Shown in pieces: positions 1 to 64,000 of a stretch of DNA of 64,000 bases. Under the pieces are notes generated by a model. That model saw nothing but the letters and a program-made list of their open reading frames with translations. It was not told the origin of the DNA and did no database searches. This DNA is from Marinomonas sp. KMM3893. GTDB taxonomy: Bacteria > Pseudomonadota > Gammaproteobacteria > Pseudomonadales > Marinomonadaceae. How positions within the stretch are numbered: position 1 is the stretch's first letter; every line of letters begins with the position of its first letter. The translations under genes were made by a program, and so were the position numbers. Location of the stretch: the NCBI RefSeq assembly GCF_004352855.1, contig NZ_SJSC01000005.1, forward strand, positions 62,001 through 126,000. Reading direction: 5' to 3'.

Positions 1-285
1 ACAGGCGAAGTATTAATGCTGGCTTACATGAATGAAAAATCCATTCGTGAAACACTGGAAACAAGCCAAGTTTGCTATTGGTCTCGCTCCCGCCAAACCT
101 ATTGGCGCAAAGGAGAAAGCTCTGGCCATCGACAATCTTTAGTGTCCATGTCTTTTGATTGCGATGGGGATTGCATTTTATTGCAAGTGGATCAAAAAGG
201 CCCTGCCTGCCACACCAATCGACGCGACTGCTTCTTCTTTCGTGTTGAGGGTGACAAGGTTGTCATCCATAGCGCACCACAATAA
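1..285 (+). CDS. hisI: Phosphoribosyl-AMP cyclohydrolase, 5' truncated by window edge
   Basis: The reading frame is open from base 1 to the TAA at 283-285, so only the N-terminus is missing. The visible 94 residues carry the HisI signature: TGEVLMLAYMN, then YWSRSRQTYWRKGESSGHRQ, then the metal-binding DCDGDC and GPACHTNRRDCFF segments with the zinc cysteines. The enzyme opens the adenine ring of phosphoribosyl-AMP in the third step of histidine synthesis. The protein ends shortly after the Cys motif, so this is the stand-alone HisI form with no fused HisE pyrophosphohydrolase domain. A strong terminator follows directly, so it is the last gene of its transcript. Confidence 0.95.
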   Translation, partial: TGEVLMLAYMNEKSIRETLETSQVCYWSRSRQTYWRKGESSGHRQSLVSMSFDCDGDCILLQVDQKGPACHTNRRDCFFFRVEGDKVVIHSAPQ

Positions 286-315
286 CGCAAAACCCACAAC
301 AAACCTGCACAACAA

Positions 316-357
316 AGAGACACAGGAAGCCGTTTCCTATCCGTGTCTCTTTTTTTA
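316..357 (+). terminator. Intrinsic terminator after hisI
   Basis: An 8-bp stem, AGAGACAC (316-323) with GTGTCTCT (343-350), encloses a smaller AGGAA/TTCCT hairpin and is followed by seven T residues. Confidence 0.85.
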
Positions 358-525
358 TTTGCCTCAAATTCGCCCTCATTCAGTTCAAAAAACAAACAAG
401 CCCCACACCATAACTTCCCTCTCCCGAATTTATGATAGTCAGAGATTTTATCCTTTATTTTCCGATATATAGCGAATACTTCATGAAAACGAACAAGTAG
501 ATAGACAAACAATTTACACACGTAT

Positions 526-552
526 TAAGCTAGAACAAAAGATATCCGATAC
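526..552 (+). promoter_or_regulatory. Candidate sigma-28 (FliA) promoter of the chemoreceptor gene
   Basis: TAAGCTAG (526-533), then exactly 11 bp, then TCCGATAC (545-552). This fits the family consensus TAAAGTTT-N11-GCCGATAA in spacing and in its most conserved bases (TAA and CCGATA). It lies about 74 bp before the ATG of a methyl-accepting chemotaxis protein, the usual kind of FliA target. Two positions of the -35 tail and two of the -10 deviate, so this is a prediction. Confidence 0.45.
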
Positions 553-560
553 TCGGTATC
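541..560. repeat. Imperfect inverted repeat overlapping the candidate promoter
   Basis: GATA-T-CCGA, spacer TAC, TCGG-TATC: 8 complementary base pairs with one bulged T. It coincides with the proposed -10 element, so it could be an operator or merely the result of the CCGATA motif. Confidence 0.4.
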
Positions 561-625
561 TATTGGCATATGTTTTGCTCAAAATAATAAAGTCACCTCT
601 CACATAATGACAACTAGGTTAATGC

Positions 626-2293
626 ATGCTGAATTTTTCTGTCCGCACCAAAATACTCTCTCTTATTGCGTTGTTTTCGATCGTCATCATTGGCGTCAGT
701 GTGAACTCCGCCATTTCCAGTAAAAAAGTTTTTTCCGAATTACAAACATTGTCTAACCAGAACATAGACCTAATGAGCAATTTAGAAAAAAGCCGTCAGC
801 TCTTGCTGCAGCAATCCGTTGAGTTCGAGCGTGGTTTTTTTCAGGTCTCCATTGCCAAATCCATCATTGGTTATGGCACCGAGCAAATCAAAGAATCCGA
901 GAAAAAATTCAAAAAATACACAAACGAACTGGTCAGTAGCATTGAAAATGCCAAACGTATTTTGACCACCATGCCAGCCAATGAAGAGCGCACTGTCTTA
1001 CTAACGCAAATTGACGCCCTTGAAGAGCAACAAGCCATCTTCTTAAAAGCGAGCACATCCACTTACCAATGGTGGACCAAGCTGAAAACCATGCAGGCGA
1101 ACAAATCACGCCGCAGCGCCGACGCCAGTTTAAAAGCCATCAATGCACAGATGGAAGAGATACTGACTGCACTCCACGACTACAACGACAAAACCACCCA
1201 GCAGCAAGAACAAAGCATGGACCAAAGCACCTACGCCAGTGGCATTATTGCCGCCGTGCTGATTGTTGTTGGCCTGGTGATCAGTCTGATTATTGTTAAT
1301 GGCATTTGTGTGCCACTGCGCAAAGCGGTTCGTCGTGCGGAAGAAATCGCCTCAGGTGAACTCATCTTGAAAGAGTCTCGCTCTACCCGTAAAGATGAAA
1401 TTGGCATGTTAGAAACCGCCATGGATAAGCTAGTCGCTCAACTGCGCGGTATTATCAATGAGGTGGCACAATCGAGTAGCATGCTGACCAGCTCCGCCAA
1501 CGCATTAAACAAGATCACCGATGAATCATCCGAGATGGTCGAGCGCCAGCAACAAGAGACCTCGCAAATATCGCAAGCGGTGCAAGAAATTCAAGCCACT
1601 GCCGTGCATGTTTCTGAATCCACCAGCGATGCCAGTAAAGCCGCCCACGATGCAGAAATAGCCGCCAATGAAGGCGCCAAAATTGTTGCCAATACGATTG
1701 GCAGCATTCAAGAATTAGCCGAAGAGATTTCCAGCTCTGCCAATATCATCAACGAACTGGAAGCCAACACAAACGAAATCAGTAATATACTCAATGTCAT
1801 TCTTGGCATTGCTGAACAAACGAATCTATTGGCACTTAACGCGGCCATCGAAGCCGCCAGAGCCGGTGAGCAAGGTCGAGGGTTTGCCGTCGTTGCGGAC
1901 GAAGTGCGACACTTGGCGCTTAATACGCAAAATGCCACCCAACAAATCGAGAAGATGATAGCCTTACTCAACTCAGGTACTGCTTCGGCGGTGAAAGCCA
2001 TGACATCGAGCCATAAGCGCTCAACTGAAGCGGTAAGCCAAGTAAAACATGAAGAATCGTCTCTTGAGAACATCAACCTGTCTGTGTCGAAGATTCGTGA
2101 TATGAACGATCGAATCTCTAGCACAGCAGAAGAACAAGCCAGCGTTACATCAGAAGTGAGCCGTAATGTCACCAACATTACAGAAATCGCGTCGAAAACC
2201 ACGGACTCAATTCACGCCATCAGTGAATCCGCAGATCAACTGGCTAATCTGGCGTCGCAACTGTCTGCAAAAATTAGTTATTTCAAGGTGTAA
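626..2293 (+). CDS. Methyl-accepting chemotaxis protein with helical-bundle periplasmic sensor
   Basis: This 555-residue transmembrane receptor signals through CheW/CheA to the flagellar motor. Visible layout: TM1 about 9-31; a periplasmic domain 32-204 rich in heptad-like helices with no Cache motif (four-helix-bundle type); TM2 about 205-226; HAMP about 227-280; then the long cytoplasmic signalling coiled coil. The hairpin tip around 397-428 contains [20 protein letters not shown] and [12 protein letters not shown], the near-invariant CheA/CheW contact region. The C-terminus is ISYFKV, with no NWETF-type CheR/CheB tether. The ATG at 626 gives a short positively charged segment before TM1. 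The ligand cannot be deduced. A terminator follows at 2314-2339. Confidence 0.93.
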
Positions 2294-2313
2294 AATACCC
2301 CTTGATCGTTTTA

Positions 2314-2339
2314 AAAAAGGGAGGATTATCTCCCTTTTT
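2314..2339 (+). terminator. Intrinsic terminator after the chemoreceptor gene
   Basis: GGGAG (2319-2323), loop GATTAT, CTCCC (2330-2334), flanked by an A-run on the left and TTTTT on the right. The A/T flanks extend the stem to about 10 bp. Confidence 0.85.
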
Positions 2340-2354
2340 CGTTAGGAGAAAACC

Positions 2355-3140
2355 ATGTGTCGTTGGATGGCTTATCAAGGTGATGCTGTTTACCTTGAGT
2401 CATTGTTATTTGAACAAGAACACTCCCTTATCCATCAAAGCCTAAGTGCGAAAAAGTCTGAAGTGACAGTCAACGCCGACGGTTTTGGCCTAGGCTGGTA
2501 CGATGAACGAGAAGAGCCGGGCTTTTATCATGAAATACTGCCTGCTTGGAGCGATTGCAATTTAAAAAGCCTCGCCCGACACATTAAAAGTGGGCTGTTT
2601 TTCGCCCATGTGCGAGCGTCAACAGGCACCGCCACCAATCGATCTAACTGCCACCCTTTTAGCTATAAAAACTGGCTTTTTATGCACAACGGCCAAATTG
2701 GCGATTATGAAGACTTACGCTGGCAGCTTGATCGTTTGATCCCAGAATACCTGTACAGTGAGCGACGTGGCGCCACGGACTCAGAAGTGATTTTTTTACT
2801 GCTGATTGCAAATGGTCTAGAAGAGAATCCTGAAAAAGCCATTGCCGCAACCATCTCCCAAATTCTCAACTTAATGGAGCAAAAGAAGATCACTGAGCCT
2901 TTTCGTTTTACCGCCATCTTGTCCAATGGCAGCGAAATGATTGCCATACGCTTTTCGAGCGATGATCACGCACCGAGTTTATATTGCAAAGAGTTTGAGA
3001 AGCACATTGTGATTGGGTCAGAACCCCTAGATCTATCAAGCGATGGCTGGGCCTTGATTCCACAGGGTCATATGGCACGCATCAAAAACAACAGATACCA
3101 GGTTAAACCCCTGCCAAATCTGATGAAGATGACCGCCTAG
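2355..3140 (+). CDS. Class II glutamine amidotransferase (YafJ/EgtC-like)
   Basis: A 261-residue protein starting MCRWMAY. Cys2 becomes the N-terminal nucleophile after Met removal, as in Ntn-type glutamine amidotransferases. Further class II motifs are visible: NADGFGLGWY, FFAHVRASTGT (the Arg/His substrate-binding stretch), NCHPF and the MHNGQIGDYE signature. The start is supported by TAGGAG seven bases upstream. The fold hydrolyses glutamine and passes ammonia to an acceptor domain, but no acceptor domain is present; YafJ-type proteins are stand-alone and their physiological substrate is not firmly established. It converges with the oxygenase gene; a hairpin spans the stop codon. Confidence 0.88.
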   Translation: MCRWMAYQGDAVYLESLLFEQEHSLIHQSLSAKKSEVTVNADGFGLGWYDEREEPGFYHEILPAWSDCNLKSLARHIKSGLFFAHVRASTGTATNRSNCHPFSYKNWLFMHNGQIGDYEDLRWQLDRLIPEYLYSERRGATDSEVIFLLLIANGLEENPEKAIAATISQILNLMEQKKITEPFRFTAILSNGSEMIAIRFSSDDHAPSLYCKEFEKHIVIGSEPLDLSSDGWALIPQGHMARIKNNRYQVKPLPNLMKMTA

Positions 3141-3155
3141 CGGCCATCTTCCTTG
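3128..3155 (+). terminator. Possible terminator hairpin spanning the amidotransferase stop codon
   Basis: GATGACCGC (3128-3136) pairs with GCGGCCATC (3140-3148) with one A-C mismatch across a 3-base loop. The downstream sequence is only moderately T-rich. Confidence 0.4.
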
Positions 3156-3165
3156 CGTTTTGTCG

Positions 3166-4140
3166 TTACGCTTCTTTTTCACGGTAGGCGTAAGTCGCAT
3201 CAAAGCGCGACTGTATCCAATCACCGCTTAAAATTGGCTCATATTTCGCCGGCTTATTGTCCGACTGACAAGACTCAACACAGACAACATTGGTTTCGTA
3301 ATCCGGTTCAACAAAAAATGGGAAGGAGTAACGATGAACCCCTTCTACTGGAGACACCACACGGTGCGCGGTTGATACGTACTCGTCATTTGTCCAGCGT
3401 TGCATCAAGTCACCAATGTTCACGACCAAGGCGTTTTCAATCGGGGTAGCATCGACCCACTCACCTTGACGGTTTTTCACCTGCAAGCCACCAATTTGGT
3501 CTTGCAGCAACAAGGTTACACAGCCGTAATCGGTATGGGCACCAGCGCCATTATCATGGTCGTTCTGTGGACGAGGTGGGTAGTGAATCATTCGCAGCAC
3601 AGTGACATGGTCGGTGAAACAGCGCGTGAAAAAATCGTCTTCAAGAGACAAGGCTTGCGCCATACTGGTCAGCACCACCTTCGCCACGTCAAACGCCGCC
3701 ACATAATAATCCTGCAACACTTCTACAGCGGCCGGGTCAGTAGGGTTTTGGTTTGGGCCATACATTTTTGGGTATTTGGCCACCAGCGGATGATCGATCG
3801 GCAGATCCAGCGCCATATCAAACGTTTCTTTCCAATCTGCATGGGAGACTTCATCTAGCTGCTCCTCACCAATGCAGCCATAGCCACGATGATTTGGGCT
3901 TTGCTTGATATCAATGGCACGCTTTACGTCTTCTGGCTGAGCAAAATACGTCTTCGCTGTCGCCATCAGTTTATTAAATAAGTCACTCGAAATGCCGGTG
4001 TTTACCAGATAAAAAAAGCCGATTTCTCGGCATGCTTTATCAAGCGCCCTCACCTCTTCCAAACGTGTCGAATCATTTGTGTGCGTGAGCTTTTCCAAAT
4101 CAATTAACGGGATAGACACTCTTGGACCCTCCAATTTCAC
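3166..4140 (-). CDS. 2-oxoglutarate/Fe(II)-dependent oxygenase, isopenicillin N synthase family
   Basis: 324 residues. The N-terminal DIOX_N region (about 8-120) includes the family stretch REIGFFYLVNTGI. The C-terminal 2OG-Fe(II) core carries the iron triad His202-x-Asp204 (AHTDYG) and His259 (TAHRV), and the 2-oxoglutarate-binding Arg270-x-Ser272 (HRYSF). The fold is therefore complete and probably active, but the family spans ethylene-forming enzymes, desaturases and hydroxylases, so the substrate is unknown. It starts 43 bp after the helicase gene stops on the same strand and may be the last gene of a three-gene operon with it and the aspartoacylase-like gene. Confidence 0.9.
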   Translation of the reverse strand: MKLEGPRVSIPLIDLEKLTHTNDSTRLEEVRALDKACREIGFFYLVNTGISSDLFNKLMATAKTYFAQPEDVKRAIDIKQSPNHRGYGCIGEEQLDEVSHADWKETFDMALDLPIDHPLVAKYPKMYGPNQNPTDPAAVEVLQDYYVAAFDVAKVVLTSMAQALSLEDDFFTRCFTDHVTVLRMIHYPPRPQNDHDNGAGAHTDYGCVTLLLQDQIGGLQVKNRQGEWVDATPIENALVVNIGDLMQRWTNDEYVSTAHRVVSPVEGVHRYSFPFFVEPDYETNVVCVESCQSDNKPAKYEPILSGDWIQSRFDATYAYREKEA

Positions 4141-4183
4141 TATTATTATGTTTCGTTCTACATCGTCTTACTCTGTAGAACGT

Positions 4184-6499
4184 CTAAGCTCTTGACGACA
4201 ACTTAACCAACTGGGTGTGCTGAGGATTAAATCGCTTTAGTCCTTCTTCACCAAAATCGACAAAAATCATGCGCTTTCCATCGGCTTCTTGACGCACCAC
4301 CACCCCTTGACCAAATTGGTCATGACGTACTTTATCGCCGGATTTTAAGCCCTTGTTGTTATCACTTATTTGATGGCGAAACACCAGATTCGGAGAAGGG
4401 TCCACACGATTCAAATAACGCTGAAACAAGATCCCCTTTTCCGTATCTATGGGGTCTTCACTGCTTTTTTCGTGCCAAAGTTGAGTGATTTTACTAACCG
4501 CATAAGGCTGAGCCTCAAACACAAACCGTGACAGCGCCAAATGCTTTAATGCCGCCCTCGGAATATCGCCACGCTTCATTTTTTTACTTTCCTCTGGTGT
4601 GGGGGTTTCCAACAGCACCAGCTTTTGTTTCGCACGAGTAATCGCCACATAAAACAGCCGACGCTCTGAAGCCATCTGACTCGCGGCTTTGTTATCAATC
4701 GCACTCAGGTCTTCGTCATAATAAGGGAAACGGCCTTCTTGCAAGCCAGACAACAACACCAGATTAAATTCCAACCCCTTGGATTTATGAATGGTCATCA
4801 AATGAATGCCACGTTCATCATCGGCTTGCTTTTCATTCAAGGTCGCCAGTTGCGTCAAAACGCTTTCGGCATCGCCGCCCACACCGCGTACATAGGCCAT
4901 AAAAGCATCACAGGTGGCGATTTTCTCTTGGGTTTGAATGTCTTTGTTACTGGTGCTTTCGAAATAGCGATAAATGCCCAGTTTTTCGAGCGTGTGCGCC
5001 AAACCTTGTGCCGGGTCCGAGCGATAAATACTCAAACTTCTTAGCCAATCGGCTCGTTCATAAAGTTTTTTGGCTCGCCACCCTTCTGCTTGGTCGGCCA
5101 TGGTTTCAATAATTTGCGGCAACAAATGAGGCGACTGCCTCGCTTGCTGAATCAAGGTATTACGCTGGGCCACCGAACCACCCAAGCTAGGCACGGTCAG
5201 CAGAAAATCAACATCATCACGACGAAAGAAGAGATCTGGCTTCTCCAAAGCACCGGCAATCACCGCTAAATACGCCATCAGCATGCGTATTTGTCGGTTT
5301 TCCAACAAGGGTGAATCACCATGCAATTGATACGGCACCCCCTTGTGCATCAGCGCCAATTGCACCGGCACCATGTCACTGTACAAACGCACCAACACCG
5401 CCGACTCATTTAACGCACGGCCGGATTCTACCCAGGCTTTTAATTCGCCCAACAAGGCCTTACCGGTTTTTGGGGCGCGCGCAAAAGACACTTGAGTGCT
5501 TTTGCCTTCGCCAATCACCAAGGCGTCTGGGTCATTTTCACTGATCACACTCGACGCCATCAGGCCGATTGCATGACCAAAACGAAAACTCGTGCTTAAT
5601 GGGTAGGTCTCGACCGCTTGGAAATCACGATCAAACTGACTCGCCATAATTTCAGGACTGGCCCCACGCCATTCGTAAATACACTGCTGTACATCACCCA
5701 CAATCATCCACTGACACGGCGCTGGGTAGAGTATTTTCAGCAATTCATACTGACAAGGGTTGATGTCTTGAAACTCGTCGATCAATAAATAACGAAAATC
5801 CGGCACAAAACCGTGCACTTGGTGACGCTCTGCCTCATTAAGGTCCAATAACAAATCGTATGGATCGGCCAACAAATCAGCAAAAAAACGAACGTTATTG
5901 CGCTTGCGCAGGTCTTCAAGCTCCTCATAGAGCGCCGGAAAAAACTGACGTTCTTTCGACCAGCCGAGGGCGTCAAAAACCTCCCTCGCCGAGGTCGCGG
6001 AGGCCTTTACTTGATCAATAAACAACAAGACATCTTCGAGCCAATCTTTTTCGTCTTGCAGGGTGATTTTTTCCCCTTTGCGCACCAAGCGATTTAACGC
6101 CTCACGCAACATTTTCACTAGGCTAAAATCGTCCGTCAGAAGTTTGGCGTTGGGCAGCCAACCCTGTTGCTCTAAACGGCGGCAAAGCTTTAAACCAAAG
6201 CCATGAAACGTCATCACACTGGGCGAACGCCCTTGTCCGCAGTTTTTTAAATGCTGACTCAAACGCTCACTAAACTCTTCTTGGGCGCTCTTGTTAAACA
6301 TAAAAACGCCGATTTCAGACGCCGCTACACCCTGCTCAAGCAAAAATTCAATACGCGAAATCAAGGTGGTCGTTTTGCCTGCCCCAGCCACCGCGATGAC
6401 TTTTGCAGGTGAGTGGATATTGTGTTGCACAACAGCACGCTGCTCAGACGTCAATTGACGTGGCGCCGCTTGCTGATCTATCAAAATCTCATCAATCAA
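4184..6499 (-). CDS. UvrD/Rep-like superfamily 1A DNA helicase
   Basis: 771 residues, ATP-dependent 3'-5' helicase family. Q-type motif LTSEQRAVV (about 16-24), Walker A GAGKTT (39-44), motif Ib/II with LLIDEFQDIN (DEFQD at 241-245), GDVQQCIYEWRGA (motif III), MTIHKSKGLEFNLVLL (motif V) and VAITRAKQKL (motif VI) are all present. The last 60 residues (KVRHDQFGQGVVV to FVDFGEEGLKRF) match the small C-terminal tail domain of PcrA/UvrD that binds RNA polymerase. Motifs II and III differ from canonical UvrD (DEFQDIN versus DEFQDTN, YEWRGA versus YRFRGA), so I would not call it uvrD or rep outright. Only 11 bp separate it from the upstream aspartoacylase-like gene. Confidence 0.9.
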   Translation of the reverse strand: MIDEILIDQQAAPRQLTSEQRAVVQHNIHSPAKVIAVAGAGKTTTLISRIEFLLEQGVAASEIGVFMFNKSAQEEFSERLSQHLKNCGQGRSPSVMTFHGFGLKLCRRLEQQGWLPNAKLLTDDFSLVKMLREALNRLVRKGEKITLQDEKDWLEDVLLFIDQVKASATSAREVFDALGWSKERQFFPALYEELEDLRKRNNVRFFADLLADPYDLLLDLNEAERHQVHGFVPDFRYLLIDEFQDINPCQYELLKILYPAPCQWMIVGDVQQCIYEWRGASPEIMASQFDRDFQAVETYPLSTSFRFGHAIGLMASSVISENDPDALVIGEGKSTQVSFARAPKTGKALLGELKAWVESGRALNESAVLVRLYSDMVPVQLALMHKGVPYQLHGDSPLLENRQIRMLMAYLAVIAGALEKPDLFFRRDDVDFLLTVPSLGGSVAQRNTLIQQARQSPHLLPQIIETMADQAEGWRAKKLYERADWLRSLSIYRSDPAQGLAHTLEKLGIYRYFESTSNKDIQTQEKIATCDAFMAYVRGVGGDAESVLTQLATLNEKQADDERGIHLMTIHKSKGLEFNLVLLSGLQEGRFPYYDEDLSAIDNKAASQMASERRLFYVAITRAKQKLVLLETPTPEESKKMKRGDIPRAALKHLALSRFVFEAQPYAVSKITQLWHEKSSEDPIDTEKGILFQRYLNRVDPSPNLVFRHQISDNNKGLKSGDKVRHDQFGQGVVVRQEADGKRMIFVDFGEEGLKRFNPQHTQLVKLSSRA

Positions 6500-6510
6500 A
6501 ATAATGTAGC

Positions 6511-7653
6511 CTAGTCTTCAAATAAATTCCCGATCTCTCGAAAAGCCAGATGTTCACGGCCGGCAATTTTCGCGATCGATTCACCACGGACCACCAAACG
6601 GCGCTGCACGCGAGCAAAAAACACCCCATTCGCTCGCGCCACCAACGGGTAACGAGACGCATCAACATCGTCGTCCATTAAGTCCACCACCTCACCAATG
6701 ACTTCACCTGCTTCCACCGACTCACCAATATTTTTGCGGTAACAAACAATGCCAGCACAGGGGGCTTTTACCAAATCCATTGCATCCAATGGGTAATACA
6801 CTACCTTGCTGTCATCAATCTCAGGGGTGTCTCCTGCGATCACATTGCGTAATATTAAATAGTCAAACAAGGCCTTCGCATCGTGCGCCGCGTATTCATC
6901 ACAAATGTCATTCTCACCACGCAATTCCACCGTTAACGAACGACTGCCCCAAGGAATCAAATGGGCATAGTCAGATTTAAGCGTTCGCCACACACTGACA
7001 TTGGTCTCATCAAAGGACGCTGCCCCCGTCTCCAATTCAGACAAGCCGACTTTGGCACCCAATAACGCCAACAAAGGCCTGAAATGCTCTTCAAACTCTT
7101 GTGCCACGTACGCATGCATACTGGCTTCACCTGAACAATGCAGATCCAATATTTCGTCGGCGTCCATCGACAAGGCCAACAAGGTTTTCTTCATGCCTTG
7201 CAGTTCGGTATTTTCAGGCAGTTCAGCCAGCTCTTGCGCTATTATCGAGCGCACTAAACTGACATTTTCTTGGCCATCTGAACTGACTTCACCGTGGAGA
7301 CGTTTTTTTACTTTTTCGCCGAGTTGAGGCCAATTGCGGTTGAAATTACCGCCACCGTCCGAGAACGCGAAACGACCTGGAATGTAACCATGAAAGTTTT
7401 GCGCCAAACCAATCGGATTGGCCACCGGGACAATAATAATCTCCCCCTGAATTAAGCCCTTTTCATCGGCTTCTTTAAGCAGTTTGATTAAACTATTGAG
7501 GACCAAAAAACCCGGCCATTCATCGGCATGAAGCCCGGCTTGTAAATACACTTTAGGTCGCGCGCCTTGCTCCCCGAAATGATGCGCTTTGATGATGCGC
7601 TGAGTGCCCAGCGTCGCACTCGGCAAAGTATGGGAATAAATTTGATATGGCAT
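6511..7653 (-). CDS. Succinylglutamate desuccinylase/aspartoacylase family protein (M14-like)
   Basis: I place the start at the ATG 7651-7653 (380 residues, MPYQIYSHTLP) rather than the upstream in-frame ATG at 7716, because the extra 21 residues are not family-like. The zinc site is visible: His42-Ala-Asp-Glu45 in GLHADEW, with the third ligand in DLHCSGE. VPVANPIGL and GNFNRNWP are typical AstE/AspA substrate-binding stretches. A C-terminal beta-barrel domain (APCAGIVCYRKNIGESV) resembles a lipoyl-like extension seen in this family. It should hydrolyse an N-acyl amino acid or similar amide; the substrate is unknown. It is the first gene of a likely operon with the helicase and oxygenase. 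Confidence 0.88.
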   Translation of the reverse strand: MPYQIYSHTLPSATLGTQRIIKAHHFGEQGARPKVYLQAGLHADEWPGFLVLNSLIKLLKEADEKGLIQGEIIIVPVANPIGLAQNFHGYIPGRFAFSDGGGNFNRNWPQLGEKVKKRLHGEVSSDGQENVSLVRSIIAQELAELPENTELQGMKKTLLALSMDADEILDLHCSGEASMHAYVAQEFEEHFRPLLALLGAKVGLSELETGAASFDETNVSVWRTLKSDYAHLIPWGSRSLTVELRGENDICDEYAAHDAKALFDYLILRNVIAGDTPEIDDSKVVYYPLDAMDLVKAPCAGIVCYRKNIGESVEAGEVIGEVVDLMDDDVDASRYPLVARANGVFFARVQRRLVVRGESIAKIAGREHLAFREIGNLFED

Positions 7654-7753
7654 AATAACTCGTATAGTTCGGTGAAACACACGCCCACATTGAACAGGCA
7701 TCAGAGCAGGCAACATGGTACGCTAAAACAAATTTTTAATAAAAACCTTCTCA

Positions 7754-7791
7754 GTATTAAAAACGACTGTAATAAATAGTCGAACTAATAC
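7754..7791. repeat. Nested inverted repeat between divergent aspartoacylase-like and ynjB genes
   Basis: GTATTA (7754-7759) pairs with TAATAC (7786-7791) and inside it CGACT (7764-7768) pairs with AGTCG (7778-7782), giving 11 bp around a 9-base loop. It lies 49 bp before ynjB. Operator or leader structure are both possible. Confidence 0.5.
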
Positions 7792-7839
7792 GTCTAACAG
7801 GCATCATAGTCACCTCAACCACTATTTAAGGGGAAAGGA

Positions 7840-9039
7840 ATGCTCAAATCTTTGATCGCTGCATCGATCAGTGGTGCTTTATTATTCACCAGCATCCAAG
7901 CAAAAGCCGATTGGCAAGACACATTACAAGAAGCCAAAGGCCAGACCGTTTACTTCAACGCATGGGGTGGTGCTGACAATGTGAACGAGTATATTCGCTG
8001 GTCGGCAAAACGCATCAAAGAGCAATACGGCGTTACCCTAAAACAAGTAAAACTGACCGACACCGCCGATGCAGTGAACCGTGTGCTGGCGGAAAAAGCC
8101 GCCGGTAAAAACGACAATGGCTCTATCGACCTGATCTGGTTAAACGGTGAAAATTTTCGCGCCATGAAAGACAATCAATTGCTTTATGGCCCGTTCAGCA
8201 CCCAATTACCGAACTACAAAAAGTACGTAAATGAGCACGCTCGTCAAAGCATCACCCATGACTTTGGCACCCCAGTGGACGGCATGGAATCCCCTTGGGG
8301 CATGGCGCAAGTTATTTTCATGTACGATACCGCCACCTTGAAAACGCCCCCTAAATCCATGCCTGAACTGCTTGCTTATGCGCAACAACATCCTGGCCGA
8401 ATTACCTACCCTGCGCCACCTCAGTTCCTTGGTGCTACTTTTTTAAAACAGGCCTTATACGAACTCACAACGGACAAAAGCGCACTCTCTAAACCCGTCG
8501 ACAGCGTCGACTTTCAAGCGGTAACGGCGCCTTTATGGGCGTATTTAGACAAACTGAATAAAGTGGCTTGGCGTCACGGTGAAACCTTTCCAAGCGATTC
8601 TACGCAAATGATACGTTTATTAGACGATCAAGAAATTGATGTTGCCCTCAGCTTTGATATTTCTTCTGCGTCCGTGGCCATTCAGCAAGGCAATTTACCC
8701 GATACCGTGCGCTCTTATGTCTTTACCAATGGCACCATTGGCAACACGCACTTCCTTGCCATTCCTTATAACAGCAGCGCCAAAGCCGGCGCCGAAGTCG
8801 TCGCAAACTTTATGCTGTCACCAGAAGCACAGATTCAAAAGCAGATTCCGACCGTTTGGGGAGACCTCAGCGTATTGTCTTACGATCGACTTGCGGCCGC
8901 TGATCAGAAAAAATTCGACGCTATCCCTCGCGGAATCGCCACATTAAGCATTGCTGAGTTAGGTAAGACCTTGCCTGAACCCCACACGAGCTGGGTAAAA
9001 GCATTAGAAAAAGAATGGCTTAAGCGTTATGCACAATAA
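7840..9039 (+). CDS. ynjB: ABC transporter substrate-binding protein, YnjB-like
   Basis: 399 residues with a clear Sec signal peptide (MLKSLIAASISGALLFTSIQAKA, split here as residues 1-23, cleavage before DWQ). The mature protein has the periplasmic binding-protein pattern TVYFNAWGGADNVNEY followed by a long D-L-I-W-L-N-GENF segment characteristic of the YnjB group. AAGGGGAAAGG precedes the ATG at a good distance. The next two genes encode the matching permease and ATPase. YnjBCD systems are uncharacterised as to substrate, although related systems carry thiamine, iron or polyamines. A stem-loop at 9079-9111 downstream suggests the binding protein is made in excess over the permease. Confidence 0.88.
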   Translation: MLKSLIAASISGALLFTSIQAKADWQDTLQEAKGQTVYFNAWGGADNVNEYIRWSAKRIKEQYGVTLKQVKLTDTADAVNRVLAEKAAGKNDNGSIDLIWLNGENFRAMKDNQLLYGPFSTQLPNYKKYVNEHARQSITHDFGTPVDGMESPWGMAQVIFMYDTATLKTPPKSMPELLAYAQQHPGRITYPAPPQFLGATFLKQALYELTTDKSALSKPVDSVDFQAVTAPLWAYLDKLNKVAWRHGETFPSDSTQMIRLLDDQEIDVALSFDISSASVAIQQGNLPDTVRSYVFTNGTIGNTHFLAIPYNSSAKAGAEVVANFMLSPEAQIQKQIPTVWGDLSVLSYDRLAAADQKKFDAIPRGIATLSIAELGKTLPEPHTSWVKALEKEWLKRYAQ

Positions 9040-9078
9040 CGCTATAAGTCAAAAACACACTAAACAGAAGACCTACCC

Positions 9079-9111
9079 GCACAGTGCGTTATTGCCCACT
9101 GTGCTGTTTTT
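9079..9111 (+). terminator. Intercistronic stem-loop (partial terminator) between ynjB and ynjC
   Basis: Perfect 8-bp stem GCACAGTG (9079-9086) with CACTGTGC (9097-9104), 10-base loop, then TGTTTTT. Such structures commonly stabilise binding-protein mRNA or cause partial termination. Confidence 0.7.
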
Positions 9112-9133
9112 AAAATAGAGCCGTTAGTCCTTC

Positions 9134-10861
9134 ATGCCATTAAAAAGCGTACGATTTATCACCTGGTTGGTTGCCTTATTTCTCGCCATCCCAGTCCTTG
9201 TTGGACTGGTCGGCACACTACTGCCAGCGTTTCACTACTTCCCACCGTTAGGGGAATATCACTTTTCCCTTACCTCATGGGAACAACTGTTTCAAAACAA
9301 TGAGTTTTACACCAGTCTAAAACTGACACTGATCACCGGCATTATTGCCCCCATTATTGCCCTGTGGATAGCCTTGTCTTTGCTGGCATGGGGCTACCAA
9401 CGAGCCTTCTTCGAGAAAATTGAAAAGCTGCTCGCCCCCATTCTTGCCATTCCACATGCTGCTATTGCCATTGGCTTGTTGTTTCTACTCAGCCCATCTG
9501 GTTGGCTTATGCGGCTGTTTAGCCCTTGGTTAACAGGCTTTGACCGCCCGCCAAATTGGATTACCGTGCAAGACCCTTATGGCGTGTCATTGATCTTCGC
9601 GTTGGTGATGAAAGAAATGCCGTATTTGCTCTTTATTATGCTCGCCAGTTTGCACGCCATTGACGCCAGAAAAAGCCTTGAGGTCTGCCAAACGCTTGGT
9701 TATAAACGCCTGACCATTTGGCGTAAAGTATTAATACCGCAGCTTTACCCTATTATTCGCATGCCGATTTTTATCGTCATTGCGTTTAGCTTAACCGTCG
9801 TCGATCTGGCGATTGTTATCGGCCCTAATACACCATCGACTCTGGCGGTGACCCTATTTCATTGGTTTAACGATCCTGCCTTATCGACGCGTTTTATTGC
9901 CAGTGCTGGCGCCATTGCCCTTGTGATTATCATTGCGCTGGTGATGCTTGGCTGGGAACTCGCCCACTGCCTGTTTACGCGACTTACTAAAGCCGAACGC
10001 AGCAATGGTAAACGCGCTGGCCTCACCGATTATTTTTTACGTCTGGGCGTTGTTCTGGGTCTAATCACTTTATCAAGCGCGTTTATTTCCTTAATCATTT
10101 TACCCATTTGGTCGCTCACCCGACGCTGGCGCTTTCCTGATGTATTGCCGTCCAGTTGGACCCTGAGCAACATAGAACGCGCATACCCAGTGTTACTGGA
10201 GCTGTCTAGTAATACGCTGATCATCGCTCTGGTCGCCACCCTCATAGCCTGCCTGATGAGCGCACTCATGCTAGAGACAAAGCGCTTAACCAAACAGACC
10301 AAAAACCACCCTTTTGATTGGCTTATCTATGTGCCCATTTTGCTTCCTCAAATTGGCTTTTTGTTTGGCCTGCACGTACTGCTGATTCAGATCAACCTCA
10401 ATGGCACCCTAACAGCGATCATTGCACTCCATTTAATGTATGTTTTGCCTTACGTTTATTTGTCGTTAAAAGGGCCTTATTTGGCGTACCAAGAAGATTA
10501 CCTAATGCAAGCCAATCGCTTAAACAATCGCCCCTGGTTCAATTACTTTTTTATCAAACTGGCCATGCTTAAACCCGCTTTGCTCACCGCCTTTGCCATC
10601 GGTTTTTCCGTTAGTATCGCGCAATATTTACCGACCCTTATTGCCGGTGAAGGCCGCTATGGCACACTCACCACAGAAGCCGTGGCACAAGCCGCTTCTG
10701 GCGACAGAAAACAAGTTGGCAGCATGGCGCTGCTACAAGCGTTTTTCCCTGTGTTTGTTTTTTGGCTTGCCCACGCATTGCCGCCGCGCTGGACCAAATG
10801 GCGCTTGGCCATCTATTTGCGCGTAAAGAAATGCTACAAACAAATTCCTACTAATTCTTAA
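9134..10861 (+). CDS. ynjC: ABC transporter permease, YnjC-like, two fused membrane domains
   Basis: 575 residues with about a dozen hydrophobic helices. Two BPD_transp_1 halves are visible: the first with the EAA loop region KSLEVCQTLGYKRLTIWRKV, the second with DYLMQANRLNNRPWFNYFFIK. Fusion of the two permease halves in one chain is the normal YnjC layout. It forms the membrane channel through which the YnjB-bound ligand passes, driven by YnjD. The C-terminal WRLAIYLRVKKCYK is basic and cytoplasmic. The gene is 94 bp after ynjB, separated by a stem-loop, and is followed 38 bp later by ynjD. Confidence 0.88.
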   Translation: MPLKSVRFITWLVALFLAIPVLVGLVGTLLPAFHYFPPLGEYHFSLTSWEQLFQNNEFYTSLKLTLITGIIAPIIALWIALSLLAWGYQRAFFEKIEKLLAPILAIPHAAIAIGLLFLLSPSGWLMRLFSPWLTGFDRPPNWITVQDPYGVSLIFALVMKEMPYLLFIMLASLHAIDARKSLEVCQTLGYKRLTIWRKVLIPQLYPIIRMPIFIVIAFSLTVVDLAIVIGPNTPSTLAVTLFHWFNDPALSTRFIASAGAIALVIIIALVMLGWELAHCLFTRLTKAERSNGKRAGLTDYFLRLGVVLGLITLSSAFISLIILPIWSLTRRWRFPDVLPSSWTLSNIERAYPVLLELSSNTLIIALVATLIACLMSALMLETKRLTKQTKNHPFDWLIYVPILLPQIGFLFGLHVLLIQINLNGTLTAIIALHLMYVLPYVYLSLKGPYLAYQEDYLMQANRLNNRPWFNYFFIKLAMLKPALLTAFAIGFSVSIAQYLPTLIAGEGRYGTLTTEAVAQAASGDRKQVGSMALLQAFFPVFVFWLAHALPPRWTKWRLAIYLRVKKCYKQIPTNS

Positions 10862-10899
10862 GAGCAGACCACTCATGGTTATCACAAGCAGGAGAAAAC

Positions 10900-11535
10900 G
10901 TGCTTATTATTAAAAATTTTTCATTGTCTTTGGCCCATAAAACATTGATCAAAGAGCTCAATGTGCAGATTGACGATGGCCAAGTCGTCTCCCTGATGGG
11001 CCCCAGCGGCATAGGCAAATCCAGTTTATTGAATTTCTTAAGCGGCACTCTCTCACCAGGCTTAAATGCCCAAGGAGAGGTATTTTTAAACGACGTCGCC
11101 ATTCATAACAAAACCGCGCAGGAACGACGCGTCGGCTTGCTTCAGCAAACACCGCTGCTGTTTCCTCATATGAGTATTTTGGAAAACCTTAGTTTTGCCA
11201 TTCCAGCGAAAGTAAAAAAGTGTGACCGCTTGGAGCGCGCCTATCAGGCGTTAGAAAGAGTCGGCATCAAGGACAAAGCCAATGCCACGCCAGAGCAATT
11301 GTCCGGCGGCCAACAAGCCCGTGTGGCCTTGCAACGCACCTTGCTGTCTGAACCGGGTTTCCTATTGTTAGATGAGCCCTTTAGCAAACTAGATCCTGCA
11401 CTGCGCCGTGAAGTCCGAGCCTTTGTGCTTGCGGAAATACGCAAAGCGAACATTCCAGCCTTACTGGTCACCCATGACGCAGAAGACGCCAAGGCCATGG
11501 AAGGAAAATGCGTTGATTTGGTGGCCGCAGAATAA
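10900..11535 (+). CDS. ynjD: ABC transporter ATP-binding protein, YnjD-like
   Basis: 211 residues. Walker A GPSGIGKSS (34-42), signature LSGGQ (134-138), Walker B FLLLDE (154-159) and H-loop His192 (LLVTHDAEDA) are all intact, so this is a functional importer ATPase. The start is a GTG at 10900-10902 with AGGAG at 10890-10894. It completes the YnjBCD importer. The chain is somewhat shorter than typical ATPases because there is no C-terminal regulatory domain. It converges with the glutathione transferase gene; a double hairpin sits in between. Confidence 0.9.
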   Translation: MLIIKNFSLSLAHKTLIKELNVQIDDGQVVSLMGPSGIGKSSLLNFLSGTLSPGLNAQGEVFLNDVAIHNKTAQERRVGLLQQTPLLFPHMSILENLSFAIPAKVKKCDRLERAYQALERVGIKDKANATPEQLSGGQQARVALQRTLLSEPGFLLLDEPFSKLDPALRREVRAFVLAEIRKANIPALLVTHDAEDAKAMEGKCVDLVAAE

Positions 11536-11570
11536 GCCCATTAAATCAATATCAATGGCACCTAACACAC

Positions 11571-11614
11571 CCCAGTCACAGCCTCATCAGCGCTTACATT
11601 GCTAAGCGACTGGG
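11571..11614. repeat. Double inverted repeat between ynjD and the GST gene
   Basis: CGCTTA (11591-11596) pairs with TAAGCG (11603-11608), and outside it CCCAGT (11571-11576) pairs with ACTGGG (11609-11614). There is no T-run next to the stem, so it is not a standard intrinsic terminator. Confidence 0.45.
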
Positions 11615-11641
11615 CAGATGCAAGGCGTATTAAAAAGTGGG

Positions 11642-12238
11642 TTATTGCATACCAAGATAGCGCGGGTGAGCCGCGATTCTCGCCAGCCATGATTGAATCA
11701 CTGGGTAGCGGGAAAGGTCAAAACCGCCTTCTTGGGCAACATGGGTATAGCCATATAACGTGATGTCCGCCGTGGTGAGACTGTCACCCACCAAATACGG
11801 CGTTGTTATTAATTGAGTTTCCATAACGGACAAGGCCTTATGGCCGCCTTCCTGTTTTGACTCATACTCACTTCGTCTCGCGTCTGGCAAACCAAGATAT
11901 TTCGCGATAAAACGCGCCACCGCAATAAACGGCTCATGGCTATATTGCTCAAAAAACTGCCACTGCTGCACCTTGGCAAGTAAAAAAGGGTCTTGGGGAA
12001 GCAAATCACTGCCAGCGGCTAGAAAATTCAAAATCGCATTAGACTCAGACAGACAGCGACCGTCCTCAAGCTCCAGCAATGGAATTTTGCCCGTTGGGTT
12101 CTTAGCTAAAAAGTCCGACGCTTTGGTGTCACCGACCAAAATATCAACATGAATCCACTCATGCTCAATAGCCAATAAAGCACACAGTAATCTCACTTTG
12201 TAGCAATTGCCTGACGCCATATCACCGTATATTTTCAC
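11642..12238 (-). CDS. Glutathione S-transferase family protein
   Basis: 198 residues. The N-terminal thioredoxin-like half (about 1-75) shows MASGNCYKVRLLCALL, NPTGKIPLLELEDG with the cis-proline, and SESNAILNFLA, where Glu-Ser contacts the gamma-glutamyl group of glutathione. The all-helical C-terminal half includes the N-capping segment SLTTADITLYGYTH. A Ser/Asn/Cys cluster near residue 10-12 is in the position of the thiol-activating residue. The exact class and substrate are not clear. It lies 92 bp downstream of the LysR gene on the same strand with no clear terminator between. Confidence 0.9.
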   Translation of the reverse strand: MKIYGDMASGNCYKVRLLCALLAIEHEWIHVDILVGDTKASDFLAKNPTGKIPLLELEDGRCLSESNAILNFLAAGSDLLPQDPFLLAKVQQWQFFEQYSHEPFIAVARFIAKYLGLPDARRSEYESKQEGGHKALSVMETQLITTPYLVGDSLTTADITLYGYTHVAQEGGFDLSRYPVIQSWLARIAAHPRYLGMQ

Positions 12239-12330
12239 AGACCATCCTTATAATAATGAGCGCAGTGTGCACCCTGCTGTTATTGTCATATCAAGACTTC
12301 ATAAACACGGACACAAGCCAAAGCCATTGC

Positions 12331-13221
12331 TCATGCGTATTTATTAATCGCTGTTTTAATCAGATCTAAGACATTTTGCGCCGCAAACTTTCTCGGCACC
12401 GTAATCGCGTAAAAACTTTCAAAGGCTTGTGGAATACTGCCGTAATCCTCCAACACCTTAGATTCAATTTCGTCTTTTACGACCACAGGAGGCAACACAG
12501 ATAAATAGCCGCTGTCGCGTGCCAGCAATCGCAACATGGCCATATCGTCCACTTCTGCTTTGATGTCAGGTTGATATTGATACACCGCACAGAAAGATTC
12601 AAACGCCGAACGGATGTCTGCGTTTTTACCCGGAACGACCCATTTTTTATCCTGATACCCTTCCGGAAATGCAGCGGCCGGTTTGTCCCCATAAGGCCCA
12701 ATGATAGCCACCGGTTGTCTGGCCACCAGCTGGTTTTGCCAGATCGTATCTTGGCCTTCACTCAGAATCGCCCGATTTGTCAAAGCCAAGTCGATTTCGT
12801 GGTTCACAAGCCCATTAAGTAAATCCGTCATGCCCCGAGAAGACAATGAAAAATTGATATTCTTGCTTGCTAATAAAGGTTCGATAAAACTTTCAATGAA
12901 GTTTCTAGACAGGTTACTTTGCACCCCTAAGGTAATGTGCTGCATTTGGTAAGCGCTGTCTTTTTGAAGAAAATTTTCCAACTCCTCCCCAGTATTAAAG
13001 ATGTCTTGCGCGTAAGCCAGCACCCTTCGCCCCACATCGGTTAACACTAATTTTCGACCTTGTCGTAAAAAAAGCGACACATTGAGGCTGCTTTCAAGCT
13101 GTTTAATTTGAGCTGACAAGGCGGACTGAGAGACATGCAGCTCGTCTGCGGCTTCTGTCAAACTGCGATTTTTTGACACTCGCCAGAAATAATATAAGTG
13201 GTGGTAGTTTAATCGACCCAT
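12331..13221 (-). CDS. LysR-family transcriptional regulator, NhaR-like, next to dabBA
   Basis: I place the start at the ATG 13219-13221 (296 residues, MGRLNYHHLYYFWRV), which matches the NhaR-type N-terminus; an upstream in-frame ATG would add 15 unlikely hydrophobic residues. Winged helix-turn-helix about 6-64 (SLTEAADELHVSQSALSAQIKQLE); a periplasmic-binding-like effector domain follows. It is transcribed away from dabB with 148 bp between, so it probably controls dabBA and itself. The effector is unknown; NhaR in Escherichia coli responds to sodium, whereas LysR proteins near carbon-uptake genes often sense carbon status. An ACATA-N5-TATGT dyad lies in the shared promoter region. Confidence 0.88.
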   Translation of the reverse strand: MGRLNYHHLYYFWRVSKNRSLTEAADELHVSQSALSAQIKQLESSLNVSLFLRQGRKLVLTDVGRRVLAYAQDIFNTGEELENFLQKDSAYQMQHITLGVQSNLSRNFIESFIEPLLASKNINFSLSSRGMTDLLNGLVNHEIDLALTNRAILSEGQDTIWQNQLVARQPVAIIGPYGDKPAAAFPEGYQDKKWVVPGKNADIRSAFESFCAVYQYQPDIKAEVDDMAMLRLLARDSGYLSVLPPVVVKDEIESKVLEDYGSIPQAFESFYAITVPRKFAAQNVLDLIKTAINKYA

Positions 13222-13284
13222 GAACAGTGACCCTTTTAAAACACAAAGTACAATCAACAGAAACATAACTAAAACAGAACGATT

Positions 13285-13299
13285 ACATAAAATATATGT
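13285..13299. promoter_or_regulatory. Candidate LysR-type operator between lysR and dabB
   Basis: ACATA-AAATA-TATGT, a short perfect dyad with a 5-bp spacer. T13284 and A13296 also satisfy the T-N11-A rule of LysR binding sites. It sits midway in the 148-bp divergent promoter region. Confidence 0.4.
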
Positions 13300-13369
13300 G
13301 TTTTTATTATAGCAATAAAATCCCCATAATCGCCCCCATCTTATCTAACCCGAATGTGGAGACAAAAAC

Positions 13370-14977
13370 GTGCCTGTGGTCACTTGGAGTTTTTTACCTG
13401 TTCTTATTCCTCTCGCGCTGGTGCTGTGCGGATGGTTTGGCTGTCGAGAAAAATCGACCTCGGTGCCACAAAAAGCCGTTTGGTTAAGTCGAGGCTTGCT
13501 CTTTCTTTATGGCTTAAATCTAGGGGTGCATTACTTTTTAACCACACCAAAGCAAGACCATGCGCTTCTTCATCACACTGTACTTAGCCAGATTATGCTG
13601 GCGCTGATCGTGGTGATGAGCTGGGTACTGTTGCGCTTTTCACGCCAGTATATGAATGGACAAGCCAATCGCGCCCGCTATTACCGGTGGCTTATGTTTA
13701 CCCTTGCTTCTGTGGCTCTGACGGTGATGTCCAACCACCTTATGCTGTTTTGGCTTGGCTGGCTGTGCATTAGCCTCTCGCTGCACAACTTACTGACTTT
13801 TTTCCCTGATCGACCTCGTGCGATTTTAGCGGCTCATAAAAAATTCATCTTAGCGCGGATCGCCGAACTGACGCTGTTCATTGCGTTTATGCTCCTTTAC
13901 CAACAACACCAAAGTTTCTACATAAACGGCATTCTTTCGTCTTTGACACAGCAAGAGAGCATGGGGCAAGCGCTGTCGTGGCAAGACCAACTGGCCGCCT
14001 GTTTGATTGCTTTTGCCGCCTTAATTAAATGTGCCCAATTGCCTTTTCATGGCTGGCTCATTCAAGTGGTCGAATCCCCTACCCCCGTCAGTGCTTTGCT
14101 TCATGCTGGGGTGATCAATTTAGGCGGCTATATGTTGCTGCTCTTTACCCCGCTTGTGTCCCAAAGCTTGTCTGCCATTTGGCTATTACTCATTGTGGCG
14201 GGCCTGTCCACGCTTGCCAGCAGCTTGGTGATGACCACGCGCATCAGCGTTAAAGTTCGCCTAGCGTGGTCAACCAGCGCACAAATGGGGTTAATGTTGT
14301 TGGAATTTGCCCTCGGCCTTTATGAGTTAGTGCTGTTGCACTTGCTTGCTCACTCTTTTTACAAGGCCTATTCCTTCCTTAACTCAGGCAATGCGGTAAA
14401 CGATTATTTGCGGTTGGCTCTCTCAGCACCGACAAAACACAGCGCGAAGACGCCTTCTTTACCCAAGCTAAAAGAGTGGTTTTTAGCGCTCACCATCGCC
14501 ACCGCTTGTGTCGTAGCAGTACGCTTTGCCTTTCATTTTGAAACAGCCTTCAGCACCTGGTGGCTATTCGCCTTGGCACTGAGTATTTTGATTATTCAGT
14601 GGCGCACTTCTGAGCACCCTGCATCATGGTTAACGACCTTAATTACCGGCGCAGTGCTAACGCTTATTTATGCCTCATTAAAGACTGCCATCTGGTTTGC
14701 CTTGCCTCCTGAAACCGGTCAGGTTCGCGCATTTTCTTACCCTGATATCTGGGCAATGAGCTTATTTACATTGCTCTTTGCGACCCATCTTCTGTTGCAC
14801 TACCAAGTTCATTGGCCATTCGTACGACGCCTTTCTATGACGCTTTTCGCGGGCTTGTACCTAGACGAGTGGGTCACCCGTGCAGCGCTAAAAATCTGGC
14901 CCGTTCACTTACCAGCAAGAGCCAAAGAACAGCACTCAACGTCGTTTTCTGACCTCAGCTTACCTGAGCATTTTTAG
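13370..14977 (+). CDS. dabB: DabB, membrane subunit of the DAB inorganic carbon accumulation complex
   Basis: 535 residues, around 13 hydrophobic helices, of the proton-conducting antiporter (Proton_antipo_M / NuoL-like) family. The core region ALIKCAQLPFHGWLIQVVESPTPVSALLHAG (here split by position, about 220-250) contains the conserved lysine and LPFH/SPTPVSALLHAG motifs. Although it would be named NADH dehydrogenase subunit 5 by simple similarity, no other nuo gene is present and the next gene is dabA, so DabB is the better call: it is thought to use proton movement to power CO2 hydration by DabA. The start is GTG at 13370 with GGAG at 13358-13361. dabA follows after 9 bp. Confidence 0.92.
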   Translation: MPVVTWSFLPVLIPLALVLCGWFGCREKSTSVPQKAVWLSRGLLFLYGLNLGVHYFLTTPKQDHALLHHTVLSQIMLALIVVMSWVLLRFSRQYMNGQANRARYYRWLMFTLASVALTVMSNHLMLFWLGWLCISLSLHNLLTFFPDRPRAILAAHKKFILARIAELTLFIAFMLLYQQHQSFYINGILSSLTQQESMGQALSWQDQLAACLIAFAALIKCAQLPFHGWLIQVVESPTPVSALLHAGVINLGGYMLLLFTPLVSQSLSAIWLLLIVAGLSTLASSLVMTTRISVKVRLAWSTSAQMGLMLLEFALGLYELVLLHLLAHSFYKAYSFLNSGNAVNDYLRLALSAPTKHSAKTPSLPKLKEWFLALTIATACVVAVRFAFHFETAFSTWWLFALALSILIIQWRTSEHPASWLTTLITGAVLTLIYASLKTAIWFALPPETGQVRAFSYPDIWAMSLFTLLFATHLLLHYQVHWPFVRRLSMTLFAGLYLDEWVTRAALKIWPVHLPARAKEQHSTSFSDLSLPEHF

Positions 14978-14986
14978 GGAATTAGC

Positions 14987-17368
14987 ATGACTATGAACAA
15001 TCAGCAAAAAAGCCTATTAGTGACTGCCACTAAAAAAATCGCCCCGAGCTGGCCTCTCGATAAACTCATAGCCGTTAATCCATTATGGTCATTGATTGAT
15101 AAGCCGTTTGATACTGTGGCGGCTGAGTTATCCGCCATCGCAGGGATCAAAGCCCATTTGCCGATAGAAACCTATGTCGCTTGGTTTAAACAGGGGCGCA
15201 TTGATCAAGCGTCGCTCACCAAAGCCGCGCAACATTATGCGGTGGATGCATTACCAGAATCGCTCATCGAAATGCTTTCTAAGCCAATCCCAACACTGAC
15301 GCCATGGCAAAACATCGCCGACTTAGCTGACCAAGAAAGGCCGGCGACGAAAATGTCATGGCACGATGAAATCACGCATCAAGTGAGTCAGTTTTGTGCC
15401 GATCATTACCAGCAAGTGAGCCCAACACTCAGACAAATGAGCAGTAATGATCAAACACATCTATACCCCCATTGGCTCACCATTACCACGCAAGACAAGG
15501 GATTGAGCATTGTTCTTGATGAGCCTAAGCTAATTCATCTGTTCAACGCGTTGCCAAACAATACGGATCAACTCTTTGCGCTGGCCATCGAAGAATTGGC
15601 ACTGGATGACGTCTCCTTGCCCTACTACGCCCATGCTTTACTGTTAGACATTAACGGCTGGAGCAGTTATCTGGCTTATCTGCATTGGCAAAACCCCAAC
15701 GACCAAGAAGATCATTTAATGTCGTTGCTGGCGATTAAGATGGCGTGGGAACTGGTCATCTGGCGTTACTTAACCTCCCAAGAGAACCCTCAGGCAAGCG
15801 CCATCAAACAAGCGTGGGAAAAACAAAAACAGACAATAGAACAACATATTGCCAAGCATAAAGAGGCCTTGCTGAGCGCAAAAATCTGGGCTTTGGCCTT
15901 AGAGTACGCAGAGCAAAAACAGCTCAATACACTGCTCACCTCCCAATCCTACCCCTTAACAAAACAACGCCCGCCAGTATTGCAGGCGGTGTTCTGCATC
16001 GACGTTCGCTCCGAAGTCATCAGACGCGCTTTAGAGAAACAAGATGACGCCATACAAACCTTTGGGTTTGCAGGCTTTTTTGGGTTACCCATCGAATACA
16101 AAGCCAAAGACAGCGCCTTCTCAAGGCCTCAGTTACCCGGTTTATTATCGCCATCGATCACAGTAAGCGAATGCGAAACTAATATTGAGCACGCTCAAAA
16201 AGAGCAACAACAAGCCCGCTGGCAACGTTGGGGGCATTCTGCACCAGCCACTTTCTCAATGGTCGAATCTATGGGTTGGTGGTATGCCTTTAAAATGTTC
16301 AAGCAAACGCTGTTTTCAAAGCGCCAAACGAACCCTGCGGCAAGACTAGCGCCCAACACCCAGTGGAACATAACCCAAAATGGCGAACCATTAACAACAC
16401 AAGATAAAGCCAAGCTCGCAAAAGGTGTATTAGACACCATGGGGATAAAACACTATGCAGAAACCGTGCTCTTGGTTGGTCATGGCAGCCATACCAGTAA
16501 CAACCTGCATGCGGCTGGGTTAGAGTGCGGCGCCTGCGGTGGGCAAAGCGGTGAAGTGAATGTCAAAGTACTGAGCAGATTATTAAACGACGCAGAAGTT
16601 CGCTCATGCTTACACACCATGGGCATCAAGATCCCTCAGCACACAACATTTGTCGCGGCTCTGCACAATACCACCACGGATCAGCTCACCTGCTTTGACC
16701 ACCAAACCACGCCTCAACAAAGCCATTGGTTAGAACAAGCCATGTACGGCGCACAAAAAGAACGAGCGAAGAAACTCGATGCCTCCCTACTCAATGTATC
16801 GGACAAGCAACGCCATAAGGCATTTCTAAAACGCGCGAACGATTGGTCTCAAGTCAACCCAGAATGGGGATTGGCCAACAACCATGCCTTTATCATCGCA
16901 CCACGCCAACAAACTCGTCAGCTCAACTTAAAGGGTCGCAGTTTTTTACACGATTACGATTATCAAACCGATTCTGATTTTGGCATTTTAGAGCGCCTGT
17001 TAACCGCGCCAATGCTCGTGGCCCACTGGATCAATATGCAATACAACTTATCGGTGACCGACCACTTTAAGTTCGGTAGCGGTAATAAAGTGCTGCACAA
17101 TGCAGTAGGCGGCAATATTGGCGTTTTTGAAGGCAACGGCGGGGATTTACGCATTGGCTTGCCCATGCAATCTATCAGCGACGGTAAAAATTGGATGCAC
17201 ACACCAGTCAGATTAGCCGTCTATATTTCCGCCCCTAAAAGCGCCATTGCAGACATAGTCGCCAAACATGAGACAGTAAGGCAACTCATCGACAACGACT
17301 GGCTGTCTCTTTTTTACTGGCAAGACCAAACCATCGAACGCTTTTATCAGCAAGAATGGCAGGCCTAA
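14987..17368 (+). CDS. dabA: DabA, zinc carbonic-anhydrase-like subunit (DUF2309/UPF0753)
   Basis: 793 residues. Four residues that bind zinc or act in catalysis in characterised DabA are present with the same spacing: Cys337 and Asp339 (VFCIDVRSE), His499 (LVGHGSH) and Cys514 (AGLECGACGG); the His-to-Cys distance of 15 matches the Halothiobacillus protein. DabA is cytoplasmic, binds DabB, and hydrates CO2 to bicarbonate in one direction, coupled to the proton gradient. AGGGA overlapping the dabB stop serves as ribosome-binding site; a second in-frame ATG lies two codons in. No RuBisCO or carboxysome genes are in view, so here it probably supplies bicarbonate for carboxylases in a heterotroph. 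Confidence 0.94.
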   Translation: MTMNNQQKSLLVTATKKIAPSWPLDKLIAVNPLWSLIDKPFDTVAAELSAIAGIKAHLPIETYVAWFKQGRIDQASLTKAAQHYAVDALPESLIEMLSKPIPTLTPWQNIADLADQERPATKMSWHDEITHQVSQFCADHYQQVSPTLRQMSSNDQTHLYPHWLTITTQDKGLSIVLDEPKLIHLFNALPNNTDQLFALAIEELALDDVSLPYYAHALLLDINGWSSYLAYLHWQNPNDQEDHLMSLLAIKMAWELVIWRYLTSQENPQASAIKQAWEKQKQTIEQHIAKHKEALLSAKIWALALEYAEQKQLNTLLTSQSYPLTKQRPPVLQAVFCIDVRSEVIRRALEKQDDAIQTFGFAGFFGLPIEYKAKDSAFSRPQLPGLLSPSITVSECETNIEHAQKEQQQARWQRWGHSAPATFSMVESMGWWYAFKMFKQTLFSKRQTNPAARLAPNTQWNITQNGEPLTTQDKAKLAKGVLDTMGIKHYAETVLLVGHGSHTSNNLHAAGLECGACGGQSGEVNVKVLSRLLNDAEVRSCLHTMGIKIPQHTTFVAALHNTTTDQLTCFDHQTTPQQSHWLEQAMYGAQKERAKKLDASLLNVSDKQRHKAFLKRANDWSQVNPEWGLANNHAFIIAPRQQTRQLNLKGRSFLHDYDYQTDSDFGILERLLTAPMLVAHWINMQYNLSVTDHFKFGSGNKVLHNAVGGNIGVFEGNGGDLRIGLPMQSISDGKNWMHTPVRLAVYISAPKSAIADIVAKHETVRQLIDNDWLSLFYWQDQTIERFYQQEWQA

Positions 17369-17401
17369 CCATTAATATTTAAAGCACTAATATTCAAAAC
17401 A

Positions 17402-18505
17402 CTACCTGCCTGCGCTTTGCCGAATCTGAGCTGCGTACAATGGTAAGAGTGCAGACAACTCAAACGGTTCAACAGAGGGCGCTTCGGCGCTCTCTGTGGC
17501 CAGTTTTATCATCAGATCAACCGCACTCTGAGCTTCTTTTTCTGGGTCATGCAGGTCACTGTGATATAAAAACTCATTGCCAAATAACTCTGGGTACACT
17601 TGCCGGTTTGGTAGCACTGGGACACAGCCAAGGGCGACGGCTTCTAGTACCGCCAAGCCTTGAAATTCATGCAAGGCAGTGGATAAGACAATGTCAGCAG
17701 ACGCTAAACAATCAAGGTAGTCTTGTCTGTTTTTAGCGAATCCAAATTGGCTGATTTGTGCTGAAAATGCCTGCTTAATTTGCTCAAACTCTTTGGGGAT
17801 CGAACGAAACTGTTCACCTAAGATGGCGATCTCAAACGGCACATGACGAGCGCTTAATTCCTGAAGAATAGCGAGCAGACGATCTGGCCCTTTGTCGTAT
17901 TCCCATCTGGCCGACCAGACTATGCGCATCGGCGCCTGCCCTGCTCGCTTATCGATGTGAGGCTTTGTCATTAAAGTGGGGACAGAAACAGGAACCGGCA
18001 CCACACAGGCTTTTTCTTCGCTCACACTGAGCCAATCTGGCGACACATAATCCGGCAGTTTCTTAAGCAGGGCCCGCGCACCAGAGAAAAAAGAGTCTTT
18101 ATTAAATTGACTGTTAAACACGCATTGATCCGCCGCCAACGCGCTGTACAAAGTCACCATTTGCATTTCGACCAAGCCTTGCTGTTTATCACTCGCTGGG
18201 TAGGCAAATTGATTTTCGTGAAAATACAGTAACCAAGGGATATTTTGTAGATCAGGGCAAAAGGCTTTTAATCCCACGCAATCTGTCATCGACGTGGCCA
18301 TGATCAAATCATAAGGCTTTTCTAACAAGGGTTTGAACTTAGGGTCAAACGCAAAGCTCATGGCGTTGCCTCGAATACGCCAAGCAAAATGCCGCGGCGG
18401 CAATGCCATATAGGTCCAATCATGCTCCGGCAGGTTGCTCATCAATGCGTCGGCCCACGCTTTATGGCTGCTTGCTTCGTAAGCACTAATCAATAAAATT
18501 CGCAC
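17402..18505 (-). CDS. Glycosyltransferase, tRNA-queuosine alpha-mannosyltransferase family (DUF3524/GTDC1-like)
   Basis: 367 residues with GT-B architecture. The N-terminal half is the DUF3524 domain: MRILLISAYEASSHKAW, LPPRHFAWRIRGN, ATSMTDCVGLKAF and LYFHENQFAYP are its signature blocks. The C-terminal half is a glycosyltransferase family 4 domain (IVWSARWEYDKGPDRLL; EFQGLAVLEAVALGCVPVLP, the nucleotide-sugar-binding EX7E-like region). The animal homologue QTMAN attaches mannose to queuosine in tRNA-Asp. What the bacterial homologue modifies is not established as far as I know. It is a single gene, convergent with dabA and divergent from the dienelactone hydrolase gene. Confidence 0.85.
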   Translation of the reverse strand: MRILLISAYEASSHKAWADALMSNLPEHDWTYMALPPRHFAWRIRGNAMSFAFDPKFKPLLEKPYDLIMATSMTDCVGLKAFCPDLQNIPWLLYFHENQFAYPASDKQQGLVEMQMVTLYSALAADQCVFNSQFNKDSFFSGARALLKKLPDYVSPDWLSVSEEKACVVPVPVSVPTLMTKPHIDKRAGQAPMRIVWSARWEYDKGPDRLLAILQELSARHVPFEIAILGEQFRSIPKEFEQIKQAFSAQISQFGFAKNRQDYLDCLASADIVLSTALHEFQGLAVLEAVALGCVPVLPNRQVYPELFGNEFLYHSDLHDPEKEAQSAVDLMIKLATESAEAPSVEPFELSALLPLYAAQIRQSAGR

Positions 18506-18586
18506 AAAATCCTCTTACTCATTAAGACCAACCCCTTCCTATTTCTTGGTTGATACTGGCTCATCGTTGTTGGGTCGAATATCATG

Positions 18587-18600
18587 TCCGTTATAACGGA
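18587..18600. promoter_or_regulatory. Perfect 14-bp palindrome in a divergent promoter region
   Basis: TCCGTTATAACGGA lies 61 bp before the dienelactone hydrolase ATG and 82 bp before the divergent glycosyltransferase. It could be a dimeric repressor site. Confidence 0.4.
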
Positions 18601-18660
18601 TTTGTCATCCTTGTTGTTACGCTCTTTTTCTTTTAATTAGACACTGACATTAGGTAAACC

Positions 18661-19404
18661 ATGATTATTCAAAAACACGATCAGGATCTTAACACGCCGA
18701 CAGGCACCATGCGTTGCACCGTGTATCGCCCCCAAGCCGACGGTCGCTTTCCTTGTATTTTCTTCTATTCTGAGATTTTCCAACAAACGGCCCCCATTGC
18801 CCGCTCTGCCGCCATTATGGCTGGCCATGGCTTTGTGGTTGTCGTACCTGAGGTGTTTCATGAGTTAAACCCGATTGGCACCGTGTTGGGTTACGACGAC
18901 GAAGGGAAAGACAAAGGCAACGAGGACAAGTTTACCAAGACATTAGAAGCCCACGACACGGACACTGTCGCCATGTTGGATTACTTTACTCAACAGGAAT
19001 ACTGCACAGGGCAGTTTGGCTCCATGGGTGTGTGTTTAGGTGGACACCTAGCTTATCGTGCGGCGCTCAACCCTCGCATCCAAGCCAGTTTCTGTTTGTA
19101 TGCAACAGACATCCATTCGAATACTATCCCTTGCGATGAAGGCAACGATTCTTTTACCCGCACGCAAGAGATCCAAGGCGAGTTAACCATGGTATGGGGC
19201 AAACAAGACCCTCATGTGCCTACGCAAGGTCGCCAAAAAATCTATCAGCAATTGCTTGATACAGATCGAAATTTTACTTGGTATGAAGTCAATGGTCAGC
19301 ACGCGTTTATGCGCGACGAAGGGGATAGATACGACCCGGCTCTTGCCTTAGAGTGCTATGCAAAAGCCGTGGCGCTGTTTCAAAAGACACTGCACAAGGC
19401 GTAA
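18661..19404 (+). CDS. Dienelactone hydrolase family protein
   Basis: 247 residues, alpha/beta-hydrolase fold. The catalytic triad is visible: Cys125 in GSMGVCLGGH, Asp183 in WGKQDPHVP and His214 in NGQHAFMRDE. A cysteine rather than serine nucleophile is the hallmark of carboxymethylenebutenolidase-type enzymes. No aromatic-degradation genes are nearby, so a housekeeping esterase/lactonase role is as likely as chloroaromatic breakdown. The ATG at 18661 follows TTAGGTAAACC (weak ribosome-binding site). It is monocistronic and converges with yaeQ. Confidence 0.9.
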   Translation: MIIQKHDQDLNTPTGTMRCTVYRPQADGRFPCIFFYSEIFQQTAPIARSAAIMAGHGFVVVVPEVFHELNPIGTVLGYDDEGKDKGNEDKFTKTLEAHDTDTVAMLDYFTQQEYCTGQFGSMGVCLGGHLAYRAALNPRIQASFCLYATDIHSNTIPCDEGNDSFTRTQEIQGELTMVWGKQDPHVPTQGRQKIYQQLLDTDRNFTWYEVNGQHAFMRDEGDRYDPALALECYAKAVALFQKTLHKA

Positions 19405-19442
19405 TCTTTTAACGTTTCAAGTGTAAAGTGGTTGAGGTGAGC

Positions 19443-19997
19443 TTAATGCTCGCCTCGCCAAATTGGGGTTAAACTGCATTCGCCACGTTCACTAGACACC
19501 CACATTTCACTGTCTTGAATGGTTACATTCAGCTGCATAGAGCGAGCGCATAACGCGGACAATTTTTGCACTTCTGATTCTGCGAATTTTAAAATGCGCA
19601 GATTATTAAAGCGGCTCGTCTTGCCTTTGTTTTGTTCCCACCAAATATCAGACTTATCGTTATAGTTAACCACGATCACTTGCTGACCACGACCGCAGGC
19701 TTTGCGCAAACGTTTTTCGTCTGGCTGGCCTAACTCAACCCAGATCAACACTTCGTCGGAAAAGTTCTTTTGCCATAAATCTGGCTCATCTTCGGTGCTA
19801 ATGCCTTTCGTGAAGCTCAGCTGTTCAGTGCCTTCTTTTTCATCGGCTAATAAGGCAAATGCGGCCAAGCGCACCATCATCCGCTCTTCTGTTTCTGATG
19901 GGTGAAGTGCTAGGGTTAAATCGTAACTTTGGTAATGATTGCGGTCCATATCGGACACTTGTAAAGAAGCTTTGTATACGGTTGCTTTAGTCGCCAT
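19443..19997 (-). CDS. yaeQ: YaeQ family protein
   Basis: 184 residues matching YaeQ throughout: MATKATVYKASLQVSDMDR, HPSETEERMMVRL, LWVELGQPDEKRLRKA-type segment (IWVELGQPDEKRLRK here) and LCARSMQLNVTIQDSEMW. YaeQ has a PD-(D/E)XK nuclease-like fold by structure, but no nuclease activity has been clearly shown; suppression of RfaH loss has been reported for the Escherichia coli homologue. It is monocistronic, convergent with the dienelactone hydrolase and downstream of the efpL terminator. Confidence 0.9.
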   Translation of the reverse strand: MATKATVYKASLQVSDMDRNHYQSYDLTLALHPSETEERMMVRLAAFALLADEKEGTEQLSFTKGISTEDEPDLWQKNFSDEVLIWVELGQPDEKRLRKACGRGQQVIVVNYNDKSDIWWEQNKGKTSRFNNLRILKFAESEVQKLSALCARSMQLNVTIQDSEMWVSSERGECSLTPIWRGEH

Positions 19998-20102
19998 GTT
20001 GTTAAATCACTTACTGCGTAAAAGTGGTGGAAGCTGCGTTCATCTGGATAAGAAGAAACACACAGAAAATACGATGCGCGAATTGTACAGGAAAAGCCAC
20101 CT

Positions 20103-20217
20103 GCGCTGAGAAATAAAACGCGCTTTACGCCAATAGTCTGCCATAAAAAAACGCAGCCTAGGCTGCGTTTTATCAGAATCGATCTGTTATTCCAAAGCGG
20201 CTGTTATTTCTCAGCGC
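20103..20217. repeat. 14-bp perfect inverted repeat flanking the efpL terminator
   Basis: GCGCTGAGAAATAA at 20103-20116 is the exact inverse complement of 20204-20217, which encodes the last codons and stop of efpL. The 86-bp interval between them contains the terminator hairpin, so the efpL 3' end could fold into a longer stem enclosing it. Confidence 0.75.
20144..20172 (-). terminator. Intrinsic terminator of efpL
   Basis: Palindrome AACGCAGCC-TA-GGCTGCGTT centred at 20159/20160, followed on the minus strand by a T-run (A-run 20144-20150 on plus). Confidence 0.88.
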
Positions 20218-20776
20218 GCCCTGCAAATTTGCGTTCTTCCACGTTTACCTTGATCTTATCACCAGTCGAAATATGCTCAGGCACTTGAATAATCGCACCC
20301 GTCGCTAGCTTCGCAGGCTTGTTTCGAGACGTAGCAGACGCGCCCTTGATAGAAGGGTCGGTTTCGATGACTTCTAGCTCAACGTTGGTCGGCAATTCCA
20401 AGGCAACAGGCGCATCATCAACCAAGACAATTTGAATGCCCGCAGTGGCTTCATTGATGAACAGCAATTCTTCTTCGATTGACGATTTGTTCAAGCTATA
20501 AGGTGTGTAATCTTCGTTGTCCATGAAAACGTATTCTTCGCCGTCGGCGTAAGAAAACATCACTGGGCGACGCACCAAATCAGCCAGATTCAACATTTCA
20601 GAATCTTTAAATGTTTCATCCACTTTGCGATCCGTCACAACATCGTACATACGCATGCGGTACAAGCTGCCACCTGCGCGGCCTTGTGGTACAGAACGTT
20701 CAATGTCTCTTACAATGTACGTTTTGCCGTCGTATTCGATGGCCATATTTTTTTTGATTTCACTAGCCTTTGGCAT
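20204..20776 (-). CDS. efpL: Elongation factor P-like protein EfpL (YeiP)
   Basis: 190 residues, three OB-like domains of the EF-P fold. [42 protein letters not shown] and [24 protein letters not shown] are YeiP-type rather than EF-P-type sequences. The loop that reaches the peptidyl-transferase centre is [14 protein letters not shown], with an arginine where EF-P has its modified lysine, as in YeiP. EfpL rescues ribosomes stalled at proline-containing motifs without needing post-translational modification of that tip. The gene is monocistronic with its own strong terminator, and is 182 bp downstream of the mazG-like gene. Confidence 0.93.
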
Positions 20777-20958
20777 TTTCTACGTCCTAAACTGTCATGT
20801 TATTAAATAGGTAAGGTTTTATCCTTTTTGGCACCATGTTCATCACCTATTACAGTGCCCATCAATCGCCTTTTGAAACGATATTTTTCGCCGCTGATGC
20901 TAATCCAGTTGATCAAATACTGCTAGCAATAATTTGCCTTCTTGGCTCAGCGTATGCG

Positions 20959-21306
20959 CTAATACTGATTGTATTTTTTCGCACTGCCTTTGACTTTGTC
21001 TACTGGGTAATGACGCGCGTTTTTCTCAATTTTCTGCTCTGCCGCCGCCATTAAATCAATATTCAGTTTGTCCGCCAAACGCACAGTAAAGAGCAGTACG
21101 TCTGCCAGCTCTTCTTTGACTGCTTGGGATTGTGCCGCGTCCAATTGATAAGACGCCTCTTCGGTCAACCAACGAAAACAATCCAACAACTCGGCCGTTT
21201 CACCAGCCAATGCCATAGAAAGGTTTTTAGGAGAGTGGAACTGATCCCACTCTCGCTCCTTGGCGAATTCACGCATAGCGACTTTCAGCGCTTCAAGAGA
21301 ATCCAT
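20959..21306 (-). CDS. MazG-like nucleotide pyrophosphohydrolase
   Basis: 115 residues, single all-helical MazG/RS21-C6 domain. The metal-binding signature is visible: LAGETAELLDCF (E-x-x-E-type) and KEELADVLLFTVRLADKL (E-E-x-x-D). Such small proteins hydrolyse non-canonical or surplus dNTPs (dCTP analogues in the animal homologue) to monophosphate and pyrophosphate. Its ATG overlaps the stop codon of the upstream carboxypeptidase by one base (TAATG), so the two are translationally coupled. Confidence 0.88.
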   Translation of the reverse strand: MDSLEALKVAMREFAKEREWDQFHSPKNLSMALAGETAELLDCFRWLTEEASYQLDAAQSQAVKEELADVLLFTVRLADKLNIDLMAAAEQKIEKNARHYPVDKVKGSAKKYNQY

Positions 21307-22463
21307 TATTCACTATCAACCTGCATGTACTTGCTATTCAGCACGTGATACACAGGATAAAGCACATCAGCGCCTAATATTTTGGCACGCTCAGGCGACC
21401 AACCCACCATTTCGTCAGGCAGGTTTTGGTTGTCTTTAAAAGGCATTTCAAGGGTAAGCGCTAAACAGCGATAGGTTTCACCAACCCACTTTGTCGCCAC
21501 CGTTAAATTGGCCTCGCCAAACTGATCTGGCTCGTAACCAATCTCCGTTTGAAAATCTGGGCTAACCGCCAAAAACATGTCTTTGAACAGTGTTTCCATC
21601 GATTCCATACGCGCATCAAACGACGGCACGCCTTGGCAACCATCGACGAAATTCACTGGTAAGGCTTCGTCACCGTGAATGTCTAAAAACATGTCGACGC
21701 CCGTTTCGGCCATCTTAGTTTGCACTGCCAACACTTCTGGACTGAACTCTTTCGTCGGTTTTTTCCACTCACGATTCAAGTTCACGCCTTTTGAGTTCAC
21801 GCGCAAATTACCATGCACTGCGCCGTCTGGGTTCATGTTCGGCACCACATAGAAGCGACACTTTTCGAGCAAGGCTCGCGACACAGGATGAGACTCATCA
21901 AATAAACGCTCTAACAAGCCCTCAATGAACCATTCTGCCATGGTTTCACCTGGGTGTTGGCGCGCGGTAATCCAAACGTTTTTCGCCAGACCTTGGGTTT
22001 TGCTGATTTCCAACATGGTGATATCGCGCCCTTCGGCGGTTTCACCTAGATGGTGCGTAATGCAGTCTTCATTGCTCGCCGCCCACGCCATCATGTCTAA
22101 ATGACGCTCGTAGCTGTACGGTGCAAAGTACGCATAATAGACGCTGTCTTGCTCAGGCTGATGATTAATCACCAGCTTCCCATCTACGTATTCCGTTGGC
22201 ACACGGAACCAATATTCTCTGTCATAAGAGGCAACGGCTTGGTAATCGACCCAGCCATCTGGGTAAGCGGCGTCATTGGCGTTCTCAAATTGAATCACGC
22301 AACTTTCGCCCATACCGCCTTGTAAGCGAAAATAAAACCATTGAAGAAATTTAGAGTTTGTATCATTAGGGATCTTTACTCTAATATTGTCCGGCTCCGA
22401 GGCTTCAATAACGGAGATGTTACCGCCATCAAACGCACTACTGATCTTGATTCGGCTGGTCAT
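21306..22463 (-). CDS. M14 family cytosolic carboxypeptidase
   Basis: 385 residues. The N-terminal beta-sandwich domain (about 1-120; WFYFRLQGGMGE) is typical of cytosolic carboxypeptidases (M14D). The catalytic domain carries the zinc motif HPGE (ARQHPGETMAEW), the third ligand in DIHGDE, the NPDGAVHGNLRVN and GVNLNREW substrate-binding stretches, and the catalytic glutamate in LTLEMPFKDN. Eukaryotic relatives trim polyglutamate tails; the bacterial substrates are unknown. It is co-translated with the MazG-like gene. Its 5' end is close to, and divergent from, the hypothetical gene at 22500. Confidence 0.9.
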   Translation of the reverse strand: MTSRIKISSAFDGGNISVIEASEPDNIRVKIPNDTNSKFLQWFYFRLQGGMGESCVIQFENANDAAYPDGWVDYQAVASYDREYWFRVPTEYVDGKLVINHQPEQDSVYYAYFAPYSYERHLDMMAWAASNEDCITHHLGETAEGRDITMLEISKTQGLAKNVWITARQHPGETMAEWFIEGLLERLFDESHPVSRALLEKCRFYVVPNMNPDGAVHGNLRVNSKGVNLNREWKKPTKEFSPEVLAVQTKMAETGVDMFLDIHGDEALPVNFVDGCQGVPSFDARMESMETLFKDMFLAVSPDFQTEIGYEPDQFGEANLTVATKWVGETYRCLALTLEMPFKDNQNLPDEMVGWSPERAKILGADVLYPVYHVLNSKYMQVDSE

Positions 22464-22499
22464 TCTTTATTCCTTAAAAATCAAACATTGGTTCTATTT

Positions 22500-23018
22500 A
22501 TGGCAAGTTTACCTATATTCATGACGGCTGTCGCCAATTCATCTGACGAGCCCGCTTTTCCTCTTTTATTCACCTGGTCGACCCCTGAGGCCCAAGTAAA
22601 AGAAGTGTTGGTGATTCCTGATGATGAGTGGCTAGAAAACCACACTGTCGAGCAAAACGCTCTGGATCTCGATGAAAACCAACTGTATGAATTTGGCTTT
22701 GAAGCCAGTGATATTCTGGCAGAATGGACGAACGAATTCGATACTGACGTTATTTACGGTCTCGACCCTGACGAACTCAATACCTTGGTTGAAGCGACCT
22801 ATGACACGAAAGGTTTAGACCCAAGCTTTGAAATCCACAGTATTCATTCTTGGTTCGAAGAACGCGACGTGTCTCTAACGGACGCTCTGGCTGAACAAGG
22901 CCAAACCACACCACTGCATTTATTGCCGCCTGATGAAATCATCATTCAACTGCTGCAAATTGCCGTTGAATATGGCTTGATCGACGCGGCAGATATTCCA
23001 GAGCAAAGTGCAGAGTAA
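22500..23018 (+). CDS. Hypothetical acidic protein, possible degenerate RNase H-fold exonuclease-like domain
   Basis: I place the start at ATG 22500 (172 residues) because the upstream part of the frame overlaps the divergent carboxypeptidase gene; no strong ribosome-binding site precedes it. The protein is acidic, without signal peptide or clear membrane segment. I do not recognise a named family. The order of elements (an initial strand FPLLFTWS, then LVIPDDEWLEN, then LYEFGFEASDILAEWTNEF, then DVIYGLDPDELNTLVEA and SFEIHSI) resembles small DEDD-type 3'-5' exonuclease-like proteins, but the first D-x-E pair is missing, so it would not be catalytic. That resemblance is inference by eye. It lies 138 bp before rraA. 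Confidence 0.7.
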   Translation: MASLPIFMTAVANSSDEPAFPLLFTWSTPEAQVKEVLVIPDDEWLENHTVEQNALDLDENQLYEFGFEASDILAEWTNEFDTDVIYGLDPDELNTLVEATYDTKGLDPSFEIHSIHSWFEERDVSLTDALAEQGQTTPLHLLPPDEIIIQLLQIAVEYGLIDAADIPEQSAE

Positions 23019-23156
23019 ATAATATTGACACTTTTATAGCGCTGTAAAATGATGACTATAAGCACAAGAAACTGGTGTTGATAAGCTTTCCTATTTAGAG
23101 TCAGAAAGAGTACGTTTTTATTTAACCTGACTTTTCTGATTCTAAATGGAGTTCTT

Positions 23157-23648
23157 GTGAAAGACATTCTCCCAGATTTATGCGATCTCTATCCTGAGCA
23201 CCTTCAGATCGCCGATCCTGTTTTCAAATCCTACGGCAAAAAAAGCCACTTCAATGGCGAAGTTGTCACTGTGTCTTGCTTTGAAGACAACAGCCGTGTG
23301 CGCGAGCTTGTCGGCACGCCAGGAAAAGGAAAAGTATTAGTCGTCGATGGTGGTGGCAGCGTACGCCGCGCCTTGCTGGGTGACATGTTGGCAGAAAAAG
23401 CCGCCAATAACGGCTGGGAAGGCATTGTCATATATGGCGCAATCCGTGATGTGGCCGCTCAATCTCAGGTCAATCTCGGTATTCACGCTCTTAACGCACA
23501 CCCGATGCCGACAGAAAAGCGCGGTTTAGGCGAAGTGGGTAAAACCCTTAAATTTGCGGGTATCACGGTGCAACCAGGTGACCAAATCTATTGCGACCTT
23601 AATGGGATTGCCGTCGCCAAGCAACCTCTGGCCATGCCAAAAAACTAA
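23157..23648 (+). CDS. rraA: Regulator of RNase E activity A
   Basis: 163 residues matching RraA end to end: the N-terminal LCDLYPEHLQIADPVFKSYG, VLVVDGGGSVRRALLGDMLA and GIVIYGAIRDV (the G-x-x-R-D motif of the fold), ending with DLNGIAVAKQPL. RraA forms a trimeric ring that binds the C-terminal half of RNase E and inhibits it, changing mRNA decay globally. The fold is shared with aldolase-type enzymes, but gammaproteobacterial RraA acts through protein binding. The start is GTG at 23157 with GGAG at 23148-23151. Confidence 0.93.
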   Translation: MKDILPDLCDLYPEHLQIADPVFKSYGKKSHFNGEVVTVSCFEDNSRVRELVGTPGKGKVLVVDGGGSVRRALLGDMLAEKAANNGWEGIVIYGAIRDVAAQSQVNLGIHALNAHPMPTEKRGLGEVGKTLKFAGITVQPGDQIYCDLNGIAVAKQPLAMPKN

Positions 23649-23951
23649 ACACACTCTAAATAAGGCATTCGTCAACGCATATCGTATGCCTTTCTTCTAC
23701 CATTCAAAACCCGCCAGCAAAACAGAACCTGTTGATTTATTACAGGCTTGTCGCAAATAAACGCCCTTCGCAATTGATTTTAGTCACACGATATTTAACT
23801 ATTTCCTCATGACCAACGTCTAAACGCTAATATGGTCCCTGCGTTTATAACACTGACGTCATTGTCTTATACGACGCCCTATTGTTTGCGTTTACTCAAC
23901 TTTAGATTATAGTGCCATCGTAATATCCCATTAAGGAACATATAAAATAAT
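23649..23951. other. Intergenic region between rraA and the Cache chemoreceptor gene
   Basis: A 303-bp gap. No terminator with a strong T-run is obvious after rraA. It contains a 7-bp inverted repeat (23821-23847) upstream of the receptor gene. I see no small gene here. Confidence 0.6.
23821..23847. repeat. Inverted repeat upstream of the Cache chemoreceptor
   Basis: TAAACGC (23821-23827) and GCGTTTA (23841-23847), perfect 7-bp arms with a 13-base spacer, 105 bp before the receptor ATG. Confidence 0.5.
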
Positions 23952-25625
23952 ATGATGTTAAAATCTTTGAAATTCCGTATTTATTTACTCGCCTTTCTGC
24001 CCTTTTTTGCCATCGCTATCGTCAGTGCTGTTATTCAGATGAGCACGCTGCAATCTATTACGAATGACGTGTCTGATCTAACCGAAAAATCCACTTTAGA
24101 CATCGAGAAAACCCGTTTAGAGTCGGTATTAAACACCGCGCTCAGTATCGTACAAGATGATATAAACAAGCCTGGAAAAGAAGGCATGCAAGACGCCTTA
24201 AACGCCCTAAACAAGGTAAAGTTTGATAATGGACAAGGCTACCTGTATGCCTACGACACCAGCGGCGTACGCGTTATGCACGGCGCTGGCGCGCCACTAG
24301 GCGGTAATTTTTGGAATGCCAAAGACAAAAAAGGCCAATATTTTATCCAAGACATTGTCAATTCTGCAGTGAAAGGCGATGGCTTTAGTACTTTCTATTT
24401 CCCTAAGCCTGGCGCAAAAGAGGCGTCTGAGAAATTTGGTTACGCGGTGTATATTTCGAAATGGGATATCGTCGTCGGGTCCGGTTTTTACATCGACAGC
24501 ACAGACAAGATCATCTCTGGCATTCAATCTTCTATTAATAACATTAAAGACAACAGTTTAATCAGCGCCCTATTGGTGTTAGCGGCGGTCTTTGTCGTGG
24601 TCATTTTCTGTGTTTTATTCTCTTCACGCAGTATTTTAACCCCTCTTTTCACCTTAGGCGCATCCGTTAAAGGACTCGCCTCAGGACAAGGTGATTTAAC
24701 AAAAGCACTGCCCAGCAGCTCAATCGATATTTTGAACGACATCGCCAATGACTTTAATACCTTTTTGAGCTCCATGGCCACAGACATCAAAACACTTAAG
24801 CATTCCAGCGAAGAATTGCACACCATTTCGATGATGGCCAATCAGCAACGCACTCAACGTGAGCAAGTCTCAGCCAAACAGATTGACGAAACCAACATGG
24901 TCGCAACCGCTGTGGAAGAAATGGCGTCTAACTCCATTCAAATTGCCGACATCGCAGAAAACACAAAACACTCTGCTGAAAATGTTGAAATGGAAATTCA
25001 AGAGGTTGTTAAACAAGTTCAATTCTCAAGTGAGCAACTGAATGAGCTAAGCCGCGTACTGACCAATGTTGAGCAATCCGTTAAAGTAGTCGGCGCAAAT
25101 GTTGAAGAAATCAACAGCGCATTGGCCGTCATCGAAGGGATTTCTGAACAAACCAATCTATTAGCCCTGAACGCTGCCATTGAGGCCGCAAGAGCGGGCG
25201 AACAAGGTCGAGGCTTTGCGGTCGTTGCCGACGAAGTAAGAGGCCTTGCACAACGCACTCAGCACAGTACGGTCGAAATCAAAGACATCTTAGAAAAGCT
25301 GCAAACGAGCTCGGTTAAAACCATGGATGAGATGTATGGTTCAACTGAGCAGCGTAACAAGGTGGTGGAATCCATGGCCAAAATCAATGGCATTATTGAT
25401 TCAAGCACAGACTCAATCAAAAACTTAACCTTGATGAACGTTCAGGTAGCAACGTCTGCCAATGAACAATCTCAAGTCGCCAACAGCATTGCGAAGAATA
25501 TTTCTGGCATTGCCGAACTGGCCGAAAACATAGGAAGTGACTCTGCCAAAACAGCGGAGCAAATGAATAAGCTAGAACAACAAGCAGAAATGATTAAAAA
25601 CATTACCGCTAAGTTCAACGCCTAG
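23952..25625 (+). CDS. Methyl-accepting chemotaxis protein with single Cache domain
   Basis: 557 residues. TM1 about 10-29; periplasmic single Cache (sCache_2) domain about 31-200, marked by [17 protein letters not shown] and the closing [15 protein letters not shown]2 about 203-223; HAMP-like linker; then the signalling coiled coil with tip [20 protein letters not shown]. Cache-type receptors typically sense small organic acids or amines directly. No C-terminal CheR-binding pentapeptide. Two adjacent ATGs at 23952 and 23955 are possible starts, with AAGGAA somewhat far upstream. A strong symmetric hairpin ends the gene and also the convergent GGDEF/EAL gene. Confidence 0.93.
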
Positions 25626-25634
25626 TAACCACTC

Positions 25635-25668
25635 GAATGAGAGTAAGGTACATCACCTTCTCTCATTC
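25635..25668. terminator. Shared terminator hairpin between the chemoreceptor and GGDEF/EAL genes
   Basis: GAATGAGAG (25635-25643) pairs with CTCTCATTC (25660-25668) and, inside, AAGGT with ACCTT: 14 bp with a single bulged T and a 5-base loop. The T-run is weak on both sides. Confidence 0.65.
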
Positions 25669-25680
25669 CTATTTAACCCA

Positions 25681-27954
25681 TTAGGTCAAAAGATAACGTT
25701 CGAACTCTATGAGTGAAATCGGCTTGCTAAAAAAGAAACCTTGATACACGTCCACATTGAATTCTTTCAATAAATCAAACTGTTCTATATTTTCAACGCC
25801 TTCTGCCACCACATTGACGCCAAAATTGTTGGCAAGATCCACTATCGACTTCACCATTAACTTCACCTGTTCGTCTTCGGCAAAATCATTAATGAAGGAG
25901 CGATCTATCTTAATTTCATCAATCGGTAAACGGTGCAGATAATTTAATGACGAGTAGCCGGTGCCAAAATCATCCAAAGATATCGTAATACCGTGAGACT
26001 TCAGCCTGTTCATTTTTTCAGTGGCGTCCTTAATGTCTTGCAGCAACACAGTTTCCGTCACTTCGACAATCAACTTACTCTTATCAATATCAAAAGAATT
26101 CACCGTCAACATAAAGTCGTCAACAAACTGACTTTGCCAAATTTGCTTTGCACTTAAGTTCACAGAAATCGTCAGATGTTGAGTCTCTGAAGAGCGCTGC
26201 CAAAGAGACAGTTGCTCGCATACCCGCATCAGTACTTGCTTGCCAATTTTGACAATAAAGTTACTTTCTTCCGCTTGATCAATAAAGGCCGCAGGATTCA
26301 ACAAACCTCGTGTAGGGTGCTGCCAGCGCACTAACGCTTCGGCCCCAATCAAGGTTTCATCTCGGTTCAGTTTCGGCTGTAAATAGATCAGAAAATCCTG
26401 GTCCACGATAGACTGCCTAATGTCTTTAAGCAGCTGACTCGAATGGGTTAACTCATCTTTCATATCGATACCAAAGATCAGTGCCTGCGACACAGATGTG
26501 GATTTTGCGCGATACAAAGCCAGGTCTGCCAATTGCAGTAATGAGCCCGTCGTCGTGTCTTGTCCATTGAATACAATGCCGCCCACACTGACAGAAATAT
26601 CGTATTCTATGGACACATCATGGTGATCGTTTTGGATAAAAAAGGTCTTGGAAATCTCGATCATCAGCTCATTTGCGTATCGCTGTGCTTCGAAAATGGC
26701 TTTGTCTTCGTCGCTATCCACCAAAGGATAAATAATGACAAACTCGTCACCACCAAAGCGCGAAATAACCATATCACTAGGGCTTTTATCAATCAGACGA
26801 GACGCCACCAGATTCAACAACTTATCCCCCATATGATGACCATAACTGTCATTTAGGAGTTTAAAGCGATCTAGATCTAAAAATAACACCGCACTGTATT
26901 GGCCTTTCTGCACACTTAACTGAATGACTTCATCCAGCTCAACCTCTAACTGAGTTCGGTTAACAAGGCCTGTTAAGCTGTCGTAATACGCGAGACGTTC
27001 AATTTTCTGCTGATTCAACTTTTCCGTCGTAATGTCTAAAATGATGCCCACTAACCAAATCGGATCACCATTTTCATCCACCTCAGCCACTCGACCACGG
27101 TCCCATACCCAGATGACTTTTCCGTCGGGGCGTTTCATACGGAACTCAATATTGTAAGGTTGGCTTTTGGTTAACAACAAATCCAGCGCTTGACCCACCT
27201 TCGCTTTATCTTCTTGCAAAATACAGGCTTCAAACTCAATAAAGGTTTCTCGGCTCGACTCAATACCAATGATGTTTTCCCAGCGCTTATTATGCAGCAC
27301 CTGGTTGGTTTGAATGTTCCATTCCCATAACCCTTCCTCGGAAACATCTAGTACATGCTCAAGACGTTTTTGGTTTCTGTCTGCCCCTTCTTTAAGGCGG
27401 GTGATATCGGTTATGTCTTTAGCAAAAATAGCAATCTTGCAATTATTTCGAGTGTCTTTAAAGGGGATTTTGGTTGAACTAAAATGACGAACCTCGCCGG
27501 TGTTCGTGTCCATTGACGATTCATAAACCACTTCTTTTTCAAAACGGTCCATAATGTCTTGAGCACTTTTTAAGAAGAAATCGGCCTGTTCCCTATTTTT
27601 AGTAAAAAAATAGTCGTCTTTTCCAACCATCTGTTCTGGGGTACTTTGGTATAAATAGGCGACTTTTTCATTACAGAAAACAAAATTACCTTGGTAGTCT
27701 TTCACCCCCACCACATCGTCCATCGAATGGAAAATATTGGTCATTACCTGAAGGTTTTTCTTAAACAATCGATGCAATAAAATAGAGGTGAGCACACTGC
27801 TGCCAAAAACAACGGCGATAATTGAAATCGTTATTTTTGTACTGAATAGTGAAGCAGGAGGGTAAAAAATAAAAAATAAAATTAAGCCGGTTAAGCTCGC
27901 TACAATTGGCATTAACACGGTTTTTACACTGCTATAGCCCGTTACGTTATGCAT
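25681..27954 (-). CDS. Membrane PAS-PAS-GGDEF-EAL cyclic-di-GMP protein
   Basis: 757 residues. Two TM helices (about 12-31, 41-60) with almost no periplasmic loop; PAS about 72-185; second PAS/PAC about 200-315 (EGLWEWNIQTNQVL, RMKRPDGKVIWVWDRGR); GGDEF domain about 320-490 with an intact RFGGDEF (GGDEF 401-405); EAL domain about 505-757 with EAL (539-541), DDFGTGYSSL, KIDRSF and VAEGVE intact. Both the diguanylate cyclase and phosphodiesterase sites look functional. I see no RxxD inhibitory site before GGDEF. The cytoplasmic PAS domains probably sense redox or small ligands. It converges with the Cache receptor gene. Confidence 0.92.
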   Translation of the reverse strand: MHNVTGYSSVKTVLMPIVASLTGLILFFIFYPPASLFSTKITISIIAVVFGSSVLTSILLHRLFKKNLQVMTNIFHSMDDVVGVKDYQGNFVFCNEKVAYLYQSTPEQMVGKDDYFFTKNREQADFFLKSAQDIMDRFEKEVVYESSMDTNTGEVRHFSSTKIPFKDTRNNCKIAIFAKDITDITRLKEGADRNQKRLEHVLDVSEEGLWEWNIQTNQVLHNKRWENIIGIESSRETFIEFEACILQEDKAKVGQALDLLLTKSQPYNIEFRMKRPDGKVIWVWDRGRVAEVDENGDPIWLVGIILDITTEKLNQQKIERLAYYDSLTGLVNRTQLEVELDEVIQLSVQKGQYSAVLFLDLDRFKLLNDSYGHHMGDKLLNLVASRLIDKSPSDMVISRFGGDEFVIIYPLVDSDEDKAIFEAQRYANELMIEISKTFFIQNDHHDVSIEYDISVSVGGIVFNGQDTTTGSLLQLADLALYRAKSTSVSQALIFGIDMKDELTHSSQLLKDIRQSIVDQDFLIYLQPKLNRDETLIGAEALVRWQHPTRGLLNPAAFIDQAEESNFIVKIGKQVLMRVCEQLSLWQRSSETQHLTISVNLSAKQIWQSQFVDDFMLTVNSFDIDKSKLIVEVTETVLLQDIKDATEKMNRLKSHGITISLDDFGTGYSSLNYLHRLPIDEIKIDRSFINDFAEDEQVKLMVKSIVDLANNFGVNVVAEGVENIEQFDLLKEFNVDVYQGFFFSKPISLIEFERYLLT

Positions 27955-28342
27955 CTAAAATTTCCTTATAGACGAATTTGTTTATCTAACAAGAACACGT
28001 TTAGAATAAACACGGCACTCTCTGTGGTTGCATCACGCAAATGCCTCAGCTTTTACATCTACTATCAAAAAACTACCTGTTATATTGAGAATATAAGAAA
28101 ACACTAGCTTATAAATATAGGACTTATGTAACTCTTTGATAAAAACATGTATCAAGCACGGCCATTTCTCTGCCCAGAACAAGTAAAACTAATCTTTTGA
28201 AAACAATGATTTTACCCACCAAAAGACGCTATATATTCTAGTCGATAGCAGATAAAAAAGCCGCCTCTTTCATGAAAAGAAGACGGCTTTAGCAAACACT
28301 TATGATTTAAAAAAACAGACAGTGTTTTACAAATTTTGTCGA
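27955..28342. other. Intergenic region between the yeeE-type gene and the GGDEF/EAL gene
   Basis: A 388-bp AT-rich gap holding the terminator of the YeeE/YedE gene on the right and the promoter region of the GGDEF/EAL gene on the left. No ORF or RNA gene is supported here. Confidence 0.6.
28252..28290 (-). terminator. Intrinsic terminator of the YeeE/YedE gene
   Basis: On the minus strand AAAGCCG pairs with CGGCTTT, with CTTT/AAAG extending the stem above a small bulge, followed by a T-run (A-run 28254-28259 on plus). Confidence 0.8.
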
Positions 28343-29596
28343 TTACGCATTCTTTAAGCGCTTACCTAGCTGATTACCAAACACACCACCTGCAACCATC
28401 ACGACCAGAAAGATCCAACCAGATAATGAGAAATTGGCAATCGGTGTATACAAGGCACCCACATTACAGCCATTCGCAAAACGTGTACCTAGCCCCATTG
28501 CCAAACCGGCAATAACCAACATAACGGCTTCACGACCGCCTAATCGTAGGCGCGACATACCACTGAAGAAGCGACCAGCCAACAACAAAGAAATCACCGA
28601 GCCCAACATAATACCGATATTCTGAACATTAATTGGGTGGCTAAAGAAAGGCATAGTAAAGGCTTGTACAGGGCGATGCGTAAATGCCGCAATGTTCATT
28701 GGGTCCATGCCGACAGCAATCAATAAGCGACCAAACCAAAGACCAAATGGCGTAGAAGCCCCCCAACCAGCGCCGGTCACGCCCATCATAAGAGTAAACA
28801 ACACCACAATGACGGCGACACCAGTTGTCATCGACCAACGACGCACGAAGAGCGCATGATATGTCTCGCGACTAAAGAAAGGATGCGCGGCCAAATCATG
28901 GGGGGTGTTTTCTAACTGTTCTTTCTCAGACGCCACTCCAATAAAAGTATCTTGGCGACGACGACTACGTTCATAGCGATGAGCAAACCACGTCACGATA
29001 CCCGCAAACAAAACCGTCAGTAAGATAGCACCGAGATAGCCATCCATTGGTGTACCGGCAAACAAATCCGGTAAATACACCCCCTTACCTTCATACGTCG
29101 CCGTCGAAATCCAACTTTCGCGAATCCAGTCTTCTTGAGCCTGCAACGGAAAACCAAGAAAGACTCCCATACCAAAGCTAAACAAAACCAAGGCAGGACG
29201 AGTCAAACTGCTTGAGAAATACGTTAATACCCCAGAAGCGCAACAGCCCGCAAACGACATACCAAAACCAAACATCAAACCGCCAACAATCAAACCGGCA
29301 TTAATTGGGTTTACCCACAAGTTCATATCATGGGGATCTTGGTTATACAGAAAGGCCACAGAAGCAACGGCAGTCGCAGCAAACATCAGCATCAATGCAC
29401 GCATTAATTTAGTAGAACCGGCCCGATAAGCACGGTTTACACTGCCAGCAAAGCCTAGCGCAGAACGCGTCAATGCATAGCCCAAGCCAAGACCGATCAC
29501 CAAACGAAAGAAGATCATTGAGTCTAGCGCAATGCCACCCAAGGCCAATACCAGGCCAAGCAACACAAAACCGCTTAGATGTTCTTTAGCATTCAT
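28343..29596 (-). CDS. YeeE/YedE family sulfur-compound transporter
   Basis: 417 residues, about nine to ten hydrophobic helices. Two internally related halves each carry the family's glycine/cysteine motif: GFGMSFAGCCASGVL in the first and GLGTRFANGCNVGALY in the second. In characterised YeeE the conserved cysteines line the thiosulfate path, so uptake of thiosulfate or a related sulfur (or selenium) species is expected. A soluble TusA-like partner often lies beside such genes but none is visible here. The loop between the halves (about 210-250) is long and charged. The gene is monocistronic. Confidence 0.88.
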   Translation of the reverse strand: MNAKEHLSGFVLLGLVLALGGIALDSMIFFRLVIGLGLGYALTRSALGFAGSVNRAYRAGSTKLMRALMLMFAATAVASVAFLYNQDPHDMNLWVNPINAGLIVGGLMFGFGMSFAGCCASGVLTYFSSSLTRPALVLFSFGMGVFLGFPLQAQEDWIRESWISTATYEGKGVYLPDLFAGTPMDGYLGAILLTVLFAGIVTWFAHRYERSRRRQDTFIGVASEKEQLENTPHDLAAHPFFSRETYHALFVRRWSMTTGVAVIVVLFTLMMGVTGAGWGASTPFGLWFGRLLIAVGMDPMNIAAFTHRPVQAFTMPFFSHPINVQNIGIMLGSVISLLLAGRFFSGMSRLRLGGREAVMLVIAGLAMGLGTRFANGCNVGALYTPIANFSLSGWIFLVVMVAGGVFGNQLGKRLKNA

Positions 29597-29923
29597 GAAT
29601 TATTCCAAATTAAGGTTAAAAAATGTCTAATCATCAAGACATTAGAAAAATACAGGGGGGTGGATTTTAAAGCAGTGGTAATCGACTGCAAGAAAGCATT
29701 CATAACATAATGGAATATCGTTATTGCTTTAAGGGCTTAGCTAAAAGCCCTTTCTAGAGACCCAATGCCCAACTCAATATGTTGTATAAACACACCCTGC
29801 CAGCACCCAGTTCCGCTAACGCTTTATTATGTGTCACTGATGTTGATACACAAATGTAACTTAAGGGTTATACACTGCTTTTTTTAACACCCTACTGTTC
29901 ACGCGCTACTAAGGAAAAACACC
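29597..29923. other. Intergenic region between the YeeE/YedE gene and the secreted ParB-like gene
   Basis: A 327-bp gap between divergent genes. It contains a GGGCT/AGCCC hairpin at 29730-29752 that is not at the end of any visible gene. I see no other feature. Confidence 0.6.
29730..29752 (+). terminator. Orphan terminator-like hairpin in a divergent intergenic region
   Basis: AAAGGGCTT, loop TAGCT, AAAAGCCCTTT. It resembles an intrinsic terminator, but no gene on the plus strand ends before it. It may end a short RNA or lie in the YeeE leader. Confidence 0.4.
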
Positions 29924-30841
29924 ATGATACCCAAAACACTCATGCTGCCATTTTTGTCGTTACTTCTACTCATCTCCTCTTTGGTTAACGCTAACGAGTT
30001 AGAAGTAGGTAGCATTACCACTGTGACACTGGGTGAGTTGCACCCAACTCAACCTGCTATAGGGTACGATCAGGTCTATTACAAATTAGGACGATTTCAA
30101 GCGGACCCTAAGAAACAATTTGATGAAATCTGTGAGGCAAATGGCCAAAAAGGTGTCTCACATTTTAATACCGGCTCTATGCCAAACATTCCTAGCAGCT
30201 TTCAATGTGATGAGGCCGTGGGCACAGAAAAGCAAGCCATGAAGACCATAGTGATTGCACCCAATGGCCAATATTATCTTACCGATGGGCACCATACTTT
30301 TAACGCCTTCTGGCAGATGCGTAATGGCGGCAAGCAATTTAAGGTCAAGGTCGTTGTTGCCAAAGATTACCGTGCATTGCCCACCATGACAGCATTTTGG
30401 AAAGCCATGGTGAAAGACGGCAATACTTGGCTACAAAACAGCACAGGGCACACTATTACTTATCAGCAGCTGCCGACGTCTCTGGGCATGGCTAATTTTG
30501 AAAATGATAAATACCGCTCTGTGATGTACTACTCCCGTAATGTGGGCTGGGACAAACCTAAAAATCCCGTGCCCTTTCTTGAGTTCTATTGGTCTAAGGA
30601 AGTTCGCAAAGGCATTGATCTAAATCGTTATGACTTAACTTCCGCCAAAGGGTACCGCCAAGCCATCACAGACGTCAGCCATTACCTTTTAAATATGAAG
30701 AGCGACAATATTGGTGGTTCAGGAAAAACAGCCAAAGAAATGGGACAGTTTGAGTCATTTAACCAAAAAGGCCTGACCAAGCTCTTTAATGCTAAAAAAG
30801 GGAAAGTCACTTATATGCTGGCATATAAAAACAGCTTATAA
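29924..30841 (+). CDS. Secreted ParB/sulfiredoxin-fold protein (ParBc_2 type)
   Basis: 305 residues with a signal peptide (about 1-23, ending SLVNA). The mature part carries a ParB-like nuclease core: VTLGELHPTQPAIGYDQV, then IVIAPNGQYYLTDGHHTFNAFW, where the D-G-H-H stretch is the conserved turn of the ParB/Srx fold. Unlike partition ParB there is no DNA-binding helix-turn-helix, and the protein is exported, so chromosome segregation is ruled out. The function of this exported subgroup is not known to me. SD AAGGAA precedes the ATG. A 13-bp terminator follows; the next gene is a secreted lipase. Confidence 0.85.
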   Translation: MIPKTLMLPFLSLLLLISSLVNANELEVGSITTVTLGELHPTQPAIGYDQVYYKLGRFQADPKKQFDEICEANGQKGVSHFNTGSMPNIPSSFQCDEAVGTEKQAMKTIVIAPNGQYYLTDGHHTFNAFWQMRNGGKQFKVKVVVAKDYRALPTMTAFWKAMVKDGNTWLQNSTGHTITYQQLPTSLGMANFENDKYRSVMYYSRNVGWDKPKNPVPFLEFYWSKEVRKGIDLNRYDLTSAKGYRQAITDVSHYLLNMKSDNIGGSGKTAKEMGQFESFNQKGLTKLFNAKKGKVTYMLAYKNSL

Positions 30842-30860
30842 GATAAATCATCAGCGCCCT

Positions 30861-30900
30861 AAAAACCTTGATCAACCGCTAAAGAAGGATCAAGGTTTTT
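30861..30900 (+). terminator. Intrinsic terminator after the ParB-like gene
   Basis: Perfect 13-bp stem AAAAACCTTGATC (30861-30873) with GATCAAGGTTTTT (30888-30900), 14-base loop. Confidence 0.88.
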
Positions 30901-31020
30901 AGCCCCCCACCCCATATGAACAAGGGTAAAAACGCCCTTACAATCGGATAAACCGCTGTTCGTAAAAGCCTTTTTTTAGTACTCTCTGCGCTCTTCAACC
31001 AATAAGTTAGCTGCCTCACA

Positions 31021-31890
31021 ATGTTTAATGCTTTTATTTTATTCATTCTTGTTCTGCTCATCAGTCCATTTCAATCCGCTTTTGCCGCACAAGATTTTAA
31101 CCTCATCAAAGCCCAAGCCAAGCTCTCCGATGACACCTACCTTGAAGCCGCAACGCTTGAGCAACGACTGCAAGAGCAAAACCAGCAGCTCGTGCACCAA
31201 TCTTTGATCCCTGCGTCCCAAGTAAGTTATTTTTTAAGCACCGCCAATGGCGTTCAGACCATTGCTGTGCGCGGCACCGCCAACCTACAAAATGCCATGG
31301 TGGATTTAACCGTTTCCTTGCAACCAGATCCGGTGCTGGACATTAAACTGCACCAAGGTTTTGCGTCCGCGGCGAGAGCCATTTACAGCAACATGAAGCC
31401 TTATCTAAACAAAGACCAACCCATTCATATTACCGGACACAGTTTAGGCGGCGCCATTGCCGTGATATTGGGCATGTACTTGCAAAAAGATGGTTATCCA
31501 GTGGCTCAGATCATTACGTTTGGGCAACCTAAGGTCACCAATGTGACTGGGGCAAAAAAATTCGATGATTTACCACTTATCCGCGTCGTCACCCTACACG
31601 ACATTGTTCCTCTTGTTCCCCCTATTAGCCCATTACAAATCAAAGATTTGGATATTTTCTGGCACATGGGCAAAGAAGTCATACTCATGGGCAACAAGCA
31701 ATACGCCGAAACCAGTGGTGTCAAAAGTGCGCTAAGAGCAACTAAGTTCACCACATCCATCCCTAACGAACAAAACCTCAACGCCCATAAAATGACGACC
31801 TACCTCGGTCTAATTAATGGTTTGCTGGAAAGCCCAGTCGAAGTACCTTATAAAACCGACATTAGTTTGTTTGGGTTTTCCTTCGATTAA
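31021..31890 (+). CDS. Secreted class 3 lipase
   Basis: 289 residues with a signal peptide ending AFA-A at about residue 23. The Lipase_3 alpha/beta-hydrolase core shows the VRGT oxyanion-hole stretch, catalytic serine in ITGHSLGGAIA, aspartate in VTLHDIVPLVPP and histidine in NAHKMTTYLGL. It should act on acyl esters outside the cytoplasm. No dedicated secretion system or chaperone gene is adjacent. No clear ribosome-binding site precedes the ATG at 31021. A bidirectional terminator follows and separates it from the convergent Hsp70 gene. Confidence 0.88.
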   Translation: MFNAFILFILVLLISPFQSAFAAQDFNLIKAQAKLSDDTYLEAATLEQRLQEQNQQLVHQSLIPASQVSYFLSTANGVQTIAVRGTANLQNAMVDLTVSLQPDPVLDIKLHQGFASAARAIYSNMKPYLNKDQPIHITGHSLGGAIAVILGMYLQKDGYPVAQIITFGQPKVTNVTGAKKFDDLPLIRVVTLHDIVPLVPPISPLQIKDLDIFWHMGKEVILMGNKQYAETSGVKSALRATKFTTSIPNEQNLNAHKMTTYLGLINGLLESPVEVPYKTDISLFGFSFD

Positions 31891-31937
31891 AAATCGTCAT
31901 TCAGCGACAAAGCACTCTTTGTGCTGATTTTGCCCAT

Positions 31938-31976
31938 AAAAAAAGAGCCAGTAACAGGTTACTTGGCTCTTTTTTA
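31938..31976. terminator. Bidirectional terminator between the lipase and Hsp70 genes
   Basis: AAAAAAGAGCCA-GTAAC, loop AG, GTTAC-T-TGGCTCTTTTTT: a 17-bp stem with one bulged T and an A-run/T-run on either side. Confidence 0.88.
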
Positions 31977-32020
31977 AACACCCATCGCCCAATACCTTAG
32001 GCAACCACCACAATCACACC

Positions 32021-34732
32021 TTATAAGCGCAAACCAATAGGCAAGCTCTCACCGACTAAAGCAGTAAGCTCATCGTTATTGATTTCAATTTGACTGTTAA
32101 GGCGTGCTAACCATTGCGCTGGGCATTTGTCTTTGAGTAGTTTTTTCGCAATTTTATGTCGATATGCTTTGAGCTTATCCGACTCTTCCAGACTCACCTG
32201 AGCCATGAGCACCGCGGCAAGGCCTGCTTGCTTGCGTTTTTTCCAATCTTCTTTAAGCACCACATCCAATATTGGGTAAAGCGTGTCTTCAGGAATTCGC
32301 AGAGCTTGCTCACCACACAATAAGTGACGCGATGCAATGCGCCCTAGCGTCCACCAAGCGGTATCCGGCTCTGAAGATTTAGACAGGCGCTTTAACAACC
32401 AGTCGATCGTCGTCATTTTATCCGCCTGCTCTAGTTTCTCCAGCGCCCCCACAAGACGGATTAGATCGTCACTTGAGCGTGTCGTTAACGCCTTCATTTT
32501 TTCACGAGAGCGTTGACCTGAAGGTGAATAGAACTGACTAAACTGCTTAAACAGTACCGTTTGTTGCTCAAAAGACAAGCCACCAGCAATACGACGATAC
32601 AGAGTCCAGTATTGCCCCCATACTGCCGCGGCATCGTGCTGCGTGCCTGCTTTGGTGATATTGATCACCTGCTGCACACGGGCAAGATCGTCCTCAGCGC
32701 CATAGCCTGGTCGTAAGCAATACCCCATAAGCTGTAGCCATTGACGCTCGTGCTGGGCGCTTTTCATACGCCCTGATTTCAAACTGAGCAGTTTGTCGAC
32801 CAAACGTCGTGACGTTGCCAAATTCCAATCGTCTCGATTGCCCAGCATGGCATCCAAATCTTGTTTTAAGGCCTTCACCAAATCGGGGGCTTGCTTTTGG
32901 CCTGCGCTAGAAAAACACTTGGTCAAATGCTCTTCCGCTTGCCCCATATTGGCGTGCAGTAAACCGGCCCGATCTTGCTCTTTTTGGTCTGCTGAGGTTT
33001 GTCCTGACGCGGCTTTCGTCGACTCTTTAATAGAAAAGTCTAAATGCCATTGATCGCCCTGATTCGTCGCTTTCAAAGTCACTTGCAAGACCCCAACTTC
33101 CGTCATTTGTACTGCGACATTGACCGCTGTTTCTGTTGCATCAACGGAGGCATCCAACTCAGTCGATAAGGTAGAAATGTAGTGCAAACCAGTCTGCTCG
33201 CGCACCTGCCCCACCACACAATCAATGTGATCATCCGAACGGTACAGAGGAAATTGTACTTGCTGCCCTAAGGTGACAAAAAAGTCTTGTTCTAAGGTGA
33301 GGGTTTCCCCTTTTAAAGTGCCTTTTGGCAAGATACCAACAAACTGCTCGTCACCGACTTTAAGAAATAAGCCATGAGCCACGCCGCTTTCAATCCGCGT
33401 GCTTTCGCCCGCTAACGCACTGAGATATAAGGCGGCGCCTTTTGCTACCGCATCATTAGGCTCGTCCGCCGCGCAGGCCAGTATCGGTGTTTCAGACCAG
33501 GCGTTTAATTGCGCCAACAGTTGTGCCTTTAACAAAGGGCTGTTAAATAAGCCACCGTTAAACAACACAGCGTCTGGCATAGTGCTGCCCGTGGCACGTA
33601 AAATGGCCTCTTGATGGGTGGTTAAAAAGGCCGCAAGATGACGCGTAAAGGCAGGGTCTGATTCATAAGGCAAGCCAAGCGTATGCATTGCATAGTCGCT
33701 TTTTTGCACCTTGGTGTCGGGGTCTATTAAAGGAAAAAATCCTGTGCGAACTTGCTCCAATAACGCATCCCGTGACACGGAAAATTTCTGTGAGCCGCCA
33801 ATCAAACGGCTGCCACCACCCAATACCGTAATGTTCACACTGTCGGGAGAAGCCTCGCTCAGGAGTGTCTCTTTCGCTTGACGAGTTTGCTGCACTAAGG
33901 CCGCTAAACGGGTCGCAGACAGAGCCGATATTTGTTTTGGGTCAAGCTGAAACGCTAACGCTTGATCCAAGTTATCGCCCCCTAATAACAGGTGCTCACC
34001 AACCGCCACTCGCTTCAGTGAGACACTTTTCTTTTCACTAGAAGCCGGTTGAATAGACACCAAACTAAAATCGCTGGTGCCGCCGCCAATGTCCACCACG
34101 AGCAACATTTTTTTGCTGGCGAGCGCCGCCAATTTTTCATCATCACTAATGTAGTGATAACAGGCCGCTTGCGGCTCTTCGAGAAGATAAAGGTCTTCTA
34201 GTCCTGCGTTTTTTGCCGCTTCAAGCGTTAACGCACGGGCTTCTTCATCAAACGACGCCGGTAACGTGAGTGCGACGCTTTGCTTCTCAAGCGGGGCATT
34301 GGGGAAACGATGATTCCAGCTTTGCTTAATGTGCATAAGCAAGGCTTGACTGGCGTCCAGAGGACTCATTTTTTTGGCAAATTCGCTGGCCCAAGGAAGA
34401 ATCGCAGAACGCCGATCCACTTGGCGGTGACTCAACCAGCTTTTCGCACTTTGCACCAACTGCCCAGCACGGCGTTGGCCGAGTGCTAATGCACCGACCC
34501 CCACAATGCGCGTTTTGTCGCCATTACGCCAAGGCAATACCGGGTCCAACTTTTCATCCGCCGCCAACAAATAAATGGCGCTGGGCAAGTAGGTAAACTC
34601 TTGCACCGAACCATCCGCCATCACTTGTGGAATCGGCAATAGAGTCGGTTCACTGCCTTCGTTCGATAAGTAAGAAACAACGCTGTTGGTTGTTCCTAAA
34701 TCAATGCCTACTCGAAAAGCTGACTCTGGCAT
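32021..34732 (-). CDS. Large Hsp70-family ATPase with helical C-terminal extension (DUF3731-type)
   Basis: 903 residues, far longer than DnaK (about 640). The N-terminal ATPase domain (about 1-430) carries GIDLGTTNSVVSYL, the phosphate-2 block LLVVDIGGGTSDFSL, LLGGDNLDQA and the adenosine motif VLFNGGLFNSPLL, so nucleotide binding looks intact. A short beta-rich substrate-binding-like stretch follows (about 440-560). Residues about 570-903 are all-helical and unlike DnaK, matching the DUF3731-type extension; there is no DnaK EEVD-like tail. It overlaps the upstream Hsp70 gene by one base. No DnaJ or GrpE gene is near, so co-chaperones must come from elsewhere or be replaced by the DUF2760 protein. 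The client is unknown. Confidence 0.88.
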   Translation of the reverse strand: MPESAFRVGIDLGTTNSVVSYLSNEGSEPTLLPIPQVMADGSVQEFTYLPSAIYLLAADEKLDPVLPWRNGDKTRIVGVGALALGQRRAGQLVQSAKSWLSHRQVDRRSAILPWASEFAKKMSPLDASQALLMHIKQSWNHRFPNAPLEKQSVALTLPASFDEEARALTLEAAKNAGLEDLYLLEEPQAACYHYISDDEKLAALASKKMLLVVDIGGGTSDFSLVSIQPASSEKKSVSLKRVAVGEHLLLGGDNLDQALAFQLDPKQISALSATRLAALVQQTRQAKETLLSEASPDSVNITVLGGGSRLIGGSQKFSVSRDALLEQVRTGFFPLIDPDTKVQKSDYAMHTLGLPYESDPAFTRHLAAFLTTHQEAILRATGSTMPDAVLFNGGLFNSPLLKAQLLAQLNAWSETPILACAADEPNDAVAKGAALYLSALAGESTRIESGVAHGLFLKVGDEQFVGILPKGTLKGETLTLEQDFFVTLGQQVQFPLYRSDDHIDCVVGQVREQTGLHYISTLSTELDASVDATETAVNVAVQMTEVGVLQVTLKATNQGDQWHLDFSIKESTKAASGQTSADQKEQDRAGLLHANMGQAEEHLTKCFSSAGQKQAPDLVKALKQDLDAMLGNRDDWNLATSRRLVDKLLSLKSGRMKSAQHERQWLQLMGYCLRPGYGAEDDLARVQQVINITKAGTQHDAAAVWGQYWTLYRRIAGGLSFEQQTVLFKQFSQFYSPSGQRSREKMKALTTRSSDDLIRLVGALEKLEQADKMTTIDWLLKRLSKSSEPDTAWWTLGRIASRHLLCGEQALRIPEDTLYPILDVVLKEDWKKRKQAGLAAVLMAQVSLEESDKLKAYRHKIAKKLLKDKCPAQWLARLNSQIEINNDELTALVGESLPIGLRL

Positions 34733-36486
34733 TACGCCTCCCTAACTTGAAACTCAATCGTCCAATGTAGGTCTGATTTTGTATCGTGCGCTTGCAACAG
34801 CAATAACCCGAGCTCAGTCACCCGAGCAGTCAAATACACACGAACCATCTCGCCTTCTTGGTAGTGCCCTGCATCTAGCTGCACACTAATAGGATTCAGC
34901 TCGGTCAATTGGGCCAAGGCAAACGAAGAAATCACTTTTCCTACGGAATCGACCTGACTGTCTTGAGACTGGAAGAAACGAAAGGTCACCGATTCGCCAA
35001 CCACCAAGGAAAATTCGTTGGGTAACATTTGCTCTTCAGAGCCTTCTTCTAACCCAAACGGCGCCACACAAACGGCGTCAACCGGTGGTGCCATGCCTGG
35101 AATCGCGGGCATTGGGCTCGCCACACCAATGTAATAATTCGCCGCCAAGCCACTTTTCACTTTTACGCCGCCTTCGGCTTGCACCACAGCGTAATACGTT
35201 GCTCCTTTCGCAACGGCGTGATCCAGGTGCGATGGCGTCAACATGGTCATCTCAACATCGCCCAACATGGCACGCAGGCGCGTTTCAATGGTGGTACGAA
35301 TTAAACCGGCGTTAAACACACCACCATTCAGCAAAATTTTCGTTGGCTTAGCCTGATGTTGGGCTAAAAACTCACTAATATGACGCGTAATGGCAGGATC
35401 ACTTTCGTAATCCAAGTTGATCGTACTGATGCCGCTTCGTGGGGCTTTCTGAGCCTGCTCACCAAACGCCACTTCAGGGAAAAAGCCTTGCAACAAAAGC
35501 TGCTGAACGTCGCCTTGAGTCAAGGTCGCTTTAATGCTGTTATTAAACAAACTGCGACCACGACTTGGAACGACAACACTCACGTCGGCCAAATCCGCAT
35601 TCGACAACAAGCGCTCTTTCGCCTCACGACACGCTTGCGTCAGACCTGAAATCTGCCAATGCTCTAACGTTGTACCGTTTTGTGCAAGCTGTCCAGCTAG
35701 GTGATAGGTCAATGCCATGTCCATGTTGTCGCCACCCAATAGGATATGACGACCCACAGCAACACGCTCCAAACCAAGTACGCCCTCTTGCTCAACCGCT
35801 TGGATCAAAGACAAGTCTGTTGTACCACCGCCCACATCCACAACCAGGATATGTTCGTTCACTTCAAGTGCATCCGTCCAAGACGCTTGATCTGCCAGCC
35901 AAGCGTAAAACGCCGCTAATGGCTCTTCAATCAAACGGGCTCGCAATCCGATGCGCTCCGCCGCTTGTTCAGTGATAGTACGCGCCGCCGGATCAAATGA
36001 GGCAGGCACAGTAATCACCACTTCTTGATCCTGTATCGGCGCATCAGGAAACGCCACTGTCCATGCGTTCACCAAGTGAGAGAGCAAGGTTTCAGTGACC
36101 GCTGCGGGCGAGATTTTTGTTACCTCTTCCAGCGCATCGATTGGCAAAACAGCTTCGTCTGCGCCCACTCGAGAGTGGCACAACCAGCTTTTAGCACTTT
36201 GCACCAAACGACCAGACGATTTGGCACCCAACTCTCTCGCAAGCTGCCCGACAATCGCATCGGCTTTGCCCCACGGCAATTGCATATCACTTTCTAAAAA
36301 CTCAGTGGCATGGGGGAAATACACAAAAGAAGGCAACAGTGGACGTTCTGCCACTTGCCCTGCCGCGGTGAACTGCGCAATAGGCAACTGTTTAATGTCT
36401 GCCGCGCCATTTTCAGTGTTGGCTGCAGAATAAAAGACAGCCGAATGCGTGGTACCTAGGTCGATACCAATAAAATAATCGCTCAT
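34732..36486 (-). CDS. Hsp70-family ATPase, short form
   Basis: 584 residues. GIDLGTTHSAVFYSA at the N-terminus, VVITVPASFDPAARTITEQAA, HILVVDVGGGTTDLSLI, LLGGDNMDMALTYHL and ILLNGGVFNAGLI show an intact Hsp70 ATPase domain (about 1-430), followed by a reduced beta-type substrate domain (about 450-584) and no helical lid. It differs clearly from the partner gene downstream, so the pair is not a recent duplication. Start/stop codons overlap (TAATG) with the downstream gene and only 2 bp separate it from the DUF2760 gene. The three likely act as one complex. Confidence 0.88.
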   Translation of the reverse strand: MSDYFIGIDLGTTHSAVFYSAANTENGAADIKQLPIAQFTAAGQVAERPLLPSFVYFPHATEFLESDMQLPWGKADAIVGQLARELGAKSSGRLVQSAKSWLCHSRVGADEAVLPIDALEEVTKISPAAVTETLLSHLVNAWTVAFPDAPIQDQEVVITVPASFDPAARTITEQAAERIGLRARLIEEPLAAFYAWLADQASWTDALEVNEHILVVDVGGGTTDLSLIQAVEQEGVLGLERVAVGRHILLGGDNMDMALTYHLAGQLAQNGTTLEHWQISGLTQACREAKERLLSNADLADVSVVVPSRGRSLFNNSIKATLTQGDVQQLLLQGFFPEVAFGEQAQKAPRSGISTINLDYESDPAITRHISEFLAQHQAKPTKILLNGGVFNAGLIRTTIETRLRAMLGDVEMTMLTPSHLDHAVAKGATYYAVVQAEGGVKVKSGLAANYYIGVASPMPAIPGMAPPVDAVCVAPFGLEEGSEEQMLPNEFSLVVGESVTFRFFQSQDSQVDSVGKVISSFALAQLTELNPISVQLDAGHYQEGEMVRVYLTARVTELGLLLLQAHDTKSDLHWTIEFQVREA

Positions 36487-36488
36487 GA

Positions 36489-37082
36489 CTATACCTCGAT
36501 TTCTGCGGGCGCTAGGATGGTTAAGTTATCGGTGGAGCTGACTTTAGGGAGCTGTGTGCTCGTCACTTTCCAACCTGGATGAATCAAGGTACCGGCATAA
36601 GGACCGACGCCCTCAACACGACCTTCTAGCTTAATTTGCTTGGCATCGTAGTCTGCTGGCACCTCAATGCGGCTGTTTTCTGGCGCACTGTTCACCACAT
36701 CAATGGTGAAGTGCTGCTTGATCACTTTCGCACAACCTGCATGAATTTGGCGTGCAGCAGCACCCACATCCGCGTCGTCGTAACCATCGATACTTTCTTG
36801 AATAAAGTCGATAAAGCGCGCCTCATGTTGCAACAGTTGCAGCAATTGATGCGCCCCATCTTCATTGACTGTGTCCAGGACTGGTGCCGCCACTTCAACT
36901 TCACGAATGACTTCAATTTCTTTGGTTATTACCTTTGGCTCCGCCTCAAAAGCCAATACTTCGCCTTTGCCTACTGCGGAACAACGGGCCGCGTAATCGC
37001 CGCTGCCCATGTATTTGAAAAACTGTCCAAACGCGCCAAAAAAGCGCGGAATAAAAGACATTGATGTAATTTTCTGGCTCAT
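36489..37082 (-). CDS. DUF2760 protein
   Basis: 197 residues, soluble. N-terminal amphipathic stretch SFIPRFFGAFGQFFKYMGSG, then a charged hinge with EIEVIREVEV, then a helical region ALHQLL-type (GAHQLLQLLQHEARFIDFIQESIDGYDDADVGAAARQIH), then a C-terminal beta part ending in VSSTDNLTILAPAEIEV. I recognise the DUF2760 pattern. No function has been assigned to the family as far as I know. It is found beside Hsp70 pairs, which suggests an adaptor or co-chaperone. It starts 3 bp after the uup stop codon. Confidence 0.85.
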   Translation of the reverse strand: MSQKITSMSFIPRFFGAFGQFFKYMGSGDYAARCSAVGKGEVLAFEAEPKVITKEIEVIREVEVAAPVLDTVNEDGAHQLLQLLQHEARFIDFIQESIDGYDDADVGAAARQIHAGCAKVIKQHFTIDVVNSAPENSRIEVPADYDAKQIKLEGRVEGVGPYAGTLIHPGWKVTSTQLPKVSSTDNLTILAPAEIEV

Positions 37083-37085
37083 AAC

Positions 37086-38993
37086 TTACCCATTCTGCAT
37101 TTCTTCTAACTCAAGCCAACGCTCCATGGTCGTCTCAAGTTCTTGTTCTTTCGCGGCCACTTTGGCTAAGGTTTTTTGAACCTGTTTAGCGTCGCCGGCA
37201 TAAAAATCAGCTGCACTCGTAATTTGATGCAAAGCCGCAATGTCATGCTCTAATGCCGCAATCGTTTCTGGCATAAGATCAAATTCACGCTGTATTTTAT
37301 AACTCAGCTTTGACTTAGGCTTTGCGGTTACGACCGTCTCCGCGGCTTTCTTCACTTCAATTTTAGCGGGCTTAGTCTCGTTAGTTTGAGACGTCGATTC
37401 GGTTGGGAACTTACCCCCTTGACGAATCCAATCTTGGTAGCCACCTACGTATTCACGCACGCGACCTTCCCCTTCAAACGCAATCACACTGGTCACTACG
37501 CTGTCCAAGAACGCACGGTCATGGCTTACTAACAGCAAGGTGCCGTCGTAGTTCAGCAATAATTCTTCCAATAACTCCAAGGTTTCCACATCGAGGTCAT
37601 TGGTAGGCTCATCCATCACCAACAGGTTGGCAGGTTTGGTAAACAGCTTGGCAAGCAACACACGGTTTCGCTCACCACCAGACAAGGCTTTGACTGGCGT
37701 ACGAGCACGCTCTGGTGGGAATAAGAAATCACCAAGGTAGCCAATGACGTGTTTGTTCTGGCCATTGATTTCGATGGTTTCTTTGCCTTCCCCTACGTTT
37801 TCAGCAACGGTTTGCTCAGGGTCAAGCTGTTCACGAAGCTGGTCAAAATAAGCAACGTTAAGCTTAGTACCTTGGCGAACGGTACCTGAATCCGCTTGCA
37901 AATCACCCAAGAGGATTTTTAAGAAGGTACTTTTACCACAACCATTGGGGCCGATAAGGCCAATACGGTCACCGCGATTCACTATCAAGTCCATTGGCTG
38001 AAGAATCACTTTGTCTTCGAACGAGTGAGCCACTTGAGTGAACTCTGCCACCAATTTGCCTGAGCTTTCTTTGGTCTCAATAGCCATTTTGGCGTTGCCT
38101 TGACGATTAATCCGTTCTGAACGCTCAACACGCAACGCTTTCAAAGCGCGCACACGGCCTTCGTTACGAGTACGGCGGGCTTTGATACCTTGACGAATCC
38201 AAACTTCTTCTTCAGCAAGGCGCTTATCAAACAAGGCATTGGCACGTTCTTCTTCTTCCAACATCTTTTCTTTAAAGACAAGGAATTCATTAATGTTGCC
38301 ACTAAAGGAAATCAAGTTACCACGGTCTAACTCAATAATACGGTTCGCTAATTTTTCTAGGAAACGACGGTCATGGGTAATAAATAAGATCAACCCACGA
38401 AATTGCTGAAGCTGTTGCTCCATCCATTCGATGGTCGGCACATCCAAATGGTTTGTCGGCTCATCAAGCAGCAATACATCTGGGTTTGATACCAATGCTT
38501 GCGCCAAAATAACACGACGACGCCAGCCACCAGACAATTCAGACATGAGCTTTTCAGCCGGCAGCTTCAAGCGTTGAATCATGTGATTTACGCGTTGTTC
38601 AAGATCCCAACCTTGGATCTTATCCAGCTCACTTTGAATGTCGCCTAACTCATTAGAATGATCGTTTTCGAAATCTTCCAACAAGGCAAAGTAACGTTTC
38701 ATTAGGTCATGGGCTTTACCAGCGCCTTCACTGACCACTTCACGAACCGTCTTATTGTTGGCATCAGGAAGCTCTTGAGGAAGCTGGGCAATGCGCATTC
38801 CTCCCTCCAAACGAACCACACCTTCATCGGCGACTTGTTCACCTGAAATGATTTTTAAGAGCGTTGATTTACCCGCGCCATTGCGCCCGATAATAGCAAC
38901 ACGTTCCCCTGCTTCTGCAGCGAAACTGATTTTTGACAGCAGCGGATTATGCCCGAATGCAACACTGACCTGTTCTAAAGACAATAGACTCAT
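37086..38993 (-). CDS. uup: ABC-F family ATPase Uup
   Basis: 635 residues, two ABC domains in one chain without membrane segments. First domain: Walker A GRNGAGKSTLL, signature LSGGWRRRV, Walker B DVLLLDEPTNHLD. Second: GPNGCGKSTFL, LSGGERNRV, LLVMDEPTNDLD. Both have the ABC-F linker region between them (about 235-310, rich in Glu/Arg), and a C-terminal coiled coil (about 560-635) typical of Uup. ABC-F proteins act on the ribosome; Uup also affects transposon excision and branched DNA. It is the first gene of an operon with the DUF2760 and Hsp70 genes. Confidence 0.92.
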   Translation of the reverse strand: MSLLSLEQVSVAFGHNPLLSKISFAAEAGERVAIIGRNGAGKSTLLKIISGEQVADEGVVRLEGGMRIAQLPQELPDANNKTVREVVSEGAGKAHDLMKRYFALLEDFENDHSNELGDIQSELDKIQGWDLEQRVNHMIQRLKLPAEKLMSELSGGWRRRVILAQALVSNPDVLLLDEPTNHLDVPTIEWMEQQLQQFRGLILFITHDRRFLEKLANRIIELDRGNLISFSGNINEFLVFKEKMLEEEERANALFDKRLAEEEVWIRQGIKARRTRNEGRVRALKALRVERSERINRQGNAKMAIETKESSGKLVAEFTQVAHSFEDKVILQPMDLIVNRGDRIGLIGPNGCGKSTFLKILLGDLQADSGTVRQGTKLNVAYFDQLREQLDPEQTVAENVGEGKETIEINGQNKHVIGYLGDFLFPPERARTPVKALSGGERNRVLLAKLFTKPANLLVMDEPTNDLDVETLELLEELLLNYDGTLLLVSHDRAFLDSVVTSVIAFEGEGRVREYVGGYQDWIRQGGKFPTESTSQTNETKPAKIEVKKAAETVVTAKPKSKLSYKIQREFDLMPETIAALEHDIAALHQITSAADFYAGDAKQVQKTLAKVAAKEQELETTMERWLELEEMQNG

Positions 38994-39163
38994 ATCTATC
39001 CAAATAAAAAAGAGAGTAAATTTTGTGGGCGTATAATATCACCCTTCCTAACGAAGGTTTAGCGAAACCAAGAAGTGACAATCTAAAAATTGACAATTAG
39101 CCACCAATAAAAAGAGAAAACCGCCGCTGAAAGCGACCCGATACAACATTCATCAAAGAAATA

Positions 39164-39177
39164 TGCTTATATAAGCA
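39164..39177. promoter_or_regulatory. Perfect 14-bp palindrome upstream of the RND pump operon
   Basis: TGCTTATATAAGCA, 94 bp before the membrane-fusion gene and 171 bp upstream of the divergent uup start. Candidate repressor operator; efflux operons are often controlled this way, but no repressor gene is adjacent. Confidence 0.45.
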
Positions 39178-39270
39178 AATCAAGATCATTTAATGACGTG
39201 TTTTTTGTGCATATAATTGACGCAAAACTTAAAATAATAAAAACAAGCAAAATGCATCAAGGAGCGGTTA

Positions 39271-40419
39271 ATGGAGCTTAAAAGCAAAATAGGCCCAGTG
39301 GTTGCCATCACGATCACCATTGCGGCGGTCTTATGGGTATACGCTGGCGGGCACGGCATTACCGCAGCACAACACAGCAGCGCAGAGAGCAGCAGCAGCA
39401 ACACAACAGCCATGGCTAACGACACTGCCTCAAAAAGCGCAGATAAGGCGCCAGAAAAGAACACCAATCAAGCTTCACTCAGCACGCAAAAATACAGTGT
39501 TCAAGCTAACACAATCCACGCCCAAAACATCGCTTTACAGCTGGCGATATCCGGCCAAACTGTGGCAGACAAAACCCTCACTTTAACCAATAGCTATAAA
39601 GGAAAAGTGGTTAAGCTTTACGTTAAAAAAGGGGATTTCCTAAAAAAAGGCGCGCCAATTTTACAAATTGACACTCGCGTTCTGCAAGCCCAGATAGCAG
39701 AGACAAAATCCCTTACCAAACAAAGAAGCATCGAGTTGAAGGGATTAACAAAACTCAAAGACATCAACCTCACCTCGAACGTTCGTCTAGCGGAAGCCGA
39801 AACCAACTTAGCCACCGCCCTTAGCACCGCAAAATCGCTAGCCATTAATTTAGAAAATGCCACTGTAACCGCCCCCTTCTCTGGTGTTCTCAACACCCTA
39901 GACATAGAAGAAGGTCAGATGCTCAGCGACGACACCCCAATAGGCTCACTCGTTTCGTTAAACCCACTGCATATCCAAGTCCCCATTCCACAAAATAAGA
40001 TCCACCACATTCACCAAGGAACCCTCGGCCAAGTCCACTTAGCCACAGGGCTTGAAACCACTGGCGAAGTGTCTTATATCAGCCGCCAAGCCAACCCAGA
40101 AAGCCGTACAATCAATGTTGAGCTACTGGTGAACAACCCAAATCATGCTATTCCCTCCGGCTTAACCGCCGATGTCGATTTTTCCCTCGGGCAACAAAAA
40201 GCACAGGCTTTTTCTCCAGCCCTGCTAACGCTTGACGATAACGGCCATACCGCCGTCAAAATATTAGATGAACAGCATAAGGTCGCGTCTCTTCCTGTCA
40301 CCATTGTGAAATCGGAACGAGACAAAGTGTGGGTACTAGGGCTACCAGATAGCGTCAATCTGATCACTGTTGGCCAGGGCTTTGTGGCCGCTGGCGATAC
40401 CGTTGACGCTCATTATTAG
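39271..40419 (+). CDS. RND efflux membrane-fusion (periplasmic adaptor) protein
   Basis: 382 residues. An N-terminal membrane anchor (about 8-27, no lipobox cysteine) is followed by a low-complexity Ser/Thr/Asn/Ala linker (about 33-70). The HlyD/AcrA-type body then shows the lipoyl half GKVVKLYVKKGDFLKKGAPILQID, a short helical hairpin (about 140-200) and the second lipoyl half ATVTAPFSGVLNTLDIEEGQ, then beta-barrel and membrane-proximal domains. It bridges the inner-membrane pump to an outer-membrane channel. SD AAGGAG at 39259-39264 fixes the start. The RND pump gene follows 12 bp later. Confidence 0.92.
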   Translation: MELKSKIGPVVAITITIAAVLWVYAGGHGITAAQHSSAESSSSNTTAMANDTASKSADKAPEKNTNQASLSTQKYSVQANTIHAQNIALQLAISGQTVADKTLTLTNSYKGKVVKLYVKKGDFLKKGAPILQIDTRVLQAQIAETKSLTKQRSIELKGLTKLKDINLTSNVRLAEAETNLATALSTAKSLAINLENATVTAPFSGVLNTLDIEEGQMLSDDTPIGSLVSLNPLHIQVPIPQNKIHHIHQGTLGQVHLATGLETTGEVSYISRQANPESRTINVELLVNNPNHAIPSGLTADVDFSLGQQKAQAFSPALLTLDDNGHTAVKILDEQHKVASLPVTIVKSERDKVWVLGLPDSVNLITVGQGFVAAGDTVDAHY

Positions 40420-40431
40420 GGAAAATAGTTT

Positions 40432-43400
40432 ATGCAAACACTCATTGAAGCGGCGCTTGCCCGCTCTCGGACGGTATTATTACTCTTTACCCTGGTCCTG
40501 ATTGCTGGTGCGGTGTCTTACATTGAAATAGCAAAAGAAAGCACGCCTGATATCACCATCCCTATGGCATACGTGTCTGTCACCTTAGATGGCATTTCAC
40601 CAGAAGACGCCGATAGCTTATTAGTCCATCCGCTGGAGCAAGAGCTAAAAGGGCTAGACGATCTAAAAAAAATCAGCTCAACCGCGTCTGAAAATCACGC
40701 CTCTATCATCTTAGAGTTCAATCAGGGAACCAACATTGATCAGGCGATCATAGACACTCAAGAAAAAGTCAATCGCGCCAAAAGCGAACTGCCTGATGAC
40801 GCTGACGAGCCCACGGTAACAGAAATCAACTTATCGACTTTCCCCGTACTGCGGATTAATTTATCCGGCAATGTGGGGTTCTCCACCTTAAGTCGCGTGG
40901 CCAATGATTTACAGGATCAAATTGAAGGCACCAAGGGCGTATTAGAAGCGCAGATCAGTGGCGACAGAGAGCAACAAGCACAAATTATCATCCGCCCTGA
41001 ACAGCTCAACAGCTACCATTTAAACCTCTCTGATGTGGCGAACTTTGTTTCAGGCAACAACCAACTGGTCGCGGCGGGCAACCTAGACACAGGCGCGGGA
41101 CGCTTTCCACTCAAAGTGCCAGGGCTATTAAAAACAAAAGAAGACATTCTAAACTTGCCAATCAAGGTCGATGGCGACAACGTTGTTAAATTAGGCGATA
41201 TAGCCAGTGGCGAACTGACCTTTGAAGACCCCAGTAGTTACGCCAGAGTGGATGGCAAAAACAGCATATCACTCGCGGTTTCTAAACGGGTGGGTGCCAA
41301 CATCATTGACACCCTAGATGCGGTCAAAGCTCTGGTTAAGAAAAACAGTGAACAATGGCCCGAAGGCATCGAGTATAGCCTGTCTCAAGACGAATCCAGC
41401 AATATAAAAACCTCTCTAAACGATCTGTTTAACAATGTGTTAACCGCCACTTTATTAGTCATGATCGTCATTGTATGGGCGCTCGGCATTCGCAGCGCCA
41501 TCCTGGTCGGGCTGGCAATCCCTGGGGCGTTTCTCGCCGGCATTTTGCTGCTCAACATTCAAGGTTACACCATTAACATGGTGGTGCTTTTCGCCCTTAT
41601 TTTAAGCGTTGGCATGTTGGTTGATGGCGCCATTGTGGTCACCGAATACGCCGACCGAAAACTCGCCGAAGGCGCAAACAAAAAAGACGCTTACAGCGAA
41701 GCCGCCAAGCGCATGGCATGGCCCATCATAGCCTCTACCGCGACCACACTGGCGGTCTTTATGCCATTGCTCTTTTGGCCTGATATTGTCGGCGAATTTA
41801 TGCGCTACCTACCCATCACAGTGATTGCGACACTGTGTGCTTCGCTGGTGATGGCGCTCATTGTTCTGCCGACACTTGGCTCCCTAATTGGTAAAAAAGG
41901 CAGTTACAGCAACAACACCCTGATGTCACTGCGGATCGCAGAAAACGGCGATTTAAGCAAACTCAAAGGCCTTTCTGGTTGGTACAGCCGCGTACTCACT
42001 CGCCTGGTGGAAATACCTATCTGGGTACTGCTGTTTGTTGTTTCATTACTCATTGGCGTTCAAGTCATCTATGGCCTTTACGGCAAAGGCGTGGAGTTTT
42101 TCCCTAATATTGAGCCCGACGTTGCCAACCTTGAAATTCACGCCCGTGGCAACCTGTCGCTTAAGGAAAAAGATGCGCTCGTCCACAAGGTGGAAAATCT
42201 CCTCGTTGGCAACCCGAATCTAAAAAACCTCATAGCAACAACCTTTGATAGCCCAGGAAACACAGACGCAGCAGACAGCATAGGCAAAATTTCCATGGAG
42301 TTTATTGATTGGTCTCAACGTGAGCCAGCCAATGAAATACTCAAGCAAATTCGCCAGAAAACCGCTCAAATCCCTGGCATACTGGTCACCACAGAAGTGC
42401 AACAGGACGGCCCTCAATCGGGCGCAGACATTCAATTAGAACTCAGCTCCGATTACAGCCAACCTCTAAATGAAGCGGCGGATTTAATCTCTCAGCAACT
42501 GAGGTCACAAAGCAGCATTATTTCCGTGGAAGACGATCGTTCATTGCCAGGCATTGAATGGCGAATCGAAGTGGATCGCGCCAAAGCCAGTCGCTATGGT
42601 GTCGATATGAACACCCTAGGCAATGTGGTCAAACTGGTGAGCAACGGATTAATTCTCAGCGACTTCTTACCAGAAGGCGCCGACGACAAGATCGACATAG
42701 TCCTGCGTTATCCGGTCAATCAGCGCAGCCTAGAGCAGCTTGATCAGTTGCAGATCCCTTCTTCTCAAGGGCCGATTCCCGCCAGCAACTTTATTCACCG
42801 TTACGCCGGTCCCAAACAAGGGGTAATTAATCGAACGGATGGCAAAAAAACCATCACCATTGATGCCAACGTTCAAGATGGCGTGGTGGTCAACAATGTG
42901 ATCAATCAAATCAAAGCGCAGCTGGATTCTGAGCTGCCTAATATGGTTTCTTACCAGTTCCGAGGCAATACGGAGAACCAACAAAAATCCACCGACTTTT
43001 TAATGAAAGCCTTCTTTGTCGCGTTCTTTATTATGGCGATCATTTTAGTGACTCAGTTTAATAATTTCTTCCAGTGCATATTGATCCTGAGCGCGGTTAT
43101 CTTCTCCACGATCGGCGTGTTTATTGGCTTGATGCTAAAAGGTCAGCCATTTGGCGTGGTGATGAGCGGCGTTGGGGTGATTGCGTTGGCGGGCATAGTC
43201 GTCAACAACAACATTGTCCTGATCGACACTTTTAACACCCTAAGAGCCCAAGGTATGAAAGTGCGTGAGGCGGCGATTCGCACCGGAGTACAGCGTTTAC
43301 GCCCCGTCATGCTGACCACCATCACCACCATTCTAGGCTTGGTGCCTATGGTGTTCCAACTGAACGTGGACCTGATCCACCAATCCATCAGCGTCGGTGC

Positions 43401-43575
43401 GCCTTCGGCTCAATGGTGGACACAACTGTCTACCGCCATTGCCGGTGGGCTCACTTTTGCCACGCCGTTAACGCTTATTTTAACCCCTTGTTTGTTAGTG
43501 CTCGGTTATCGCCGTGCAGAACGCAAGCAAGAAGCCCAAGACCAAGCAGACAAACTGGCCTCAATAGAAAGCTAA
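40432..43575 (+). CDS. RND family efflux pump, inner-membrane transporter
   Basis: 1047 residues, AcrB-size. Twelve TM helices are recognisable with two large periplasmic loops; ESTPDITIPMAYVSVTLDG and GLDDLKKISSTASENHASI are typical porter-domain blocks. TM4 reads SVGMLVDGAIVVTEYADR: the first relay aspartate (Asp398) is present but the second position is Gly399, where AcrB has Asp408. In TM10 the AcrB Lys940 position is Asn926 (VVNNNIVLID). The pump may therefore use a different relay. Substrate unknown; no outer-membrane TolC-type gene follows. It ends in a bidirectional terminator with metZ. Confidence 0.92.
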   Translation: MQTLIEAALARSRTVLLLFTLVLIAGAVSYIEIAKESTPDITIPMAYVSVTLDGISPEDADSLLVHPLEQELKGLDDLKKISSTASENHASIILEFNQGTNIDQAIIDTQEKVNRAKSELPDDADEPTVTEINLSTFPVLRINLSGNVGFSTLSRVANDLQDQIEGTKGVLEAQISGDREQQAQIIIRPEQLNSYHLNLSDVANFVSGNNQLVAAGNLDTGAGRFPLKVPGLLKTKEDILNLPIKVDGDNVVKLGDIASGELTFEDPSSYARVDGKNSISLAVSKRVGANIIDTLDAVKALVKKNSEQWPEGIEYSLSQDESSNIKTSLNDLFNNVLTATLLVMIVIVWALGIRSAILVGLAIPGAFLAGILLLNIQGYTINMVVLFALILSVGMLVDGAIVVTEYADRKLAEGANKKDAYSEAAKRMAWPIIASTATTLAVFMPLLFWPDIVGEFMRYLPITVIATLCASLVMALIVLPTLGSLIGKKGSYSNNTLMSLRIAENGDLSKLKGLSGWYSRVLTRLVEIPIWVLLFVVSLLIGVQVIYGLYGKGVEFFPNIEPDVANLEIHARGNLSLKEKDALVHKVENLLVGNPNLKNLIATTFDSPGNTDAADSIGKISMEFIDWSQREPANEILKQIRQKTAQIPGILVTTEVQQDGPQSGADIQLELSSDYSQPLNEAADLISQQLRSQSSIISVEDDRSLPGIEWRIEVDRAKASRYGVDMNTLGNVVKLVSNGLILSDFLPEGADDKIDIVLRYPVNQRSLEQLDQLQIPSSQGPIPASNFIHRYAGPKQGVINRTDGKKTITIDANVQDGVVVNNVINQIKAQLDSELPNMVSYQFRGNTENQQKSTDFLMKAFFVAFFIMAIILVTQFNNFFQCILILSAVIFSTIGVFIGLMLKGQPFGVVMSGVGVIALAGIVVNNNIVLIDTFNTLRAQGMKVREAAIRTGVQRLRPVMLTTITTILGLVPMVFQLNVDLIHQSISVGAPSAQWWTQLSTAIAGGLTFATPLTLILTPCLLVLGYRRAERKQEAQDQADKLASIES

Positions 43576-43626
43576 CCATTGGAATTTCCCCCATAGACAA
43601 GCTTCTATGAATGAAAGTCCAGACAT

Positions 43627-43664
43627 AAAAAAACGGAATCGCCCGTTGGCCGATTCCGTTTTTT
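43627..43664. terminator. Bidirectional terminator between the RND pump gene and metZ
   Basis: 14-bp perfect stem AAAAAACGGAATCG with CGATTCCGTTTTTT around a 9-base loop; A-run and T-run allow function on both strands. Confidence 0.92.
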
Positions 43665-43678
43665 AGCGCACCAAAAGA

Positions 43679-44854
43679 TTAGCCTAATATCGCTAATGCT
43701 CCGTCAAAGTCGGCAATGATATCATCGCTGTCTTCTAGACCGACAGAAACACGAATCAAGCCTTCGGTAATGCCCGCTTTGGCTTTTTGCTCGTCCGTCA
43801 ATCGACCATGAGTGGTCGTGGCTGGGTGCGTCACCAAGGTTTTGGTATCGCCCAAGTTACCCGTAATGGAAACCAGTTTAGCAGCATTAATCACCGCCCA
43901 TGCTGCCTCACGACCGCCGTCTAATTCGAACGACAACAAACCACCAAAATCTTTTTGCTGGCGTTTCGCCAATTCGTGGTATTTATGGCTTGGCAACCCA
44001 CCGTAGTTTACTTTTTTCACTTTCGAGTGAGATTCCAAGAATTCCGCCAACTTCATCGCGTTTGCAGAATGCGCTTTCATCCGCAACGATAACGTTTCTA
44101 AGCCATTCACCAATACCCAGGCATTAAATGGGCTCATGCATGGCCCGGCGCTGCGCATAAAGCCAACAAACTCATCAACAATCTCTTGGCTTGCGATCAA
44201 GGCACCACCCAAACTACGACCTTGCCCATCAATGAACTTGGTCGCCGATTGCATCACAATGTCCGCACCCTGTGTCAATGGGTTTTGCAACGCTGGGGTC
44301 GCCAACACATTATCAACACACAACAAAGCGCCCTTGCTATGAGCCAATGCGGCCACGCGTTCTACATCCACTACGTCATATAGTGGATTAGACGGCGTTT
44401 CAAAAAAGCAAAGCTTGGTATTGCTGTCAATGGCGGCTTCCCACGCTGCGTAATCAGTGGCGTCAACATACACCACGTCGATGCCAAATTTTGTGGTGTA
44501 TGTGTTGAAAAACTTAATCGTTGAACCGAATACATTCAGCGAACACACCACGCGATCGCCAGCGCTCAACAAGCTGTATGCCATGGTCATTAATGCCGCC
44601 ATACCAGAGCTTGTTGCAATCGCCGCTTCGCCTTTCTCAAGGTTCGCTAAACGCTTTTCAAACAACTCAACAGTCGGGTTGGTAAACCGTGAATACACAT
44701 TTCCATCTTCTGCACCAGAAAACTTACTCGCGGCTTCTTCCGCACTGGCGTAAGCAAAGCTTGATGTCATAAAAATGGCTTCGCTGTTTTCTTGCTCTTG
44801 TGTCTGACGAACACCTGCATGAATGGCATTTGTTGCGTCTTTGTATTCCGACAT
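43679..44854 (-). CDS. metZ: O-succinylhomoserine sulfhydrylase
   Basis: 391 residues, PLP-dependent Cys/Met metabolism family. The PLP lysine is Lys206 in QSATKFIDGQGR; other motifs are YSRFTNPTVELFEKRLA, ATSSGMAA (phosphate-binding), FETPSNPLYDVVD and VTHPATTTHGRL. It makes homocysteine directly from O-succinylhomoserine and sulfide in methionine synthesis. Gene order purF-metZ is as in pseudomonads and supports MetZ over MetB. A terminator lies between purF and metZ, so metZ may have its own promoter. Confidence 0.92.
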   Translation of the reverse strand: MSEYKDATNAIHAGVRQTQEQENSEAIFMTSSFAYASAEEAASKFSGAEDGNVYSRFTNPTVELFEKRLANLEKGEAAIATSSGMAALMTMAYSLLSAGDRVVCSLNVFGSTIKFFNTYTTKFGIDVVYVDATDYAAWEAAIDSNTKLCFFETPSNPLYDVVDVERVAALAHSKGALLCVDNVLATPALQNPLTQGADIVMQSATKFIDGQGRSLGGALIASQEIVDEFVGFMRSAGPCMSPFNAWVLVNGLETLSLRMKAHSANAMKLAEFLESHSKVKKVNYGGLPSHKYHELAKRQQKDFGGLLSFELDGGREAAWAVINAAKLVSITGNLGDTKTLVTHPATTTHGRLTDEQKAKAGITEGLIRVSVGLEDSDDIIADFDGALAILG

Positions 44855-44881
44855 TCGTGTCTCTCCAAAATTGCCTTAACT

Positions 44882-44918
44882 AAAAACAACAAAGCCAGGC
44901 GTGTGACCTGGCTTTGTT
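44882..44918 (-). terminator. Intrinsic terminator of purF
   Basis: 12-bp stem AACAAAGCCAGG (44888-44899) with CCTGGCTTTGTT (44907-44918), 7-base loop; on the minus strand a T-run follows (A-run at 44882-44886 on plus). Confidence 0.88.
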
Positions 44919-44944
44919 TCGTAAGTCACTATTGCATTAGTTTG

Positions 44945-46453
44945 CTACATAGGGTGCATCATGTCACTACTAGCTGCATTTTCAATAGAGTCCTTTTGAG
45001 TATCATTTCGCGCATTCTCAAGACGAGCAAGATACGCTTCAGTGATATCCCCAGTAATGTATTTTCCATCGAATACAGACGTATCGAATTCACGTACATC
45101 AGAGTGCTTCTCATCAATACAAGCTTCAATCAAATCACCCAAATCTTGGAAAATCAATTTGTCAGCGCCGATTAACTCACAAATTTCATCCACATTGCGA
45201 TCGTGAGCAATCAACTCAGTAACGGCTGGCATATCAATACCATACACATTCGGGTAACGCACCTCAGGTGCCGCCGAAGCGATGTATACTTTTTTCGCGC
45301 CAGCATCACGCGCCATTTCAATGATTTCTTTACTCGTGGTACCACGAACAATCGAGTCATCTACCAATAGCACCGTTTTGTCTTTAAATTCAAACGGCAC
45401 AGGGTTCAATTTTTGACGAACGGATTTTTTACGAACCGCTTGCCCTGGCATGATAAAAGTACGGCCAATGTAGCGGTTCTTCACCAAGCCTTCACGGAAT
45501 GGGATATTCAGTGTTTGTGCAATCTGTAGTGCGGCAGTACGGCTGGTATCCGGGATCGGAATGACAACATCAATATCATGATCTTTCCATTCGCGTTGGA
45601 TCTTCTCTGCCAATCGATCACCCATGTTCATGCGGGCTTTATAAACAGAAATACTGTCGATCACTGTGTCCGGACGAGCAAAATAAACGTACTCAAACAA
45701 ACAAGGACGAGCCACTTTTTTCGGTGTGCACTGACGCACATGAACCTTATGGTTCACATCAAAGAAAATCGCTTCACCAGGCTGGATATCACGTTCTATT
45801 GTGAAACCGCCAGCGTCCAATGCGACGCTTTCAGACGCCACCATGTATTCGATGCCATTGTCGGTCTGTTTAGAGCCATAAATTAATGGGCGAATACCAT
45901 CTGGATCACGAAACGCCAAAATACCGTAACCAGTGATCAAAGCGACAACCGCGTAACCACCTTCAATTCGCTTATAGACTCGCTCTAACGCATTGAAAAT
46001 ATCTTCTGGTGTCGGTGTCAGCTTGCCTTCTAAATGAAGCTCATGAGCCAATACATTCAACAACACTTCTGAATCAGACGTCGTGTTCACATGGCGAAGA
46101 TCAGACTCAAACACTTCTTGCTTAAGCTTTTCAGTGTTGGTCAAGTTGCCATTATGAGCAAGAGAAATACCGTAAGGAGAGTTAACGTAAAAAGGTTGTG
46201 CTTCAGCAGAACTCGAGGTACCTGCTGTAGGGTAACGGGCATGCCCAATGCCAATATTACCATGAAGTTTTTTCATGTGACGTGTACGAAACACCTCACT
46301 AACCGGACCATTGTCTTTGCGTAAACACAGACGTCCATTATGGCTGGTTACCATTCCTGCTGCATCTTGCCCGCGATGCTGAAGCAAAGTTAATGCATCA
46401 AAAATGGCTTGATTGACCATGGATGTGCCTACGACACCAACGATACCACACAT
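44945..46453 (-). CDS. purF: Amidophosphoribosyltransferase
   Basis: 502 residues. The N-terminal glutaminase starts MCGIVGVVG with nucleophile Cys2, then [11 protein letters not shown] and GHARYPTAG. The C-terminal phosphoribosyltransferase half has the PRPP loop [14 protein letters not shown]. It catalyses the first committed step of purine synthesis, PRPP plus glutamine to phosphoribosylamine. It follows cvpA by 76 bp, the standard cvpA-purF pairing of gammaproteobacteria. Confidence 0.96.
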
Positions 46454-46529
46454 GTTCTAGATCCTCGTGTTGGGGAAATTGTGCTTATAAAACACAATAA
46501 AGGTTCTTCTTTCGTTGCCAGAGAAGCAA

Positions 46530-47063
46530 CTAATTTCCAAGGGCGCGGTCAATGAGAGACGGATCCACAAGATCCGAACTCTTGCCTAACATTTCACGCG
46601 TCCAGTCTTTCAAAAGCACTAATTGAGGAATCAATTGTGATGACTTCCAAAGCTCTGTTTTTTCTATTGCTGGGCTTAAGCTCAGCAAAGACACAAAAGC
46701 CACAACAATTAAGCCGCCTTTTGCAAAACCAAAAACCATGCCTAGCACTCTGTCTGTGCTAGAAAGGCCGGTTACCTGTATTAAAGAGCCAATCAAATAG
46801 CTCGCTAATGCACAAATTATTAAGCTTGCTACAAATAAAGAAACAAATGAAACTATGTAACGGATCTGATCACTTTGAACCTGATCCATCAATAATGCCT
46901 GCATGTTATCAGAGAATTTTATCGCCACCACAAAGGCTATAACCCAGGTAAGTAAGGATAGAACTTCTTTAACAAATCCCCTTTTCAAACTCAGTAGAGT
47001 AGAAATAATAACGACGGCAATGATCAGCCAGTCCAATGTAGAAATTGAGTTTACAGCGTCCAT
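46530..47063 (-). CDS. cvpA: CvpA family membrane protein
   Basis: 177 residues with four hydrophobic helices (about 8-26, 30-48, 65-88, 105-128), then a soluble tail. STLDWLIIAVVIISTLLSLKRGF and STDRVLGMVFGFAKGG are CvpA family blocks. In Escherichia coli it is needed for colicin V production and for tolerance to bile salts, and its co-expression with purF is conserved. Biochemical role not settled. Confidence 0.9.
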   Translation of the reverse strand: MDAVNSISTLDWLIIAVVIISTLLSLKRGFVKEVLSLLTWVIAFVVAIKFSDNMQALLMDQVQSDQIRYIVSFVSLFVASLIICALASYLIGSLIQVTGLSSTDRVLGMVFGFAKGGLIVVAFVSLLSLSPAIEKTELWKSSQLIPQLVLLKDWTREMLGKSSDLVDPSLIDRALGN

Positions 47064-47137
47064 AACAACCCTATTTAAAGCGCGCGAAGTTTAACAGAAG
47101 GTTAAGATAATCCAAATACTACCAAACAAAACTTGTA

Positions 47138-47734
47138 TTAATTCTCAGAAAACTTCACCACGATTCCTTTTAGAGAAAACTTTTTATGGATGTCAGCTTG
47201 CACTTTCTCTGAGGTTGGTCGATCCAACTCTGGACCAACGAACACCTTGAACAATGAGTTAGTCGTAATGCTGTAAGCTGGGTAATCGGCTTTTTTCAGC
47301 TTATTAACCAAACGCTTGGCATTGTCTTCTTGTGCAAAGGTGGCAATTTGAACCGTCCAGCGGCCGGTAGGTGCCGGTGCTTTGACTGGCTCCTGCTTGA
47401 CCGGAGGTTTGGCTTTAACCACAGGGGTTGGTGCTGCAACTGGCTTTTTAGCCTCGGAAACAAGCGTAATATCTTGTGCCGACTTGGCATCAGTATTAAC
47501 CACCTGAGGTGAGGGTTCTGGCGTTTGACTGTCGCTGGCGTCCGGCAATTCATCCAATGACTGGGCAGGCGCGATTTTCACCTCCGGAAACACAGGAGGT
47601 TTACTCACGACCACTTGCACATCCAATTCAGGCGGACGTTCACCGTCTAGAATCTGTGGCAAAATAATGGCCGCGGCCACAATCAAGATACTGGCACCAA
47701 TCAATCTATGCGTCATTTTTTTATCTAACATCAC
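47138..47734 (-). CDS. dedD: SPOR-domain inner-membrane protein (DedD-like)
   Basis: 198 residues: one N-terminal membrane anchor (about 8-27), a proline/alanine/lysine-rich periplasmic linker (about 30-120), and a C-terminal SPOR domain (about 122-198, RWTVQIATFAQEDNAKRLVNKL split across it). SPOR domains bind denuded peptidoglycan at the division septum. Its ATG overlaps the folC stop as ATGA, so translation is coupled. Confidence 0.9.
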   Translation of the reverse strand: MMLDKKMTHRLIGASILIVAAAIILPQILDGERPPELDVQVVVSKPPVFPEVKIAPAQSLDELPDASDSQTPEPSPQVVNTDAKSAQDITLVSEAKKPVAAPTPVVKAKPPVKQEPVKAPAPTGRWTVQIATFAQEDNAKRLVNKLKKADYPAYSITTNSLFKVFVGPELDRPTSEKVQADIHKKFSLKGIVVKFSEN

Positions 47735-48981
47735 GCCTCCTTCTGCTTGGTATGAGCCAAATAATCGGTCACGGTTACAAAAGAACCGAATACCACAACA
47801 GGTCGATTCTCTTCTAACGCCTTCCCTGACGCCGCATCAAAAGCATCAGCTACCGTTTTGTATGCTGTGATATGTTTGACATTGTGCTGTTCCAATATGG
47901 CCATCAGATCTTGCGCTTTGGCCCCTCTTGGGCCGCCCAAATCCGCTAAATGCCAAGCGGAGAACTTATCAGCAAGAGACACCATAACACTGTTGATGTC
48001 TTTGTCTTTTAACATGCCACAAACCGCAATTGGCTTGCTTTCAAAGGCCGCCACCCGCTTCGCCAATTCCGAGGCGGCTTCTGGGTTGTGCGCCACATCA
48101 ATATAGATAAGAGGAGCATCACTGACTTTTTGAAAACGACCGGTTAGTTGGGCACTGGCAAACAAGTCTTGAAGCGCAGTTTCATCCGGCTCAAGCCCCA
48201 TATAGCTAAACACCGCAATCACAGTGGCGGCGTTTTCAATCGGCAAATTAGGCAATGGCAAATGATGATAAGAACACTCATTTCCTGTCCAAGACCATTC
48301 CTGCCCAGTCACCTGATAAGAGAAGTGCTCGCCTTTTTGGCGTAAATCAGCGCCTATCATGATCGCCGTCTCAGCCAAGCTACTCGGTGGATTGACCACA
48401 CCACTTACCAACAGCTTGTCACGACGTGCTATGCCGGTTTTCTCACGCGCAATAACCTCAATCGAGTCGCCTAACCAATCTGTATGGTCCAGCGCAATCG
48501 AGGTCACTACCGCGACGTCGGCATCCACCATGTTGACCGAATCCAAGCGCCCACCTAAGCCCACTTCTAACACCCAATAATCAAGGTCTGACTGGGAGAA
48601 AATCCACAATGCAGCCAAGGTACTGAATTCAAAATAGGTTAACGGTGTGCTTCCTCGAGCCAATTCAATCGCCTCAAAAGCCTGACAAATAAGTTCATCA
48701 TTGCAAGGCTCATTGTTCAGAGCAATGCGCTCATTAAAGGCAAGAAAATGGGGAGAGGTATAGGTACCAACTGAGTGGCCTTGGGACGATAGATATTGGG
48801 TCAACATAGCGCAAGTAGAGCCCTTGCCGTTGGTTCCCGCTACCGTGATGATTTCGTTTTTCGGTCTAGAGATAGCAAGCTTCTCTAACACTGAACTGCC
48901 TCGCGCCAGACCTAATTCGATCTCGGAGGGATGTTGGCTCTCGATGTACGAGAGCCAATTATCTAACGACGTTGGCGTCAT
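47731..48981 (-). CDS. folC: Dihydrofolate synthase / folylpolyglutamate synthase
   Basis: 416 residues, Mur-ligase fold. P-loop TVAGTNGKGSTCAML, TSPHFLAFNERI, LDHTDWLG and the C-terminal YIDVAHNPEA are family motifs. It adds glutamate to dihydropteroate and to reduced folates using ATP. It starts only 4 bp after accD ends and overlaps dedD by 4 bp. Confidence 0.94.
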   Translation of the reverse strand: MTPTSLDNWLSYIESQHPSEIELGLARGSSVLEKLAISRPKNEIITVAGTNGKGSTCAMLTQYLSSQGHSVGTYTSPHFLAFNERIALNNEPCNDELICQAFEAIELARGSTPLTYFEFSTLAALWIFSQSDLDYWVLEVGLGGRLDSVNMVDADVAVVTSIALDHTDWLGDSIEVIAREKTGIARRDKLLVSGVVNPPSSLAETAIMIGADLRQKGEHFSYQVTGQEWSWTGNECSYHHLPLPNLPIENAATVIAVFSYMGLEPDETALQDLFASAQLTGRFQKVSDAPLIYIDVAHNPEAASELAKRVAAFESKPIAVCGMLKDKDINSVMVSLADKFSAWHLADLGGPRGAKAQDLMAILEQHNVKHITAYKTVADAFDAASGKALEENRPVVVFGSFVTVTDYLAHTKQKEA

Positions 48982-48985
48982 TTAT

Positions 48986-49849
48986 TTATGCCGCTCTGTT
49001 CGTCAACAATGACAAGATATTAAACAAACGATCACGCATGTCTTCACGTTTGATGATCATGTCAAGCGCGCCTTTTTCCAGCAAGAACTCACTGCGCTGG
49101 AAGCCAGCAGGTAATTTTTCACGTACTGTTTGCTCGATAACACGAGGACCAGCAAAACCGATCAACGCATTTGGCTCAGCAACGTTTAGGTCACCCAACA
49201 TAGCAAGAGAAGCCGATACACCACCAAACACAGGATCGGTCATCACAGAAATATAAGGGATGCCTTCTTGTTTCATACGCTCAAGGCCTGCGCTGGTTTT
49301 TGCCATCTGCATCAAAGAAATCAACGCTTCTTGCATACGTGCGCCGCCACTTGCGGAGAAACAAATTAGTGGGATGCGTTTTTCAAGGCACACATTAACG
49401 GCCTGAATGAAACGTTCACCAACAATCGCTCCCATAGAACCACCAAGGAAACTAAATTCAAACGCCACCGCCACAACAGGCATGCCGTTTAGAGCCCCTT
49501 CCATTGCTACCAAGGCGTCTTTTTCGCCAGTGGCTTTTTGAGCTGCCGTAATACGATCTTTGTAGCGTTTCGTGTCTTTGAATTTCAGTTTGTCTTCAGG
49601 CTCAAGATGGGCGCCAATTTCAAAACGACCTTCTTTGTCCAAGAAAATATCCAGACGACGACGGGCATTCACACGCAAATGGTGGTGACATTTTGGACAA
49701 ACATCCAAATTTTTCTCTAGCTCAGGGCGATAAAGAACGTTGTCACACTTAGGGCATTTTTTCCATAAACCCTCAGGAACAGAACCTGATCCTCGCTTCG
49801 ATTCGCTACGTACAATCGAAGGTACAAATTTGTCTAACCAGCTACTCAT
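48986..49849 (-). CDS. accD: Acetyl-CoA carboxylase carboxyltransferase subunit beta
   Basis: 287 residues. The N-terminal zinc finger is complete: Cys32, Cys35, Cys51, Cys54 ([10 protein letters not shown] and [10 protein letters not shown]). The crotonase-fold body has [12 protein letters not shown] and [19 protein letters not shown], the acetyl-CoA and biotin contact regions. AccD pairs with AccA to move the carboxyl group from biotin to acetyl-CoA for fatty acid synthesis. Confidence 0.96.
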
Positions 49850-49882
49850 TTATTTCTCCATATCTCTGTTTACGGCTGCCGC

Positions 49883-50689
49883 TTAGGCGTCCATTTCGTT
49901 GCGCATTGGCGCTAAAATGGCTTTCAAAGCGTCAGCGATATATTCTTTTGGCTGATCTTTATTTTCAGCAATGGCGTTAACCAAAACACTACCAACGATG
50001 ACACCGTCTGCACAGTGACCAACGGCTGCCGCTGTTTTCGCATCACGAATACCAAAACCCACTCCAATTGGAAGGTCCGTAATATCACGCAAAGCATCAA
50101 CATGCTGCTTAACACTGGCGACATCCAACTCAGCGGTACCAGTTACCCCTTTTACAGATACGTAATACACATACCCAGAAGCCAGATCACAAATTTTCTT
50201 CGCTCTCGCTGGTGTCGTTGTTGGTGACAACAAGTAAATTAGGTCAATCTCGTTTTGGCGGAAGCATTCTACTACATCTGTCGCCTCTTCTGGAGTCAGA
50301 TCGACTAATAAAATACCATCTACACCCGCTTCTTTCGCAGAATTTGCAAAAGCTTGATAACCAAAGAACTCAATTGGGTTCAAATAGCCCATTAACACCA
50401 CTGGCGTATGGGTATTGTGCTTACGAAATTCCGCAATAATAGCCAATACTTTTCGCACGCTCGTGCCCGCCGCTAAGCTACGCTCACAAGCCAATTGTAT
50501 CACTGGCCCGTCGGCCATAGGGTCAGAAAATGGCATGCCAATTTCTATAACATCCGCCCCAGCGTCCACTAAACCATTCATTATAGTCACAGTATGCTCT
50601 GGCGTTGGGTCGCCCGCCGTAATATATGGAATTAATGCTTTCTTTCCAGATTCAGCAAGTTGTGCGAAACACTGTTTAATTCGGCTCAT
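49883..50689 (-). CDS. trpA: Tryptophan synthase alpha subunit
   Basis: 268 residues, TIM barrel. The catalytic residues Glu49 ([12 protein letters not shown]) and Asp60 (PMADGP) are present, as are the substrate phosphate site VGFGIRDA and VIVGSVLVN. It cleaves indole-glycerol phosphate and channels indole to TrpB. ATGA overlap with trpB indicates coupled translation, giving 1:1 subunit supply. Confidence 0.96.
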
Positions 50690-51909
50690 ACTTCAATCCC
50701 ATCCAATTCAGCCACCGTCATAATGTCTTTGTCGCCTCGACCAGACAGGTTAATCACAACAATTTTGTCTTTTTCCATCGTCGCCGCAAGTTTCATACCG
50801 TACGCCACTGCGTGACTGGATTCTAGCGCAGGCATAATGCCTTCAAGACGGGTCAAATCATGGAAACCATCCATCGCTTCGTCATCATTGATGGCAACAT
50901 ACTGCGCACGACCAATGTCTTTTAACCAAGCGTGCTCTGGACCAACACCTGGGTAATCCAAACCGGCAGAAATAGAATGCGTACCAATAATCTGGCCGTC
51001 ATCGTCTGCCATCACATAAGTACGGTTTCCATGCAGAACACCAGGGCGACCTGCAGACAAAGGCGCGGCATGTCGACCTGTTTCTAGGCCATCACCACCA
51101 GCCTCGACACCATACATAGCAACGCCATCATCCCCAATAAAAGGATGGAACATACCTATCGCGTTAGAACCACCACCTACACAGGCCACCACGGCATCCG
51201 GTAAACGGCCTTCTTGCGCCATGCACTGCTCTTTGGTCTCACGACCAATTACCGCTTGGAAATCACGCACTAATTTAGGGTACGGGTGAGGGCCCGCTGC
51301 GGTACCAATAATGTAGAAAGTATCGTCTACATTGCTCACCCAATAACGCATCGCTTCATTCAATGCGTCTTTAAGTGTCTTGGTTCCAGACTCAACCGAA
51401 ATCACTTCTGCACCCAATAGCTTCATGCGATAAACATTCAGCTTTTGGCGACGAATGTCTTCCGCGCCCATGAATACTTTACAATTTAAGCCAAGACGCG
51501 CCGCCACAGTCGCAGAAGCAACACCGTGCTGGCCTGCTCCGGTTTCAGCAATGATGTTTGGCTTACCCATGTGCTTCGCCAACAAGGCTTGACCAATGGT
51601 GTTATTAATCTTATGTGCGCCTGTGTGGTTCAAATCTTCACGTTTAAGATAAATCTTTGCGCCACCCGCTTTCGCCGTTAATCGCTCAGCGAAATACAAG
51701 GGAGAAGGACGACCTACATAATGGGCTAAATCCTTATCAAACGCGGCTTGAAATTCCGCGCTCTGGGATAACTCTTCATACATTTTTGTCAAATCATCCA
51801 GTGCAGACATTAACGTTTCAGAAACGAAGACTCCACCGTACTGACCAAAACGACCGTGCTCATCAGGCAAGGTTTGATCTATATCTTTATTGCTCACGTT
51901 TTGCTCCAC
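50686..51909 (-). CDS. trpB: Tryptophan synthase beta subunit
   Basis: 407 residues, PLP enzyme. The PLP lysine is Lys100 in [19 protein letters not shown] and [12 protein letters not shown] bind the PLP phosphate. It joins indole with serine to make tryptophan. Its start lies 23 bp inside trpF; I keep it because the N-terminus [13 protein letters not shown] begins close to residue 20 as in other TrpB. Confidence 0.96.
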
Positions 51910-52507
51910 TAATAAATTGTTTTACTTTCGCATTATTCTTTAGCCCTTTGGACGCCTCAACACCGCCACTAACGTCCACAGCATAAGGAGCAACTTGCTC
52001 AACCGCATGCGCAACATTATCAGGCGTTAAACCACCGGCCAAAATCACCGGCAATGGCAATACTTCAGGAATCAAAGACCAATTAAATACTTCCCCTGTA
52101 CCACCAGGCACGCCCGCTTTGTAGGCATCGAGCAAAATCGCCGAGGCGGATGGATAGGATTGTGCGGCCAGCAAGAGGTCATCCCCCTCTTTTACCCGCA
52201 AGGCTTTTACATAAGGACGATTATAGGATAAACACTCCGCTTCTGGTTCATTCCCGTGAAACTGAATCAACCAACGTGCGTTATTGGCCACAACGCTCTC
52301 TATATCCTCTGCTTGAGCATCAACAAAAAGCGCAACAGGCACAACAAAAGGCGGTAGCTGAGCAACAATCTCATTGGCTTTAACAGGGTCAATATAGCGC
52401 GGACTTTTTGGATAAAAAACAAACCCCAATGCATCAGCACCATAATCACAGGCGGCCAATGCGTCTTCTAGGTTCGTAATTCCGCAGATTTTAACGCGAC
52501 AAGACAT
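51887..52507 (-). CDS. trpF: Phosphoribosylanthranilate isomerase
   Basis: 206 residues. [13 protein letters not shown] at the N-terminus carries the catalytic cysteine (Cys8), and [14 protein letters not shown] near the end carries the catalytic aspartate and phosphate site. It performs the Amadori rearrangement in tryptophan synthesis. It overlaps truA by 17 bp and trpB by 23 bp, so the whole stretch is likely one transcript. Confidence 0.95.
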
Positions 52508-53315
52508 ACTCAGGCTCTTCTACATAAGGCAAAAAATGCGGCCCAAGAGGTCGCTGCGGCACATTAAAATGCTCAGGATATTCCGCATCCACAAAGTACA
52601 GCCCCGTTGGCGGTGCCGTAATCCCCCCTTTGGTTCTGTCCTTAGCTTCTAATACTTCTTTCGCCCAAGAAACCGGTTTTTCACCAGCCCCTATGGTCAT
52701 CAATACGCCAGCAAAATTTCGGATCATATGATGCAAAAATGCATTGGCTCGAACATCTAACACGACGTATTGACCAAGCTGTTGCACTGAAAAGTTTAAA
52801 ATCGTTCGTGTTGGGGTATTTGCCTGACAACCAACCGCTCGAAAAGAGCTAAAGTCATGGGTCCCTAGAAAACACGTCGCCGCTGCTTTCATTCGCTCGA
52901 CGTCTAATGTTTTATAGGTCCAGGTGAGGCCTTTGGATAATAAAGCTGGACGCAGTGCAGATTGATAAATCACGTAACGATAACGACGACTCAAAGCACT
53001 AAAGCGCGCATGAAATTCATCATCAACATAACGCGCGGCAACCACGGCAATATCACTAGGAAGGTGGGTATTCACCCCTAATGTCCAAGATCGCTCACTA
53101 CGCTCTACATCGGTTTCAAAATGCACAACCTGTGCGCTTGCATGAACACCAGAATCGGTTCTTCCAGCGCACACAACACTGACCTTGTGATTGGCAATCA
53201 CGCTAAGTGCTTTTTCGATATTTTCTTGGACACTGGGTACATCGTATTTTTGCGCTTGCCAGCCCTTATAGGCTGACCCATCGTATTCTACTAACAGGAC
53301 AACTTTTTTAGTCAC
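52491..53315 (-). CDS. truA: tRNA pseudouridine synthase A
   Basis: 274 residues. The catalytic aspartate is Asp54 in CAGRTDSGVHA; YDGSAYKGWQAQ at the N-terminus and FLHHMIRNFAG are further TruA motifs. It makes pseudouridine at positions 38-40 of tRNA anticodon stems. The start overlaps the fimV stop by 8 bp. Confidence 0.95.
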   Translation of the reverse strand: MTKKVVLLVEYDGSAYKGWQAQKYDVPSVQENIEKALSVIANHKVSVVCAGRTDSGVHASAQVVHFETDVERSERSWTLGVNTHLPSDIAVVAARYVDDEFHARFSALSRRYRYVIYQSALRPALLSKGLTWTYKTLDVERMKAAATCFLGTHDFSSFRAVGCQANTPTRTILNFSVQQLGQYVVLDVRANAFLHHMIRNFAGVLMTIGAGEKPVSWAKEVLEAKDRTKGGITAPPTGLYFVDAEYPEHFNVPQRPLGPHFLPYVEEPEYVLSR

Positions 53316-55506
53316 TTGGGAACATCCGCTCCATCATACTTTTCGCTTCGGCAATTTGTTTATCATTACCCGTGGATACTACATCCTCAAGTATAACACG
53401 CGCACCCTCATCGTCGCCCATATCCATGTAAGCTCGCGCCAAATCTAACTTGGTCGCTATTTCGTCGCCGCTGGCATCAAAAAAGTCGAACTCTTCTTCC
53501 TCATCATCAACGTCTGCGCCTTCGGCGGCTTCTGCCTCTCCGAATGAAGGCACATCGATGTCGGCCAAATCGTCTTGGGCTTCGGCTAAGGTTTCTTCAA
53601 TACTGGATGCCAAAGACTCATCTGGCGTTTTATCAAACAACGCAGACTCATCAACCGCGTCTTGTTCATCATCGTTTAGCAAACTAGAAACAAAAGATTC
53701 TTCTTCACTGAATTCGCCGCCTTCTTCTTCGTCAGCCAACTCAGGCTCAGGCTCAGGCTCTACCGTCGGCACTTCATCGTCAGGAATGGCTTCTAATTCT
53801 GGTTCTAGATCGCCAAAGCCACTGTCCAGATCATCGTCTTCCGCCAACTCATCCATTTGCTCATCTAATGATGCAAATGGATCATCCAAGTCATCGTCGA
53901 TAATCTCTTCTTGACGTTCTTCTGGAAGCTCTTCTTCCGGCAAAGACAAATCTTCTGCGAAGTCGAATATTTCATCGTCCAGATCTTGCTCTTCAACGCT
54001 ATCGTCCAGTAACGCTTCTTCCGTATCCGATCCATCCAGATCAAAATTGAAAGGATCTTCTTCTGGCATTTCCTCTTGTTCTTCCGCTTTCGCAGCAACC
54101 ACTGGCGCACTAGCAGCGGCGGCGGCAACCGCAGCAGGCGCTGCTAAGTCAAATTCGTCTGAAGCAGGTTTAGCCTCGTCTTTCTTTTTCCCTAGGCGGC
54201 GCATCAACAAGCCCCCTAAGAAACCAAATAACAGCAACACAACGGCGGCGATAGACACCACAATCGGATTACCAAAAATTTTGTTTTTAAGTGAATTTTC
54301 TTCCGCTTGCTCTTTGACTCTGCGAGCTTGATCCGCTTCTAGCAGCTGATCAACAGTGTTCTTTTGCTCCTGCAACGACTGCTGCGCACTGGCAAACTGT
54401 TTCTCAAGTTCTGCCATTTGCTTATCTTTCAACGCAATCAGTTTTTGCAAGGTCTCTAATTGCTTATTAAGATCACCAAGCTGACTTGAGAGGTCTTCTT
54501 TTTCACGTTTTTCTTTATCCAGCATTTCTTCAGCAGCGGACAACTTAGTGTTTAAATTCGCAACACTTTGACCGTTACCCGCATTCGAACTCGCACTGCC
54601 TTCAGGCAATAGACTTTGCCCAGATGACAGGGTCAATTTATCGGAATCTGATACCGGTGACTGAGAAGCGCCTTTGGCTTTCGCCTGCGTGTTCATTTGC
54701 GCGCGTTCTATTTTTGATTTGTTCGCCGCAACACCCTTCAGCGCCATCCATGCTCTATGCTGACGATTAAATTCTTTTTGCGAAAGGGATTTATTAAACA
54801 GAGCGATCTGCTGCTCCGTCGGCAAGCGAAGAACAACCCCTTCTTTAAGCAAATTGATATTATCTGAGTAGAACGCATTTTTGTTCAATGCTTGAATGGC
54901 CATCATGGTTTGATAAATATTCAAGCTATTTGAACGCTGATTTTTATCCGCAATCGACCATAAGGTATTGCCTCTCGTGGTAAAAATATTACCCCGTGAT
55001 GGCATCTGCTCAGCGCTGGAGGCGGCATCACGAAAGACCGTATTCGAAGAGGCTTGCTGAGAAGGAAGCTTAGCTGAACGCACTAACTCTTTTTGGGCTT
55101 TATCAACCAAAGCGGATTGATTGAGCGGCGCTTGATACTCACGCACCACCTGTCCGCTAGGCCAGCGAGCCGCCAAGACGAAGTGCAGTTCTTTTTCTTT
55201 AATGGGCTGTGCGGACGTCACCGCAATGACCAGACCTTTGCCGTTATTCGCTCGTTGCACATTAAATTTGAGCAATGACAAATCGGCAGCAGGCGCAAAA
55301 CCAGCCTGACGGAACTCACCTTCACTGCCCAAGCGAACCAAAATATCTTCAGGCGTCAAAACGCCATAATCAGAGAGCGCAATCTGCCCTCGAAAAGGTT
55401 CATCCAGATTTGATTGAGAAGTTAATTCACCCAGCTCCAATGCGTAACCGCTCGACACATAAAATGCCCCCGTAACGGCCAGACTAATGAGGGTTTTTCT
55501 GAGCAT
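53308..55506 (-). CDS. fimV: FimV-like peptidoglycan-binding polar hub protein
   Basis: I place the start at ATG 55504-55506 (732 residues) rather than 87 bp upstream, since it is preceded by AAGGGAA and begins a signal peptide (MLRKTLISLAVTGAF, cleavage near residue 22). The mature N-terminus LELGELTSQSNLDEPFRGQI is the FimV signature. A LysM-like segment (TRGNTLWSIADKNQ), a coiled coil, one TM helix (VVSIAAVVLLLFGFLGGLL), a long very acidic cytoplasmic region and the C-terminal FimV TPR motif (KLDLARAYMDMGDDEGARVI) follow. FimV organises type IV pili and polar signalling in Pseudomonas. Confidence 0.93.
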   Translation of the reverse strand: MLRKTLISLAVTGAFYVSSGYALELGELTSQSNLDEPFRGQIALSDYGVLTPEDILVRLGSEGEFRQAGFAPAADLSLLKFNVQRANNGKGLVIAVTSAQPIKEKELHFVLAARWPSGQVVREYQAPLNQSALVDKAQKELVRSAKLPSQQASSNTVFRDAASSAEQMPSRGNIFTTRGNTLWSIADKNQRSNSLNIYQTMMAIQALNKNAFYSDNINLLKEGVVLRLPTEQQIALFNKSLSQKEFNRQHRAWMALKGVAANKSKIERAQMNTQAKAKGASQSPVSDSDKLTLSSGQSLLPEGSASSNAGNGQSVANLNTKLSAAEEMLDKEKREKEDLSSQLGDLNKQLETLQKLIALKDKQMAELEKQFASAQQSLQEQKNTVDQLLEADQARRVKEQAEENSLKNKIFGNPIVVSIAAVVLLLFGFLGGLLMRRLGKKKDEAKPASDEFDLAAPAAVAAAAASAPVVAAKAEEQEEMPEEDPFNFDLDGSDTEEALLDDSVEEQDLDDEIFDFAEDLSLPEEELPEERQEEIIDDDLDDPFASLDEQMDELAEDDDLDSGFGDLEPELEAIPDDEVPTVEPEPEPELADEEEGGEFSEEESFVSSLLNDDEQDAVDESALFDKTPDESLASSIEETLAEAQDDLADIDVPSFGEAEAAEGADVDDEEEEFDFFDASGDEIATKLDLARAYMDMGDDEGARVILEDVVSTGNDKQIAEAKSMMERMFPSD

Positions 55507-55652
55507 AATATTCCCTTCTTGTTCAAAAATGGCGATAAATACTAATCTAAGTATCTTACACGACTCGCTATTTATCAATAGCTTTAGAATCAATGGTTTG
55601 TCTTATAATATAAGATTCGAATAATCGTCTAAATAGTCTACAATTTTACCCT

Positions 55653-56375
55653 TTAAATGCGAATAAAGTCCTCTCGATAGAGAAACCCTTGTACATAATC
55701 CACACCCATCAATGTCGCAAACGCCAAATCCTGGTCCGTTTCCACGCCTTCTAAAATCACACTTTTGCCCGTGGCGTGAGCAAAATCAATTATCTTAGAG
55801 ACAAACACCATATAGCGTTTATCATCTTGCATTTTAAGAACATGCTTATCAAGTTTAATCCATTCCACCAATTGCATAACAGAAACCGATAACATGGATC
55901 TAGGGTTACACAAATCGTCTAATGCTGTACCTATCCCCAAATTACTAAAGGTCTCTATCATCGACAAACTCATCAAGGCATCGTTAATCTCAGAGTTCTC
56001 AATTAACTCCACCACAACCCGCCCTTTTCCGACTTGCTGAATCGCCCCTAGAATTGGATTATCCAGCACTTCACCACCACAGGCATAAAAGGCATCTTGA
56101 TCCAAATTAACAAACACCTGATGATTTTTGGGCATGTGCTCTAGCTGCAAACACTTTTGCGCGTATTCCACCTGATACAAGGACAATGGATTATCATGCA
56201 AAGAAGAATAAACAAGATCTGGACGTATTGCCTTTCCCGTCACATCATAAAATCGAGAAAGCGCCTCGTAAGCCACCACTTCATTTGTTTTCAACTTAAC
56301 AATAGGCTGATACTCCACCCCAAATCGTTGATGCTCAATCAAATCCAACAACACACCATTCAACAAGTGAGGCAC
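55653..56375 (-). CDS. Stand-alone EAL-domain protein
   Basis: 240 residues, almost only an EAL domain and no membrane segment. The EAL motif (37-39, YEALSRF), the Asn/Asp of VNLD, the Glu of ELIEN, Asp153-Asp154, Lys174 (IKLD), Glu209 (EGVE) and the closing VQGF are present, so most metal and catalytic positions are kept. However, loop 6, normally DDFGTG, is DDLCNP. Activity is therefore uncertain; it may be a weak phosphodiesterase or a c-di-GMP-responsive effector. It is next to fimV, which could place it at the cell pole. Confidence 0.85.
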   Translation of the reverse strand: MPHLLNGVLLDLIEHQRFGVEYQPIVKLKTNEVVAYEALSRFYDVTGKAIRPDLVYSSLHDNPLSLYQVEYAQKCLQLEHMPKNHQVFVNLDQDAFYACGGEVLDNPILGAIQQVGKGRVVVELIENSEINDALMSLSMIETFSNLGIGTALDDLCNPRSMLSVSVMQLVEWIKLDKHVLKMQDDKRYMVFVSKIIDFAHATGKSVILEGVETDQDLAFATLMGVDYVQGFLYREDFIRI

Positions 56376-56449
56376 TCAATTCTTCCTTTTTTAGAAAATA
56401 GACAAAACAAAAGAAGATAATAGTTCTCATTAACAAAAAAATAAAGCAC

Positions 56450-56477
56450 AAAAAAAAGCCCCGCATGAGCGAGGCTT
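56450..56477 (-). terminator. Intrinsic terminator of groESL
   Basis: 9-bp stem AAGCCTCGC with GCGGGGCTT on the minus strand (one G-T pair), 4-base loop, followed by a long T-run (A-run on plus). Confidence 0.88.
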
Positions 56478-56504
56478 CTTTTGTATCAATGACTTAGGCG
56501 ATGA

Positions 56505-58178
<1,674 letters not shown>

Positions 58179-58208
58179 TTATGAATCGTAATAGAACTGT
58201 GGGACGAA

Positions 58209-58499
58209 TTAGGCTTCAATAACGCCGTAAATTTCATCTTCTTTCATGATAAGCAGTTCTTCACCTTCGATTTTAACGGTTTGACCGGAGTACTGGCCAA
58301 ACAACACGGTGTCACCCACTTTAACGGCCAAAGCTTGCACATCGCCATTTGATTGAATACGGCCAGTGCCAACAGCTAAAACCTCGCCTTGAGTAGGCTT
58401 TTCTGTAGCAGATCCTGGTAAAACAATACCAGATGCAGTTGTTGTTTCTTCTTCTTTACGTCGAACAACGACACGATCGTGCAAAGGACGAATATTCAT
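58209..58499 (-). CDS. groS: Co-chaperonin GroES
   Basis: 96 residues. [14 protein letters not shown] opens the protein and the mobile loop [18 protein letters not shown] contacts GroEL. TTGGAGAGA precedes the ATG. A short 5-bp hairpin (58529-58543) and a candidate promoter lie upstream. Confidence 0.98.
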
Positions 58500-58528
58500 T
58501 GATCAATCTCTCCAATTAAAAAACAATA

Positions 58529-58543
58529 CCAGGACTCCCCTGG
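58529..58543 (-). promoter_or_regulatory. Short hairpin in the groESL leader
   Basis: CCAGG-GGAGT-CCTGG on the minus strand, about 30 nt before the groES ATG and upstream of, not over, the ribosome-binding site. Confidence 0.45.
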
Positions 58544-58588
58544 CAGGACTACACTCACCTACTAAGGCAAGTAACTATATCGAACTCT

Positions 58589-58616
58589 TATATACGGCTA
58601 ACAAAAAGCATTTCAA
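58589..58616 (-). promoter_or_regulatory. Candidate groESL promoter
   Basis: On the minus strand TTGAAA, 16 bp, TATATA. The same region, GTTGAAA then 13 bp then CCGTATAT, is also a partial match to the heat-shock sigma-32 consensus (CTTGAA-N13-15-CCCCAT). It lies about 90 bp before groES, just after the fxsA stop. Confidence 0.45.
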
Positions 58617-58629
58617 CCCTTAACCGTAA

Positions 58630-59109
58630 TTATTTTTTATCAATTAAATCATGGTCATCTTTCGATTCTCTGGAATACTCACCATCAAATACATCCCCTC
58701 TTTTCTCGGAGTATTGACCGCCTTGAGTTCCCCATTGACCACCGCGCTTCATCATAGAAGCAATAAAATTCACCACTAAGCCTGCGGCCACTAATTTACG
58801 CACTGGCGGAATCAACAATAACCCACCAATCGCGTCAGTCATAAAGCCAGGAATCAAAAGACACAAGCCAGCAAAAAGCAACATAATGCCTTCTGCTACT
58901 TCAGAAGCGGGTAATTCGCCGCGGCGCATTTTTTCTTGCGCCTTCATAGAAGTCTCTAAACCTTGCTTACGAATCAAGGTCACCCCTAGAATAGCGGTCA
59001 GGAAAACCAACCCAATGGTTGGTAAGGCGCCAATGCTACCCCCCACTTTAATCAAGAGTGTTAACTCAATGACTGGAATTAGAATAAAAAGTAACAGCGC
59101 AAATCTCAT
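58630..59109 (-). CDS. fxsA: FxsA family membrane protein
   Basis: I place the start at ATG 59107-59109 (159 residues, MRFALLLFILIPVIEL), which has GAAGGT upstream; the longer frame adds 20 residues without family likeness. Three to four hydrophobic helices, with RKQGLETSMKAQEKM and ELPASEVAEGIMLLFAG as FxsA blocks. In Escherichia coli FxsA overproduction relieves F-plasmid exclusion of phage T7; its normal role is unclear. fxsA next to groESL is conserved. Confidence 0.9.
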   Translation of the reverse strand: MRFALLLFILIPVIELTLLIKVGGSIGALPTIGLVFLTAILGVTLIRKQGLETSMKAQEKMRRGELPASEVAEGIMLLFAGLCLLIPGFMTDAIGGLLLIPPVRKLVAAGLVVNFIASMMKRGGQWGTQGGQYSEKRGDVFDGEYSRESKDDHDLIDKK

Positions 59110-59157
59110 ATTTACCTTCTTTATATTAAGTTCAATTACGTATCTGAGGGCGAAGCG

Positions 59158-59466
59158 GTGACTAATCAAGCAATAGACAACTTTAAATCACAAGTCTTTT
59201 TAATTTTAAACAACGTCCCTCGTGGGGAATGCATTGCTTATGGGGAATTAGCCGCGCTAGCCGGTTTCCCAAATCACGCCAGACAGGTGGGCGCCATAAT
59301 GAAAAACCTACCTAAAGACACAAACTTACCATGGCATCGCGTGGTTAACGCTCAAAAAAGAATCAGCTTCCCTGAAAACACAGAAGGCTATTTAAGACAA
59401 AAAGAGAAATTAGAGCAGGAAGGCTGGGTAATTATCGGCACTAAACTTGCCATGAAGACAGACTAA
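59158..59466 (+). CDS. Alkyltransferase-like protein (ATL, MGMT family without cysteine)
   Basis: 102 residues. The DNA-binding MGMT C-terminal domain is intact: GECIAYGELAALAGFPNHARQVG with the arginine finger, and then LPWHRVVNAQ. The active PCHRV cysteine is replaced by Trp59, the mark of alkyltransferase-like proteins, which bind O6-alkylguanine and hand it to nucleotide excision repair. The start is GTG at 59158 with GAGGG upstream. Divergent from fxsA. Confidence 0.92.
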   Translation: MTNQAIDNFKSQVFLILNNVPRGECIAYGELAALAGFPNHARQVGAIMKNLPKDTNLPWHRVVNAQKRISFPENTEGYLRQKEKLEQEGWVIIGTKLAMKTD

Positions 59467-59519
59467 CACAAAAACCAAGAGGACCAGGCGAAAAACACCA
59501 CACCCAAAAAGAGAAATAG

Positions 59520-59545
59520 AATGCCAAACTCATCCGTTTGGCATT
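59520..59545 (-). terminator. Terminator of the yajQ gene
   Basis: 10-bp perfect stem AATGCCAAAC with GTTTGGCATT, 6-base loop; the minus-strand flank is T-rich. It lies 21 bp after the yajQ stop. Confidence 0.75.
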
Positions 59546-59566
59546 GGTACCAGAAGCGACGAAGAA

Positions 59567-60052
59567 CTAGTCGCGAAAGTTAGTAAATTGCACTGGCTGA
59601 TTCAAATCTGCGCCACGCAACAACGCCATAACCTGCTGCAGATCATCACGCTTTTTACCGGTCACACGCAATTGCTCACCTTGGATCTGCGCCTGAACCT
59701 TGATTTTGCTTTCTTTGATCATTTTAACAATGCGCTTTGCTTCGTCGGTCTCAAGACCTTCTTTCATTTTCACATCTTGAGCGACTTTCATATTGCCTTT
59801 TACAATATCGCCTTTCTCCATACTCTTTAGATCAATACCGCGCGCCACTAGCTTTTGGTTCAAAATATCAGAAAGCTGACGCAATTGAACTTCCGCCTCT
59901 GCGTGCATAACAACGCTGGATTTATCTTTCACTTCAAAGCTTGCTTTTACCCCTTTGAAATCATACCGTGTGGTAATTTCTCTGTTTGCTTGGTCAACGG
60001 CATTGGTCACTTCGTGCCAGTCCAGTTCGGAAACAACGTCAAATGATGGCAT
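59567..60052 (-). CDS. yajQ: YajQ family nucleotide-binding protein
   Basis: I place the start at ATG 60050-60052 (161 residues, [15 protein letters not shown]), preceded by AAAGGAG; the longer in-frame extension is not conserved and runs into the divergent panE region. [32 protein letters not shown] and [21 protein letters not shown] are YajQ motifs. Some family members bind cyclic-di-GMP and act as transcriptional co-regulators; others bind nucleic acid. Confidence 0.92.
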
Positions 60053-60137
60053 TTTTATGCTCCTTTGCATGTTCAATGATTGATTTGGGCGCGATAATAA
60101 CAGGGATTGAAATAAAATACCTAATGGAACTCCTACT

Positions 60138-61082
60138 ATGAAAACCACACCTTGGCTTGTTGTCGGTGCCGGCGCCATTGGTCTGCTCTGGACTTGCAAA
60201 CTTAAAAAGCTCGGCTTCAATGTCCATTTAGTTTATCGAAAAGAAGATCCCAGCAATACACTCACCCTAGATGAGTCACTGGCAGGCGCAGAAGACGCCC
60301 CCACATTGTCCGAATACAAAATCAAACGCTTCAAGGCCTCCCAGCTAAAACCCACTTACGACAAAGTGCTGTTTTGCACCAAAGCCTACGACCTAGTAGA
60401 CGCTTACCAGTCCGTTGCAGAACACATAAGCGACACCGCCGACATCGCCTGCCTTTGTAATGGCCTTGGGGTTCAAGACCGCTTGCAACAGAGCATCAAA
60501 CCAACACAAACTTTGTGGGCTGGCACAACCAGCGAAGGCGCCTTAAAAATCGCACCGAACAAGGTCAAACACACAGGACTTGGCGACACCTATTTTGGCC
60601 CATGGCGCCCTGAAGACACAGACAAAACATTCCCCATCCCCGATCTAACCGTCGCCAACATCCACCAAAGACTGATCGAGAAATTGGCAGTAAACGCCAT
60701 TATCAATCCGATCACCGCCATTTACGGCATCCAAAACGGCGACATTTTGCACAGCGACTACAAGACTCTGTTTAAAACAGCCACCGCTGAGCTGGCCACT
60801 TTTTTCACCCAATCTGACTTTTCATTGCTTGAATACAGCAAACATCTCAACACGGACAATCTCATCAATCGTATTTCGACCGTTGCCCAACTGACACGTT
60901 TAAATCGCTCCTCCATGCACGAAGACTTACGATTAAAAAGACAAACCGAAAACGAATTTATTTCTGGTTATTTGGTTGAACAAAGCAACAACGCATTGCC
61001 CATTCAAGCCGCTCTCTACCAAGCCATCGCACAACCCGAACAGCGTGAAGAAATCAAAAAAAAGCTACTAAACACCGTTTAG
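60138..61082 (+). CDS. panE: 2-dehydropantoate 2-reductase
   Basis: 314 residues. NADPH-binding GAGAIG (10-15), CNGLGVQD in the middle, the substrate region [20 protein letters not shown] and the C-terminal [23 protein letters not shown] match ketopantoate reductase. It makes pantoate for pantothenate and CoA. Some paralogues reduce other keto acids, so panE is probable rather than certain. Its last codons form part of the terminator stem. Confidence 0.87.
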
Positions 61083-61092
61083 TAGCTTTTTT
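61056..61092. terminator. Terminator overlapping the panE stop codon
   Basis: GCTACTAAAC (61064-61073), loop ACC, GTTTAGTAGC (61077-61086), then TTTTTT; an A-run on the left allows use by the convergent cvfB gene. The stem includes the panE stop codon at 61080-61082. Confidence 0.9.
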
Positions 61093-61155
61093 AAAAAACG
61101 CTGGACGTGCATTTGATGCGCCCTCAACAAGCAGCACATAAAATACACAAAGACG

Positions 61156-61989
61156 TTAGATCTTGCTGATTTTTTCTTTTGTCAGCGTGATTTTCTTGTC
61201 TTTATAAAGGGCGCCCAAGGCTTTCTTATAGGTCGCTTTACTCACCTTGAAGACCGCATAAATGGCTTCTGGAGACGCTTTATCGGTTAATGGCGACTCA
61301 CCGTTGTGCGCGTCTAGATAGTCCAAAATATCATCCAAAATATTTCGTACTTTCTTATAGCCAACTTCTTGAAGACTTAAATCGATTTTACCATCTTCGC
61401 GAATTCGCTTGATAAACCCGGTGGTTTTTTCGCCCTTACGAAGCTGTCTAAAGGCATCTTCGAAAAACAACACGCCCCAAAAGCGATTATCAATCACACA
61501 TTTAAAGCCGATATTGGTTTTGTCACCAATGATAATATTCACTTTTTCGCCGACTTTATACGGTGCTTCTTCGCGATTCAGCAAAGCATCCACTCGCGTC
61601 GTCGCCACGATACGGTTGGTAATATTATCTAGATAGATGAAAAGTAAATGCGTTTCACCCTCTTCCACTCGATTCTTTTGCTGACTAAAAGGCACCAATA
61701 AATCTTTCGGCAACCCCCAATCAAAAAAGGCACCCACCTGATTCACGGCAATCGCCGTTAACGCAGCAAATTCGCCCACTTGTGCTTTTGGAAGCTCCGT
61801 TGTCGCGATCAGCTTGTCATCTGAATCTAAATAAACAAACACTTCTACGTCCTGACCCACTTGAAGGTCTTTAGGAACGTATCGTTTAGGCAATAAAACC
61901 TCACCTAATTCATCGGCGTCTAGATAAACACCAAACTCTTTTTCTTTTACGACTCTTAATGTATTTAAGCGCCCAATTTGTGTAGCCAT
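61156..61989 (-). CDS. cvfB: CvfB-like S1 RNA-binding protein
   Basis: 277 residues, several OB/S1-like beta domains and a C-terminal winged helix (SPEAIYAVFKVSKATYKKALGALYKDKKI). IGRLNTLRVVKEKEFGVYLD, QVGAFFDWGLPKDLLVPFS and GFIKRIREDGKIDLSLQ are CvfB/YitL family blocks. In Staphylococcus it binds RNA and affects virulence gene expression; in gammaproteobacteria the role is not defined. 55 bp after the DUF1415 gene on the same strand. Confidence 0.87.
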   Translation of the reverse strand: MATQIGRLNTLRVVKEKEFGVYLDADELGEVLLPKRYVPKDLQVGQDVEVFVYLDSDDKLIATTELPKAQVGEFAALTAIAVNQVGAFFDWGLPKDLLVPFSQQKNRVEEGETHLLFIYLDNITNRIVATTRVDALLNREEAPYKVGEKVNIIIGDKTNIGFKCVIDNRFWGVLFFEDAFRQLRKGEKTTGFIKRIREDGKIDLSLQEVGYKKVRNILDDILDYLDAHNGESPLTDKASPEAIYAVFKVSKATYKKALGALYKDKKITLTKEKISKI

Positions 61990-62044
61990 GAAGTCTCCGG
62001 CATTAAGTTTTTACGCATTATAGCCAATCATTATCAAGCCCAAA

Positions 62045-62605
62045 CTAATCGTCTGATACCTGCATACTGTTGGATAATATTTTTTCCAATTTCTCTTTTC
62101 CCATCTCTTCCATCACATCTATATTGCGTTCTGGAATGGCGTCGGTATCACCATAAAACTCAATGGCTTTTTCGACACTTGCCTCACGCAACAAATGCAA
62201 CATAGGATAAGGAGAGCGATTGGAGTAATTTGAAACATCTTCCGGCTCAGTGCCAGAAAAACAGTAATTTGGATGAAAGGTCGCCAATTGATACACGCCC
62301 TCACACTCTTGTTCCAACATGATATTTTCCGCTAGATCCACAAAATCTAAATAACGATAAAAATCACTAAACAAGGTCGGAAACACAAGAATCGTGGTTT
62401 CCGTTTCTGGGTGCTCATCCAACCAATGCACCTCAGACATTAATTCTTCCAGCGCCACTTGCGACTTTTTAGAGCGCACAACGACAAATCGAACGCTTTC
62501 TCGCTCCATTTCACGCTTCGCGAAAGGGCAAACATTTAAGCCCACAATAAAATCATTCACCCACTTAATGGTTTGGGTGGTTACCAGCTCATCTGACAAA
62601 TGCAT
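62045..62605 (-). CDS. DUF1415 family protein
   Basis: 186 residues, soluble. WVNDFIVGLNVCPFAKRE near the start and TFHPNYCF, NRSPYPMLHLLREASVEKA match DUF1415. The CPFA stretch is a conserved cysteine-containing motif. The function of this family is unknown to me. Likely co-transcribed with cvfB. Confidence 0.87.
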   Translation of the reverse strand: MHLSDELVTTQTIKWVNDFIVGLNVCPFAKREMERESVRFVVVRSKKSQVALEELMSEVHWLDEHPETETTILVFPTLFSDFYRYLDFVDLAENIMLEQECEGVYQLATFHPNYCFSGTEPEDVSNYSNRSPYPMLHLLREASVEKAIEFYGDTDAIPERNIDVMEEMGKEKLEKILSNSMQVSDD

Positions 62606-62681
62606 GATTATCTTCTTCCTATGGTTTTGCCATTTTAGAGCAAAGCACCTAACGGGTCTAACTTAACTCGCCATGAAATAA

Positions 62682-62699
62682 GGTTTCGATTTCGAAACC
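62682..62699. promoter_or_regulatory. Palindrome upstream of srmB
   Basis: GGTTTCGA-TT-TCGAAACC, perfect 8-bp arms, 114 bp before the srmB ATG and next to TATAAAA. Candidate operator or mRNA-leader hairpin. Confidence 0.4.
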
Positions 62700-62812
62700 C
62701 TATAAAACAAGGTATTATTTAAGATATGCAGCCCATTACACGAGTACTTTACCGGTAATGAGAACGAAAACATTCACTTGCTGCTCCTTTTTCCTCGCAA
62801 CAGAGAGTTTAC

Positions 62813-64000
62813 ATGTCATTTGCTGAACTAGATCTTGATGTCACAATAGAGCAAGCCATCATGGATATGGGGTTTGATACCCCCACCCCAATACAAGAAC
62901 AAGCCATCCCTATTGCTTTAGACGGATCAGACTTGCTGGCGACAGCGCCAACCGGCACAGGCAAGACAATTGCCTTTTGCGCCCCAGCGATTCAACACAT
63001 CCTTGACCGAGATGAGCAATCTACTACCGCACCGAAAGTGATGATCCTAGCGCCAAGCCGCGAGCTTGCACGCCAAATATACAATGTCGTTGTGCAACTA
63101 ACGGCACACACCAGAATTGAGTCTCAGCTGATCATTGGTGGCATTCCTTACGGCATGCAACAGCAACAACTAAGCGAAAACTGCGACATTTTGGTTGCCA
63201 CCCCAGGTCGTTTGGTGGAGCTAGACGAAAAACAATGGTTGGATTTAAGCGATGTGTCCTATTTTGTCATTGACGAAGCAGACCGCATGCTGGACATGGG
63301 CTTTTCAAGCGCCATCAACCACCTAGCCAAACAAATCCCCAACGAACATCAAACATTGATGTTCTCCGCCACACTGGAAGGCGAAAAAATGGGACGATTT
63401 GCCAATGCCCTATTAAACGACGAAACACAACAACTTCGTCTTGGCGAATCCTCACGCTCCGTGCCTAGCCAAATTCGCCAGGTGGCCTACCGAGTGGACG
63501 ATGAAGACCACAAAGAAGCCATTCTGAAGCACTTATTAATGCTGGATCGAGTGCAACAAGCCGTGGTGTTTGTCTCCAACCGCGAGCACGTTGACGTCTG
63601 GGTGCAACGCATTCGTAAAATGGGCCTAATGTGTGACGGTCTTCACGGCGAAATGAAACAAGGCGACCGCAGCGAACACTTGAAACAAATGGTTCGTGGC
63701 CGCTTACAAGTATTGGTAGCCACCGACGTTGCGTCTCGCGGCATCGACCTTCCTGAAATAAATACCGTAATTAACTTACGCTTGCCGCGAAAAGCAGACT
63801 CTTATGTTCACCGAGCAGGCCGAGCGTCTCGCGAAGGCGAACCTGGCGACTGCATTTCACTTATCGACATCAACGATTTGCCGATGATCGAAAAAATTCA
63901 GCGTTTTATGCAAGCCAACATTAAATTTGGTCGCATCGAAGGACTGGAAGCGAAAACCAAAGCACGCTCACCAAGCAATCGCCCAAGAAAGAAAAAAGCA
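62813..64000 (+). CDS. srmB: DEAD-box RNA helicase, SrmB-like, 3' truncated by window edge
   Basis: 396 residues are visible, open at the right edge. Q motif GFDTPTPIQEQAIP, Walker A APTGTGKT (45-52), motif II DEAD (154-157), SAT (185-187), VATDVASRGIDLP and HRAGRASREG are intact. FSATLEGEKM, LEHKT-type region (DHKEAILKHLL) and the basic tail KTKARSPSNRPRKKK follow SrmB of Escherichia coli, which helps assemble the 50S ribosomal subunit. ATG at 62813 with AGAGAG nearby. Confidence 0.88.
   Translation, partial: MSFAELDLDVTIEQAIMDMGFDTPTPIQEQAIPIALDGSDLLATAPTGTGKTIAFCAPAIQHILDRDEQSTTAPKVMILAPSRELARQIYNVVVQLTAHTRIESQLIIGGIPYGMQQQQLSENCDILVATPGRLVELDEKQWLDLSDVSYFVIDEADRMLDMGFSSAINHLAKQIPNEHQTLMFSATLEGEKMGRFANALLNDETQQLRLGESSRSVPSQIRQVAYRVDDEDHKEAILKHLLMLDRVQQAVVFVSNREHVDVWVQRIRKMGLMCDGLHGEMKQGDRSEHLKQMVRGRLQVLVATDVASRGIDLPEINTVINLRLPRKADSYVHRAGRASREGEPGDCISLIDINDLPMIEKIQRFMQANIKFGRIEGLEAKTKARSPSNRPRKKKA

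Follow-up and report, generated by a model that had tools for sequence, protein, structure and literature searches.

The tRNA-queuosine alpha-mannosyltransferase of animals, QTMAN, was reportedly identified in a 2023 Cell paper. According to the accessible parts of two reports, the animal enzyme acts on queuosine at position 34 (Q34) of tRNA-Asp (PMC12518689, PMC12313893), and the product is described, in the available text of a third, as an alpha-mannoside on the allylic hydroxyl (PMC8654956). In PMC12313893, galQ and manQ were followed by the mass transitions 572 to 163 and 572 to 295. The same nucleoside of tRNA-Asp is modified in Escherichia coli by GluQ-RS (YadB), the glutamyl-queuosine tRNA-Asp synthetase, an enzyme that attaches glutamate there, as stated in the accessible part of PMC3542578. 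The preliminary description of the DNA studied here, made from its sequence, had bacteria containing queuosine or its glutamyl form, and this agrees with what two reviews say in their available sections. One from 2020 assigns mannosyl- and galactosyl-queuosine (ManQ, GalQ) to eukaryotes only and not to bacteria (PMC7694415). The other, on bacterial tRNA modification and from 2025, shows Q34 and GluQ34 in its table, and in its available text no word starts with mannos or glycosyl (PMC12548931). Lectin-detected glycoRNA has been described in E. coli (PMC12873605); queuosine occurs in the accessible text of that paper once, in its reference to the 2023 Cell paper. We found no report of bacterial mannosyl-queuosine in the literature, a search that could miss one in a subscription journal or a preprint.

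A QTMAN-family gene in a Marinomonas genome

The window, which is the whole stretch of 64,000 nucleotides analysed here, lies on contig C11 of a Marinomonas assembly of 3.75 Mb in 15 contigs. On its minus strand we located a gene of the QTMAN family (Table 1). Frame 1 of the plus strand across the same positions has many stops. The GTG start is supported by a stop in the same frame, four codons 5' of it, and by the AGAGGA sequence in front of it. When the protein was analysed by hmmscan, it matched QTMAN_N (PF12038), which we take to be the former DUF3524, with 179.1 bits at a cut-off of 25, and the GT4 catalytic domain (PF00534) with 44.6 bits at a cut-off of 26.4. The layout of DUF3524 plus GT4 that the preliminary description had read as that of QTMAN was borne out by these matches, the first of which covers the full length of its profile. 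None of the NCBIfam equivalogs (EpsE, GlgA, BshA and others) reached its cut-off, the best scoring 33 bits versus 400, and therefore it is Pfam alone that names a specific function for the protein. Bacterial proteins are already included in QTMAN_N by Pfam, which makes the gene a further member of an established family.

Table 1. Positions of the QTMAN-family gene, its domains and motifs, and neighbouring genes in the window
Feature	Position	Strand	Details
QTMAN-family glycosyltransferase gene	17402..18505	minus	367 aa; GTG start; exact ORF bounds
Shine-Dalgarno-like AGAGGA	18510..18515	minus	4 nt before GTG
QTMAN_N domain (PF12038)	17987..18502	minus	residues 2-173; 8.2e-53; profile 1-168 of 168
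WRIRGN motif	18365..18382	minus	residues 42-47; W42, R43 and N47 invariant, R45 and G46 at least 90% (39 rows)
HENQ motif	18209..18220	minus	residues 96-99; invariant (39 rows)
GT4 catalytic domain (PF00534)	17492..17923	minus	residues 195-338; 1.5e-11
E-x7-E motif (EFQGLAVLE)	17642..17668	minus	residues 280-288
Pair of subunit L family (NF006029, DabB-like) and DabA genes	13370..17368	plus	inorganic carbon uptake
DabA-matching gene	14987..17368	plus	PF10070, 1e-229
EfpL, elongation factor P-like	20204..20776	minus	NF003392, 4.9e-94
M14 carboxypeptidase	21306..22463	minus	cytosolic carboxypeptidase N-terminal domain (PF18027, 9.3e-42)

The window protein was then aligned with 38 named relatives. 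PF12038 matched all 39 proteins and PF00534 matched 31 of them at 1e-5. Besides the two N-terminal motifs of Table 1, the residues N131, N135, R200, E202, D204 and K205 were invariant in the 39 proteins. In the E-x7-E motif, whose role in GT4 enzymes we take from general knowledge, E288 was kept in at least 90% of the rows, and position 280 is an aspartate in many relatives. The comparison with the closest named relative (L023) gave 96, 57 and 201 differences at codon positions 1, 2 and 3 over 366 codons, which indicates that the window protein is under purifying selection. The most hydrophobic stretch of 19 residues has a mean of 1.67 and lies inside the GT4 domain, and the pI is 5.4. These values suit a soluble enzyme and are no sign of RNA binding.

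The AlphaFold2 model of the window protein had a mean pLDDT of 90.4 and a pTM of 0.89, a GT-B fold predicted with high confidence. The whole model aligned to GT-B enzymes, and the nearest folds were sucrose-phosphate synthase, GlgM, BshA and MshA. The best match was sucrose-phosphate synthase 6kih (Z 30.9, rmsd 3.0, 330 residues aligned); BshA with UDP reached Z 28.7 and the mannosyltransferase 7qsg Z 28.0 (rmsd 3.1, 320 aligned). For the GDP-mannose enzymes PimA (2gej) and PimB' (3oka), the values were Z 24.4 (rmsd 3.8, 311 aligned) and Z 24.7 (rmsd 3.6, 322 aligned). The neighbours of the model are informative for the predicted fold and not for the donor, since enzymes with other donors score equal or higher. 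Searching the PDB by sequence gave RfaG, CapJ and one other glycosyltransferase, all as weak matches, and no matching chain named QTMAN.

Distribution and gene neighbourhood of the family

The occurrence of PF12038 was analysed in three genome samples. In the phylum sample, 22 of the 239 genomes were carriers, 11 of them in the order of the window genome and 11 in a single family (f30), where one match (G192) was below the cut-off. This family is probably the Mariprofundaceae (Zetaproteobacteria), because G017 and L047, the latter from Mariprofundus sp. KV, have identical rows. The order sample, with genomes of a completeness of at least 90, contained 71 carriers among 145, and the class sample 16 among 276, two of these in the order. 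PF12038 was found in none of 14 control genomes. Each carrier of the three samples had one match, and all 71 matches of the order sample spanned at least the profile positions 3-166 without a stop. A class carrier outside the order, G423, has a match at C30:38780-39142 that covers the profile positions 1-119 only and contains a TAA; this copy is possibly decaying.

The named relatives are the best 80 of 573 from a genome scan, and the searches for kin covered the Pseudomonadota. Among these 80, the closest to the window protein were from Marinomonas, with 67-72% identity. In a quick tree of 107 rows, trimmed by script, the window row formed one group with seven other Marinomonas rows (support 100). 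The relatives mostly clustered by genus or family, and ten of the eleven zetaproteobacterial rows were in one group, with L010 apart. Of 25 viral stretches that fit the search pattern, none encodes a relative. The plasmids gave one match, in Ensifer, with an identity of 25.6% across 64% of the query and annotated as a glycosyltransferase.

Two long frames were considered as gene fusions. The frame of 707 aa in L118 was rejected, being an extension of the frame upstream of an ORF of 412 aa. In a MAG of Marinobacter antarcticus (L034, 5480-7624, plus strand), a single ORF of 714 aa encodes QTMAN together with a protein of about 316 aa. By eye the partner looks like a P-loop kinase, and a search of NCBIfam at 1e-20 found nothing for its relative in L038. 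The genes for the partner and QTMAN lie 3.8 kb from each other in L038 and are separate in L081 and L092 too. We rejected this fusion as naming a partner of QTMAN, since it was seen only once and could be an error of assembly.

The neighbourhood was studied by ORF calling and clustering, which gave the gene in 78 of 80 named loci with flanks of up to 8 kb, or less where a contig ended; L041 and L044, one MAG with identical proteins, are both counted among the 78. The gene for the tryptophan-tRNA ligase, trpS, was present in 19 loci by BLAST and in 20 by clustering. In 18 of the 78 it directly followed the QTMAN gene in the same orientation, the gap ranging from -100 to 128 bases. Within the flanks we also found uppP (20 loci), tsaB (TIGR03725, 16 loci), tgt (6 loci) and queA (4 loci), and a mltD-like gene recurs in a few loci as a further envelope gene besides uppP. 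The order QTMAN gene, trpS, TonB receptor, queA and tgt was seen in L048, L094 and L102 (Spongiibacter, Zhongshania), and in L052, L097 and L098 the gene faces a mltD-like gene, secF, secD, yajC and tgt. A block of tsaB, uppP, a reductase, an M18 aminopeptidase, QTMAN and trpS recurs, for example in L040 at 4031-9086 and then trpS; it occurs in whole or in part in loci of Spongiibacteraceae, Halieaceae and Cellvibrionaceae, among others.

Of 70 order carriers, 9 have the gene within 20 kb of tgt, and about 0.7 would be expected by chance, estimated for a 4-Mb genome. The nine cases are not nine independent events, since all of them are in three families (f78, f92, f95). In the window genome (G000), tgt and queA are on contig C9, and no queuosine gene adjoins the QTMAN gene on C11. 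There, the gene is convergent with the DabA-matching gene, with 33 bases between the two ends. EfpL, another translation gene, is the third gene upstream, with a dienelactone hydrolase, then YaeQ, between.

Queuosine, GDP-mannose and GluQ-RS genes in carriers

The window genome has tgt, queA and queG, and queuosine synthesis is present at the gene level. When the order sample was searched for tgt (TIGR00430, 1e-60), 70 of 71 carriers matched. So did 72 of 74 non-carriers, with a partial match in two of them. The remaining carrier, G262, a MAG of 390 contigs, has only a fragment of tgt, located where a contig ends. A further list of 27 carriers comprised the 11 of f30, G262 again and 15 genomes from named loci, among them L047, which is G017 a second time. 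Here, tgt was matched in 23; the MAGs of L063, L076, L100 and L101, of unknown completeness, gave no match, and the last three of these have queA. For queA, 70 of the 76 carriers searched were positive and 57 of the 58 of good quality; no match was found in G262, G192 and the genomes of L063, L074, L089 and L098. The tgt, queA and GluQ-RS searches covered carriers other than the 14 found solely in the class sample; 13 of these 14 have queG and all 14 match TIGR01479.

The preliminary description had proposed to look for the co-occurrence of tgt and queG with the gene and had named genomes with the gene and without tgt as evidence against a role in queuosine modification. No such carrier of good quality was found among those searched, G262 with its fragment being the nearest case. 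As to queG, it was present in 72 of the 73 carriers searched and in all 71 of good quality, the one without it being G440 (780 contigs). We rejected the co-occurrence with tgt as a strong test for lack of power. It counts as weak evidence, because tgt is near-universal in the clade, non-carriers included, and the test could hardly fail there.

The possible donor was studied with the GMP_PMI model TIGR01479. The window genome matched it with 4.4e-215, and GDP-mannose is available at the gene level. At 1e-60, 67 of the 71 order carriers had a match versus 50 of the 74 non-carriers (Fisher p 4e-5, with genome size and relatedness ignored). Counted by genus, the numbers were 38 of 41 versus 35 of 48 (p 0.025, two genera being counted on both sides). 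At 1e-20, 24 of 26 further carriers had a match, two by split or partial matches. Six carriers gave none (G252, G274, G303, G336, G112 and G192), four from the order and two zetaproteobacterial.

GluQ-RS (TIGR03838) was above the cut-off in all 71 order carriers, the window genome included, versus 64 of 74 non-carriers. The 11 carriers of f30 each have a paralogue of 306-331 aa below the cut-off, which we judged by length alone to be GluQ-RS. Outside the order sample, the 1.7-Mb carrier MAG of L040 (genome G365) has tgt and, for the GluQ-RS model, a match of GluRS length only; it may be the one carrier among those searched without GluQ-RS. If QTMAN and GluQ-RS both require Q34 of tRNA-Asp, they should exclude each other; this was rejected on the 71 carriers that have both. 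Layout and family stood as first described, and the presence of GluQ-RS had not been foreseen. With this second enzyme for Q34 of tRNA-Asp in the carriers, the bacterial QTMAN would act either on another tRNA with queuosine or on a tRNA-Asp common to both enzymes.

Proposed activity, alternatives and comparison with known systems

We think it probable that the window protein, a GT4 enzyme of the QTMAN family, is soluble and of the retaining type and moves alpha-mannose from GDP-mannose onto the predicted queuosine at position 34 of a tRNA. The enzyme would take the sugar with its anomeric configuration retained and place it on a hydroxyl of the cyclopentene diol at the wobble position, giving mannosyl-queuosine. 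A retaining GT4 enzyme with an alpha-linked donor forms an alpha product, and the alpha-mannoside of animals fits such an enzyme. By analogy to animals, tRNA-Asp would be the default acceptor, which the enzyme would share with GluQ-RS, in competition or side by side. The analysis itself shows the family, the predicted fold, the conservation and purifying selection, and a genome with tgt, queA, queG and GDP-mannose synthesis; Q34 as acceptor, GDP-mannose as donor, the product, the hydroxyl used and the solubility are inferred. Points in favour of this activity are the full QTMAN_N match, the GT-B fold with GDP-mannose enzymes among the near structures, the queuosine genes and the more frequent GDP-mannose synthesis of carriers, and the tRNA genes near the gene in relatives. 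Points against it are GluQ-RS in every order carrier, the location of tgt and queA on another contig in the window genome, the recurrent envelope genes and the carriers that gave no TIGR01479 match.

It is unlikely, though worth weighing, that Q34 is glycosylated with another sugar or in another of the queuosine tRNAs (Tyr, His, Asn), with tRNA-Asp left to GluQ-RS. The presence of GluQ-RS in every order carrier and of its candidate paralogue in the zetaproteobacterial ones would fit this, as would the other-donor enzymes such as BshA among the near structures and the four order carriers without TIGR01479. However, GDP-mannose synthesis is commoner in carriers, and the animal enzyme works on tRNA-Asp, with selectivity for its hydroxyl, as far as the available text of PMC12313893 and PMC12518689 goes. 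We regard an acceptor other than tRNA as improbable, the protein then being an envelope, capsule or small-molecule GT4 enzyme that keeps an ancestral N-terminal domain. GT4 enzymes mostly serve such glycosylations, the nearest folds belong to sucrose-phosphate synthase, GlgM, BshA and MshA, and two envelope genes, uppP and the mltD-like one, recur near the gene. But when eleven recurrent neighbour families were compared with NCBIfam, they included no polysaccharide glycosyltransferase and four tRNA genes (trpS, tsaB, tgt and queA). The single, strongly conserved copy per carrier and the retention of tgt, queA and queG also speak against this acceptor. Finally, the patchy spread over about half of the order sample and the cut G423 match with its internal stop could suggest an inactive relic, decayed or without an acceptor; the signs of purifying selection, the invariant motifs in 39 rows and the near full-length order matches make this very improbable indeed.

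Returning to mannosylation of Q34, a wider proposal is more tentative, and we would rather doubt it than rely on it at present: many marine Gammaproteobacteria and Zetaproteobacteria may contain mannosyl-queuosine as a third bacterial hypermodified queuosine, with either glutamyl- or mannosyl-queuosine as the wobble base of tRNA-Asp. Two states of tRNA-Asp would then be set by competition or by the order of action, and the decoding of Asp codons would report the supply of GDP-mannose and glutamate. If the enzyme acts as predicted, glycosylated queuosine would also be bacterial, simple bacteria would offer a way to study the function of manQ, and one could ask where the animal enzyme came from. 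With QTMAN and GluQ-RS in one cell, the same wobble nucleoside is the proposed target of both, which allows a sharp test.

Taken together, the protein resembles three described systems in different respects. With animal QTMAN it shares the full QTMAN_N domain and the C-terminal GT4 domain, as judged by Pfam, and its likely substrates are available in the window genome at the gene level; it differs in the bacterial host and in the GluQ-RS encoded by the same genome. PimA and PimB' are GT4 mannosyltransferases of the GT-B fold that were solved with GDP-mannose, but they have only 16-19% identity to the window protein in the structural alignment, and their acceptors are presumably lipids. GluQ-RS has the proposed acceptor, Q34, as its target and is encoded in the same genome; in contrast to the window protein, it is a paralogue of the glutamyl-tRNA synthetase and adds glutamate, not a sugar.
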